This document shows positions 1 to 50,493 of a stretch of DNA of 50,493 nucleotides, piece after piece. The stretch covers positions 1 to 50,493 of the forward strand of contig JAFTDE010000003.1 of the NCBI GenBank assembly GCA_017454335.1, written 5' to 3'. Under the pieces are notes generated by a model, which was not told the DNA's origin, searched no databases, and saw only the letters and a program-made list of their open reading frames with translations. The DNA comes from Bacteroidales bacterium (GTDB lineage: Bacteria; Bacteroidota; Bacteroidia; Bacteroidales; UBA932). How positions within the stretch are numbered: position 1 is the first letter of the stretch; each line of letters begins with the position of its first letter. The position numbers and the translations under genes are program-made.

Positions 1-191
1 CTTTGTATATTTTTTTATACTGCTAGCTCTCTCCTGACGCTTTAATTTCCAAAGAAATCAACGCTCTCGATTTCGTTAAATCGGTACTTGCTTGTACTTT
101 CGTTGTTTACAGTCTTTTCAAAGATCTCTTTCAGTTTTGGCGCTAAAAAAACCAGCCTTTCGGCTGATGCCAACCCCCTTGCTTTCGTTTG
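1..191 (-). other. Probable rRNA operon leader (16S gene would lie left of the window)
   Basis: Read on the minus strand, this stretch starts just after a strong Bacteroidota-type promoter. It contains a boxA-like antitermination sequence (GATCTTTGAAAAG, about 113-126), a small hairpin (CGATTT-CGTT-AAATCG at 68-83), and ends in an AT-rich run at the window edge. Bacteroidota 16S leaders commonly have this order: promoter, a boxA resembling ATCTTTGA, then an AT-rich run just before the mature 16S. No 16S sequence is inside the window, so the assignment is inference. A tRNA or other stable-RNA operon is the main alternative. I see no convincing protein gene here. Confidence 0.55.
145..168 (-). 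terminator. Terminator-like hairpin inside the leader (possible attenuator)
   Basis: The minus strand reads CAGCC-GAAA-GGCTG (153-166), a GNRA-looped stem extended by an A-T and a T-G pair, followed by a run of seven T (145-151). It starts only about 25 nt after the predicted transcription start. There is no upstream minus-strand gene that it could terminate. Confidence 0.65.
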
Positions 192-197
192 GGATTG

Positions 198-228
198 CAA
201 AGGTAGACACTTTTTTTTGACTTGCAAA
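198..228 (-). promoter_or_regulatory. Strong Bacteroidota promoter for the leftward (rRNA-like) transcript
   Basis: On the minus strand there is a -33 TTTG (225-228), a 19-nt spacer and a -7 TACCTTTG (198-205). This is a full match to the Bacteroidota primary-sigma consensus TTTG/TAnnTTTG. The transcription start should fall near 191. An A/T-rich tract lies upstream (229-258). Confidence 0.75.
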
Positions 229-274
229 CTTTTTTCAACTTTTTTTTAAAATTTTTTCTCTGCTTCTTTTTTCG

Positions 275-282
275 TATCTTTG
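275..282 (+). promoter_or_regulatory. -7 box for the LamG gene cluster
   Basis: TATCTTTG matches the Bacteroidota -7 box TAnnTTTG and lies 36 nt before the ATG at 319. At the expected -33 position only a T tract (252-257) is seen, so the upstream element is weak. This promoter diverges from the leftward one at 198-228. Confidence 0.5.
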
Positions 283-318
283 AAAGACATTACGAAAACC
301 AAATCCAACTACCTGAAA

Positions 319-3300
319 ATGAAGAAAACCCTTTTCCTGGCCACCCTGCTCGCTGCAGCGGTCCTGAATCTCCAAGCACAGGACGACAATGCCCTGCTTT
401 TCCATCTGTCCGGCGAAAAAGGCGTGACCGCCGACTATGCCGCCGGTGCGTCGACGCCCAACTTCGTCTCCCGCGTGTCCGTCATCCCCGACGGCCGCGT
501 CGGCAAGGGCATCCGCTGCGAACTGGGCCAGCGCCTCGCATACAAGGCCCCGGGAAACATCTACGCCGAGCGCGGCACCCTCGCCTTCTGGTGGCGGGCC
601 CACGAGCCCTTCGGTCCCACGGAGTTCCCGCTGTTCCGCGTCGGATTCGCCGACCACAGCAGCTGGGACATGACCTGGCTGCGCATCGACTGGAACGGCC
701 ACGGCTTCGACGCCTTCGTCACGGACAACAACCTCGTGCGCGTGCGCGTATCTACAAATAGTAAAAAGCCCGGTGCGGACGAATGGACCCACATCGCCCT
801 CAGCTGGGACGAGAAGAGCGGCATCCGGCTGTACCTGAACGGAGTCGAGGCGGCCCGGCGGGACACCGCGGTCGTGCTGAACACGGGCCTGGACCAGTTC
901 GGTCCGCACTCCCGTGTCATCTCGCCCTACCAGGTCCAGAGCGCCTACAACATGCAGCGCGGCGGCGACATCGATGAAGTGCGCATCTACGGCCAGGCCC
1001 TCAGCGGCGCCCAGGTGGCAGCGCTGGCCGGCAACCGGCCCGGAAACGTCCCTGTCACGCCCCAGGATTTCACCGACCCGGCCGTCCGCCGCGAATGGCA
1101 GCACTTCTACGGATTCGACGGCGCCACGCCGCCGTACCTCGAGCATACCGCGACCACCGTGCGCAAGATCGGCATCCTGGAGAGCTACGACCTCAAGCGC
1201 TGGTGGTGGAAAGCCAACGACGGCATCCGCGAAACCACCTGGCCCGGCGTGTACAACCGTTCCCGCATCGAGGGGCGCAACGATTACTTCCAGCTGCCCG
1301 ACTGGGACTGCTACTCCACCTCCGGCATCCAGGTGCGCTTCAACATGCCGGACGAGCCCTGGAACTACGTCGAGATGAGCGGCGGCGCCTTCGGCAGTCT
1401 CGCCCTCAGCCGCAATGACGACGGAACCGACGCCAAGGAATTCGATACGAAGGCCTACGGTACCCAGCATACCTTCCACAAACTCGCCGAACCCGTCAAG
1501 GGCCAGACGCTGGTCTTCACCAACGAAGTCCAGGAAACGCCCATCCAGGAACTCGACGCCTACTACATCCACGAAGGGGACGCGCCGCAGGGCATTTCCC
1601 GCCTGAGCTACAGCGTCGGTGAATTCCACGACTACAACCACCCGCAGCTGCTGGCCGTCAGGGAATTCATCGAAGGCCGATACACCCCTCAGGAGCGCCA
1701 GATGCTGCTGGCCCGCAGCGACCGCCGCGGCCGCATGCGCGAAGACCAGGCACAGAACGCCGAGATGATGATGCGCCAGCAGGCCCAACAGGGCATGATC
1801 CGGCCCCGGAAAGGCAGCCTGCCCATCGTGCACGTCGTCATCCCCAGCGACTACCGGGACATCGGCATCAACGAAGCCCTGACGCTGTCCACTGAGACCG
1901 CTGGGGACAACTGGTCCGCCGGCGGCAGTGCCGGAGGCAACACCTCGTGGCGCAACATCCCCGCCGGACTGGACGGCATCCGCATCGACCTGCCCGCCCT
2001 GAACGTCAAGGCCGGTCCCGACGGACTGGTTCCGATCAACATCCAGGTCAAGGATCCCATCTGGAAGCTGCGCAACATGCTGGACTTCTCCTTCTCGGTC
2101 AAGCCCGGCGAGCGCCGCACCCTGTGGCTGGACCTGCGCGACCGCATCCTGCCGAACGACGAGCCCCTGTACCTGACCTTCGCCAGCGCCAATGACGACT
2201 TCAGCGCCGCATCCCTTTCCGGCCTGCGCATCGAACTCATATTCAAGGACCGCGAGGCAGCCAAGAAAGAGCATACCGACGACCGTTTCACCCAGGTGCG
2301 CGACACCTACGCCATGATCGTCGAAGAGAACACCCAGAGCCGCCGGCTGAGCAAGTTCGCCCAGATCGACAAGGACCTGAACGACCTGATGCGCGTGGAT
2401 CCCTACCACACCCCCGGCCGCAACTACTGGGCCCTGTACTACGGCGAGCAGATGGGTCCGGACTACACCGAGCCCGTCGCCCCGAAGAACATGCCCGAAT
2501 GGGCCTTCGTCCAGCTGGAAATCCTGAAGAAATACCGCAGCCTGATCGAATGGTACATCGACAACCGCCAGGTGGAATACGGTGAATTCGGCGGCGGCAT
2601 CTCCGACGACACCGACCTCACGAACCACTTCACCGGGCTGTTCTGCATCGGCGACATCCGCGAGAAGATCGGCAAGTCCCTGCACCTGTTCATGGATGCC
2701 GTCGACCGCGAAGGCACCCTGACACGCGGAATCAGCACCATCCAGACCGACGGTCTGCACACCTACGAAGAGGGCGGGAACACCCTCTGCCAGATCAACT
2801 ACACCGAAGCCGGCAATCCCCGCCAGGCCGAACGCCTGATGGAGAGCGTGAAGAGCTTCTACGAGCAGGTGATGGCGGTCAACGCCCAGGGTCACCTGCA
2901 CTTCCGTTCGGACTATTTCAGCGCGACCAAGATCGCCCTCGAGTGGCCCTGGACCTGGAATTCCTCGCGCGAGAACCTGCACAGCGGCCCGGCTCTGATG
3001 CTGGGTGAGTACTACGGCAACCCCACGGCCCGCGACATCTGGCTGCGCTATGCCGACTCGCTGCTGGAGCACAAGCGCGTCGTCAACGGGAACCCGCAGC
3101 TGCCGATGGAGATCAACTTCCTCACGGACGAGGTGCGCAGCTGGGGCATCAGCTACCTGAGCGCCCTGTTCTGCTATGCCTACTACTGGACCGGCGAGGA
3201 GAAGTACCGCGAGATCCTCGAAGCGAGCGGATTCACCAGCTTCGAGCCCACCAAGGAGTCCCTCGTCCGCCAGGGCCGCCAGCTGCTGCGCAGCATCGCC

Positions 3301-4029
3301 CAGCGCGAATACATCACCAAGGAAGGCAGCGTCTGGATCGACCGCATCGGATTTGACGTCGACCTGATCCAGGAATCCCGCCTGGGCGGCATCGCCATGA
3401 ACCGCAGCCAGCACCTGGTGCCCGTCAACCTGGTCAACTGGATCTTCGACGACGAAGCCGACGCCGAGAAACTGGCCATCCTGGTCCACGACCGCAGCCG
3501 CAGCGGATTCTCCGTCGATTTCTACAATACTTCCCGCAAGGCCATCAAGCTGGACATGCAGGGACTGGAACTGCTGGGCGGCGACTGGGAACTGACGGTC
3601 GGCGGCAAGACCCGCACCGTCCGTTTCGGCCGTGACCGCCGCGTCAGCCTGCGCATCCCCGCCCGCCGCGAGTACACCATCACCATGAAACTCCAGGGCG
3701 AGGGCCGGGATTTCAACCAGCTGCCCGACCTGGGCATCGGCTGCGAGGATGTCGCGGTGAACGGCAATGCCGTGGAAGTCACCGTGCACAACATCTCCGG
3801 CCAGGATGTGGACGGGATGGAGATCGCCCTGGCGGACGCCCGCGGCAAGGTGCTGGTCAGGGAGCGCATCCCCGCCATCGCCGCGCCGGCCGACCTGATC
3901 CCCAAGACGGCGAAAGTGACCCTGCAGCTGCCTTCCGGCCGCAAGGCGACGGGCCTGAACGTCCTGCTGGATCCCGACAACCGCATCGAAGAAATCTACG
4001 AAACCAATAACCGAATCCAAATCCAATAA
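319..4029 (+). CDS. Secreted LamG-domain protein with alpha/alpha-toroid-like core and CARDB-like C-terminus (copy 1)
   Basis: Predicted 1236-aa exported protein. The start at 319 is chosen because it directly precedes a clean signal peptide (MKKTLFLATLLAAAVLNLQA, then QDD); an upstream TTG in frame at 280 overlaps the -7 box. Residues about 45-235 look like a concanavalin A/LamG jelly roll, with segments such as TLAFWWR, WTHIALSWD and IRLYLNG and ending DEVRIY. A second beta-rich region follows (about 285-450). An aromatic helix-rich region (about 700-1000) resembles an alpha/alpha toroid of lyases or glycosidases. The last 100 residues resemble a CARDB/APHP domain (DPDNRIEEIYETNN). The next gene is a close full-length paralog only 4 nt downstream. 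A role in binding or cutting an extracellular polysaccharide is inference; I recognise no catalytic signature. Confidence 0.8.
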   Translation: MKKTLFLATLLAAAVLNLQAQDDNALLFHLSGEKGVTADYAAGASTPNFVSRVSVIPDGRVGKGIRCELGQRLAYKAPGNIYAERGTLAFWWRAHEPFGPTEFPLFRVGFADHSSWDMTWLRIDWNGHGFDAFVTDNNLVRVRVSTNSKKPGADEWTHIALSWDEKSGIRLYLNGVEAARRDTAVVLNTGLDQFGPHSRVISPYQVQSAYNMQRGGDIDEVRIYGQALSGAQVAALAGNRPGNVPVTPQDFTDPAVRREWQHFYGFDGATPPYLEHTATTVRKIGILESYDLKRWWWKANDGIRETTWPGVYNRSRIEGRNDYFQLPDWDCYSTSGIQVRFNMPDEPWNYVEMSGGAFGSLALSRNDDGTDAKEFDTKAYGTQHTFHKLAEPVKGQTLVFTNEVQETPIQELDAYYIHEGDAPQGISRLSYSVGEFHDYNHPQLLAVREFIEGRYTPQERQMLLARSDRRGRMREDQAQNAEMMMRQQAQQGMIRPRKGSLPIVHVVIPSDYRDIGINEALTLSTETAGDNWSAGGSAGGNTSWRNIPAGLDGIRIDLPALNVKAGPDGLVPINIQVKDPIWKLRNMLDFSFSVKPGERRTLWLDLRDRILPNDEPLYLTFASANDDFSAASLSGLRIELIFKDREAAKKEHTDDRFTQVRDTYAMIVEENTQSRRLSKFAQIDKDLNDLMRVDPYHTPGRNYWALYYGEQMGPDYTEPVAPKNMPEWAFVQLEILKKYRSLIEWYIDNRQVEYGEFGGGISDDTDLTNHFTGLFCIGDIREKIGKSLHLFMDAVDREGTLTRGISTIQTDGLHTYEEGGNTLCQINYTEAGNPRQAERLMESVKSFYEQVMAVNAQGHLHFRSDYFSATKIALEWPWTWNSSRENLHSGPALMLGEYYGNPTARDIWLRYADSLLEHKRVVNGNPQLPMEINFLTDEVRSWGISYLSALFCYAYYWTGEEKYREILEASGFTSFEPTKESLVRQGRQLLRSIAQREYITKEGSVWIDRIGFDVDLIQESRLGGIAMNRSQHLVPVNLVNWIFDDEADAEKLAILVHDRSRSGFSVDFYNTSRKAIKLDMQGLELLGGDWELTVGGKTRTVRFGRDRRVSLRIPARREYTITMKLQGEGRDFNQLPDLGIGCEDVAVNGNAVEVTVHNISGQDVDGMEIALADARGKVLVRERIPAIAAPADLIPKTAKVTLQLPSGRKATGLNVLLDPDNRIEEIYETNNRIQIQ

Positions 4030-4033
4030 ACCC

Positions 4034-7000
4034 ATGCGCAAGATTCTGACCACATGCCTGGCCCTGTTGCTGGCCGCAGCCCTGCTGCCCGCCCAGGAGG
4101 ACAACGGAGCCCTGCTCTTCTACCTGTCCGGCGAGAACGGCACCACCGCCGACTTCGCCCAGGGGTCCCCTTACCCGAATTACCTCTCCAACATCTCCGT
4201 CCTGGAGGAAGGGGCCGTCGGCAAAGGCATCCACTGCGCCGACAAACAGCTCTTTTCCTACTGGGCTCCCGGGAACATCTATTCCAACCGGGGCACGCTG
4301 AGCTTCTTCTGGAAGTCCGGCCAGATCATCAACGAGACCCCCTTCCCGATCTTCCGGGTGGGATTCGCCGACCACAGCAGCTGGGACATGACCTGGTTGC
4401 GCATCGACTGGAACGGACACGGATTCGACGCCTTCGTCACCGACAACAACCTGGTGCGGCTGCGCGTCTCGACGACCGAGCATCCCGAACCCACCCAGGA
4501 CCAGTGGACGCACATCGCCTTCAGCTGGGACGAGAACGTCGGCATCCGCCTGTACCTGGACGGCCGCCTGGCCGCCAAACGGGACACCTGCCTGACGCTG
4601 AACACCGGGCTGGACCAGTTCGGTCCCCATTCCCGCATCATCTCGCCCTACCAGGTCCAGAGCGCCTACAACATGCAGCGCGGCGGTGACATCGACGAGA
4701 TCCGCATCTACTCCCGGATGATCACGGACGCCGACGCGGTCCTGCTGGCCCAGGCCGAGACCCCGCAGATCCCCGTCGAGGGGCTGTCCATGGGGGACAA
4801 GGCTTTCGCCGGCGGCTGGAACCACGCCCTCGGATTTGACGGCGCTTCCCTGCCGCCCTACCTGGAGAACGAGAACACGACGGTCCGCAAGATCGGCATC
4901 GACGAGGTATACGACCTCAAGCGCTGGTGGTGGAAAGCCAACGACGGCATCCTCGAGACCACCTGGCCGGGCGTGTACAACCGCTCCCGGATCGAAGGCC
5001 GCAACGACTACTTCCAGCTGCCCGACTGGGACTGCTACTTCGATTCCGGCTGGAAGATCCGTTTCAACATGCCGCAGGAGAAGTGGAATTACCTGGAGAT
5101 CACCGGCGGCGCGTTCGGCCCGGTCGGGGTGACCCCGAACCCGGACGGCACCGGCGGCAAGGCCATCGGCCAGAAACCCGCCGGGACGCAGCGCAGCTTC
5201 TACAAACTCGCCGAACCCGTCGAGGGCCAGACCGTGACCTTCACCAACGAGGTGCAGGAAACCCCGATCCAGGAAGTCAACGCCTTCTATGTCCATGAGG
5301 GCGCGGCGCCGCAGGGTGTCGCCCGGCTCAGCTACACGCTGGGAGACTTCCACTGCTACCACAACCCGGCCCTGGAGGAGGTCCGGGATTACGTCGCCGG
5401 CCGCTTCGAGCCCGAAGCCCGGTCGATGATGCTGGCCCTGCCGGCCGCAGCCCGCAACGCTGCGAACGCCCAGCCCGGCCACCATGCAGCCCGGTCCGGA
5501 CAGAATCTGCCCATCGTGCACATCGTCATCCCGTCCAACACGCGCGAACTCGGCCTGAACGTGCCGGTGACCCTGGACAATCCCGCACGGAACCTGGGCA
5601 ACGCTTCCTGGGAATTCATGCGCGCCGGTCTGGACGGCATCCTGGTGGAACTGCCCGCCCTGGATCTCGCTCCGGCGCAGGGAGGCCTGATCCCCCTGAA
5701 CATCCGCGTCAAGGATCCTGTCTGGAAACTGCGCGACATGGTCGACTTCTCCTTCAGCGTCCGGCCCGGGCAGAAGCGCAACCTGTGGATCGACATGCGC
5801 GACCGCATCCTGCCGGAAGGCCTTCCGCTGTACCTGACCCTGGCCAGCGGCTGTGCCCAGTTCGGCCCCGAGGCCCTCGCCGGCGCCCGCATCACCCTGG
5901 TCTTCAAGTCCTATGACGAAGCCCGTGCCGAGCACATCGCCGACCGCCTCACCCAGGTCCGCGACAACCACGCGATGATCGTCGAGGAGCATCCGGGATC
6001 CAAGCGCCTGAACAAGTTCAACCAGATCGATGCGGACATGCGCGACCTGTTCCGCGTAGATCCGGAGAACAAGATCGGCCGCAGCTACTGGGCCCTGTAC
6101 TACGGCGAGCAGGCCGCTCCCGCGTATGACGAGCCCGTCACCCCGGCCGGCGTTCCCGAATGGGCCTTCACCCAGCTGGAACTGCTGAAGGAATACCGCC
6201 ACCTGATCACCTGGTGGCTGGACAACCGCGAAATCGAGAACGGCGAGATCGGCGGCGGCCTGTCCGACGACTCCGACTTCGCCAACTTCTACCCCGCCTA
6301 CCACGCGATGGGCCTGATGCCCGACCGTTTCCGCAGCTCGCAGGCCCGCCTGCTGGAGGCCATCTACGACCAGGGCATGCTGACCGACGGTGTCAGCACC
6401 ATCATGACGGACGGCCTGCACACCTACGAAGAGGGCGTCAACTCGCTGGACCAGATGAACATCCTCGAGCCGGGCAATCCGAAATACGCCGAGCGCCTGA
6501 TGCAGACGGCCAAGACCTACCACGAACGTTTCTTCCAGGTCAACGCCGCCGGACACACGCACCTGGTCTCCGACTTCTTCAGCCACGACAAGATCGCCCG
6601 CGAGGGCATCTGGGCCTGGGTGACGCACCGCAGCTACTACCACGCCGGTCCGTCTTCGCTGCTGGGCCAGCTGTACGGCAACAGCTTCGCCCGCGAGAAC
6701 GTCCTGCGCTTCCTGGATTCCCAGCTCGCCCACGCCCGCGTGAACGAGCAGGGCCGCTACCTGCTGCCGGAAGAGCTGAACTTCATCACGGACGAGGTCC
6801 GCGTCTGGGGTTCGAACAGCCTCGCGATGCCGCCGCTGTGGTACGCCTGGCTGTGGACGAAGGACGAGAAATACCTCGCCCCGATCAAGGCCGGCACCTG
6901 GCTGCCTTCGGTCGGCACCAAGGAAGAGCAGGCCCAGCTGTACCGCCGGACCCTGCGCAACCTGGTCATCAACGACTACATCTACACCGACGGCCAGCTG

Positions 7001-7693
7001 TGGTCCGACCGCATCCAGTACAGCACGAGCGCCATCCAGACCGCCCGCCTGGGCATGCCGGCGATGGACCGTTCCGCCTACTTCATGCCGGTCAACCCGC
7101 TGTCCTGGAAATTCGCCGATGACGAGGACGTGACGCAGGTCGCCATCCTCGTGAGCAACGCCGCCTACGACCACTTCGACGTGGACTTCTTCAACACGAA
7201 GGGCAAGACCGTCCAGGTGGAGATGATCGGCGGGCAGGCCCTGCTGGGCGACTGGGAGCTGAGCATCGGGGGCAAGACGCAGACCCTGCGCTGGGGCCGT
7301 GACCGCCGGGTGACCCTGAAGATCCCCGCCGGCAAGGAGTACCGCATCGAGATGCGCCTCAAGACCCCGGGTCCCGCTTTCAACGAGCTGCCTGACCTGG
7401 CGATCGGCGAGGAAGACGTCGTCGTGAACGGCGGCCGCGTGGAGGTGACGCTCCACAACCTGGGCGGCGTCACGACCAATCCGATGAAGATCGCACTGGT
7501 GAACGCCAAGGGCAAGGTCCTCTCCGAGAACTGGACGCCGGCCATCGCGGCGCCGCTGGATCTGGTGCCCAAGACGGCCAGGGTCGTGCTGGAAGTCCCC
7601 GCCGGGACGGACCTCAAGGGATGCAGCGTGGTGATCGACCCCCGCAACGAGGTGGAGGAGAACTACGAGAGCAACAACAAGGTCCTCCTGTAG
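4034..7693 (+). CDS. Secreted LamG-domain protein with alpha/alpha-toroid-like core and CARDB-like C-terminus (copy 2)
   Basis: Predicted 1219-aa exported protein with signal peptide MRKILTTCLALLLAAALLPA. It is a full-length tandem paralog of the preceding gene. The LamG part (about 40-230) is nearly identical in places; both carry GFADHSSWDMTWLRIDWNGH and the DQFGPHSR stretch. The middle motifs are also shared (DLKRWWWKANDGI, GLHTYEEG, RSYWALYYGEQ versus RNYWALYYGEQ). The C-terminal CARDB-like end (about 1117-1219) has DPRNEVEENYESNN. The helical core differs more than the LamG part, so the two proteins may handle related but different ligands. It begins 4 nt after the first copy stops and is followed 17 nt later by a serine-hydrolase-like lipoprotein, so the three probably form an operon. 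The substrate is unknown. Confidence 0.8.
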   Translation: MRKILTTCLALLLAAALLPAQEDNGALLFYLSGENGTTADFAQGSPYPNYLSNISVLEEGAVGKGIHCADKQLFSYWAPGNIYSNRGTLSFFWKSGQIINETPFPIFRVGFADHSSWDMTWLRIDWNGHGFDAFVTDNNLVRLRVSTTEHPEPTQDQWTHIAFSWDENVGIRLYLDGRLAAKRDTCLTLNTGLDQFGPHSRIISPYQVQSAYNMQRGGDIDEIRIYSRMITDADAVLLAQAETPQIPVEGLSMGDKAFAGGWNHALGFDGASLPPYLENENTTVRKIGIDEVYDLKRWWWKANDGILETTWPGVYNRSRIEGRNDYFQLPDWDCYFDSGWKIRFNMPQEKWNYLEITGGAFGPVGVTPNPDGTGGKAIGQKPAGTQRSFYKLAEPVEGQTVTFTNEVQETPIQEVNAFYVHEGAAPQGVARLSYTLGDFHCYHNPALEEVRDYVAGRFEPEARSMMLALPAAARNAANAQPGHHAARSGQNLPIVHIVIPSNTRELGLNVPVTLDNPARNLGNASWEFMRAGLDGILVELPALDLAPAQGGLIPLNIRVKDPVWKLRDMVDFSFSVRPGQKRNLWIDMRDRILPEGLPLYLTLASGCAQFGPEALAGARITLVFKSYDEARAEHIADRLTQVRDNHAMIVEEHPGSKRLNKFNQIDADMRDLFRVDPENKIGRSYWALYYGEQAAPAYDEPVTPAGVPEWAFTQLELLKEYRHLITWWLDNREIENGEIGGGLSDDSDFANFYPAYHAMGLMPDRFRSSQARLLEAIYDQGMLTDGVSTIMTDGLHTYEEGVNSLDQMNILEPGNPKYAERLMQTAKTYHERFFQVNAAGHTHLVSDFFSHDKIAREGIWAWVTHRSYYHAGPSSLLGQLYGNSFARENVLRFLDSQLAHARVNEQGRYLLPEELNFITDEVRVWGSNSLAMPPLWYAWLWTKDEKYLAPIKAGTWLPSVGTKEEQAQLYRRTLRNLVINDYIYTDGQLWSDRIQYSTSAIQTARLGMPAMDRSAYFMPVNPLSWKFADDEDVTQVAILVSNAAYDHFDVDFFNTKGKTVQVEMIGGQALLGDWELSIGGKTQTLRWGRDRRVTLKIPAGKEYRIEMRLKTPGPAFNELPDLAIGEEDVVVNGGRVEVTLHNLGGVTTNPMKIALVNAKGKVLSENWTPAIAAPLDLVPKTARVVLEVPAGTDLKGCSVVIDPRNEVEENYESNNKVLL

Positions 7694-7710
7694 GTCATTC
7701 CCGCACACGC

Positions 7711-8886
7711 ATGTCCATTACCCGCATAATCCGGATCTGCATCCCCATCGCCTGTGGGATTGTCCTGTCGTCATGTTCCATGATAAGAGGATATCGCGCC
7801 GACGGTTTGGACGGCCCGGGCATTTTCAGCTTCGAGCATCACGTCCACGATACCATCCCCAACGGGGACCGGGTGTTCCGGTTCAAGGTGGCGGAATCAA
7901 GGGCCGATTGGATCGATACGCTTCACTTTTACAATGAACCGCCACATTGTATAAACCTGACTTTCCCGGAAGCGATGGCCGATAAAAGCCCCACGCAGGG
8001 GATTATGATCATCCATGACGACACGATCGTGTACGAGATGTACCGGGGCGATTTTTCGGCGGACCGCCTGGCGACTGTCTTCTCCGTGTCCAAATCCATA
8101 AACTCGCTGCTGTGCGGCATCGCAATGGATGAAGGCTATATAGACAGCCTCGACGATCCCGTCACCAAATACCTGCCGGAACTGAAGGGAAGAGACCCCA
8201 GGTGGGAGATGCTGACCATCCGTTACCTGCTGGCCATGTACAGCGGGCTGGACTTTGATGATGAATATTCGTTCAACATCAAGGAGTTGAAGACGGTCAA
8301 CGCCATTGCAAGACTGAATTACGGGCACAACCTGATGAGACAGATCAAGGGCTTGAAGTTCCGCTGCGATCCGGGGACCGAGTTCCGATACGAGAGCATG
8401 ACCGCGGCCATCCTCGGCGTGGTCATCGAGCGTGCCACGGGCCAGCACTATGCCGATTACCTGAGCGAGAAAGTCTGGAAACCGCTGCAGATGGAGTCGG
8501 TGGCGCTGATCAACATCGACAGCCGCAAACACCGTGCGGCCCATGCCTTCGGCGGCATCACCTGCACCCTGAAAGACCTGGCCAAGATCGGCCGCCTCTA
8601 TCTGAACAATGGCATGTGGGACGGCGAACGCATCGTGAGCGAGGAATGGATACGCCTGACTACCGGTTTTTATCCCGAATCCAGCTACAAATACAGCTGG
8701 TATGACGTTCGGTTTGAAGGCTTTAAAACCGGGCAGCATCCGGGCTTTTACGCAATCGGCATATACAACCAGGTCCTCTACGTCAACCCGTACAAAAAAC
8801 TGATCATGGTCCGGATCGGCGCGGACAACATCGGCTGGGCCACCATTCCGGAAGTGTTTGAGCAGCTAAGCGATATCTGGATGTAG
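7711..8886 (+). CDS. Beta-lactamase-fold serine hydrolase lipoprotein
   Basis: 391-aa protein of the serine beta-lactamase/CubicO class-C-like family. The ATG at 7711 is preferred over an upstream in-frame start because it directly precedes a lipoprotein signal with lipobox LSSC (Cys22). The family Ser-x-x-Lys is SVSK at 125-128, giving a nucleophile Ser125 and Lys128. The Tyr-x-Ser/Asn motif is YES at 227-229. The C-terminal stretch YAIGIYNQVLYVNP resembles the end of 6-aminohexanoate-dimer-hydrolase-type members. The enzyme would act in the periplasm or at the cell surface on an ester, amide or peptide that cannot be named from sequence. It is 17 nt downstream of the LamG pair but has visibly lower GC and less biased codon use than they do, so it may be a later arrival. 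Confidence 0.85.
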   Translation: MSITRIIRICIPIACGIVLSSCSMIRGYRADGLDGPGIFSFEHHVHDTIPNGDRVFRFKVAESRADWIDTLHFYNEPPHCINLTFPEAMADKSPTQGIMIIHDDTIVYEMYRGDFSADRLATVFSVSKSINSLLCGIAMDEGYIDSLDDPVTKYLPELKGRDPRWEMLTIRYLLAMYSGLDFDDEYSFNIKELKTVNAIARLNYGHNLMRQIKGLKFRCDPGTEFRYESMTAAILGVVIERATGQHYADYLSEKVWKPLQMESVALINIDSRKHRAAHAFGGITCTLKDLAKIGRLYLNNGMWDGERIVSEEWIRLTTGFYPESSYKYSWYDVRFEGFKTGQHPGFYAIGIYNQVLYVNPYKKLIMVRIGADNIGWATIPEVFEQLSDIWM

Positions 8887-8952
8887 ACGGATTGTAACGG
8901 GACGGCGCGCGTGGCTACATCCCCCGGGAAATAATCGCCCCTGCCCTGGAAT

Positions 8953-9001
8953 CGTCATCCCCGACCTGATCGGGGATCCCTTCCAGCGTTGGCCCGGAGG
9001 C
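8953..9001 (+). repeat. Hairpin repeat copy A
   Basis: An 8-bp perfect stem ATCCCCGA (8957-8964) / TCGGGGAT (8970-8977) is preceded by CGTC and followed by a tail containing CTTCCAGCGTTG and CCCGGAG. A second copy with compensatory stem changes is at 9521-9570, and a degenerate third copy lies on the minus strand at 47521-47551. Confidence 0.75.
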
Positions 9002-9212
9002 AGGTTCCGCGCGGAGAATGCGAATACAAAACGCTCTCGCGTTTCAAGCATTCCCGCTGCGGAACTGCCCCCGGGCCCTGTCCCAATGAAGGGACGGGAC
9101 ATTTTTAGATGATTTCTGTCAGAATACCAAGTTCCAGGGCCTCTTCCGCCGAGCCTCCCGCAGCGCGCCGGTAACCGCCGCAGGGCATATTTTGCGGCGG
9201 TGGTGCCGAGAG

Positions 9213-9305
9213 CGTGTCTAGGCTGGGTGTCCAACCTGTAGCCTAGACACGTTTTCCCGGGGTCTTCGCGTCTAGGCTATACCCCGCCCCCATAGCCTAG
9301 ACACA
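9213..9305. repeat. Four-arm alternating palindromic array, 27-nt period (array 1)
   Basis: Four 12-nt arms alternate in orientation and start exactly 27 nt apart. They are CGTGTCTAGGCT (9213-9224), AGCCTAGACACG (9240-9251), CGCGTCTAGGCT (9267-9278) and AGCCTAGACACA (9294-9305). The three spacers are each 15 nt and unrelated to one another: GGGTGTCCAACCTGT, TTTTCCCGGGGTCTT and ATACCCCGCCCCCAT. Arms 1 and 2 are perfect inverses; arms 3 and 4 each differ by one base. No fifth arm is found on either side. Confidence 0.9.
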
Positions 9306-9520
9306 CCGGGGAGACCTTTACCTGTCATGACCGGGCATCCGTTATTCACCGATGAAAAACACCCGCCAACGCCAACCCCTCCATACACGTCCCTGAGGCC
9401 ATCTCCGTTTCCCGGTCCCACCTTGTTGGCCGCACCGGCCAACGGCAACGCCCCTGGACACGCGCCGAAGGCATATCCCGTTTCCCGGTGATTTTCATCT
9501 TTGCCATTCCAGCCTTTTCT

Positions 9521-9570
9521 CGTCACTCCCGGCTCCGACCGGGAGTCTCTTCCAGCGTTGCCCCGGAGCC
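9521..9570 (+). repeat. Hairpin repeat copy B
   Basis: Same layout as the copy at 8953-9001. CGTC is followed by stem ACTCCCGG (9525-9532) / CCGGGAGT (9539-9546), then the same tail (CTTCCAGCGTTG, CCCGGAG). Three stem base pairs differ from copy A, and in each case both sides of the pair changed. Confidence 0.75.
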
Positions 9571-9640
9571 TTACCGCTCAACCCGAAATTCGTTTGCCCG
9601 CAAGATGTGGCTTCTGTGACGTTCTAAGCCAGATTGTGCT

Positions 9641-9709
9641 GGACAACGGCGCCATTGTCCCGGACCATAGGCCTCTCACGGCCCTAGAGCGGAGGTGACC
9701 GGGGACAAT
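9641..9709. repeat. Multi-stem palindromic element upstream of the RHS promoter
   Basis: Outer arms ATTGTCCCGG (9654-9663) and CCGGGGACAAT (9699-9709) pair with a one-base bulge and enclose an inner stem TAGGCC (9668-9673) / GGCCCTA (9680-9686). A third arm, GGACAA at 9641-9646, offers an alternative pairing with TTGTCC at 9655-9660. Confidence 0.55.
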
Positions 9710-9768
9710 AAATTTTGGGTTGCGCCCTTGTCTCCCTCTTTTTGCAGAAAGAATGACACCTTCTATTA

Positions 9769-9799
9769 TTTGGAAATCTCCTGATAATTAATAACTTTG
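9769..9799 (+). promoter_or_regulatory. Promoter of the RHS toxin gene
   Basis: TTTG (9769-9772), a 19-nt spacer and TAACTTTG (9792-9799) make a full match to the Bacteroidota consensus. The predicted transcription start is near 9806, giving a leader of about 50 nt before the ATG at 9857. Confidence 0.75.
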
Positions 9800-9856
9800 T
9801 GAAAAAGAATCATATATAGTTACCTCAGAATAGCACCACTCTAAACCAAACGACTT

Positions 9857-12800
9857 ATGAAACGCCATATCTCAATCCTCACGATCAGCGTAGCAGGTCT
9901 TCTGCTGGCCTTTTCTTCTTTTGGCCTTGCCGCACAAGATACTTCTCCGGCCCAGCGGGACACGACGGCTGCCCGTGACACCAGCCGCCAGAATCCGCCC
10001 CGTTCCGTCTCGGACGACCTGCTCAAGGAGGTCATCCACCCCAGCCCGCAATCGGCAGCCTACGCCCGATATGGCGAGTACCCCGTGGATTATTCAACAG
10101 GCGTTCCAAAGATTGACATTCCGCTCTACACGCTCAATACAGGAGACTACGAACTTCCGATTTCCATCTCCTATCACGCCTCCGGCATCAAGGTGACCGA
10201 TGTCTCGACGCCGGTTGGTTTGGGCTGGGTGCTGAACGCCGGGGGAGTGATCACACGTACCTGCAGGGCGGTCCCGGACCGGGTCAACGGCAACTACAAC
10301 CTGTACTTCGAAGACCGCAGCCAGGCGGAGTTGCTCCTTGCCGGAAGTGCAGCAGGCACGGGTTGGGGCCGCGACTGGTGGGAGAACGTCCTAAGCGGTT
10401 CAGCGGCATATGACTCCGAGACGGATCGCTATGCATATAACTTTCCCGGGAAGGCCGGGACATTCCGATATGATTCCTCCGATGGAAGCGTTTATGCCAT
10501 CCCTCATGACCCAATTCGCATTGAAGAAACCTCTACCGGATACAAGATTACCGATACAGACGGCACTGTATACACCTTTGAAACCCTTGAACAAAGCGGT
10601 GGCAGCGGCGGGCAGTCTGTCACTGCCTATTACTTGTCTTCCATCGTTACCGGCGAGCGGCACAACACCATTACATTCACTTACGGATATACCAGTTCTT
10701 GCCAGATCAACTACCGCACCGAGACATATGAATACGGTGAATATGTCTACTGGGAACCAACAGGATATATTTCCACCTATGATGAAGAGACCGGATACAT
10801 TGATGAGTTTACACGTCGTTTCCAGACCTATAACTACCAAGCGCCGCTATTAACTGCCATCTCCTGGAACGACATTACGGTCTCCATTTCCTACAGCACC
10901 GGGCGGCTGGATGCACAGCCTCACCGAATGACGAACATATCCGTTTCGGAAGGTGGGAACACAGTCCGTTATATCACACTGAACAACAACTCCTATTTCG
11001 GAAACAACAGCCAGAACTACCGTCTCAAACTCTCCGGTATAACCATTCAGGGCAGTTCCTCCACCTCTTCCCCTGCCGAGACCTGGTCCTTCTCCTACAA
11101 CAGCCTCACGCCCCCGGACCACTACAACTACACCAATGCCTCGCCCGGAGGGACACGCACGTACGAGGATTATTGGGGATACTGGAACGGGCAGACATCC
11201 CTGTACGCCATTCCGAACGGGGTCGTATCCGGCTACACCACGGCCAATCGCTCCTCCATTGAATATTACATGAAGATGTGCTCGCTTGAGAGCATCACCT
11301 ACCCGACCGGGGGCAAGACTACCTTCACGATGGAAGCCAACCGTGTGGGAACGACCCTCGTCGGCGGTCTCCGTGTATCCGCCATCTCCAATTATGACTA
11401 CGACGGGACACTTCTTGAGAAACGCTCTTATGAGTATGCAAGTGCAGAGCAGAGCGTGGATATCACTAATGGTCTCTACAGCTGGGATGAGAATGTCTTT
11501 TACTTCTTCCAGCCCTTATCAAGTGTCGGAAATCCTTATACTGCGGACCGGAGCCATTTCTTCGCTACGGCTTCCCCGGTACTACCTCTCTCCGGACTCA
11601 GCGGAAACCCCGTCAACTATCTTTCTGTTACGGAATATATCGGCGGGACGTCTTCATCCAATCTGGGCAAAAACGTGTATACCTTCTTTCTGGATACGGA
11701 ATCATCCTATCCCGGATCCGATGAGGACTATTACCTTCCGCCGCTTCCCCTCCGCTTTTATTCCAATGAATACAACAACGACGAAGGCACTGTCCAAGCC
11801 CTCCTATCCAAGAAGGAAGTCTGGAAGCGGGAGTCAAATGGCACATATACCAAACAGTTAACGGAGGATTACAGTTATACTGAATACACACCTCCGCATC
11901 CTTTTTATACCACAGGTGTACGAATCGCTCGTATCGGACAGGGCGTAATATATGAGAACTATTATAACACAGACTACGCTCCCTATACCTCGATGCAGGA
12001 TTACTGGGACAGTTTTGTATTCACGAATTGTCGGGCCTATCGACGACCGAGCCTGATGACCGGCAAGACCGTCACTGACCACACCACCGGGGTTTCCGTA
12101 GCGACTGTTTATTCTTATGATACGGGCACGGTGGATACGCTACGCACCCTGCGGCCGCTTTCCGAGACCGTTACAAACAGCGACGGGTTGCAGGCAAAGA
12201 CAGAATACACCTACCCCTTCCAGATGTCCGGATCGCCATACACCGCCATGGCCAATCTCAATAGGGTGGATATCCCCATTGTTGAAAAGAACTATTATGG
12301 AAATGTTCTCCAACGCACCCGCGAGACGACATATGGGGCGTTCAACACAAGCATGTATCTTCCCTCTGCCAGCAAGGAGAAGTTGGGCTCTACAACCCGT
12401 ACCCTGATTTCTTACAACAACTATGACGGGGCGGGGAACCTGCGCTATGCCACCACCTCTGACGGGCGGAAGTTCGTGTTCCTTTGGGGCTACAACAGCC
12501 GATATCCGGTTGCTTTCTTCGAGGGGCTCACCTGGTCGCAGGTACAGAGTGCCGCCGGAGGAACCCTCATCAACAACCTCGCTTCCTGCACTACCTCCAA
12601 TGCTACGACCTACCTTTCTACGCTCCGGACGAATACCGTCTCACCGTCCTCCCTGGCATCTACTCCGCACTTTGTCTCTACGTACACCTATACCCCGGGG
12701 ATCGGTCTAACTTCGGAAACCGGTCCGGACGGAGCGTCGCGGTCCTACACCTACGATGCCCTCGGACGTCTGACCATGTCTTCCGACAATCAGGGAGAGA

Positions 12801-15800
12801 TCGAGACATTCACGTATGCCTTTGCCTCCGGGTCCGGGTCCAGCTGGACGCCCAACAAGATACTGCATTCCATCAAGAAGAACGCCGCGTCAACCGACAC
12901 GGACCGTATCGAATCCACGCAGTGGTATGATGGCCTCGGACGGCCGGTTGAAGAGCTGTTGTCCAAGGCCTCGTCGACGCAGAACAACCTGCTGACCCGG
13001 ACGGAATACGACCAGGCCGGACGCTCGACGAAAACCTGGTTGCCGGTCGTCACGTCATCATCTTTCCTATCGGGATCAGACTTTTCGAGTGCGGCTGGCA
13101 CCACCTACGGAAGTTCGGAGACGCGTCCCTTCTCCGAGCAGATCTACGAAGCGTCCTCGCTGGACCGTGTCCCTTACGCCTACGGACCGGGCACCGCCTG
13201 GTATGCATCGTCCGGCGGCGGAAATCCCATCCATACCGAGTGGCTGGGAAACACGTCTTCAGGAGCCCTAGCCTGCAAATATTATTCTGTTGGTTCTAAT
13301 GGTTTGAGCGGGGGTACTACAAACTATGCAGCCGGAACGCTTTCCGTGGTCCGAACGACGGACGAGGATGGAAAGGTCAGCCTCGTGTTTGCCGACAAGC
13401 TGGGCCGGACTGTCATGACTCGCCAGATTGACGGCACATCCACTTACAGCGACACCTACTATGTCTATGACGGCCGGGGACAGCTCTGCTTCGTTCTCCA
13501 GCCCCAGTACCAGGCCTCAAACAATCTCTCGCAGTTCGCCTTCCAGTACACCTATGATGACAGGGGAAACCTGACGAAGAAGCAACTTCCCGGGGCGGAC
13601 TACATCCAGTATGTCTATGACTCCAATGACCGGCCGGATTTTGTCCAGGACGGTCGGCAACGCGCAGCGGGGACCAACCGCTGGCACTTCTACACTTATG
13701 ATAATCTTGGACGGGTCGTAACCGAAGGAGAGTGCACCGGACAGTCCAAGACATCTTCCGCTGTCATACTGATCCGCAACTACTACGACAACTACGCTTT
13801 TGCAGGAACGTCGCTCTTCCCGACCACGTACTTCCCGTCGAGCGGATCCTGGAGCATCGGCCGGCAGACCGGCCAGGAGTTGCGCGTGTTGGGCGCTTCC
13901 TCCACCACTACGCTTCCCCGGGCCTGGTACTATGACAGCCGGGGGCAGGTCATCAAGGAGGTTGCCGGGAACTACGATTCCCTGGGCTACGATACCCGGG
14001 TGCAGACATGGACGCATACCGGTTTGCCCGCATCAGTGGTTACGACCAGGACGTCCACGGTCGCCGGAACTCCCACTCCTCAGACCCGTGCATGGACCTA
14101 TGACCATGTCGACCGACTCTCGTCTGAGACGCTGACCCTGTCCTCGCAGAGTTCGCCTTCCACCATTGCCAGTTACACTTATGACAACCTCGGGCGGCTG
14201 TCCGCGCGGCATATGGCCGGGACCTCGTATAACATAGAGACCTACACATATGACATCCGCAGCCGGACGACGGGCATCACCCATCCAAGTTTCATCCAGG
14301 ACCTGGCCTACAGTTACGGCGGCGATGTGAGTTCGACGGGATGGAAGCGTAGCTCGACCGACACACGGAAAGCGTACGACTTCACCTACGATGGCCTGCA
14401 TCGGCTCAAGACGGCGGCTTACAAGGAAGGTTCGACGACGAACCACCACTATACGGAGAATGTCAACGGATACGACCTCAACGGCAACATTATGGGGTTG
14501 TCCCGTCACGGGCGCACGGGTGCGTCTTCCTGGGGCGTGATTGACAGCCTGGCTATGACCCGCACCGGAAACCAGCTGACGTCGGTGACCGACGTCGGGG
14601 CGACCGCGTACAGCGGGGACTTCAACGCCTCGGGAACGACGAGCACCTACGATGCCAACGGGGCGATGATCTCGGACACTGGCCGGGGAATCTCTTCCAT
14701 TACCTGGAACGAGATCAACCTGCCGAAAACGGTGACCTTCTCCAACGGATCGACCATCGATTACTATTACGCAGTGGACGGCACTAAACTCCAGGAAATC
14801 CGGACGGTCTCGGGGACGGCGACGAAGATCGACTGGTGCGGGGATCTGGTGATCGAGAAGGTCGGAAGCGGAACCCGGACGGCCAAGCGCCTGCGGCTGG
14901 ACGGGGCGTATGTGGATCTCACCCAAACAACACCCGTCCCCCGGCATTTTGTGCGTGACCACCTGGGATCTACCCGTGCGGTCGTGAGTGACTTGGGGAC
15001 CGTGCTGGAAACGGATGACTACTACCCGTTGGGTGGTCCATTACCAACCACCACGACGATCCAACCCGAGAAGTACCAGGGCAAGGAATGGAACACTGCT
15101 GCATCGTTCAACATCTACGACTTCGGCGCCCGGCTCTACGATCCCGGCCTCGGGAGATGGATATCTCAAGACCCGATGGCGGAAGAGTATATGTTCCATT
15201 CTCCGTATCTCTTCTGCGCCGGGAATCCCATGAAGTTTGTGGATCCGAGAGGGAATGATGTGTGGACAATTAATCCGAATGGTGAAATAGTTTGGAGAGA
15301 GAAATCGGATCAACACTTCCTTTATTATGAAGACGAAAATGGAAATCGAACAGATCAATATATCCAGATTAGCTCCCCGGAAATACTATTTGGACTTGAA
15401 TACAATCCTAACCAGGATAAAGTCTCATCGAATGAACCAGTAGTATATATGTCGCAGACAAAAAAAGCAAATGATGTATTCAAAGTATTCAAATTTGCTG
15501 CTGATCATAGTAATAAAGAATGGGTCATTCACAAAAACAATGATGTATATACTATTGGAACTATTCTGAAGACAGAATCTTCGGGCTCATTTCAAGATTA
15601 TGGATTAAGCAAACCTGACGTAAGTGTACATTCGCATCCTAATGTAATACCATCATCTTATATAGAGGAACTTGGATCAATGGGGTATATGCCAGACAAG
15701 GGAATAGTTACTACAGACATGGCAAAAGTCCGATTGGGTCTAGCACCAGTATTCAATTATGTATATTTCCCCATCTCCGGACATCTTTACAATATAGAAA

Positions 15801-15874
15801 GAACTATGCCGCAATATATACGCACTATCACCAATTTTAACGATTTTTACTTTGGCACACTCAATGATAGGTAA
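9857..15874 (+). CDS. Secreted RHS/YD-repeat polymorphic toxin with JAB-like C-terminal domain
   Basis: 2005-aa protein. The N-terminus has a Sec-type signal (ISILTISVAGLLLAFSSFGLA), then the Bacteroidota RHS N-terminal domain (DYSTGVPKIDIPLYTL, LPISISYHASGIKV, GLGWVLNAGGVITR). Many YD repeats follow (YDALGRL, TYDNLGRL, YDSRGQV). The RHS-associated core ends near residue 1799 (GARLYDPGLGRWISQDP, then NPMKFVDPRGND). The last ~205 residues are a different, AT-rich module with an HSHP motif at 1925-1928. That motif recalls the metal-binding HxHP of JAB/JAMM peptidases and the JAB-like toxin family of polymorphic toxins. The RHS shell would encapsulate the tip; its release, target and export route are unknown. 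It has its own strong promoter, and the next gene overlaps its 3' end. The RHS assignment is firm; the JAB-like call is from motif and context. Confidence 0.88.
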   Translation: MKRHISILTISVAGLLLAFSSFGLAAQDTSPAQRDTTAARDTSRQNPPRSVSDDLLKEVIHPSPQSAAYARYGEYPVDYSTGVPKIDIPLYTLNTGDYELPISISYHASGIKVTDVSTPVGLGWVLNAGGVITRTCRAVPDRVNGNYNLYFEDRSQAELLLAGSAAGTGWGRDWWENVLSGSAAYDSETDRYAYNFPGKAGTFRYDSSDGSVYAIPHDPIRIEETSTGYKITDTDGTVYTFETLEQSGGSGGQSVTAYYLSSIVTGERHNTITFTYGYTSSCQINYRTETYEYGEYVYWEPTGYISTYDEETGYIDEFTRRFQTYNYQAPLLTAISWNDITVSISYSTGRLDAQPHRMTNISVSEGGNTVRYITLNNNSYFGNNSQNYRLKLSGITIQGSSSTSSPAETWSFSYNSLTPPDHYNYTNASPGGTRTYEDYWGYWNGQTSLYAIPNGVVSGYTTANRSSIEYYMKMCSLESITYPTGGKTTFTMEANRVGTTLVGGLRVSAISNYDYDGTLLEKRSYEYASAEQSVDITNGLYSWDENVFYFFQPLSSVGNPYTADRSHFFATASPVLPLSGLSGNPVNYLSVTEYIGGTSSSNLGKNVYTFFLDTESSYPGSDEDYYLPPLPLRFYSNEYNNDEGTVQALLSKKEVWKRESNGTYTKQLTEDYSYTEYTPPHPFYTTGVRIARIGQGVIYENYYNTDYAPYTSMQDYWDSFVFTNCRAYRRPSLMTGKTVTDHTTGVSVATVYSYDTGTVDTLRTLRPLSETVTNSDGLQAKTEYTYPFQMSGSPYTAMANLNRVDIPIVEKNYYGNVLQRTRETTYGAFNTSMYLPSASKEKLGSTTRTLISYNNYDGAGNLRYATTSDGRKFVFLWGYNSRYPVAFFEGLTWSQVQSAAGGTLINNLASCTTSNATTYLSTLRTNTVSPSSLASTPHFVSTYTYTPGIGLTSETGPDGASRSYTYDALGRLTMSSDNQGEIETFTYAFASGSGSSWTPNKILHSIKKNAASTDTDRIESTQWYDGLGRPVEELLSKASSTQNNLLTRTEYDQAGRSTKTWLPVVTSSSFLSGSDFSSAAGTTYGSSETRPFSEQIYEASSLDRVPYAYGPGTAWYASSGGGNPIHTEWLGNTSSGALACKYYSVGSNGLSGGTTNYAAGTLSVVRTTDEDGKVSLVFADKLGRTVMTRQIDGTSTYSDTYYVYDGRGQLCFVLQPQYQASNNLSQFAFQYTYDDRGNLTKKQLPGADYIQYVYDSNDRPDFVQDGRQRAAGTNRWHFYTYDNLGRVVTEGECTGQSKTSSAVILIRNYYDNYAFAGTSLFPTTYFPSSGSWSIGRQTGQELRVLGASSTTTLPRAWYYDSRGQVIKEVAGNYDSLGYDTRVQTWTHTGLPASVVTTRTSTVAGTPTPQTRAWTYDHVDRLSSETLTLSSQSSPSTIASYTYDNLGRLSARHMAGTSYNIETYTYDIRSRTTGITHPSFIQDLAYSYGGDVSSTGWKRSSTDTRKAYDFTYDGLHRLKTAAYKEGSTTNHHYTENVNGYDLNGNIMGLSRHGRTGASSWGVIDSLAMTRTGNQLTSVTDVGATAYSGDFNASGTTSTYDANGAMISDTGRGISSITWNEINLPKTVTFSNGSTIDYYYAVDGTKLQEIRTVSGTATKIDWCGDLVIEKVGSGTRTAKRLRLDGAYVDLTQTTPVPRHFVRDHLGSTRAVVSDLGTVLETDDYYPLGGPLPTTTTIQPEKYQGKEWNTAASFNIYDFGARLYDPGLGRWISQDPMAEEYMFHSPYLFCAGNPMKFVDPRGNDVWTINPNGEIVWREKSDQHFLYYEDENGNRTDQYIQISSPEILFGLEYNPNQDKVSSNEPVVYMSQTKKANDVFKVFKFAADHSNKEWVIHKNNDVYTIGTILKTESSGSFQDYGLSKPDVSVHSHPNVIPSSYIEELGSMGYMPDKGIVTTDMAKVRLGLAPVFNYVYFPISGHLYNIERTMPQYIRTITNFNDFYFGTLNDR

Positions 15875-16397
15875 TCGTATTGTATTAATTTTAAACGTTA
15901 TCACGAGTATTCTCGTAATGGTATTTATGGGTTGTACTCGTCAACGTAACGAGGCAAATGACTCGCAATATGAATCGTTGGAAAAATATTCTTTTATTTT
16001 TGAGAAGAGTTTACGCGATTCTTTAATCAGTTTTATTAATGATACGTCGGTGGGTCAAATAGATGATTCAAAAAAAATTACCATTTTAATAAACGACGAG
16101 GATGGCATAACTGAAATAAGCTTTTTTATGATGAATACTTTTGCATATTCCATCAGAAGAAGTGTATTCCTTGGTGCGCCATCATTTGAGAACGATAATA
16201 TTCTTATTTTTTATACTGGGAATATTCCCTCTGTTTTGGATATTAATCTCATTAATTATAAAAAAGGACTGGAGTTATTAGGAGAGGAGACTCTTCAATA
16301 TTTATGGGACAGTATTAGGCCTTGCGGATATTGGATAAAATATAGCTCCGGCCCTGATGATTCGTGGCAAATAATAGATCAAGGAACAATTAACTGA
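15864..16397 (+). CDS. Small lipoprotein, probable immunity protein of the RHS toxin
   Basis: 177-aa protein that I do not recognise as a known family. The ATG at 15864 overlaps the last 11 nt of the RHS toxin gene, which suggests translational coupling; an earlier TTG at 15852 is less likely. The N-terminus is a lipoprotein signal (MIGNRIVLILNVITSILVMV, then lipobox FMGC), so the protein should be anchored facing the periplasm. The rest is acidic, mixed alpha/beta, with no obvious catalytic motif. The gene is AT-rich like the toxin tip and unlike the RHS shell, so the two probably arrived together. Position, overlap, size and composition fit a cognate immunity protein. That role is inference. 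Confidence 0.75.
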   Translation: MIGNRIVLILNVITSILVMVFMGCTRQRNEANDSQYESLEKYSFIFEKSLRDSLISFINDTSVGQIDDSKKITILINDEDGITEISFFMMNTFAYSIRRSVFLGAPSFENDNILIFYTGNIPSVLDINLINYKKGLELLGEETLQYLWDSIRPCGYWIKYSSGPDDSWQIIDQGTIN

Positions 16398-16407
16398 AGC
16401 AAAACAA

Positions 16408-16520
16408 ACGGGGCATCGTCTCCAAAATGCTATCTACGAAGAAGGGACGGCGACGAAGATCGATTGGTGCGGGGATCTGATGATAGAAAAGATCGGAAGC
16501 GGAACCCGGGCTGAAGTGTA
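16408..16520 (+). pseudogene. RHS core remnant (leftover of tip exchange)
   Basis: This short stretch has no start of its own. Read in frame it gives GTATKIDWCGDLMIEKIGSG and then TR before diverging to a stop at 16518-16520. The intact RHS gene encodes GTATKIDWCGDLVIEKVGSG at the matching place. At DNA level 16444-16509 matches 14813-14878 at 61 of 66 positions, and weaker protein-level similarity extends upstream to about 16408. It lies in the same orientation, directly after the immunity gene. This is the pattern left when a new toxin/immunity module is inserted and the older RHS end is displaced. Confidence 0.8.
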
Positions 16521-16563
16521 AAAAGAAACCGGCTAAAAATTCGCTTTTAGCCGGTTTCTTTTT
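16520..16563. terminator. Bidirectional terminator between the RHS locus and groEL
   Basis: A long perfect hairpin has arms containing AAAGAAACCGGCTAAAA and TTTTAGCCGGTTTCTTT around the loop ATTCGC. It is flanked by A runs on the left and T runs on the right, so it can terminate both the rightward RHS transcript and the leftward groES-groEL transcript. Confidence 0.85.
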
Positions 16564-16577
16564 TACATTATGTTTTT

Positions 16578-18203
<1,626 letters not shown>

Positions 18204-18470
18204 TTACAGAATTGCTAAAATGTCAGACTGCTTGACGATAAGATATTTCTTGTCACCGACCGTAACCTCGGTGCCGGCATACTTGCCATAGAGGACCTCG
18301 TCCCCGACTTTGACTTCCATCGGTTCGTCCTTCTTGCCAGGACCGGCGGCAACGATTTTTCCCTGCTGGGGTTTCTCTTTCGCGGTATCAGGAATGAAAA
18401 TACCTGACGCTGTCTTGGTCTCGGCCTCCTTGGGCTCGATCACGACTCTGTCTGCTAAAGGTTTGATCAT
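18204..18470 (-). CDS. groS: Co-chaperonin GroES (10 kDa)
   Basis: 88-aa GroES, which forms the heptameric lid of the GroEL chamber. It begins [20 protein letters not shown], has the mobile-loop region [19 protein letters not shown], and continues with [21 protein letters not shown], cut here at family-typical positions. It is the first gene of the groES-groEL operon. Upstream there is no CIRCE element of the HrcA type. The best promoter candidate is a degenerate TATTTTCC on the minus strand (18524-18531). A 17-bp palindrome at 18549-18565 lies between it and the divergent lyase-like gene. Confidence 0.97.
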
Positions 18471-18548
18471 ACTGTTATAATTTAAATTTGCTTTCCGTGT
18501 CAGCCGCGGCCGCGCCGTGGCAGGGAAAATAAAATCAATGTCCGTGCC

Positions 18549-18565
18549 AATGACAAATTGTCATT
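18549..18565. promoter_or_regulatory. 17-bp perfect palindrome in the groES / lyase divergent promoter region
   Basis: AATGACAA-A-TTGTCATT is a perfect inverted repeat with an 8-bp half-site and a single central base. It overlaps the likely -33 element (18557-18560) of the rightward promoter and lies upstream of groES. Its size and position suit a dimeric regulator. The identity of the regulator is unknown. Confidence 0.5.
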
Positions 18566-18587
18566 ATTCGCTTTTTTCTTACATTTG
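18557..18587 (+). promoter_or_regulatory. Promoter of the PL26-like gene
   Basis: ATTG (18557-18560), a 19-nt spacer and TACATTTG (18580-18587) fit the Bacteroidota consensus with one change in the -33 box. The predicted start is near 18594, 27 nt before the ATG. Confidence 0.65.
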
Positions 18588-18620
18588 TATGAGACAAAAA
18601 CGCAATAACCAGATACCCGT

Positions 18621-21425
18621 ATGAAAAGAATCTTACTCCTGCTTGCGGCGCTGGCCTGCTGGGCCGGCCTGCACGCCGAATCCGTGGACCTGCACTGGAT
18701 CGACAAAACGCCCGCGTACCCGCTCGGCCAGAGCTGGGGCGTGCCTTTCGAGAAGGGCACGATGAACGAACAGGGCACGTTCACACTCACCGATGCGAAC
18801 GGCAACGTCATTCCCAGCCAGCACTGGGTGCTGTCGCGCTGGAACGACGGCAGCGTCAAGTGGATGGGCTTCTACGCCACCCTCGGCCCCGACCAGGCCG
18901 GACCGCTCAAGCTCGATGCGGTCAAGGCCGACAGGAAGACCCTCCGCGCGCTGGCCCGGCAGAAAGCCGTCGCCGGCCCCACCATCGTCAGCAAGGATGA
19001 CGCTTCGGAAATCATCATCGACAACGGCCTCTTCGAGATCGCCTTCGCCAAGAGCGGCAGCCGCATCATCGAGCGCATCACCATGGACGGCAAGGAGATC
19101 GTCTCCGCCGGCCGGCTGGTCGCCCGGACCGAGGACCGCTCCCGCCTGGCTGAGGACATCATCTCCTACCAGCAGTTCGAGAGCAAGGTCGTCTCCGCGA
19201 CGGTCGAGCGCAGCGGCCCCGTCGCGGCCGTCGTGAAGATCGAGGGCATGCACAAGGCGCTGAAAGGCGGCCGCGAATGGCTTCCCTTCACCGTCCGTTT
19301 CTACATCCACAAAGACGCCGCCCCCATCCGCATGGTACACTCGTTCGTCTATGACGGCGAACAGCGCGAAGACTTCATCAAGGGCCTCGGCATCGAGTTC
19401 GACCTGCCCTTCCGCGAGGAACTGCAGAACCGCCACGTCGCCTTCGCGGGCGATGAAGGAGGCCTCTGGGACGAAGCGGTCGAGCTGCTCGGCCGCGGCG
19501 GAAACCTCCAGCTGGCGATGCCGGCCGGACAGGGCGGCTGGCAGCGGCCGCAGCCCGGACAGGATCCCGGCCAGGCTCCCCGTTTCCTCAACTACGGCGT
19601 GATCCAGTTCAACAACGGACGCATTCCCAACTACGACGAGGTCAACGCCGGTTCGCAGTTCCGGCTGCAGGAGCTGGTCAAGTTCGACGACTACAAGCTC
19701 GTACAGGCCTCTTCCGACGGCTTCACCATCCAAAAACGCACCGGCGAACAGGGCAACTGGATCGGCACGGCCGGCGGCCGCCGCGCCCCCGGTTACATCA
19801 TGGCCGGCGACGTGTCCGGCGGCCTGGGCGTCTCGGTCAAGAATTTCTGGCAGTCCTTCCCGGCTGAACTCGATGCCACCGGCATGCGCGGCGAAACCGG
19901 AAAGATCACGGCCTGGCTGTGGAGCCCCAACGGCGAGACCATGGACATGCGCCACTACGACACCGAAGGACACGGCCTCGGCACCTCCTATGAGGACTGG
20001 GTCGAAGGCTACGACACCGCCTACGGCATCGCCCACACCAGCGAACTGACGCTCTTCCCCTTCAGCGAGATGCCTTCCCGCGAAGCGGTCGCCTGCCAGG
20101 CCGGCATCGGCCAGGACATCGTCCAGCTGCTCCCGACCCCGCAGGCCCTCTACGACGCCAAGGCCTTCGGCGTCTGGTCCCTGCCCGCCAAGAATCCCAA
20201 CGACACCCAGCAGTACCTCGAGAAGATGATCGACACCTATCTCAAGTATTACGAGATCAACATCGAGTCCCAGCGCTGGTACGGATTCTGGAACTACGGC
20301 GACGTGATGCACTCGCTGGACGCCAACCGCCATGTCTGGAACTACGACGTCGGCGGATACGCCTGGGACAACACCGAGCTGGAAACCGACCTCTGGCTGT
20401 GGTTCGCCTTCATCCGTTCCGGCCGGCCGGACTTCTGGCGCGTGGCCACGGCCATGACGCGCCACACCTCCGAGGTGGACGCCTACCACATCGGTCCCAT
20501 GAAGGGACTCGGCACGCGCCACAACGTCATGCACTGGGGCTGCGGGGCCAAGGAAGCCCGCGTGGGCCAGGCCTGGTGGAAGCGTTACTACTATTATCTG
20601 ACAACCGACGACCGCCTCGGCGACCTGATGCACGAGTCGCTCGCCGCCAACGAGGCCTTCCTCCAGTACGATCCGCTCGTGCGCGCCCAGCCGCGCTCCG
20701 AGTTCCCGACCCAGCAGCCTACGCGCCTGCGCTGGGGACCGGACTGGACCTCGCTCGTGGGCAACTGGTTCACGGAGTGGGAGCGTACCGGCGACAAGCA
20801 CTGGCTGGACATGATCCAGGCCGGCATGAAGTCCCTGACCAATCTCCCCAACGGCCTGTTCACCGGCAAGGGCCCCTACGGCTACGATCCGGCCACCGGC
20901 ATCCTGACCTACGAGGGCGATCCCGACTGGATCACCAACTCCAACCACCTGGCCAACCTGCAGAGCAGCGTCGAGATCTTCATCGAGGCCCTGGACGAAT
21001 GCGGCACCCCCGATTTCATCAAGACCTACCTGGAATATTCCAGCTGGTACGAGGTTCCGCGTGACGACGCGATCCGCGACCTGCCGGAGAATGCGAAGCA
21101 GAAGAACTGGTGGGGCCACTGGAACATCCCGCGCCTGCTGGCCTTCGCAGCCAGCCGCAGCGGCGACAAGTACCGCGCCGACCTGGCCTGGAAGCGTTTC
21201 CTGACCGGCATCGTGGGTCCGGACGGCCAGGTGGTCGACCGCGTCAGCCTCGACTGGATCGGCGGCACGGACGTCCTCAATCCCACGGTCGAAGACCGCA
21301 GGGTGAGTACCAATGATGTAGCTCAGTGGAATCTCGAGGCCATCATGATGATGGAGCTCCTGCCGGACAACATCCCCTCGATCAAGGACATCGAGCCGTC
21401 CGCCTCAGGCGCCCGGCCGAGATAG
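18621..21425 (+). CDS. Secreted exo-rhamnogalacturonan lyase-like protein (PL26 / PcRGLX-YetA type)
   Basis: 934-aa exported protein with signal peptide MKRILLLLAALACWAGLHA. Its layout matches the PcRGLX/YetA type. An N-terminal barrel domain (about 20-115) contains the typical RWNDGSVKWMG (near 73-83). A central beta-sandwich follows (about 125-500; FTVRFYIHKDAAPIRMVHSF). A C-terminal alpha/alpha toroid (about 505-900) is rich in Trp, Tyr and His (WYGFWNYGDVMHSLD, NVMHWGCGAKEARVGQAWWK). Characterised fungal members remove units from rhamnogalacturonan, so a role in pectin breakdown in the periplasm or outside the cell is plausible. Substrate is inferred from family only. It is a single-gene unit diverging from groES, and its 3' end overlaps trmH by 21 nt tail to tail. 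No SusC/SusD pair is nearby in this window. Confidence 0.75.
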   Translation: MKRILLLLAALACWAGLHAESVDLHWIDKTPAYPLGQSWGVPFEKGTMNEQGTFTLTDANGNVIPSQHWVLSRWNDGSVKWMGFYATLGPDQAGPLKLDAVKADRKTLRALARQKAVAGPTIVSKDDASEIIIDNGLFEIAFAKSGSRIIERITMDGKEIVSAGRLVARTEDRSRLAEDIISYQQFESKVVSATVERSGPVAAVVKIEGMHKALKGGREWLPFTVRFYIHKDAAPIRMVHSFVYDGEQREDFIKGLGIEFDLPFREELQNRHVAFAGDEGGLWDEAVELLGRGGNLQLAMPAGQGGWQRPQPGQDPGQAPRFLNYGVIQFNNGRIPNYDEVNAGSQFRLQELVKFDDYKLVQASSDGFTIQKRTGEQGNWIGTAGGRRAPGYIMAGDVSGGLGVSVKNFWQSFPAELDATGMRGETGKITAWLWSPNGETMDMRHYDTEGHGLGTSYEDWVEGYDTAYGIAHTSELTLFPFSEMPSREAVACQAGIGQDIVQLLPTPQALYDAKAFGVWSLPAKNPNDTQQYLEKMIDTYLKYYEINIESQRWYGFWNYGDVMHSLDANRHVWNYDVGGYAWDNTELETDLWLWFAFIRSGRPDFWRVATAMTRHTSEVDAYHIGPMKGLGTRHNVMHWGCGAKEARVGQAWWKRYYYYLTTDDRLGDLMHESLAANEAFLQYDPLVRAQPRSEFPTQQPTRLRWGPDWTSLVGNWFTEWERTGDKHWLDMIQAGMKSLTNLPNGLFTGKGPYGYDPATGILTYEGDPDWITNSNHLANLQSSVEIFIEALDECGTPDFIKTYLEYSSWYEVPRDDAIRDLPENAKQKNWWGHWNIPRLLAFAASRSGDKYRADLAWKRFLTGIVGPDGQVVDRVSLDWIGGTDVLNPTVEDRRVSTNDVAQWNLEAIMMMELLPDNIPSIKDIEPSASGARPR

Positions 21426-21941
21426 CAGCTGCCAGAGCACGATCCCCACGGACACGCTCACGTTGAGTGAATGCTTGCTTCCGTACTGGGGGATCTCAAC
21501 ACTGAAGTCGGCGGCGTCCACGACATCCTGTCGGACGCCGTCGACTTCGTTTCCGAAGACCAGGGCGTAACGCCGCCCGGCCTCGCGCTGCAGGTGCTGC
21601 AGCTGCAGGGCTTTTTCCGTCTGTTCGGCACAGACGACGGTCCAGCCCTCCTGCTGCAATTGCTGCACGAGGTCCAGCGTGTCGTCGCAATGCTCCCAGG
21701 GGACGCTGTTCTCAGCGCCCAGGGCCGCCTTGTGGATGTCCGTCGAAGGCGGCGTCGCGCAGATGCCGCACAGATAGACCTTGTCCACCTTGAACGCGTC
21801 GGCACTGCGGAAGGCCGACCCGACATTGTGGGCGCTGCGGATATTATCCAGCACGAGCACCACCCCCGAGGGGGGCAGTGCCCGATATGCTTCAGGCCGG
21901 ATGCGGCCCAGTTCGATATTGCGCAGTTTGCGGTCCCGCAT
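21405..21941 (-). CDS. TrmH/SpoU-family RNA 2'-O-methyltransferase
   Basis: 178-aa SPOUT-class methyltransferase. It would transfer a methyl group from S-adenosylmethionine to a ribose 2'-OH in tRNA or rRNA in the cytoplasm. The three family motifs are visible: NIRSAHNVGSAFRSAD (motif 1), ALVFGNEVDGV (motif 2) and IPQYGSKHSLNVSVSVGIVLW (motif 3, the knotted SAM site). It lacks the N-terminal substrate-binding domain of larger members, as many Bacteroidota copies do, so the exact RNA target is uncertain. It starts 3 nt after glyA stops and is the last gene of ppdK-glyA-trmH. Its 3' end overlaps the lyase-like gene on the other strand by 21 nt. Confidence 0.9.
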   Translation of the reverse strand: MRDRKLRNIELGRIRPEAYRALPPSGVVLVLDNIRSAHNVGSAFRSADAFKVDKVYLCGICATPPSTDIHKAALGAENSVPWEHCDDTLDLVQQLQQEGWTVVCAEQTEKALQLQHLQREAGRRYALVFGNEVDGVRQDVVDAADFSVEIPQYGSKHSLNVSVSVGIVLWQLLSRPGA

Positions 21942-21944
21942 TCG

Positions 21945-23294
21945 CTATTTGCAGAGGGGCACGCCGGCCGTCATCTGGTGAACCTTGGCGCGGACCGACT
22001 CGAGGACCTTCGCGTGGGCGGCCAGGCCGGCCTGCTGGGCCTCGGTGGGGACTTCGTCCTTCTTCAGCTGCAGCGCAGCCGCATTGGCGGCGCAGGAAGT
22101 CAGCACGGTGTCGATCAGGCCGACGATGTCGACCATGTCCTTCTCGACGAAACCGCGGGAAGTCACGGCCGGGGTTCCGATCCGGAAACCGGAGGTCTGG
22201 AACGCGGAACGGTCGTCGAACGGAACCATGTTCTTGTTCAGGGTGATGTCCGCCTTGACGAGTTCCTTCTCCGCGATGCGGCCGGTCACTTCGGCGAACT
22301 TGCCCCGCAGGTCGATCAGCATCAGGTGGTTGTCGGTACCGCCGCTGACGACCTTGTAGCCGAGGCGCAGGAATTCCGCGCACATGGCCTGGGCGTTGGC
22401 CTTCACCTGCCGCTGGTAGTCGGCGAATTCCGGCTGGAGCGCCTCGAAGAACGCCACGGCCTTGGCGGCGATGACATGCTCGAGCGGACCGCCCTGCACG
22501 CCGGGGAACACGCTGCTGTCCAGCACCTGGCTCATCTTCTTGACGACACCCTTGGGGGTCGTGCGGCCCTGCGGATCATCGAAATCCTTGCCGATCAGGA
22601 TGATGCCGCCGCGCGGGCCACGGAGGGTCTTGTGCGTCGTGGAGGTGACGATGTGGGCGTACTTGACGGGGTTCTTCAGCAGACCCGCCGCGATCAGGCC
22701 GGCCGTATGGGCCATGTCGATCCACAGGAGGGCGCCCACCTTGTCGGCGATCGCGCGCATCCGCTCGTAATCCCACTCGCGGGAATAGGCGGAAGCTCCG
22801 CCGATGATCAGCTTGGGACGGTGCTCGAGGGCCAGTTGCTCCATCTTGTCATAGTCCACCAGCCCGGTCTGCGGATCCAGCCCGTAGGCGACCGCCTTGT
22901 ACAGGATGCCGGAAGCGTTGACGGGAGAACCGTGCGAGAGGTGTCCGCCCTGCGAGAGGTCCAGACCCATGAAGCACTCCCCGGGACGCAGGCACGCCAT
23001 CATGACGGCCATGTTGGCCTGGGCGCCGGAATGCGGCTGCACATTGGCCCATTCGGCCCCATAGAGCTGTTTGAGGCGGTCAATGGCCAGCTGCTCGATC
23101 TTGTCGACGACCTCGCAGCCACCGTAATAACGTTTGCCCGGATATCCTTCCGCATACTTGTTGGTACAGACGGATCCCATCGCCTTCAGCACTTCTTCGC
23201 TGACGTAGTTCTCGGAGGCGATCAGTTCCAGGCCGGCATGCTGCCGCTGGTCTTCGGAGCGGATGAGCTCGAAAAGTTGAATGTCCTGTTTCAT
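21945..23294 (-). CDS. glyA: Serine hydroxymethyltransferase
   Basis: 449-aa PLP enzyme that converts serine and tetrahydrofolate to glycine and 5,10-methylenetetrahydrofolate in the cytoplasm, the main source of one-carbon units. Visible family landmarks are [18 protein letters not shown] near the N-terminus, [45 protein letters not shown], and the PLP-lysine segment [15 protein letters not shown] (Lys in THKT). Length is slightly above the usual 415-430, mostly from loop insertions and the C-terminus. It follows ppdK after 9 nt and precedes trmH by 3 nt. folC, another folate gene, diverges from the head of this operon. Confidence 0.97.
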
Positions 23295-23303
23295 TATTTC
23301 GTA

Positions 23304-26030
23304 TTAGTTGGCTTGGCTGATAGCGGCCTGGGCGGCGGCCAGGCGGGCGATGGGCACGCGGAACGGCGAGCAGCTGACATAGTCCACGCCGATCCGGTTG
23401 AAGAACCAGATGGAAGCGGGATCGCCGCCGTGTTCGCCGCAGACACCGCACTTCAGGTCGGGACGGTGCGAACGTCCGCCCTGGATACCGGTCTCGACGA
23501 GTTTGCCGACGCCCTTGACATCGATGGTCTGGAACGGGTCGGCGTCCAGGATCTTGTTGCCCAGGTAGTCACCCATGAAGGTACCGACGTCGTCACGGGA
23601 GAACCCGAAGGTCATCTGGGTCAGGTCATTGGTACCGAAGGAGAAGAACTCGGCGGTACGGGCCATGCGGTCGGCAGTCAGCGCGGCGCGCGGGATCTCG
23701 ATCATCGTACCGAACTTGTAGTCCAGGCTCATGGCGAAACGTCCCTCGACCTCGAGTTTGATGCGGTCGCAGATGGCCTTCTGGAAGCTCAGTTCGCGGC
23801 CGGACACCGTAACGGGAATCATGATCTCAGGCTGCGGATGATATCCTTCCTTCTGCAGCTCGGCCGTCGCGGTGAAGATGGCGCGGTACTGGGTCTCGGC
23901 GATCAGCGGATAGGTCACGTGCAGGCGGACGCCGCGGTGTCCCATCATCGGGTTCATCTCGTGGAGGTATTCGCCGCGCTTGCTGATTTCGCGAACGGAG
24001 ACACCCAGTTCAGAAGCGATCTCTTCCTTGTTCTTGGTGGTCTTGGGGACGAACTCATGCAGCGGCGGGTCCAGCAGGCGGAAGACGACGGGCTTGCCGT
24101 CCATGATCTTCAGCGTGCTCTTGACGGAAGCCTTGATGAAAGGCTCCAGCTCGTTCAGCGCGGAGCGGCGCTCTTCGTCGGTCGAGCAAAGGATCATCTT
24201 GCGCAGCTTGGCCAGCGGGGTTTCGGAGTGGCGGCCGTAGAACATGTGCTCGATACGGAACAGTCCGATGCCTTCCGCACCGAAGTTCAAGGCGCGCTGG
24301 GCATCCTCCGGGGTGTCGGCGTTGGTGCGGACATCCAGCCGGCGGTACTTGTCCACGATGTCCATGAACTTGACGAACAGCGGATTCTCGGAAGCGTCCA
24401 TCGTGTCGATCTTGGCGGTGTAGACGAGGCCCTTGGATCCGTTCAGGCTGATCCAGTCACCTTCCTTGAGGACCTTGTTGCAGCCTTCGAACTCGACCTG
24501 GCGGCCGGCCAGGTTGACTTTCATCGATTCGCAGCCCACGATGCAGCACTTGCCCCAGCCGCGGGCGACCAGCGCCGCGTGCGAGGTCATACCGCCGCGG
24601 GTCGTCAGGATACCGGCCGAAGCACGCATACCCTCGATATCCTCGGGAGAGGTCTCTTCGCGGATCAGGATCACCTTCTTGCCGGAAGCGGCGGCCTTGA
24701 CCGCGGCGTCGGGCGAGAAGACGATGGTGCCGACGGCGCCGCCCGGCGATGCGGGCAGACCCATGGCGACCGGCTTGTTGCTGGCCTCGGAGGTGGGATC
24801 GAGGATCGGGTGCAGGATCTCGTCCAGCTGGGACGGGGAGACGCGCATCACGGCCGTCTTCTCGTCGATCATGCCTTCCTGCATCATGTCCATCGCCATC
24901 TGCAGCGCAGCGATACCGGTGCGCTTGCCGATACGGCACTGGAGCATCCACAGACGGCCCTCCTGGATCGTGAACTCGATGTCCTGCATGTCCTTGAAGT
25001 GGGCTTCGAGCTTGCGGCGGATGTCGTCGAGTTCCTGGTAGACCTCGGGCATCGCCTTCTCGAGGGAGACGAGGTCCTTGTTGTATTCGGTCTTGGTGCT
25101 TTCATTCAGCGGGTTCGGGGTGCGGATACCGGCGACGACGTCCTCGCCCTGGGCGTTGATCAGCCACTCGCCGTAGAACTTGTTGTCACCGTTGGCCGGG
25201 TTGCGGGAGAACGCCACGCCGGTCGCGGAGGTATCGCCCATGTTGCCGAAGACCATCGCCTGGACATTGACAGCCGTGCCCCAGTCGTCCGGAATCATCT
25301 CGATCCGGCGGTAGGCGACGGCGCGCTTGCCGTTCCAGGACTTGAACACGCCACCGATCGATCCCCACAGCTGGGCGGTCGCGGAATCCGGGAATTCCAC
25401 CTTCAGGACTTCCTTGATCTTCTTCTTGAACGCCTCGCACAGGTTCTTCAGTTCGTCGGCGGTCAGCTCGGTGTCGGATTTGTATCCGCGGGCTTCCTTT
25501 ACCTCGCTCATCATGCGGTCCAACTGCTGGCGGATGCCCTGGCCGTCCGCAGGCTCGATGCCCTCGGCCTTCTCCATCACGACGTCGGAATACATCATGA
25601 TCAGGCGGCGGTAGGCGTCATAGACGAAACGGGGGTTGCCCGTCTTGGCGATCAGGCCAGGAATCGTATCGGAGCAGAGTCCGATGTTCAGAATCGTATC
25701 CATCATGCCGGGCATGGAACTGCGGGCACCGCTGCGGCAGCTGACCAGCAGCGGATCGGACGGATCGCCGAAGCGCTTGCCCATCTTCTTCTCCGTGTCG
25801 GCCAGCGCGGCGGACACTTCGATGATGAGGTCCTCGGTGAAAGCGCCGCCGAGTCCGTAATACTCGGTGCAGCATTCCGTCGTAATCGTAAAACCGGCCG
25901 GAACCGGCATGCCCAGCTTGCTCATTTCCGCGAGGTTGGCACCCTTGCCACCCAGAAGCTCCCGCATGGAGCCGTCACCTTCGGCATTCTTGCCGCCGAA
26001 GCGATAGACACGTTTCTTGCTCTCGAACAT
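23304..26030 (-). CDS. ppdK: Pyruvate, phosphate dikinase
   Basis: 908-aa enzyme that reversibly converts pyruvate, ATP and phosphate to phosphoenolpyruvate, AMP and pyrophosphate. In anaerobic Bacteroidales it links pyruvate and PEP in glycolysis or gluconeogenesis. The start MFESKKRVYRFGGKNAEGDG at 26030 is chosen over a longer in-frame extension that runs into the promoter. The N-terminal ATP-grasp part has LLGGKGANLAEMSKLGMPVP. The swivelling domain carries the phospho-His in GGMTSHAALVARGWGK (near residue 485). The C-terminal barrel has FFSFGTNDLTQMTFGFSRDD and the catalytic Cys in KCGVCGEHGGDP (near 860). Length matches the family. It is first in the operon with glyA and trmH. Confidence 0.97.
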   Translation of the reverse strand: MFESKKRVYRFGGKNAEGDGSMRELLGGKGANLAEMSKLGMPVPAGFTITTECCTEYYGLGGAFTEDLIIEVSAALADTEKKMGKRFGDPSDPLLVSCRSGARSSMPGMMDTILNIGLCSDTIPGLIAKTGNPRFVYDAYRRLIMMYSDVVMEKAEGIEPADGQGIRQQLDRMMSEVKEARGYKSDTELTADELKNLCEAFKKKIKEVLKVEFPDSATAQLWGSIGGVFKSWNGKRAVAYRRIEMIPDDWGTAVNVQAMVFGNMGDTSATGVAFSRNPANGDNKFYGEWLINAQGEDVVAGIRTPNPLNESTKTEYNKDLVSLEKAMPEVYQELDDIRRKLEAHFKDMQDIEFTIQEGRLWMLQCRIGKRTGIAALQMAMDMMQEGMIDEKTAVMRVSPSQLDEILHPILDPTSEASNKPVAMGLPASPGGAVGTIVFSPDAAVKAAASGKKVILIREETSPEDIEGMRASAGILTTRGGMTSHAALVARGWGKCCIVGCESMKVNLAGRQVEFEGCNKVLKEGDWISLNGSKGLVYTAKIDTMDASENPLFVKFMDIVDKYRRLDVRTNADTPEDAQRALNFGAEGIGLFRIEHMFYGRHSETPLAKLRKMILCSTDEERRSALNELEPFIKASVKSTLKIMDGKPVVFRLLDPPLHEFVPKTTKNKEEIASELGVSVREISKRGEYLHEMNPMMGHRGVRLHVTYPLIAETQYRAIFTATAELQKEGYHPQPEIMIPVTVSGRELSFQKAICDRIKLEVEGRFAMSLDYKFGTMIEIPRAALTADRMARTAEFFSFGTNDLTQMTFGFSRDDVGTFMGDYLGNKILDADPFQTIDVKGVGKLVETGIQGGRSHRPDLKCGVCGEHGGDPASIWFFNRIGVDYVSCSPFRVPIARLAAAQAAISQAN

Positions 26031-26072
26031 ATAATTTCGTTTTAGGTTATTTCTTTTTCCTTTAATAAACTG

Positions 26073-26080
26073 CAAAAATA
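26073..26080 (-). promoter_or_regulatory. -7 box for ppdK-glyA-trmH
   Basis: TATTTTTG on the minus strand matches TAnnTTTG and lies 43 nt before the ppdK ATG. I see no clear TTTG at -33. It is back to back with the folC -7 box. Confidence 0.5.
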
Positions 26081-26102
26081 CATCTTTTTTTCAGAAAAGA
26101 AC

Positions 26103-26110
26103 TACCTTTG
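26103..26110 (+). promoter_or_regulatory. -7 box for folC
   Basis: TACCTTTG matches TAnnTTTG and lies 20 nt before the folC ATG, implying a very short leader of about 14 nt. The -33 element is not obvious. Confidence 0.5.
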
Positions 26111-26130
26111 GGGCCGGAAATGCCACGAAA

Positions 26131-27450
26131 ATGAACGATATCGATACGATATACACCCGGCGCATCGAGGCGCTGTTCGCCCGGCACCAGTCGGTCCAGG
26201 CCGCCGGATTCAGCGCCGGCGCCTACAAACCGGGACTGGAGCGGATGCGGGAGATGGACGCCCTGCTGGGCCAGCCCTGGCGGGGATACGACTGCATCCA
26301 CGTCGCCGGGACGAACGGAAAAGGGTCCGTCGCGACCCTAATCGCCGCGGCCCTGGGCCGGGTGCGCGGCCGCGTCGGGCTGTACACCTCGCCGCACCTG
26401 CTGGACTTCCGCGAGCGGATGCGCGTGTGGGACGGGGAGGCCGTGCATTACCCCACGAAGGCCTGGGTGCTGGATTTCCTGGACCGCTGGGAACCGGAGA
26501 TCGAACGGCTGCAGCTCTCTTTCTTTGAAATCACCACCGCACTGGCTTTCACCTGGTTCCGCGAGCAGCAGGTCCCATGCGCCGTGATCGAAGTCGGGCT
26601 GGGCGGCCGGCTGGACGCGACGAACATCATCACGCCCCGGGTCAGCGTCATCACCTCGATCGGGCTGGACCACTGTGCCATCCTGGGTGACACCCGCGCG
26701 CAGATCGCCGGCGAGAAGGCCGGCATCATCAAGCCCGGCGTCCCGGTGGTGGCAGGCAGCCGCGACCCGGAGACCGCCCCCGTTTTCACGGCATGCGCCG
26801 ACGCCTGCGGAGCCCCGCTGCGTTTCGCCGACAGCGACGCCCCGTTGTCCGGCCGCCGGATCGCGGCCCTCGCCCGGCGCCTGGACCTGCGCGGCGACTA
26901 CCAGAAAGCGAACCTCGCCACGGCGCTGACCGCGCTGGACTGCCTCTTCGGAACGCTTCCGCCGCAGGCCCTGGAAGCGCTGCCGGCGGCCGGGCGCAGC
27001 CTGGATTTCCGCGGGCGCTGGGACCTGGTCGCCCGGCAGCCCGACATCCTCTGCGACATCGGGCACAATCCCCCCGCCCTGGCGGCGAACCTGCGCCAGC
27101 TGCGGCACCTGATGCGCAGCGGGCAGTACCGGGAACTGACGATGGTCCTGGGAATGATGGCGGACAAGGACGTCTCCGGACTCAGGCGGCGCATCCCACG
27201 CGGCGCCCGGCTGGTCCTGACCGCCGCCTCCACACCCCGGTCCCTGACGGCGCGGCAGCTGCAGGAACGGATGCTCGCTTCCGGCATCCCGGCGGCGAAA
27301 GACGCCCTGCTGGCGGACAGCGTCGCGCAGGCCCTGCAGGAAGCCATGAAAAACGCCGCCCCCGCATCGCTGATCTACGTCGGGGGCAGCGCCTATGTCG
27401 TTTCGGATGCATTCCGGGCCCTGGGCGTGCACACGGGCCCCGGAGACTAG
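26131..27450 (+). CDS. folC: Folylpolyglutamate synthase / dihydrofolate synthase
   Basis: 439-aa Mur-ligase-family enzyme that adds glutamate to dihydropteroate and extends polyglutamate tails on folates, using ATP in the cytoplasm. The P-loop HVAGTNGKGSVATLIAAALG is near residues 56-75. It is followed by YTSPHLLDFRERM, the ligase motif VIEVGLGGRLDATNII, and SIGLDHCAILGDTRAQIAGEKAGI. The C-terminal ligase domain has DIGHNPPALAANL. It diverges from ppdK-glyA, so two folate-linked genes share one promoter region. Its last 4 nt overlap the end of phoH on the other strand. Confidence 0.96.
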   Translation: MNDIDTIYTRRIEALFARHQSVQAAGFSAGAYKPGLERMREMDALLGQPWRGYDCIHVAGTNGKGSVATLIAAALGRVRGRVGLYTSPHLLDFRERMRVWDGEAVHYPTKAWVLDFLDRWEPEIERLQLSFFEITTALAFTWFREQQVPCAVIEVGLGGRLDATNIITPRVSVITSIGLDHCAILGDTRAQIAGEKAGIIKPGVPVVAGSRDPETAPVFTACADACGAPLRFADSDAPLSGRRIAALARRLDLRGDYQKANLATALTALDCLFGTLPPQALEALPAAGRSLDFRGRWDLVARQPDILCDIGHNPPALAANLRQLRHLMRSGQYRELTMVLGMMADKDVSGLRRRIPRGARLVLTAASTPRSLTARQLQERMLASGIPAAKDALLADSVAQALQEAMKNAAPASLIYVGGSAYVVSDAFRALGVHTGPGD

Positions 27451-28787
27451 AGCAGCTTGGCTGCCAGGTCCGCGAGGTCGCTCCGCTCGCCCTTGCGCAG
27501 GAATACGTGCTGGAACAGCTTCTGGCCGTCCATCTTTTCACCCAGGTGCGTCAGACCGTTGGACCACTGGTCCAGGTAGGGCTGGTCGATCTGGAACACA
27601 TCTCCGGTGAACACCATCTTGGTCCCCTGCCCGGCGCGGGTGATGATCGTCTTGATCTCCAGCGGGGTCAGGTTCTGCGCCTCGTCGATGATGAAGAAGC
27701 ACTTGCCCAGGCTGCGGCCGCGGATGTAGGCCAGCGGCTCGATGATCAGTTTCTCCTGGGTCAGCATGCCGTCGAGTTTCTGCGCCTCGCGCGAGGAGGG
27801 CTTGAACTGCTGTTTGATTACGTTCAGGTTGTCCATCAGCGGCTGCAGGAAGGGAGTCATCTTGGTTTTCTGGTCCCCGGGCAGAAAACCGATGTCCTGG
27901 TTGCCCAGGATGACGGTCGGGCGCGAGAGGACGATCTGTTCGTAGTCCCGCTCCTGCTCCAGGGCCGCGGCCAGCGCGAGCAGGGTCTTGCCCGTACCGG
28001 CGCCGCCCGTCAGCGAAACCAGCTTGATCTTCGGATTGAGGCAGGCATCGAGGGCCATCTTCTGTTCGTCGTTGCGGGGCCGGATGCCGTACGCCTCGTG
28101 GGAGCGGATCAGCACGATCCGGTCGCGGTCCGCATCGTAGCGGGCGCAGACCGTTTCGTCCTTGCGGTCCTCCCAGTGGAACTTGAACAGCTGGTTGGGT
28201 TCGGGTTTGCGTTTCACGGCCTGGCGCCAGTCGATGGCGTTTTCCGGACCGTACGCGAGGGACTGCATGGCGTCCGCGGGCAGTTCGTAGATCTGGACTT
28301 CGCGCTGGGCGTTCTCGATCCGCGCTTCCTCCACCCGGTCGGTCAGGTAATCCTGGACCTCCATGCCGGCCGCCTTGGCCTTCATGCGCAGGTTGACGTC
28401 CTTGGTCACCAGGGCGACGAAGCGGTCGGGATGCGTATCCCGGACCCACATCGCCGTAGCCAGGATCCGGTGGTCCTGCGTGTCGTCGTGGAACAGTTCC
28501 CGGAATTCCTCGGCGAAGGGATGGTTGGGTTCGATCTTGATCCGGCCCAGGTTCTTGCCGATCGGCACGCCGTCCTTGCCGAAATGCTTGCCGTTGGTGA
28601 TCTTGTCCAGGTCCCGGATGAAAGCCCGGGAGTTGAAGGCCAGGGTATCCGTCCCCTTCTTGAACTTGTCAAGTTCCTCGATGACGGCGATCGGAATCAC
28701 CAGGTCGTTGTCCTGGAAACGTTTGAGCGCCTTGTGGTCGTGCAGGATGATGTTGGTGTCCAGCACGAAAATCTTGGGATTGGCCAT
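27447..28787 (-). CDS. PIN-PhoH family protein (PhoH2-like ATPase/RNase)
   Basis: 446-aa protein with an N-terminal PIN ribonuclease-like domain (about 1-140, starting FVLDTNIILHDHKAL, later DHRILATAMWV and LVTKDVNLRMKAKA) fused to a PhoH ATPase domain. The Walker A is LTGGAGTGKTLLALAAALE (near 260) and the Walker B is CFFIIDEAQNLTP (near 365). Family members of this PhoH2 type couple RNA unwinding to cleavage; the acidic PIN residues visible here fit an active nuclease. It is the last gene of the long bat operon, 16 nt after the PurL-like gene, and it overlaps folC tail to tail by 4 nt. Confidence 0.93.
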   Translation of the reverse strand: MANPKIFVLDTNIILHDHKALKRFQDNDLVIPIAVIEELDKFKKGTDTLAFNSRAFIRDLDKITNGKHFGKDGVPIGKNLGRIKIEPNHPFAEEFRELFHDDTQDHRILATAMWVRDTHPDRFVALVTKDVNLRMKAKAAGMEVQDYLTDRVEEARIENAQREVQIYELPADAMQSLAYGPENAIDWRQAVKRKPEPNQLFKFHWEDRKDETVCARYDADRDRIVLIRSHEAYGIRPRNDEQKMALDACLNPKIKLVSLTGGAGTGKTLLALAAALEQERDYEQIVLSRPTVILGNQDIGFLPGDQKTKMTPFLQPLMDNLNVIKQQFKPSSREAQKLDGMLTQEKLIIEPLAYIRGRSLGKCFFIIDEAQNLTPLEIKTIITRAGQGTKMVFTGDVFQIDQPYLDQWSNGLTHLGEKMDGQKLFQHVFLRKGERSDLADLAAKLL

Positions 28788-28803
28788 AGTCTGTCGCGTG
28801 TTA

Positions 28804-29937
28804 TCAGTCTTCTCCTTCGCCTCCCTGGTTGCGGATCAGGGACTCGAGGATGGTTTGTATGCCGGTTTTGGAGGACGCCTTGACCCGGACGGAATTCGTT
28901 CCGCCCGTCACGGGATGGCCCAGCGGGAAGAACGCCACGTCCTGCAGCAGCAGTTCGGCGTCCAGGTAGTCGAAGTCGATGTCGCGGATCTGGATGACCA
29001 CGCCGGGGACTTCGGCGAACAGTACGCGGACCAGCTGGTCCTCCTGGTAGGCCCGCAGTACGTCGGAAACGTCCATCTGCACCCCGACCCGGCCGCCGGT
29101 CATCCGCTTGACCGCGGGCAGAAGGCCGCCTTCGCCGACGGTCACACCCGCCACGACGACGCCGTCCTCGACCAGTTCCCGCACCACTTCAAAGCAGTCC
29201 AGGAAGTAGTCCGCATCCTGGATCTGCGTCGCGACGCCCCCGCCCAGGCCCAGGGTCTGGGCCAGCAGGGATCCGCCCAGCCGGTAATCCGCCGTCTCGA
29301 AGGGGATGTACACCAGCCAGCTCTGCGGATCGGCGTCGATCTGCGAATCGCAGGCGGAGTCCGCCGCCATCCGGGGCCGGTACGTGCGGTTGGGGTATTC
29401 GATGAAGTCGTCCTGGCCGCCGACGGCGGACAGGGATGGCGTCAGGGTCAGCTGGCTGTCGCGCCGGGTCTCCCTGACGCTGAACGAGCGCAGGCGCAGG
29501 TCCAGGCTGTCCAGGTAATCGGCCGCCGCATGGACGGAGGCGTAAAAGGCCGCCGCCGATCCGACCGCCGAGGTATTCCACTCCCAGGCAGCCTTGAGTT
29601 CGATGTCCCCGATCTTGAAATGACCGCTGCGCCACAGGGTGTCCAGCAGCGCCGTCGCGATGCGCGAACGGGTATAGGCTTCCGCAAAAGGCAGCGGAAC
29701 CCGTTTCTGGGCGGCCATCACGGCCATCAGGTACTCCTGCACGCGGGAGCCCTCGAAGCGGTAATTGGTAAAAACGGGATCCACCGTTTCGTCCACGATG
29801 GCATCGAACGCCGATCCGGCGGGGATCTCCGCCGGCACGCTGGCGCAGTCCTCCAACATCTGGGCTGGGGTCAGCTCCTGGGGGACTCCGTCGATGACGT
29901 AATTGGAAAAGAGGATGGAAGTCTTTTCTTTAGGCAT
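28804..29937 (-). CDS. AIR-synthase/PurL C-terminal-like protein of unknown function
   Basis: 377-aa cytoplasmic protein with no signal peptide. Residues about 232-345 look like the C-terminal domain shared by PurM and PurL: DADYFLDCFEVVRELVEDG, VAGVTVGEGGLLPAVKRM, and later VLFAEVPGVVIQI. This is how Bacteroidota PurL reads around its glycine-rich loop. The N-terminal half shows no PurS, PurM_N or glutaminase motif I can recognise, and the protein is far shorter than PurL (about 1230 aa). It is therefore unlikely to be a full formylglycinamidine synthase. It sits between batD-batE and phoH, with gaps of 23 and 16 nt. The function is unknown; a repurposed or regulatory paralog is inference. 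Confidence 0.6.
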   Translation of the reverse strand: MPKEKTSILFSNYVIDGVPQELTPAQMLEDCASVPAEIPAGSAFDAIVDETVDPVFTNYRFEGSRVQEYLMAVMAAQKRVPLPFAEAYTRSRIATALLDTLWRSGHFKIGDIELKAAWEWNTSAVGSAAAFYASVHAAADYLDSLDLRLRSFSVRETRRDSQLTLTPSLSAVGGQDDFIEYPNRTYRPRMAADSACDSQIDADPQSWLVYIPFETADYRLGGSLLAQTLGLGGGVATQIQDADYFLDCFEVVRELVEDGVVVAGVTVGEGGLLPAVKRMTGGRVGVQMDVSDVLRAYQEDQLVRVLFAEVPGVVIQIRDIDFDYLDAELLLQDVAFFPLGHPVTGGTNSVRVKASSKTGIQTILESLIRNQGGEGED

Positions 29938-29960
29938 ACCACAAATGTATGCAAAAAAGA

Positions 29961-32594
29961 TCAGATAACCTCAATATCGCGGGTTGAAATCCATCCCTGC
30001 CGTCCGTCCGACAGCGTAATATTCTTCCATTCACCGACTTCGTCGATGATCTTGACCTTGGTACCCTCGTGCAGCACGAACAGGTCCTTGGATCCCTCGC
30101 CGCCCGGGGAACTGCGCACCGTGCTGACGGCACGCATCACGATGGCTTCGTAGGTGTCGAGGAATTCCGACTTCTGCCAGGCCGCCATCGAGATGCACAG
30201 GACGGCAAGCAGCACGCAGACGATGCTGCCGAAGAATCCGGCCCGGCGTCCCTTCGCCCCATGGCCCAGCAGGAAGACCAGCAGCAGCGCGAGCGAGCCG
30301 GCCAGCAGCACGAAGAACAGCACGGTCCACGCGCCGGCGGAAAGCCCCCGGCACAGGCTGCGCAGCCAGGTCTTGACGAAAAATTCCGGTACGGTGTCGA
30401 TGCGGTCCTGGATGAACTGCCCGGCGAATTCGAGGTTGTAACGGGCGTCGGCGTAGGAAGGATCCAGTTTCAGCGCTCGCTCGTAATGCAGGATCGCGTG
30501 GGCGTAATCCTCCGCCTTGAAGAAGGCGTTGCCGAGGTTGTATTCCAGCACGGCGGACTGTACGCCCAGCTCCGCGATGCCCTCCCAGCTCCGGACGGCC
30601 TGGTCCCAGGCTCCCTGCCGGTAGGCTTCGACGCCGGCGTTCCACAGCGAATCCGGATACGCCGTCTGTTGGGCGCGGGCAAGCCCCGGCACCAGCGCCA
30701 GCAGCAGGATCGCTGCGGCCGCGCCGGCGGGCGATTTCTTCTTTCTCTTCATATCGGCATCGATGGCGGAAACGACGCGGACCGCCGTTTCGTAATGGGT
30801 ATTCATCTCTTCGTGGGCGGCGGAAGGGGCGTAGCGGGCGTATTCGCAGGCATCCAGCAGACCGATGAATTCCGCAACCGAATCCGTGTCCGCCCCGCTG
30901 GCGACCAGCCGCTCGGAAATGTTCTCCTTGCTCATCTCGGCCGCATCCAGGGTCAGCTTGTCGGAGACGAAGCCCAGCAGGGCCTTGTGCAGCTCTTCAT
31001 AGAAGGCGGAATACAGATTCTTGTCCAGGTAGGAGGAGGCCTGCGAGAGGCGTTTCTGGGCCATCCGCGTCGCCGCCCGTCCCCGGGTATGGGCGACATC
31101 GGCGCGCAGTGCCTGCAGCCGGCGCAGCAGGAACCAGGCCGCCAGCGCCGCCAGCACCAGCAGGGCGGTCAGGCACCAGAACAGCGGGGTTCCCACGAAG
31201 AAACGGTCCGAAGCGGTGAAGGAAGGAGCCTTGGTGGCGATGAAGCGGATGTCGCTGCCCAGGTCGCGCACGTCGCGGCGGTTCGTCTGGGCGACCAGCC
31301 GGCCGTCTCCCTGGCCCTGGGCCACGGTTTCCTGGCCCCGGGACACCTGCAGCGGCAGCACCTCGGTGCGCAGCGTGACATAGCGTCCCGCAGAGATGTC
31401 GTAGTAGCTGTACTCGACCGGACCGATCTCGAATTCGCCGTGGCTGCGCGGGATGAACGGGTACTCGAAGGTCTTGCTGCCGTTGGTGCGGCCCGAAGCG
31501 CGGTCCGTGTTGTCGGTCGTCTTGATGTCGTAGGTTTCGAAATCCGGCGGGAACGAGACCTTGGGGGCCTCCAGCAGGGCGACGTTGCCGCGGCCGGTGA
31601 TGGTCAGCTTCAGCGAAGCGGCGTCATGCGCCTGCAGCGAGTCCCGCGTCAGCGCAGCCGAGATCTGGAAGGATCCGACTCCGCCGCCGAACGAGGCGGG
31701 GGCTCCGGCCGGGAGGGGGCTGACATGGACCGTGACCGGCTGGGTCGCAACCCGCCGGCGTATGGTCCGGTAGTCGTCCATGAAGAAGCTGTCGAAGATG
31801 CTGTTGCCGGTCGACTGCTGGACCCGGACGTTCACCAGGCAGCTCAGCTCGGCGGGATCGATCGTCAGGTCGCCGGCCTGCTGCGGGATGAGGACGTAAC
31901 TGCGCAGCACGGCCGCGTTGTAGATCATGTTGCCGACGCTCTCGCGGCGGAATTCGATGTTGGTCGGGGCCTGGACTTCCTGACTCCAGAATCCGTTGAA
32001 GGTCGGAAAGCGGGCGTCCTCGAATCCGGTGATGTTGGCCCGCTGGTACAGCTTGAGCGTCGCGGTGATGGATTCGCCGACGACAGCGCGGGTCTTGCTG
32101 AGGGTCAGGCGCAGGAAGATATCCTCGTCCGAGACACCCTGGGAGGCATCCTGCGGGCGGGCGGACTCCTGCTGGGCAGCCTGGCCGCCGGACGCGGCCG
32201 CTGCGGACGCATCGGCGACGACTTCGATGCTCGCGCGCTGCGAAGAGATCTGCTTGCCGCCCACGGTCGCATTGGCCAGCGGCAGCTGGAAGGTTCCGGC
32301 CCTGCGCGCCGCCAGCACGTAGGTGTACGTGGACTGGGCATTGCGGCTGCGCTTGCCGTTCACGATGCTCACGGAGGTGGAAGAGCTGCGCGTCGGCCCC
32401 CAGATCAGCTGGAAGTCATCGCTGGGACTCCACTGGAAATCGGACGGGGCGCTGTCGCCCTCGATGATGAAGCTGAGGCTGAACTGCTCGCCGACCGCCA
32501 CGAGGTTGGGGGCCTCCACCCGGATGGTTGCCTGGGCGAAGGCGGCGAGGCTGCAGAAAAACAGCAGCAGGACGGTCATCCATCTTCTGTACAT
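29961..32594 (-). CDS. batD: BatD-BatE fusion protein (aerotolerance operon)
   Basis: 877-aa membrane protein that joins two normally separate Bat proteins. Residues 1-614 are BatD-like: signal peptide ([20 protein letters not shown]), beta-sandwich repeats ([40 protein letters not shown]), and a membrane segment near 475-495. From Met615 the protein is BatE-like: a former signal segment ([21 protein letters not shown]), TPR repeats ([20 protein letters not shown]), two membrane segments, and a C-terminal SH3-like domain ([27 protein letters not shown]). There is no stop or obvious ribosome-binding site at the junction (30752). Bat proteins are thought to act at the inner membrane or periplasm in stress or oxygen tolerance; the mechanism is not settled. 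Confidence 0.88.
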
Positions 32595-32595
32595 A

Positions 32596-33351
32596 CTACC
32601 AATTCTTCTCTTTTTGTCTGGACTTCAACAGGGCGGCCTTCTCCCGGTTGACTTTGTCCTGGGTATCTTTTTCCTTGGCCTGGATGGCGCGCAGCATCTG
32701 CTGGGCCTGCTGGGGAGAGATCTTCGGCTCGTCCTGGTTCTGGTTCTGATCCTGGTTCTGATCCTGGTTCTGATCCTGGTTCTGATCCGGGTTCTGGTTC
32801 TGGTCCTGGTTCTGGTCCTGGTTCTGGTCCTGGTTCTGGTCCTGGTTCTGGTCCTGGTTCTGGTCCTGGTCCTGGTTCTGATCCTGGTTCTGGTCCTGGT
32901 TCTGATTCTGATCCTGGTTCTGCTGGTTCTGGAGCATCATCTTGGCGTAGATGTAGTTCTCCTTGGCATCCAGGTCCCCGGGCGTCAGCAGCAGCGCGTC
33001 GCGGAAAGCCTCGACGGCCGCGGCATAATCCTGCCGCTGCAGGGCGACGTCCCCGCGGTTGTAGGCGTACTGCGCCGCGTGCGGGCCGGACGGGGCGACT
33101 TCCTTGACCTTGTCCAGCGCGGCGAGGGCGCCCTCGTAGTCCTCCTGCCGGTACAGGCTGGACGCGAGGTTGTACTGCGCCGCCACCGACAGCGAATCCT
33201 TGAGGGCCGCCTTGCGGTAGTCGATCTCGGACTCCTTGAACTTGCCCCGGCGGAACTTGGCGTTGCCCGCGCGGACGTCATGCCGGTCCGCCTGGGCCTG
33301 CACGCCGATACACAGCAGCAGCGCTGCCATCACCAACAAGATCCTTTTCAT
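32596..33351 (-). CDS. batC: BatC-like TPR protein with long Asn-Gln-Asp-Gln repeat
   Basis: 251-aa exported protein: signal peptide [19 protein letters not shown], then tetratricopeptide repeats (about 25-130; [39 protein letters not shown]). These are the usual BatC features. Residues about 143-206 are an almost pure repeat of the tetrapeptide NQDQ. A short charged tail follows ([20 protein letters not shown]). BatC proteins often end in a polar low-complexity stretch, but this one is unusually regular. The gene overlaps batB by 4 nt upstream and ends 1 nt before batD-batE, so translation is coupled. Confidence 0.88.
32732..32930 (-). repeat. 12-nt coding tandem repeat in batC
   Basis: About 16 copies of a degenerate 12-nt unit (plus-strand CTGGTTCTGATC and CTGGTTCTGGTC variants) encode NQDQ repeats. 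Copies are near-identical at DNA level, so copy number may vary between strains by slippage without breaking the frame when whole units are gained or lost. Confidence 0.9.
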
Positions 33352-34349
33352 TCGAACAACCTCCTTTTCGCCCGCCGCTGTCCGACGAGCATCTCTATGA
33401 CAAACAGGGCCAGCGCCAGCGCGAAGAAGTACATGTACTGTTCGTCGTACTCCTCGAAGACCACCGAGCTGAACTCTTCGGCCTCCAGTTTGCGCAGGTC
33501 CTCGATGATCGGGTTCAGCCCGAACTCCTCGTTCCCGGCGTGGATGTAGGCGCCGCCGCCCGCCTTCGCGACCTGCTGGAGCGTTTCCTCGTCCAGGCGC
33601 GTCACCACGATGTGCCCCTCGGCATCCTTCATCAGGTCGCCGTCCTTGGGGATGGGCTCGCCGCGGAGCGATCCTACGCCCACGGTATAGACGCGGATGC
33701 CCAGCTCCGCCGCCTGGCGGGCCGCCGCCACCGCGTCGTCCTCGTGGTTTTCACCGTCGGTGATGACGATGATCGCGCGGCTCTTCTCGCTCTGGGCGCT
33801 GAATCCGCGCGCCGCCGTCAGGATGGCGTCGCCGATGGCCGTACCCTGTACCGGCACGGATTCGGTCGAAATCGACCCCAGGAACATCTTGGCCGATACA
33901 TAGTCCGTCGTGATGGGCAGCTGGACGAAGGACGATCCGGCGAACAGGATCAGTCCGATCCGGTCGTCCTGCAGGCGGTCCACAATCCGGGAAATAGCCA
34001 GTTTGGCGCGCTCCAGCCGGTCCGGCGAGTAGTCCCGGGCCAGCATGGAATTCGACACGTCCAGGCAGATCATGATCTCCGCGCCCTTGGTCTTCCGTTC
34101 GCTGAGCTTGGCCCCAATCTGCGGCCGGGCCAGGCCGATGACGAAGAAGAAGAACGCCAGGCAGAAGAGCACCATGCGCACCCAGCCCTTGGCCCCGGAC
34201 CAGGAAGGCATCAGCTCCCGGACCAGCGCCTCGTCGCCGAAACGGCGGAGGCGGCGCAGGCGGGCGCGGCGCAGCAGGGCGTATCCGACCAGCAGGACCG
34301 GAATCAGCAGCAGGAGCAGCAGGTATATTTCCCTCGCGAATATCAGCAT
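33348..34349 (-). CDS. batB: BatB, VWA-domain membrane protein
   Basis: 333-aa inner-membrane protein. Two membrane segments (about 8-23 and 58-75) precede a von Willebrand A domain whose metal site DVSNSMLARD (near 94-103) is intact, followed by GLILFAGSSFVQLPIT and AIIVITDGENHEDDAV. A C-terminal membrane helix (FFALALALFVIEMLVG) closes the protein. It is paralogous to the batA product directly upstream and overlaps it by 1 nt; its end overlaps batC by 4 nt. In Bacteroidota the Bat proteins are believed to form a membrane complex with the MoxR ATPase. Confidence 0.93.
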   Translation of the reverse strand: MLIFAREIYLLLLLLIPVLLVGYALLRRARLRRLRRFGDEALVRELMPSWSGAKGWVRMVLFCLAFFFFVIGLARPQIGAKLSERKTKGAEIMICLDVSNSMLARDYSPDRLERAKLAISRIVDRLQDDRIGLILFAGSSFVQLPITTDYVSAKMFLGSISTESVPVQGTAIGDAILTAARGFSAQSEKSRAIIVITDGENHEDDAVAAARQAAELGIRVYTVGVGSLRGEPIPKDGDLMKDAEGHIVVTRLDEETLQQVAKAGGGAYIHAGNEEFGLNPIIEDLRKLEAEEFSSVVFEEYDEQYMYFFALALALFVIEMLVGQRRAKRRLFE

Positions 34350-35332
34350 TACGGCAACCTCCTCAACAACATTCTGACCAGCAATTCCAACAGCAGGCAG
34401 ACCAGCGCGGCCAGTCCGAAACTGCCGAAAAGTTCCTTGTACACCGGGAAGCTGTCCACGGTGGTACGGGCCTTCTCCATCTTGTTGATCTCGGAATAGA
34501 TCTCGGCAAGCTTGGTGTTGTCCGTGGCCCGGAAATAGCGTCCGCCGGTGGCGGATGCGATGTTCTTCAGCAGATCCTCATCGATTTCGACCTGCATCTG
34601 CTGCAACTGCACGCCCCAGGGGGTCATGACCGGGTAGGGTGCCATGCCGTTGGCCCCGACCCCGATCGTATAGACGCGGATGCCGTAGGTTTTGGCAATC
34701 TCGGCGGCCGTCTCGGGGGCGATCTCGCCGGAGTTGTTCACACCGTCCGTCAGCAGGATGATGACCCGGCTGGTCGCATCCGAATCCATCATCCGCGCCA
34801 CGGCCGTCGCCAGGCCGTTGCCGATGGCGGTACCGTCCTCGATCAGGTCGGTCTGGACCTCCTTCATCAGGTTGATCAGGGTGGCCCGGTCCGTGGTCAG
34901 CGGGCACTGGGTGTAGCTCTCCCCGGCGAAGACGACGATGCCCATCCGGTCCGTCGGCCGCTGGGCGATGAATTCGATGGCGATGTCCTTGGCGGCGCTG
35001 ATGCGGTCCGGATTGAAATCCCGGGCCAGCATACTGGTGGAGACATCCATCGCCAGGACGATGTCGATGCCCTCGGTGTCGATGCGCTCCATTTCGGAAC
35101 TCGAGCGCGGACGGGCCAGGGCGACGATGATCAGCACCAGGGCCGCCGTGCGCAGGGCGAAGGGCAGGTGGCGCAGCACGCCCAGCACCGACGTTCCGCC
35201 CTGCTGCCAGGGTGCGATCGTCGATACGCGCAGGTGCGGCCGGCGGTCCCGCAGCTCCAGATACAGGTAACGGAGCAGCAGCAGGGCCGGAATCACCAGC
35301 AGCCAGAGCAGTTTGGGATACTCGAAATGCAT
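34349..35332 (-). CDS. batA: BatA, VWA-domain membrane protein
   Basis: 327-aa inner-membrane protein with an N-terminal membrane segment (LLWLLVIPALLLLRYLYL), a second near 55-72, and a VWA domain with metal-binding DVSTSMLARD (near 91-100), GIVVFAGESYTQCPLTTD and VIILLTDGVNNSG. A C-terminal membrane helix follows (FGLAALVCLLLELLVRML). The order N-terminal helices, VWA, C-terminal helix is standard for BatA. It overlaps its neighbours by 1 nt on each side, so expression is tightly coupled to batB. Confidence 0.93.
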   Translation of the reverse strand: MHFEYPKLLWLLVIPALLLLRYLYLELRDRRPHLRVSTIAPWQQGGTSVLGVLRHLPFALRTAALVLIIVALARPRSSSEMERIDTEGIDIVLAMDVSTSMLARDFNPDRISAAKDIAIEFIAQRPTDRMGIVVFAGESYTQCPLTTDRATLINLMKEVQTDLIEDGTAIGNGLATAVARMMDSDATSRVIILLTDGVNNSGEIAPETAAEIAKTYGIRVYTIGVGANGMAPYPVMTPWGVQLQQMQVEIDEDLLKNIASATGGRYFRATDNTKLAEIYSEINKMEKARTTVDSFPVYKELFGSFGLAALVCLLLELLVRMLLRRLP

Positions 35333-36267
35333 CAGGCAGCCTCCTCCTCCAGCTCGGTTTGATAGGTATCGGTGACGAACTTGACTGCGGTCGGCAGGAC
35401 CGTGGCATTGTCCGTATCCGGTGCGATGTATTTGGCGAACTTGACGAAGTCCGCCCGTTCGAACAGCTCCTGCAGGGCCCTGCGCTGGTCTTCTCCCAGC
35501 TCCCGACCCTCACGCAGGGCGGCGAACAGTTCGGCGGTCGTCATCTCCGGGGCGTCGATCCCATAGCGGGCGTCGATGTATTCCTTCAGGGCGTCGGTAA
35601 CGCCGGAATAGAACTGCTTCTGCCGGGACGGCTCCCAGAATTTCTCACTGCGGTAGGCGTCCAGCTTGCGCAGGGCGACGATGTGCGGCGGATCCCGGCG
35701 GACCGCTTCGCCCTGGCCGCGCGCCCGGCGGCGCCGGACCAGAAGCACGATCCCGAAGACCACGCCTGCGGCCAGCAGGAGGCACAGCAGGATCCGGAGC
35801 GCCTCCCCCCAGGTCAGCGGGTAGCGGATCTGGTCCTTGATGTCATGGATTTCAAACGTCTCCGGATCGACGGGCAGGGTCTTGACCTCCAGTTCGGGGG
35901 CCGTGAACACCAGGGTGTCCGATGCGGAAGGGGTCACGCGCAGGACCCCGATGTCGGGCAGGTGATAGGTACCCGGCTCGAAGGGCGCGATGATCACGCT
36001 GCCCTCGATGTCGTAGGTATGATGGCGTTTCGAAGTCTTCAGCGTGTCCAGCTGCCAGTTCCGCACGAGGACGAGCGTGTCGCCGGACAGCGGCGCGAAG
36101 TCGCTGAGGGCCAGGCCGGTCCCCTCCTGGACGCCCTCCAGCCGGAAGCCGTAGGCCAGCTGGTCGGCCACCAGGACGGAATCCCGCTTCTGGAGGGGCC
36201 GCAGGAAGGCCTCTCCCCCGGGAATGATGTCCAGCAACAGGACCAATATGAAAACCAATGCCCTCAT
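35332..36267 (-). CDS. Bat-operon membrane protein of unknown function
   Basis: 311-aa protein with an N-terminal signal or membrane segment (ALVFILVLLLDIIPGGEA), a periplasmic beta-rich part (about 25-150), one membrane helix (ALRILLCLLLAAGVVFGIVLLV, near 158-179, shortened here to its ends), and a cytoplasmic basic linker with a helical tail (HIVALRKLDAYRSEKFWEP, GVTDALKEYIDARYGIDAPE). This layout is seen in the small membrane protein often encoded between the DUF58 and batA genes of Bacteroidota. It overlaps the DUF58 gene by 4 nt and batA by 1 nt. It probably belongs to the Bat complex; the biochemical role is not known. Confidence 0.8.
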   Translation of the reverse strand: MRALVFILVLLLDIIPGGEAFLRPLQKRDSVLVADQLAYGFRLEGVQEGTGLALSDFAPLSGDTLVLVRNWQLDTLKTSKRHHTYDIEGSVIIAPFEPGTYHLPDIGVLRVTPSASDTLVFTAPELEVKTLPVDPETFEIHDIKDQIRYPLTWGEALRILLCLLLAAGVVFGIVLLVRRRRARGQGEAVRRDPPHIVALRKLDAYRSEKFWEPSRQKQFYSGVTDALKEYIDARYGIDAPEMTTAELFAALREGRELGEDQRRALQELFERADFVKFAKYIAPDTDNATVLPTAVKFVTDTYQTELEEEAA

Positions 36268-37151
36268 TTCCGGTTGAACAGTGCCATCAGGCCCTTGACA
36301 TAGTCCTGGTCGGTGGCGATATCCACATTGTCTATCTGATAGCGGTTGAACAGCCCCGTCTGCGCAGCCGTCACGTCAGCGAACCACCGGGCGTACGCGT
36401 CGCGGACACGGGCGCTGTCGGTGTTGACCCAGGCGCTCCGTCCGCTCTCGCTGTCCTTGGCGTGCACCAGGCCGACGGGGACCAGCTGCTGTTCGCGCGG
36501 GTCATGGACCCGGATGACGGACAGGTCGTGCCGGCCGGCGGCCACCTTCAGGGCGTCCTCGTAGCGGGGATGGCCCGCGCCGTCCACGTCCAGCATGTCG
36601 CTCAGCACGAAGGCCGTGCATTTCTGCTTGATGGCGTTGGTCAGGTAGCGCAGCGCGCCGCCGATGTCGGTCCCCTGCGAAGCGGGTTCCAGCTCGATGA
36701 TTTCGCGGATGATGTGCAGCAGGTGGGTGCGGCCCTTGGCGGGCGGGATGAATTTCTCGATCCGGTCGGAGAAAAACAGGGCGCCGACCTTGTCGTTGTT
36801 CAGGATGGCACTGAAGGACAGCACGGCGGCGATTTCGGCGATCAGGTCGCGCTTGGTCCGCTGGCGGGTCCCGAACAGGCCGGAGCGGCTGACGTCGACC
36901 AGCAGCACCACCGTCAGTTCGCGCTCTTCCTCGAAGACCTTGACGTACGGGGCGCGCAGGCGCGCGGTGACGTTCCAGTCCATGTTGCGGACGTCGTCAC
37001 CCCACTGGTACTCACGCACTTCGCTGAAGGCCATGCCCCGCCCCTTGAAGGCGGAGTGGTACTCTCCGGCGAAGATCTGGTGAGACAGCGCCTTGGTCTT
37101 GATCTCGATCTTGCGGACTTTTTTCAGCAGTTCTGTTGCCGACTTCTCCAT
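36264..37151 (-). CDS. DUF58-domain protein of the MoxR-Bat operon
   Basis: 295-aa cytoplasmic protein of the DUF58 family, which has a VWA-like fold. The family core is visible: GEYHSAFKGRGMAFSEVREY, then WGDDVRNMDWNVTARL, and a VWA-like strand with LVDVSRSGLFGT (near 83-94) that keeps a DxSxS-like site. It is always found next to MoxR AAA+ ATPases and is taken to be their partner in assembling or activating membrane complexes. Here it is 10 nt after moxR and overlaps the next gene by 4 nt. Confidence 0.92.
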   Translation of the reverse strand: MEKSATELLKKVRKIEIKTKALSHQIFAGEYHSAFKGRGMAFSEVREYQWGDDVRNMDWNVTARLRAPYVKVFEEERELTVVLLVDVSRSGLFGTRQRTKRDLIAEIAAVLSFSAILNNDKVGALFFSDRIEKFIPPAKGRTHLLHIIREIIELEPASQGTDIGGALRYLTNAIKQKCTAFVLSDMLDVDGAGHPRYEDALKVAAGRHDLSVIRVHDPREQQLVPVGLVHAKDSESGRSAWVNTDSARVRDAYARWFADVTAAQTGLFNRYQIDNVDIATDQDYVKGLMALFNRK

Positions 37152-37161
37152 CGCGCGGGAT

Positions 37162-38154
37162 TTACGGGACGATGACAGCGTTGATGACCTGCTCGATGAT
37201 CTGCTCGGCGGTCACGTTCTCGGCCTCGGCCTCGTAGCTGAGCCCGATGCGGTGACGCAGCACCTCGTTGCAGACGGCGCGCACATCCTCGGGGATGACA
37301 TAGCCGCGGCGCTTGATGAAGGCGTAGGCCTTGGCGGCCAGGCTCAGGGAGATGCTGGCACGCGGCGAGGCGCCGAAGGAAATCAGGTCGCTGAGTTTAT
37401 CCAGGCCATAGTCGCCGGGGGTGCGGGTCGCGTAGACGATGTCGACGATGTAGCGCTCGATCTTCTCGTCCATATACACCTCACGCACCAGCTCGCGGGC
37501 GCGCATGACGTCGGCGGGCTTGATGACGGGATTGGCCTTGGGGAAAGTGCCGCTGTTGTTCATCCGGATGATCTGGCGCTCCTCTTCCTTCTTGGGGTAC
37601 CCGACGATGACCTTCAGCATGAAACGGTCCACCTGGGCCTCGGGCAGCGGGTAGGTTCCCTCCTGCTCGATGGGGTTCTGGGTGGCCATCACCAGGAAGG
37701 GCTCGGGCAGCGAATAGGTCTCGTCACCCAGGGTGACCTGGCGCTCCTGCATGGCTTCCAGCAGGGCGGACTGGACCTTGGCGGGGCTCCGGTTGATTTC
37801 ATCGGCAAGGATGAAGTTGGCGAAGATGGGGCCCTTGTGCACTTCGAACTGCTCTTTCTTCTGGCTGTAGATCAGGGTTCCCGTCACATCGGCGGGCAGC
37901 AGGTCCGGGGTGAACTGGATCCGGCTGAACTTGGCATCCACGGCCTGGGACAGGGTATTGATGGCCAGGGTCTTGGCCAGTCCCGGTACACCTTCCAGCA
38001 GGATGTGCCCGCCGGACAGCAGGCCGATCAGCAGGTTCTCCACCAGCTGTTTCTGGCCGACGATCACCTTGCCCATCTCCAGGGTCAGCAGGTCCACGAA
38101 GGCGCTTTCGTGCTGGATGCGGTCGTTCAACTCTTTGATGTTTACACTTTCCAT
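37162..38154 (-). CDS. MoxR-family AAA+ ATPase
   Basis: 330-aa AAA+ ATPase, first gene of the Bat operon. Walker A is LLEGVPGLAKTLAINTLSQ (near 52-70), Walker B is FILADEINRSPAK, and sensor/arginine regions follow (FLVMATQNPIEQEGTYPLPE, AQVDRFMLKV). MoxR ATPases act as chaperone-like remodelers with VWA-domain partners, which are encoded directly downstream (DUF58, BatA, BatB). The gene diverges from truA with only 26 nt between the starts, so its promoter must overlap the truA start region; I could not pick a clear -7 box for it. Confidence 0.94.
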   Translation of the reverse strand: MESVNIKELNDRIQHESAFVDLLTLEMGKVIVGQKQLVENLLIGLLSGGHILLEGVPGLAKTLAINTLSQAVDAKFSRIQFTPDLLPADVTGTLIYSQKKEQFEVHKGPIFANFILADEINRSPAKVQSALLEAMQERQVTLGDETYSLPEPFLVMATQNPIEQEGTYPLPEAQVDRFMLKVIVGYPKKEEERQIIRMNNSGTFPKANPVIKPADVMRARELVREVYMDEKIERYIVDIVYATRTPGDYGLDKLSDLISFGASPRASISLSLAAKAYAFIKRRGYVIPEDVRAVCNEVLRHRIGLSYEAEAENVTAEQIIEQVINAVIVP

Positions 38155-38180
38155 ATAATTTGATATTTTTGTATTCAGTT

Positions 38181-38975
38181 ATGCGTTACGCCATTACCCT
38201 TTCCTATTCCGGTGCGGATTTCTGCGGCTGGCAAATCCAGCCCCGGGATCCTTCCGTGCAAGCCGGGCTCGAGCACGCGCTGTCCACCCTGCTGGGGACA
38301 CCCATCCGTGTCACGGGCGCAGGGCGCACGGACACCGGTGTCAACGCCGTCGGCTATGTGGCACATTTTGACGCGCCTGAGCCTTTCGACGCCGCCCAGA
38401 TGCGCTACAAATTGAATGCCATCCTACCTGCTTCGATCGCCGTGCTGGACCTCCGTGAAAGCGCGGAGGATTTCCATGCCCGCTTCGACGCCCGATGCCG
38501 CGAATATACATATTTTTTGCATACGGTGAAGGACCCTTTCGTCGCCGCGTTCTCCTACCGCTGCCCTTACCGCCTGGATTTCAAGCGGATGAACGAGGCG
38601 GCGCGCGCCCTGGCCGGGACGCACGATTTCAGCTGCTTCGAGAAAGTCGGCGGGGACAACAAGACCTCCGTCTGCACCGTGTCCGAAGCCTTCTGGGCCC
38701 CCTACACCCCGACCATCTCCGCCGGAGGCCTGTTCCCCCGGCAGGACAGCTCCGCCTCATACTGGTACTTCCGTATCGCAGCGGACCGCTTCCTGCGGAA
38801 CATGGTCCGCGCCATTGTCGGCACGTTGCTTGAAGTAGGAAGGGGCAGACGGACCGTGGAGGAGTTCACCGCACTGGTCACGGACACCCCGCAGGAAGGC
38901 GCGCTGCCGGCACGCTGCCTGGCCGGCGAATCCGTCCCCGGGCACGCCCTTTTCCTGTCCGGAATTGATTATTGA
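38181..38975 (+). CDS. truA: tRNA pseudouridine(38-40) synthase TruA
   Basis: 264-aa enzyme that isomerises uridines 38-40 in the tRNA anticodon arm. The start MRYAITLSYSGADFCGWQIQ at 38181 is the family N-terminus; an in-frame ATG seven codons earlier overlaps a TATTTTTG box (38164-38171). The catalytic Asp is in GAGRTDTGVNAVGYVAHFD. Other landmarks are REYTYFLHTVKDPF, AGTHDFSCFEK, and FRIAADRFLRNMVRAIVGTL near the end. If the TATTTTTG is the real -7 box, the mRNA would be nearly leaderless. Confidence 0.95.
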   Translation: MRYAITLSYSGADFCGWQIQPRDPSVQAGLEHALSTLLGTPIRVTGAGRTDTGVNAVGYVAHFDAPEPFDAAQMRYKLNAILPASIAVLDLRESAEDFHARFDARCREYTYFLHTVKDPFVAAFSYRCPYRLDFKRMNEAARALAGTHDFSCFEKVGGDNKTSVCTVSEAFWAPYTPTISAGGLFPRQDSSASYWYFRIAADRFLRNMVRAIVGTLLEVGRGRRTVEEFTALVTDTPQEGALPARCLAGESVPGHALFLSGIDY

Positions 38976-39001
38976 GAATTGCGGTATTTTTGTTATCTTT
39001 G
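38971..39001 (+). promoter_or_regulatory. Promoter of the exbB-exbD-tonB cluster
   Basis: ATTG (38971-38974), a 19-nt spacer and TATCTTTG (38994-39001) fit the Bacteroidota consensus with one change at -33. The -33 box overlaps the truA stop codon. Predicted start is near 39008, 30 nt before the exbB ATG. Confidence 0.65.
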
Positions 39002-39037
39002 CAAGATATTATAGACTTATAAATAAAAATCAACGAT

Positions 39038-39742
39038 ATGCTTCTGTATTTACTCCAAACTGACATCCCTGAACTCGTCGAGGCCGTGCCCGTCCAGCAG
39101 GAGATGTCGTTCTCGCTGATCGACATGGCCGCGAAGGGCGGCTGGCTGATGATCGTGCTGGTCATCCTGTCCCTGATCGCCATCTACCTGTTCGGCAAGA
39201 AACTGTGGATGATCAACCACGCCGCCAAGGTGGACAAGGACTTCATGATGGACATCCGCGACTACATCCACGACGGCAAGCTCAAGTCCGCGCAGACCCT
39301 GTGCTCGAAGTCGGACACCCCCGTCGCCCGCATGGTCGAGGCGGGAATCGCCCACATCGGACGCCCGCTCAGTGACATCCAGGCCGCCGTCGAGAACGTC
39401 GGCAACGTCGAGGTCGCCCGCCTGGAGAAGGGACTTCCCTACCTGGCCACGATCGCCGGCGGCGCCCCGATGATCGGTTTCCTCGGAACCGTCATCGGCA
39501 TGGTGCAGGCCTTCTTCAACATGTCCCAGGCCGGCAACAACATCGACATCACCCTGCTGTCCAGCGGCATCTACACCGCCATGATCACCACGGTCGGCGG
39601 ACTGATCGTCGGTATCCTCGCCTACTTCGGGTACAACTTCCTGTCGGCGCGCGTTTCCGACATCGTCTTCAAGATGGAGAGCTCGACCATCGAGTTCATG
39701 GACCTGCTGAACGAACCCACCGGAAACAAGACGGAGGCATAA
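39038..39742 (+). CDS. exbB: ExbB/TolQ/MotA-family proton channel
   Basis: 234-aa inner-membrane protein that, with ExbD, uses the proton gradient to energise TonB. Three membrane segments are visible: about 36-52 (LMIVLVILSLIAIYLFG), 136-156 (ATIAGGAPMIGFLGTVIGMV) and 176-200 (GIYTAMITTVGGLIVGILAY). The conserved pore stretch GFLGTVIGMVQAF and the AMITTVGGL Thr residues are present. It is first in a tight exbB-exbD-tonB unit (1-nt gap to exbD). The short extended N-terminus lacks a signal peptide, as in many Bacteroidota copies. The substrate receptor partners lie elsewhere in the genome. Confidence 0.93.
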   Translation: MLLYLLQTDIPELVEAVPVQQEMSFSLIDMAAKGGWLMIVLVILSLIAIYLFGKKLWMINHAAKVDKDFMMDIRDYIHDGKLKSAQTLCSKSDTPVARMVEAGIAHIGRPLSDIQAAVENVGNVEVARLEKGLPYLATIAGGAPMIGFLGTVIGMVQAFFNMSQAGNNIDITLLSSGIYTAMITTVGGLIVGILAYFGYNFLSARVSDIVFKMESSTIEFMDLLNEPTGNKTEA

Positions 39743-39743
39743 G

Positions 39744-40154
39744 ATGGCACTCAAGAGAATTACCAAGGCGGATCCCAACATCTCGATGTCGTCGATGACC
39801 GACATCGTGTTCCTGCTGCTGATCTTCTTCCTGGTGACGTCCACGCTGGTGAACCCGAACGCCCTCAAGCTCCTGCTGCCGAAGAGCACGGGACAGGTCG
39901 GCGCCAAGGCCACCGTGAGCGTCTCCATCAAGGACTGGGGCGAGGACCGCTATACCTACCACATCAACGGGGACGAGACGCCGGTGCCCTTCGAGATGGT
40001 CGAAGACCTGCTGATCGAACAACTGCAGCAGGAGGAGGACCCCACTTTCTCCATCTACTCGGACCAGAGCGTTCCGGTCGGGGAGATCGTCTCCGTGATG
40101 AACATCGCCAAACGCAACCACTACAAGGTCATCCTGGCCACACAACCCGAATAA
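39744..40154 (+). CDS. exbD: ExbD/TolR-family energy-transduction protein
   Basis: 136-aa single-pass inner-membrane protein. After a short cytoplasmic start, one helix carries the essential membrane Asp in SSMTDIVFLLLIFFLVTSTL (near 17-36), the residue that takes part in proton flow. The periplasmic domain is rich in beta structure and ends in NIAKRNHYKVILATQPE, typical of the family. It starts 1 nt after exbB and stops directly before the TonB start. Confidence 0.93.
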   Translation: MALKRITKADPNISMSSMTDIVFLLLIFFLVTSTLVNPNALKLLLPKSTGQVGAKATVSVSIKDWGEDRYTYHINGDETPVPFEMVEDLLIEQLQQEEDPTFSIYSDQSVPVGEIVSVMNIAKRNHYKVILATQPE

Positions 40155-40934
40155 ATGCAAGAGTATCTGAGACAGCGCAGGCAGCGTGAACGCAATGCCA
40201 TCCTGACCGGGGTCCTGCTGACCCTGGCCCTGCACGGCGGTGCGCTGGTGCTGGTCTCTTTCACGGGTCTGAAGTACCTGTATCCCCCGCCGGCGGAGAC
40301 CACCATGCTGATCGATTTCGAGCAGGAGCCCGTCGAACTGCGCCAGCAGGTCGCCACGCAGGTGCGCGGGGAGGACGTGGACCGCGAAGCGCCGGTCAAT
40401 CTGGTCCAGCGCAGCGAATCCCCCTACACGGTGACGGAGCAGAACCTGACGCCCGCGACCCGGCCGGATGATTTCGGCGACGTCGACGTCCCGACCCCGC
40501 CGGAGCCCGAACAGCCCGCCCTGGATCCGCGGGCCTCGTTCCCGGGCATGGCGCGCCGCGACACCTCCATCACGGCCCCGCATTCCGCTTCCGAGAGTTC
40601 GGATACATACAAGGCGGGCCAGTCCAAGGGCAACACCACTTCCGGCAACCCCGAGGGCAAGCCGAACGCCCACCTGAAGGGCCGCACGGTCAACGGCAAC
40701 CTGCCCGTGCCCAATTATACGATCCAGGAATCCGGCATCGTCGTGGTGACGATCTGGGTGGACCAGTACGGAACGGTCCAGAAGGCCGTTCCCGGCGCGG
40801 ACGGCACGACGGTTACCAACAGCACGCTGTGGAACGCCGCCCGCAAAGCCGCCATGGAAACGAAATTCAACATGAGTGCCGATGCTCCTGCCCTGCAGGA
40901 AGGCACCATTACATACATTTTCAATTTAAAATAA
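40155..40934 (+). CDS. tonB: TonB-type energy transducer
   Basis: 259-aa periplasm-spanning protein. A membrane anchor lies near residues 16-37 (ILTGVLLTLALHGGALVLVS), followed by a proline- and acid-rich linker (VPTPPEPEQPALDPR), and a C-terminal TonB-like domain (about 185-259; GIVVVTIWVDQYGTVQKAVP, ARKAAMETKFN). It would carry energy from ExbB-ExbD to outer-membrane receptors. The ATG directly follows the exbD stop codon. Like other Bacteroidota transducers the C-terminal domain is of the short TonB family type with YIFNLK at the end. Confidence 0.9.
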   Translation: MQEYLRQRRQRERNAILTGVLLTLALHGGALVLVSFTGLKYLYPPPAETTMLIDFEQEPVELRQQVATQVRGEDVDREAPVNLVQRSESPYTVTEQNLTPATRPDDFGDVDVPTPPEPEQPALDPRASFPGMARRDTSITAPHSASESSDTYKAGQSKGNTTSGNPEGKPNAHLKGRTVNGNLPVPNYTIQESGIVVVTIWVDQYGTVQKAVPGADGTTVTNSTLWNAARKAAMETKFNMSADAPALQEGTITYIFNLK

Positions 40935-40953
40935 TGACGTGAGTCATTCGATT

Positions 40954-42375
40954 ATGGACGAAGGTATTACCAAGAACGGCCGCAAACTCAGGCCGAGAAA
41001 GAAAGTCGGTTCTTCGAAGGAAATCGCGGATCACCGCAATTACGAAGACCAGCAGCGCCGCGCCGGCGAACACCGCCCCTACGGCGAGAACAGATACTAT
41101 GGCGACCGCCGCGAAGGCGACGCGCATAGAAGCAACTACGGCGAACGCCGGAACTATGGAGAACACCGCCCCTACGGCGAGCGCCGTCCCTACGGTGAAC
41201 ACCGCAGCAGTTACGGCGAACATCGCTCTTACAACGACCAGCACAGTTTCAACAGCCAGCCGCAGCCGTACACGCCCGGCGAGCGCCGCGGTTTCGAGCC
41301 GCCGCGTCCGCGTTCGGAGCGCCGCAGCTACGAGGCCCGTGACGACCAGCAGCCCCGCTACAACAACAATTACGGCGAACACCGCGCCTATGACAATCCG
41401 CGCCCGTACGGCGAGCGCCGCTCCTATGGCGAGGGCCGTCCTTACGGAGACCGCCGCGAAGGTGGCGATCGCAGGAGCTACGGCGCGCAGCGCGGCCCCG
41501 GACAGGGCTACCGCAAACCTGCGGGCAAGCGCCCGGCTGCCAATAAAGGGAAAAAGCCCATCTTCGGCAAGGCTGCCGACGCCGGCATCTCCCGCATGAT
41601 CAGCCGCAAACCGGTTCCCGAATATTCCGACAACGACAATGTGATGATCCCGGTCAAGGAGGAAATCCGCCTGAACCGTTTCATCGCCAATTCCGGCGTG
41701 TGCTCGCGCCGCGAAGCCGACACCTACATCCAGGCCGGTGTCGTCACCGTCAACGGTGAGGTCGTGACGGAACTGGGCACCAAGATCAATGTCTATACCG
41801 ACGACGTCCGCTTCAACGGCGAGCGTCTGAAGGGCGAGGAGAAGGTATACATCGTGATGAACAAGCCCAAGGGCTATGTCACGACGACCAGCGACCCGCA
41901 CGCCGAGAAGACCGTGATCGACCTGCTGAAGGGCTGCGACGCCCGCGTGTTCCCGGTCGGACGGCTGGACAAGGCCACGACAGGGGTGCTGATGTTCACC
42001 AACGACGGCGAGATCGCCGAACGGCTGACCCATCCCTCGTACGACAAGAAGAAGATCTACCAGGTCCTGCTGGACCACGAACTGACCCAGGAGGACCACG
42101 ACAAGATCCTCGCCGGGGTCGAGCTGAACGACGGCCCGGTGGCCGCGGACGAGCTGGAATTCATCGAGGACGGCGACCACCGCAAACTCGGCATCGAAAT
42201 CCATTCCGGCAAGAACCGCATCGTGCGCCGCATCTTCGAATCCCTCGGATACAGTGTCCGCGCCCTGGACCGCGTGTACTTCGCCGGGCTGACCAAGAAG
42301 GGACTCAAGAAGGGCGAATGGCGCTTCCTGACCGAAGGTGAAGTCAATATCCTGAAAATGGGGGCTTACGTATAA
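40954..42375 (+). CDS. RluB/RsuA-family rRNA pseudouridine synthase with long disordered N-terminus
   Basis: 473-aa enzyme that makes a pseudouridine in rRNA (RluB-like, large subunit, by family). The start MDEGITKNGRKLRPRKK at 40954 is preferred; a GTG 15 nt earlier is possible. Residues 1 to about 235 are a disordered extension of repeated Tyr-Gly-Glu-(Arg/His)-Arg units (YGEHRPYGERRPYGEHRSS). The S4 RNA-binding domain follows (IRLNRFIANSGVCSRREAD), then the synthase domain with catalytic Asp in VGRLDKATTGVLMFTND (near 335) and KIYQVLLDHELTQ. The extension is common in Bacteroidota RluB and probably binds RNA. Its stop overlaps the era start (TAATG). Confidence 0.92.
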   Translation: MDEGITKNGRKLRPRKKVGSSKEIADHRNYEDQQRRAGEHRPYGENRYYGDRREGDAHRSNYGERRNYGEHRPYGERRPYGEHRSSYGEHRSYNDQHSFNSQPQPYTPGERRGFEPPRPRSERRSYEARDDQQPRYNNNYGEHRAYDNPRPYGERRSYGEGRPYGDRREGGDRRSYGAQRGPGQGYRKPAGKRPAANKGKKPIFGKAADAGISRMISRKPVPEYSDNDNVMIPVKEEIRLNRFIANSGVCSRREADTYIQAGVVTVNGEVVTELGTKINVYTDDVRFNGERLKGEEKVYIVMNKPKGYVTTTSDPHAEKTVIDLLKGCDARVFPVGRLDKATTGVLMFTNDGEIAERLTHPSYDKKKIYQVLLDHELTQEDHDKILAGVELNDGPVAADELEFIEDGDHRKLGIEIHSGKNRIVRRIFESLGYSVRALDRVYFAGLTKKGLKKGEWRFLTEGEVNILKMGAYV

Positions 42376-43256
42376 TGGCGCATCGTTCCGGTTTCGTCAA
42401 CATCATCGGCAACCCCAATGTCGGCAAGTCCACGCTGATGAACGCGCTGGTCGGGGAACGGCTGTCCATCGTGACCGCCAAGGCCCAGACCACGCGGCAC
42501 CGCATCATGGGCATCGTCAACGGCGAGGACTGGCAGATCGTGTATTCCGACACCCCGGGCATCCTCAAGCCGAACTACCGCCTGCAGCAGAACATGATGA
42601 ATTTCGTGGACGGAGCCATCGGGGACGCCGACGTCATCCTGTACGTCACCGACACGGTGGAGAAAGGCGACAAGAACTCCGAATATGTGGAGAAGCTGCG
42701 CAGCCTCGCGTGCCCGGTCATCATCGTGCTGAACAAGATCGACCTCAGCAGCCAGGACCAGGTCGTCGCCTTGATGCAGCAGTGGCAGCAGCAGGTTCCC
42801 GCCGCGACCGTCATCCCGGCCTCGGCCCGCGAGCACTTCAACCTCGACTCCATCCTGGAGGCCGTGGTTTCCAAGCTGCCCGAGTGCCCCCCGTGGTACG
42901 ACAAGGACACGTTCACCGACCGCAACCTCCGCTTCTTCGCCTCGGAGATCATCCGGGAAAAGATCCTGCTGAACTACAAGGAGGAGATTCCGTACAGCTG
43001 CGAAGTGGCTGTCGAATCCTTCCGCGAAGGCGAGGAGCGTTATGATATCAGCGCCGTCATCTACGTGATGCGCGAGTCCCAGAAGGGCATCGTCATCGGC
43101 AAGAAAGGCGCCGCGCTGAAGAAAGTGGGCACCGCAGCCCGCATCGATATGGAGGATTTCTTCCAGAAGAAGGTCTTCCTGGAACTGTTCGTCAAGGTCG
43201 ATCCCGACTGGCGGGAGAGCCGGCGCGAACTGCGCAAATTCGGATATGAAGATTAA
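42375..43256 (+). CDS. era: GTPase Era
   Basis: 293-aa GTPase that binds the 3' end of 16S rRNA and helps mature the small ribosomal subunit. G motifs are intact: GNPNVGKST (G1), QTTRHRI (G2), DTPG (G3), NKID (G4) and the SAR stretch (G5). The C-terminal KH domain has GIVIGKKGAALKKVGTAARI. Length is normal. The ATG overlaps the rluB stop by one base, so two rRNA-maturation genes are coupled. parC starts within 7 nt of the era stop. Confidence 0.96.
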   Translation: MAHRSGFVNIIGNPNVGKSTLMNALVGERLSIVTAKAQTTRHRIMGIVNGEDWQIVYSDTPGILKPNYRLQQNMMNFVDGAIGDADVILYVTDTVEKGDKNSEYVEKLRSLACPVIIVLNKIDLSSQDQVVALMQQWQQQVPAATVIPASAREHFNLDSILEAVVSKLPECPPWYDKDTFTDRNLRFFASEIIREKILLNYKEEIPYSCEVAVESFREGEERYDISAVIYVMRESQKGIVIGKKGAALKKVGTAARIDMEDFFQKKVFLELFVKVDPDWRESRRELRKFGYED

Positions 43257-43262
43257 GTGAGT

Positions 43263-46112
43263 ATGAGCGAAGAATTCGAAGAGATCATCGATGACGAGCA
43301 GCCCGTCACCGCAGAGGACGCACCCGCCGAAGGCGAAGCCTCGGGCAAGTACGACCGTCTGCTGGGCAGCGACTCGCGCAAGTTCAAGCTGTCGGGTATG
43401 TTCAAGGACTGGTTCCTGGACTACTCGTCCTATGTGATCCTGCAGCGGGCCGTTCCGCACATCGTGGACGGACTCAAGCCCGTCCAGCGGCGCGTCCTGC
43501 ACGCCATGTACAAGATGGACGACGGGGCCTTCACCAAGGTCGCGAACATCGTGGGACAGGCGATGCAGTACCACCCGCACGGCGACCAGTCCATCCTCGG
43601 CGCCCTGGTCCAGTTGGGCCAGAAAGGCTTCACCGTGGACTGCCAGGGCAACTGGGGCAACATCCTCACCGGCGACAGCAACGCCGCTCCGCGTTACATC
43701 GAAGCCCGGCTGAGCAAGTTCGCCAAGGAGGTCGTCTTCGATCCGAAGATCACCCATACCATGAAGTCCTACGACGGACGCAACGACGAACCGACCGAAC
43801 TGCCGGTCCGCTTTCCGCTCCTGCTGGCGCAGGGCACCGAAGGCATCGCCGTCGGTATGGCTTCGAAGATTCTTCCGCACAACTTCAACGAACTGCTGGA
43901 CGCTTCGGTCGCCATCCTTGAAGGGCGCGACTACGAGTTGCTGCCGGACTTCCCCACCGGAGGTTCCGCCGACTGCTCGAAATACATGGACGGCGCCCGC
44001 GGCGGATCGGTCAAGATCCGCGCCCGGATCGAGAAGATTGACAAGAGCACCATCGCCATCACCGAGGTTCCCTACGGCAAGACGACGCACATGCTGATCG
44101 ATTCGATCCTGAAGGCCAAGGAGAAAGGCAAGATCAAGATCAAGAAGATCGAGGACATGACGACCGACAAGGTGGAGATCATGATCCACCTGCCGGGCGA
44201 CGTCTCGCCGGACAAGACGATCGACGCGCTGTACGCTTTCACGGACTGCGAGACCAACATCGCCCCGAACGCCTGCGTCATCGTGGACAACAAGCCGCAG
44301 TTCCTCTCCGTCAAGGACATCCTCCGCTACGACACCTTCCATACCCGCGACCTGCTGCGCGCCCAGCTGGAAATCCGCATGGGCGAACTCGAGAACGACT
44401 GGCACTACTCTTCGCTGGAACGCATCTTCTTCGAGAACCGCATCTACAAGGTGCTGGAGCAGGACCAGAAGGACTGGGAGACCCAGATTGCGGACGTGTT
44501 CGACCGGATGAAGGAGTACCAGGATTTCTTCCACCGCGAAATCGTGATGGAGGACATCCTCAAGCTGGTCGAGAAACCGGTGCGCAAGATCTCCAAGTTC
44601 GACACCAAGGCGGTGGACGAGAAGATCCTCGCCATCGAGGCCGAAATGCGCGAAGTCCAGGACAACATCGACCACATCGACCGCTACACCATCGACTGGT
44701 TCAAGAGCCTGAAGAAGAAATACGGCAAACAGTTCCCGCGCCTGACGGAGATCACCGGATTCGAGGCGATCGCCGCCACCAAGGTCGTGAACAACAACGC
44801 CAAGCTGATGGCCAACTACGCCGAAGGTTTCGTCGGATACGGTCTGAAACGGGACGAGGGCGTGGAGTACGTCTGCGACTGCTCCGACCTTTCGGAAATC
44901 ATCGTCATCCTGCGCGACGGCCGCTACACCGTCACCAAGATCAGCGAGAAGGCCTTCTTCGGCAAGGACATCCTCTACGCGGGGGTGTTCCACCGCGGCG
45001 ACGACCGGACCATCTACAACGTCATCTACCGGGACGGCAAGACCTCGGTCCACTACGCCAAGCGCTTCGCCATCACCTCGGTGACGCGTGACAAGGAATA
45101 CGACATCACCCTGGGTACGCCCGGATCCAAGATCCTCTGGTTCACGGCCAACCACAACGGGGAGGCGGAATCCGTCCGCATCTCCCTGCGGCCCCGGCCG
45201 AAGCTGAAGAAGACTTCGATGGAGTACGACTTCTCGCAGCTGGCCATCAAGGGACGCGCCTCGCGGGGCAACCTGGTCACCAAGTTCTCCATCAACCGCA
45301 TCACGCTGAAGTCCAAGGGTGTCTCCACCATCGCCGGCAAGGACATCTGGTACGACGTGGACATCCAGAAACTGAACGACGACGGACGCGGCCTGTACCT
45401 GGGCCAGTTCGAGGAAGGGGACAAGGTGCTGGCCGTCTTCAAGAACGGCACATTCTACACGACCTCCTTCGACCTGGTCAACAAGTACCAGGGCGAGGTG
45501 CTGCTGATCGAGAAGTACGACCCGGAGAAGACCTTCACCGCCCTGTACTGGGACGCCGGTGTCAAGTCCTTCTACGTCAAGCGTTTCTCCTTCCCGCTGA
45601 GTGACAACACGCCGATGAGTTTCATCGCCGAGGGAGCCAAGTCCTATCTCGTGGCGCTCAGCGCGGACAAGCATCCGCAGTACGAGATCACCTGGAAGCA
45701 GGCGGACAAAGCCCCCGACTGCGTGGACGCCGAAGAGTGGATCGCCAAGAAGGGCATCGCCGCGAAGGGCAAGAAATGCGCGGAACGCGGCGAGGTCAAA
45801 TCGGTCCGTTTCATCGAACCGCTGCACAAGCCCGAGGATGACCTGCCCGAAGAACCGGAAGAGGAAATGCCGGACGGCGAAGCCGCCGACAGCGCCGATC
45901 CGGATGCGGGAGCGGTCGAAGTGACTGCGGACGAGACGGCTGCGGGAGCGCCGGACGAGGCCATCGACCTGGACTTCGGGGCAACCCCGGACGGAGACCT
46001 CCCCGTCGTGGACCTGCCTGATCTGCCCGCCGACACTGGCAGCGGTACTGGCAGCCCTGCCAGCCCGATGGAACCCACCGAGCTGATCATCGAAGAACCG
46101 ACGCTGTTCTAA
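43263..46112 (+). CDS. parC: DNA topoisomerase IV subunit A (ParC; GyrA/ParC family)
   Basis: 949-aa type II topoisomerase A subunit that cuts and passes DNA to unlink replicated chromosomes. ATG at 43263 is chosen; a GTG two codons earlier is possible. The core begins SYVILQRAVPHIVDGLKPVQ, has the active-site Tyr in AAPRYIEARLS (near residue 145), and a C-terminal beta-pinwheel region. The Bacteroidota ParC type lacks the canonical gyrase box and ends in a long acidic tail (about 855-949) rich in Asp, Glu and Ala. It is 6 nt after era and converges on the next gene with a 1-nt gap. Confidence 0.92.
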   Translation: MSEEFEEIIDDEQPVTAEDAPAEGEASGKYDRLLGSDSRKFKLSGMFKDWFLDYSSYVILQRAVPHIVDGLKPVQRRVLHAMYKMDDGAFTKVANIVGQAMQYHPHGDQSILGALVQLGQKGFTVDCQGNWGNILTGDSNAAPRYIEARLSKFAKEVVFDPKITHTMKSYDGRNDEPTELPVRFPLLLAQGTEGIAVGMASKILPHNFNELLDASVAILEGRDYELLPDFPTGGSADCSKYMDGARGGSVKIRARIEKIDKSTIAITEVPYGKTTHMLIDSILKAKEKGKIKIKKIEDMTTDKVEIMIHLPGDVSPDKTIDALYAFTDCETNIAPNACVIVDNKPQFLSVKDILRYDTFHTRDLLRAQLEIRMGELENDWHYSSLERIFFENRIYKVLEQDQKDWETQIADVFDRMKEYQDFFHREIVMEDILKLVEKPVRKISKFDTKAVDEKILAIEAEMREVQDNIDHIDRYTIDWFKSLKKKYGKQFPRLTEITGFEAIAATKVVNNNAKLMANYAEGFVGYGLKRDEGVEYVCDCSDLSEIIVILRDGRYTVTKISEKAFFGKDILYAGVFHRGDDRTIYNVIYRDGKTSVHYAKRFAITSVTRDKEYDITLGTPGSKILWFTANHNGEAESVRISLRPRPKLKKTSMEYDFSQLAIKGRASRGNLVTKFSINRITLKSKGVSTIAGKDIWYDVDIQKLNDDGRGLYLGQFEEGDKVLAVFKNGTFYTTSFDLVNKYQGEVLLIEKYDPEKTFTALYWDAGVKSFYVKRFSFPLSDNTPMSFIAEGAKSYLVALSADKHPQYEITWKQADKAPDCVDAEEWIAKKGIAAKGKKCAERGEVKSVRFIEPLHKPEDDLPEEPEEEMPDGEAADSADPDAGAVEVTADETAAGAPDEAIDLDFGATPDGDLPVVDLPDLPADTGSGTGSPASPMEPTELIIEEPTLF

Positions 46113-46113
46113 A

Positions 46114-47217
46114 TTATTTCAAATGGATTTTGGCGAGGAAGTGCTCCGGGGCATCCTCGCCTTTTTTCATGATTTCCGGATGGGCAATCTTGGAGGCAAA
46201 ACACGCGGAGAACGCATCGATGGACTCCGGCAGGACCATTGTGTACAGGGTCTTTCCGGAAAGGGACAGGAAGAGAAAGTCTTTGCCGCTGAACGCATTC
46301 TGCAGACAGAACCAGCACCACTTGCCGTCCGGGCACTTCAGGCCGCAGTAGCGGGTGCTCTTTTGGGCGTGCGGCTCTTGTGTGATCACCTGGACAAGGG
46401 AATAACGCGTTCCTTCCTGGTATCCTGCAATCACCGCGAAACTGGATCCCAGCAGTAACTCAGCGCCCTCCATGCGGTCCTTTACTTTAAAGAATTGGTC
46501 ATCAATGGCATAATCGCCGAAATCAAAGACCAGATAAGGCGCGAACACGCCGTCTTTGAAGGAGTGAATTTCGTCACTGAACGAATCAATAAACAGGATG
46601 GTCCCATCCTTTGTTTCCGAAAAGACATCCCATCCCGCCATCAGGGAAAGGACCTCGTCTTCCGTCACCAGGTAAGGTGTCTGGGTTCCGTCGCCGGCCG
46701 TGAAAAGGACACGAGGAGAGCCCTTTTCCTGATAACCCCGGTAAGTCAGTATACCGTCCCCGACCAAATAGTACCCCATGCCGGGGTTCTGGATATCACA
46801 TTCCCGTAACGGTTCACCAGTGGTGGAGTAGACATCATATTTGCCCGTTTGTGTAAAAACAATGACAGAATCCCCCCGAACCTGCTCATTATGGATAGAA
46901 GGATACTCCAACGGGCCACGCCCCTTGGATCCGACGGTGTTGAGAAAAGACCCGTCCGCAGCATAACGGAAGATATTCAGGTTCTGATGATCAGCGAGGA
47001 TAAACCCGCCATCCGGCAGGAGTTTGATCGCCAGCATGGAACCCAGCAGATGATCTTCATCCTCTTCGATGGGGACCAACTCCACGGAAGAAACATGTTC
47101 CAGCAACGGCTCCTCGGACGGAACGATTTCCATTTTCACCGCATCCCCATTGCCTTTGTCCCGCGCGCATGCCGACAACAACAGCATCGCACACAATAGA
47201 ATCGATAATCTTCTCAT
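46114..47217 (-). CDS. 6-bladed beta-propeller lipoprotein
   Basis: 367-aa lipoprotein. The start at 47217 is set by a clear AGGAGG six nt upstream and by the signal MRRLSILLCAMLLLSAC with lipobox LSAC; longer in-frame starts exist at 47232 and 47319. The mature part shows propeller-like repeats of the Bacteroidota 6-bladed (BF3164/DUF4934-like) type: LLPDGGFILADHQNLNIFRY, AADGSFLNTVGSKGRGPLEY, and later blades. Such proteins are often surface or periplasmic and of unknown function. GC and codon use are lower than in parC. It converges on parC with a 1-nt gap and its upstream region is full of palindromes. Confidence 0.85.
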   Translation of the reverse strand: MRRLSILLCAMLLLSACARDKGNGDAVKMEIVPSEEPLLEHVSSVELVPIEEDEDHLLGSMLAIKLLPDGGFILADHQNLNIFRYAADGSFLNTVGSKGRGPLEYPSIHNEQVRGDSVIVFTQTGKYDVYSTTGEPLRECDIQNPGMGYYLVGDGILTYRGYQEKGSPRVLFTAGDGTQTPYLVTEDEVLSLMAGWDVFSETKDGTILFIDSFSDEIHSFKDGVFAPYLVFDFGDYAIDDQFFKVKDRMEGAELLLGSSFAVIAGYQEGTRYSLVQVITQEPHAQKSTRYCGLKCPDGKWCWFCLQNAFSGKDFLFLSLSGKTLYTMVLPESIDAFSACFASKIAHPEIMKKGEDAPEHFLAKIHLK

Positions 47218-47223
47218 AGAATT

Positions 47224-47229
47224 CCTCCT
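47224..47229 (-). promoter_or_regulatory. Shine-Dalgarno site for the propeller lipoprotein
   Basis: AGGAGG on the minus strand is 6 nt before the ATG at 47217. A full Shine-Dalgarno is unusual for Bacteroidota, where most genes lack one, and it decides between three in-frame starts. Confidence 0.6.
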
Positions 47230-47248
47230 CATTTTTGACTCATTTTGG

Positions 47249-47256
47249 CAAAAATA
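47249..47256 (-). promoter_or_regulatory. Possible -7 box of the propeller lipoprotein gene
   Basis: TATTTTTG on the minus strand matches TAnnTTTG, 31 nt before the ATG. No matching -33 TTTG is seen; a hairpin at 47267-47300 occupies the upstream region. Confidence 0.4.
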
Positions 47257-47266
47257 CAAAAAAGTA

Positions 47267-47300
47267 CCATTACTCGTGGCCATTTGTACACGAGTAGTGG
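47267..47300. repeat. Inverted repeat upstream of the propeller lipoprotein gene
   Basis: CCATTACTCGTG (47267-47278) and CACGAGTAGTGG (47289-47300) are inverse copies with one mismatch around a 10-nt loop. A G4T5 run follows on the plus strand, so a terminator or operator are both possible. Confidence 0.65.
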
Positions 47301-47346
47301 GGGTTTTTGTTTTTCGCAAAGGTACCGTTCCCCTTCGTCTTCCCCG

Positions 47347-47418
47347 CCCGGGCCCGGCAAGGGTCTGGACGGGAAAAGGATTCGGGGAGAGCCCGCCAGA
47401 CCCTTTGCCGGGTCCGGG
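47347..47418. repeat. Long GC-rich inverted repeat
   Basis: Arms of about 22 nt (47347-47368 and 47396-47418, each containing GGCAAGGGTCTGG or its inverse with one extra base) pair with one bulge and one G-T pair around a 27-nt loop. Confidence 0.75.
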
Positions 47419-47428
47419 CGCAAGCGAG

Positions 47429-47520
47429 TGCTGTTACTCCCCCCGTGGAGGACCGGGACTAACAGCATTTTTGGCCTATTTTGCTGTTAGTCCCCCCTGC
47501 GCTGACCAGGACTAACAGCA
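47429..47520. repeat. Four-arm alternating palindromic array, 26-27-nt period (array 2)
   Basis: Four 13-nt arms alternate in orientation. They are TGCTGTTACTCCC (47429-47441), GGGACTAACAGCA (47455-47467), TGCTGTTAGTCCC (47482-47494) and AGGACTAACAGCA (47508-47520). Spacers are 13, 14 and 13 nt and unrelated to one another. Arms 2 and 3 are perfect inverses; arms 1 and 4 each differ by one base. No fifth arm is found on either side. Confidence 0.9.
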
Positions 47521-47551
47521 CCAGGGATGCCCGATCAAGACGGAGATGACG
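47521..47551 (-). repeat. Hairpin repeat copy C (degenerate)
   Basis: On the minus strand the first 29 nt match copy A (8953-8981) at 25 positions (CGTCATC, TTGATCGGG and ATCCCT are shared). It directly abuts array 2. Its stem is partly broken. Confidence 0.6.
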
Positions 47552-47618
47552 GTGTAACGGAGAATTTTAAGGCGCGCCCCAGCGCGCCCGGCGGGGTTGG
47601 CGACAAAGGTCGCAATTT

Positions 47619-47705
47619 GTTCTGGCGCACAAATAGCTCTGCAGAGTGCTCTATGGCAGGGTAAGCGCTAGGACGCGGCGATTTTGCCTCGTTCTGGCGC
47701 ACAAA
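47619..47705 (+). repeat. 15-nt direct repeat pair
   Basis: GTTCTGGCGCACAAA occurs at 47619-47633 and 47691-47705, 72 nt apart start to start. The first copy is preceded by TT, so TTTGT and ACAAA also form a small inverted repeat there. Confidence 0.7.
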
Positions 47706-47832
47706 CGCCCGCTCAATGCCTTACAGCCCCTGTTCAGCGCCAGGATGGTTTGCGACCTTACACTTCTACCCCGGCACCCAGGCCCGGCGGCAACGCAGGG
47801 AGTTTGAGGGGTACGCCCCCTCAATGGATAAT

Positions 47833-47866
47833 AATAATTTGACAATCAGACGATTATCAAATTATT
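47833..47866 (-). terminator. Hairpin over the recJ stop codon
   Basis: AATAATTTGACAATC (47833-47847) and GATTATCAAATTATT (47852-47866) are inverse copies with one mismatch around a 4-nt loop. The hairpin spans the recJ stop codon (47857-47859). No long T run follows, so it may act by stabilising the 3' end. Confidence 0.6.
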
Positions 47867-49590
47867 TCGTCGCGTTCGCGGAGATCCTTGACGCGGAGCT
47901 GGAGGGTGGAATTGCCGCGGTAGTAGTTCTCGACGATCGAGTAACAAACATCCAGGGGGTTGCCGGACTTGATGTAATCGTAGTAATCCGACATGTTGAA
48001 GGCAATCGCGGCGATCTGGTGATAGGGCTGGGACTCCTGGATCAGATCCAGTTTCATGTGCACGCCGCCGGCCCCCACCTTGCGGCCGTTGCCAGCATCA
48101 TAGACGTTCTCCGTCATGAAGATCGGGTTGCCGTTGCCGGGACCGAAAGGCTGGAACTGCTTGAGGATGCGGAAGAATTTCGGGGTGATCTGGGCGAAAT
48201 TCAACTTGGCGTCGATTTCGACGACGGGGGTGAGCATCTCCGCCGAGATCTTCCCTTCGATAAAGGCGTCGATCCGCCGGGCAAACTCTTCCAGGTTCTC
48301 TTCCTTGAGGGTCAGGCCGGCCGCATAGACGTGCCCGCCGAAGTTCTCCAGCAGGTCCGCGCAGCTCTCGATGGCCTGGTACAGGTCGAATCCGGCGACG
48401 CTGCGGGCGGATCCGGTGACGAATCCGTTGGATTTGGTCAGCACGACCGTCGGCTTGTAGAACGCTTCGACCAGACGTGAGGCGACGATGCCGACCACGC
48501 CCTTGTTCCACTTGGGATTGTAGACGACCGTCGCGTTCTCCGAGGCGAGGCACTTGCCTTTCTGGACCATCTCCAGCGCCTCCTGGGTGATCTTGCGGTC
48601 GATGTTCTTGCGGTCGTTGTTGCTCTCGTTGATCTTCTCGCCGATGAACATGGCGGTCTGCGTATCCTCCGCCGTCAGCAGTTCGACGGACAGGCGGCCG
48701 GACTCCATGCGCCCCGCGGCGTTGATGCGCGGTCCGATCTTGAAGACGATGTCGTCGATGGAGATATGCCCGGGCTCGATGTTCGAGAGATTGATCATCG
48801 CCAGCAGGCCCTTGCGCGGATCCTCATTCAACTGCTTGAGCCCGAAATGCGCCAGGATGCGGTTCTCACCGACCATCGTGACCAGGTCGGAGGAGATGCT
48901 GACGACCAGCAGGTCCAGCAGCGGGATCAGCGATTCGAAGGGGACGCCGTAGCGCTGGGAATAGGCCTGGACCAGCTTGAAACCGACGCCGCACCCGGAC
49001 AGGTCGTCGAAGGGATAGTGGCAGTCTTCGCGCTTGGGGTCCAGCACGGCGGCCGCTGCGGGGAGCTCTTCCTCCGGCAGGTGGTGGTCGCAGATGATGA
49101 CGTCGATGCCCAGGTCCCGGGCGTGGCGCACCTTGTCGATTGCCTTGATGCCGCAGTCCAGCGTGATGATCAGCGAGAACTTGTTCTCCGCCGCCCAGTC
49201 GATGCCCTTGATGGAGACCCCGTAGCCCTCGTCATAGCGGTCGGGGATATAGAAATCCACCGACGAGGTGAAACGCTTGATGAACGAGTACACCAGGGCA
49301 ACGGCCGTCGTCCCGTCCACATCGTAGTCACCGTAGACCAGGATCTTCTCCCGGGAGGTGATGGCCTTGCGCAGGCGCTCGACGGCGGCGTCCATGTCCT
49401 GCATCAGAAAGGGATCGTGCAACTGGTCCAGGGAGGGGCGGAAAAAGCAGCGGGCCTGTTCGAACGACTCGACGCCGCGTTTGATCAGCAACTCGGCCAG
49501 CACCTTGTCGATGCCGACCTCCGTCGCCAGCCGGTCCACCTTGACGGGATCGGCCTGCTCTTTGAGTATCCACCTGCACTCCTTTGACAT
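47857..49590 (-). CDS. recJ: Single-stranded-DNA-specific exonuclease RecJ
   Basis: 577-aa 5'-3' exonuclease of the DHH family, active on single-stranded DNA in recombination and mismatch repair. Motif I is YGDYDVDGTTAVALVYSFIK, motif II IITLDCGIKAIDK, and the DHH motif is IICDHHLPEEELPAAAAVLD. Further family stretches are SDLVTMVGENR, GRMESGRLSVELL, and a C-terminal OB-fold part. Length matches RecJ. A minus-strand TATCTTTG (49597-49604) sits directly before its start; lysS diverges. Confidence 0.95.
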   Translation of the reverse strand: MSKECRWILKEQADPVKVDRLATEVGIDKVLAELLIKRGVESFEQARCFFRPSLDQLHDPFLMQDMDAAVERLRKAITSREKILVYGDYDVDGTTAVALVYSFIKRFTSSVDFYIPDRYDEGYGVSIKGIDWAAENKFSLIITLDCGIKAIDKVRHARDLGIDVIICDHHLPEEELPAAAAVLDPKREDCHYPFDDLSGCGVGFKLVQAYSQRYGVPFESLIPLLDLLVVSISSDLVTMVGENRILAHFGLKQLNEDPRKGLLAMINLSNIEPGHISIDDIVFKIGPRINAAGRMESGRLSVELLTAEDTQTAMFIGEKINESNNDRKNIDRKITQEALEMVQKGKCLASENATVVYNPKWNKGVVGIVASRLVEAFYKPTVVLTKSNGFVTGSARSVAGFDLYQAIESCADLLENFGGHVYAAGLTLKEENLEEFARRIDAFIEGKISAEMLTPVVEIDAKLNFAQITPKFFRILKQFQPFGPGNGNPIFMTENVYDAGNGRKVGAGGVHMKLDLIQESQPYHQIAAIAFNMSDYYDYIKSGNPLDVCYSIVENYYRGNSTLQLRVKDLRERDEII

Positions 49591-49596
49591 AACTTA

Positions 49597-49604
49597 CAAA
49601 GATA
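49597..49604 (-). promoter_or_regulatory. -7-like box directly upstream of recJ
   Basis: TATCTTTG on the minus strand matches TAnnTTTG but ends only 6 nt before the recJ ATG at 49590, which would make the mRNA essentially leaderless. Either recJ starts at an internal codon or another promoter is used. Confidence 0.4.
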
Positions 49605-49628
49605 TTAAAAATATTTCTAAAAAAGTCG

Positions 49629-49636
49629 TACTTTTG
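49629..49636 (+). promoter_or_regulatory. -7 box for lysS
   Basis: TACTTTTG matches TAnnTTTG, 24 nt before the lysS ATG. No TTTG is seen at -33. Confidence 0.5.
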
Positions 49637-49660
49637 TACTTCAAACACAATTAAAAAGCT

Positions 49661-50493
49661 ATGGAATACAGCGAGCAGGAACAGATACGCAGGGATTCCC
49701 TGGCCAAGCTCCGGGAGCTTGGCATCGAACCCTACCCGGCCGCCCTCTACCCGGTTAACGCCAGCGCAGCGCAGATCGCTGCCGAATTCGACCCCGAAAA
49801 GGGGAATTTCCAGGATGTCTGCCTGGCCGGCAGGCTGATGAGCCGCCGCATCATGGGCGCCGCGTCCTTTGCCGAACTGCAGGACGCGAGCGGCCGCATC
49901 CAGATCTACGTCAAGCGCGACGAGATCTGCCCCGACGAAGACAAGACCCTGTACAATACCGTCTGGAAGAAACTCCTGGACATCGGCGACATCGTCGGCA
50001 TCCGGGGCTTCGCCTTCTTCACCCAGACCGGCCAGCTGAGCGTCCATGTCAAGGAACTGACCCTGCTGAGCAAGTCCCTGCGCGTGCTGCCGATCGTCAA
50101 GGAAGCCGACGGCGTAGTGCACGACGCGGTCAGCGACCCCGAATTCCGCTACCGCCAGCGCTACGTGGACCTGATCGTCAACCCCGGCGTGCGGGACGTC
50201 TTCGTCAAGCGCGCGAAGATCATCGCCACGATGCGCGAATACTTCAACGAGGCCGGCTGCCTGGAAGTGGAAACCCCGATCCTGCAGAGCATCCCGGGCG
50301 GCGCGACGGCGCGCCCGTTCATCACGCACCACAACGCGCTGGACATTCCCCTGTACCTGCGCATCGCAAACGAGCTGTACCTCAAGCGCCTGATCGTCGG
50401 CGGATACAACGGCGTGTATGAATTCGCCAAGGACTTCCGCAACGAGGGCATGGACAAGACCCACAACCCGGAGTTCACCTGCATGGAGATCTA
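49661..50493 (+). CDS. lysS: Lysyl-tRNA synthetase, class II (3' end outside the window)
   Basis: The first 277 codons are present; the frame stays open to the window end. It attaches lysine to tRNA-Lys in the cytoplasm. The N-terminal anticodon-binding OB fold is visible ([20 protein letters not shown], then [16 protein letters not shown]). Class II motif 1 follows ([20 protein letters not shown]), then FLEVETPIL-like [20 protein letters not shown]. Motif 2 is reached just before the edge ([20 protein letters not shown]). Start [17 protein letters not shown] is the family N-terminus. It diverges from recJ. Confidence 0.95.

Follow-up and report, generated by a model that had tools for sequence, protein, structure and literature searches.

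What is the four-arm array of alternating short repeats that lies beside recJ in a 50,493-nt stretch of Bacteroidales DNA (hereafter the window)? The original prediction held that this array (array 2) and another, 38 kb away (array 1), share an architecture and no sequence, and that both represent a class of elements. From the analysis of the window, of the remainder of the genome, and of other genomes from the same genus and order, we conclude that array 2 is one copy of a ~93-base double-hairpin family of gut Bacteroidales, a family that probably spreads with a RAYT-like transposase. In the reading that we favor, at a probability of roughly 0.87, array 2 is an intergenic, non-coding REP-type doublet of a Y1/HUH RAYT-like group and was spread by a RAYT matched to its stem.

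Array 2 and its surroundings

Array 2 is located between recJ and a DUF5128 gene, both on the minus strand. The features are as follows, in window coordinates, with strand where assigned:

9213..9305, plus strand: array 1, of the same class as array 2, with a linker as in the RAYT-side array of contig C34
46117-47217 (as read), minus strand: DUF5128 six-bladed-propeller gene
47259..47308: second hairpin family (ACTCGTG..CACGAGT), copies of which flank the Y1 transposase gene of contig C31
47345..47420: further inverted-repeat family, with its loop reversed in the copy on contig C10
47427..47521, plus strand: array 2, a pair of 39-nt hairpins joined by a linker; match to covariance model R1 (below) at 47426-47523
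47429..47467, plus strand: hairpin 1 of array 2 (arms 47429-47441 and 47455-47467), with a solo hairpin on C10 as close relative
47468..47481, plus strand: T-rich linker of array 2, TTTTTGGCCTATTT, with identical letters in a RAYT-flanking array of genome G023 (L181)
47482..47520, plus strand: hairpin 2 of array 2 (arms 47482-47494 and 47508-47520), with a loop like that of a solo hairpin on contig C62
47583..47860: segment 97% identical to C12:76910-77186, adjoining a recJ 3'-end fragment
47602..47782: repeat element GTTCTGGCGCACAAA, copies of which flank a distant Y1 gene of contig C8, at ~1.3 kb on one side and 0.2 kb on the other
47857..49590, minus strand: recJ, with DHH, DHHA1 and RecJ_OB domains

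The four 12-13-nt arms of array 2 alternate in orientation and start at 47429, 47455, 47482 and 47508, as originally predicted. Arms 2 and 3 are perfect 13-mers, arms 1 (TGCTGTTACTCCC) and 4 (AGGACTAACAGCA) are each one base off, the gaps, counted on 12-nt arms, are 15/14/15, and the stem letters of the doublet are TGCTGTTAGTCC. A scan of the window for four-arm arrays (10-nt arms, at most 1 mismatch) yielded two, at 9213-9305 and 47429-47520, as compared to 0 in 100 first-order Markov shuffles. As a single strand, array 2 folds strongly (z -5.9, DNA parameters); in an alternative fold, arm 1 pairs with arm 4 and arm 2 with arm 3. Rfam, at gathering thresholds, gives no match in the window, and array 2 is absent from the output of Tandem Repeats Finder at score 30. 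A 148-aa ORF (47069-47515, plus strand) overlaps array 2 and is taken as spurious. Elsewhere in the window, a tandem repeat of period 30 and 6.4 copies occupies 32732-32922.

Several repeat families form a mosaic across 47220-47860. Its pieces match repeats elsewhere in the genome, and two of these bracket Y1 transposase genes, one on C31 and one on C8. The loop of the 47345-47420 element is ~27 nt long and has the opposite orientation in the C10 copy (L044:2589-2662). The ~277-bp segment after recJ and its C12 copy read as a segmental duplication; on C12 the copy and the adjoining recJ 3'-end fragment, of 61% identity and with one stop, together take up 76910-77368. Among 29 same-genus recJ loci, with flanks of up to 1.5 kb, no array adjoins recJ.

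Array 1 consists of 39-nt hairpins with 12-nt arms and gaps of 15/15/15. The claim that the two arrays are unrelated does not survive comparison: both have 39-nt hairpins and T-rich linkers, and TAG occupies a matching position in their arms, except that arm 1 of array 2 reads TAC there. A third array, on C34 (L068:2676-2768), has the linker of array 1 (TTTTCCCGGGGTTTTC against TTTTCCCGGGGTCTTC) and loops resembling those of array 2, and, judged by its letters, bridges arrays 1 and 2.

Extending the architecture scan beyond the window, as the original prediction had proposed, to 652,919 bases of the same genome (the window and, from 40 contigs, up to 20 kb apiece) yielded 10 clusters, as compared to 0, 1, 0 and 1 in four shuffles; a looser setting, under which the C34 array surfaced, gave 14, as compared to 1, 2, 3 and 3. 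Three of the 10 clusters (L037, L049 and L058) look like chance. The same scan of 160,000 bases from other genomes of the order gave 2 clusters, both irregular, as compared to 0, 1, 0 and 0 in shuffles. The number of arms is not fixed at four, since single hairpins and longer runs (L192) also occur. Further double- or multi-hairpin arrays, with GGGGGCA- and TTCTGCAAAA-like stems and no RAYT identified beside them, are present at L035:306-391 and 3411-3496, L039:473-656 and L073:1104-1186; by eye, the genes on either side of the L035 pair resemble ABC-transporter permeases.

Solo hairpins of the array 2 family occur on C10, C62 and C25, and the C10 copy has both flanks as in the window, minus 53 nt corresponding to one hairpin and linker. 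The exact 12-mer of array 2 occurs nowhere else in its own genome; its arm patterns, sought in 295 genomes of the order, match in its own genome only; and its exact paired arms, sought in 400 genomes of the genus, are found in the window's own copy only.

Association of the class with RAYT-like genes

The original prediction had suggested that genomes carrying such arrays might share a gene, such as a RAYT-type transposase. The C34 array begins ~8 nt past the stop codon of a Y1_Tnp (Y1/RAYT-like) gene, and Pfam identifies three Y1 genes in the genome, on C34, C10 and C31, all above the Y1_Tnp cut-off. The C10 and C31 genes are each followed by a tandem double hairpin with different stems. The C10 protein belongs to the same group as the C34 protein (43% identity); the C31 gene is of another Y1 type, and its hairpin pair is spaced more widely, at ~63 nt. 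A fourth, distant Y1 gene is on C8. The best NCBIfam match of the C34, C10 and C31 genes is REP-associated tyrosine transposase (REP_Tyr_transpos, NF047646), at 41.9, 31.8 and 30.3 bits, below the curated cut-off of 80; the three genes are homologous to this family and fall outside it as drawn. Proteins of the RAYT-like group are ~286 aa long, with a YV-MN-VAA motif and a long part after the Y motif.

With the C34 protein as query (E 1e-20, distant matches counted), 107 of 151 genomes of the genus have a match; the only two in 198 genomes of the order belong to the same genus. The RAYT group is common in this Bacteroidales genus, among whose members are rumen MAGs. From 321 relatives of the C34 gene, the best 80 were retained, all from Bacteroidales or Bacteroidia records, with a ruminant host wherever the title names one; this set shares genomes with an earlier 30-locus set, so that the two are not independent. 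A four-arm array is present within 400-500 nt of the gene at 59 of these best 80 loci, as compared to 0, 1 and 0 of 80 in three shuffles; the strict scan finds no array near the gene at the remaining 21. Arrays are found on the 5' side at 40 of 77 loci with enough flank and on the 3' side at 43 of 78, never inside the gene, and farther out at 6 loci. The distance between hairpin centers, which the scan left free, is 51-53 nt in 85 of 86 arrays. In the background, an array is present in 2 of 188 genus chunks; the only two genus hits of the architecture scan are both in L093, either side of a RAYT gene of this group in genome G033. A Fisher test of 59/80 versus 2/188 gives P ~1e-38, for loci that are related and hence not independent. 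Among the first 32 Y1 loci, drawn through Pfam, 5 had a strict array (the C34 locus was missed at that setting), and many of the rest, by eye, are other Y1 types with single hairpins. In one such type of the genus (L148, L150, L151, L159, L166, L167 and L174), inspection by eye shows one hairpin, with a sequence of its own, soon after the gene, perhaps a cognate repeat or a terminator. The results show that a Y1/HUH homologue is linked to the repeat class. Both the class of elements and its RAYT-type gene, as originally proposed, are borne out.

We built a covariance model, R1, from an alignment (A3) of 17 arrays at loci of the RAYT group in 12 other genomes. Rows of A3 were limited to arrays with odd loops whose spacing is exactly 52, because they then align without gaps, and the orientation used for every array was the one in which T outnumbers A in the linker. 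Selection thus covered pairing, spacing and linker T-over-A orientation, and left the linker T run and the outer ends unselected; L197:2959, out of register, was excluded, and in two rows (L184:506 and L201:3702) the array is 0.9-1.4 kb away from the RAYT gene. In A3, 85% of cells are paired, with both-side changes at 23 of 24 pairs; because the arrays came from a scan for similar inverted repeats, this pairing is partly by construction. In the window, R1 matches array 1 at 32.1 bits (E 5.9e-6) and array 2 at 24.2 bits (E 3.8e-4; ~0.016 when scaled to the whole genome), and the next-best match has 9.9 bits (E 0.74), so that only arrays 1 and 2 are significant. A search of the whole genome, with 150 of 477 candidates scored and both arrays 1 and 2 missing from the list, gave seven places: two at RAYT genes (C10 and C34), three (C53, C25 and C48) with stems like that of C34, and two (C52 and C44) with another stem common to both. 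Over 68 other loci (911,344 bases; fetched genus locus L101 left out), R1 matched the L093 pair only.

In hand-picked genomes of the genus (17 in all, of which G016, G442 and G376 had contributed rows to A3), R1 matches are present in all 8 that have a close RAYT and in none of the 8 without (P 1.6e-4); G337, with a distant RAYT only, was counted as without, and G061, with a distant RAYT and one weak match (E 0.005), was set aside. Outside the genus, under stricter filters, 58 genomes gave one match, in G065 (31.5 bits, E 7e-4). Because this off-target score exceeds that of array 2, the class membership of array 2 rests on the model together with linker, ends and spacing.

These results bear on an account in which the arrays are transcript elements (terminators, attenuators or mRNA-stabilizing hairpins) and their likeness is merely incidental. 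The arrays are intergenic, T-rich past the first hairpin, and often 3' of the RAYT gene, and the single-strand fold of array 2 would suit such a role. However, two like hairpins at fixed spacing, occurring both 5' and 3' of RAYT genes, and in genomes with a close RAYT as opposed to genomes without, are not what this account predicts. We consider it very unlikely as the primary explanation; an additional transcript role is possible as a secondary one.

Stems, lineages and a proposed mechanism

Stems vary between lineages, with all arms changing together. They often start with GTGC and finish with GTCC around a variable middle (by eye), and array 2 conforms. Features found class-wide are the ~52-nt register, the T-rich linker and outer GTG/CAC ends; the most common outer bases are AGTG(C), each in part of the arrays, and a GTAG/GTGG foot 5' of the hairpin is absent from the consensus. 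The proposal that geometry and not sequence is conserved is thus half right: geometry is kept while stems change, but the arrays also have the linker, the ends and some of the stem in common. The outer AGTG/CACT ends are inverted. Loops of at least 7 nt favor direct orientation (26 versus 7 inverted, 9 ties), as do loops of all arrays (43 direct versus 24, 18 ties); array 2 is direct (9 versus 2 of 15), and array 1 (4 versus 5) and the C34 array (28 versus 28 of 39) are neither. Because loops lean direct and outer ends are inverted, the arrays should not be called canonical REPINs.

At 25 loci with two arrays flanking one gene, mean stem agreement between the two is 0.86, as compared to 0.51 between loci, where ~5% of stem pairs reach 0.75. 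Genome G374, which contributed no row to A3, contains a single close RAYT match alongside at least 10 dispersed doublets; the stem GTAGACGGTCCA, or a near variant of it, is found in all 10 fetched dispersed arrays, drawn from the top of its R1 match list, and in both arrays beside its RAYT gene. For G442, seven dispersed arrays were fetched: the stems of the C35 RAYT appear in four, those of the C36 RAYT in two, and neither in one. In these two genomes, each transposase has its own dispersed repeat family. The suggestion that arms are matched to a partner therefore stands for the class, from G374, G442 and the two-sided loci, but not for array 2 itself: the RAYT-like genes of its genome have other flanking stems, and none flanked by array 2's own stems was found in that assembly, which is 79% complete. 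Array 2 may be a relic, or its cognate RAYT may lie in the missing fifth of the genome.

Two further accounts concern the likeness of arms within an array. In the first, a hairpin is duplicated in tandem by a neutral process and its arms are homogenized by template switching, with no transposase involved. This would fit the 53-nt difference between the window and the C10 copy and the direct orientation of longer loops, and duplication may explain gain or loss of hairpins within an element; as a full account it leaves the RAYT link and the dispersed same-stem copies unexplained, and we judge it highly improbable. Paired operators for double-strand DNA-binding regulators, one regulator per array, would account for alternating sites ~27 bp apart with like arms, but hardly for a class that clusters beside one transposase group and for same-stem copies dispersed in G374 and G442, and we give this idea next to no weight.

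According to the REP-type doublet reading, the RAYT would act on the hairpin in single-stranded DNA, by analogy with TnpA-REP (PMC8266576), would cut near the linker or the outer ends, and would carry doublets into intergenic sites. The stem sequence would provide the match to the cognate RAYT. Candidates for a cleavage or guide site are the T-rich linker, which is unpaired, and the AGTG/CACT ends. Arms within an array would be alike because copies descend from, and stay compatible with, one RAYT. A tentative extension, possible though short of an even chance, is that the long RAYTs of one genus radiated with the stem, rather than a GTAG-type guide, as private address, with arms rewritten together in a fixed two-hairpin frame and coexisting RAYTs orthogonal to one another. 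If so, dozens of natural RAYT/stem pairs would make the recognition code readable.

Comparison with known systems

Among the closest known systems is REP/REPIN (BIME) with RAYT (TnpA-REP; PMC8266576, PMC3116915), exemplified by E. coli and Pseudomonas REPtrons: short intergenic palindromes and doublets. The elements analyzed here share with it intergenic doublets, Y1/HUH genes that each have a repeat family of their own on their flanks, the presence of more than one family in a genome, and singlets alongside doublets. Unlike REP/RAYT as described there, the arrays are without a GTAG/GTGG foot and keep a T-rich linker and ~52-nt spacing, their loops suggest direct pairing, and the protein is ~286 aa, with a long part past the Y motif. 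As with IS200/IS605 ends, a Y1 transposase gene has hairpins on both sides; unlike IS200/IS605, the fetched dispersed doublets are ~90-nt elements without a gene.

A survey of TnpA-Y1 proteins (PMC6006769) provides four points of comparison. Subclass 2.4 includes Bacteroidetes among others and has long and 'double foot' REPs, the latter with complementary GT-G/C-AC ends reminiscent of the arrays; its described foot is GT[AG]G, its motif YIxNNP and its median length 194 aa, whereas the arrays' ends are AGTG(C) and the protein is of ~286 aa with motif YV-MN-VAA. Subclass 2.6, mostly Bacteroidetes with atypical structures, resembles the present group in non-canonical hairpins near the gene and further copies elsewhere in the genome, and differs in the description of a median of 179 aa and a YIH[QN]NP motif. 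Subclasses 2.1 and 2.3 share the long C-terminal part, and 2.1 also NHVH; they had no REP-like sequences nearby in that survey, whereas here doublets adjoin 59 of 80 genes. A literature search by titles and abstract openings, mostly without subscription papers, returned no other description of the double-hairpin form.

The way in which RAYTs recognize their repeats and spread them is understood only in part. The present group provides many transposase/stem pairs in one frame, in some genomes several, and thereby makes stem recognition and co-evolution directly testable. For Bacteroidetes, PMC6006769 reports canonical or double-foot REPs (2.4) and atypical structures (2.6), and none beside the long subclasses 2.1 and 2.3; REP-type doublets are now tied to a long RAYT-like group in Bacteroidales.
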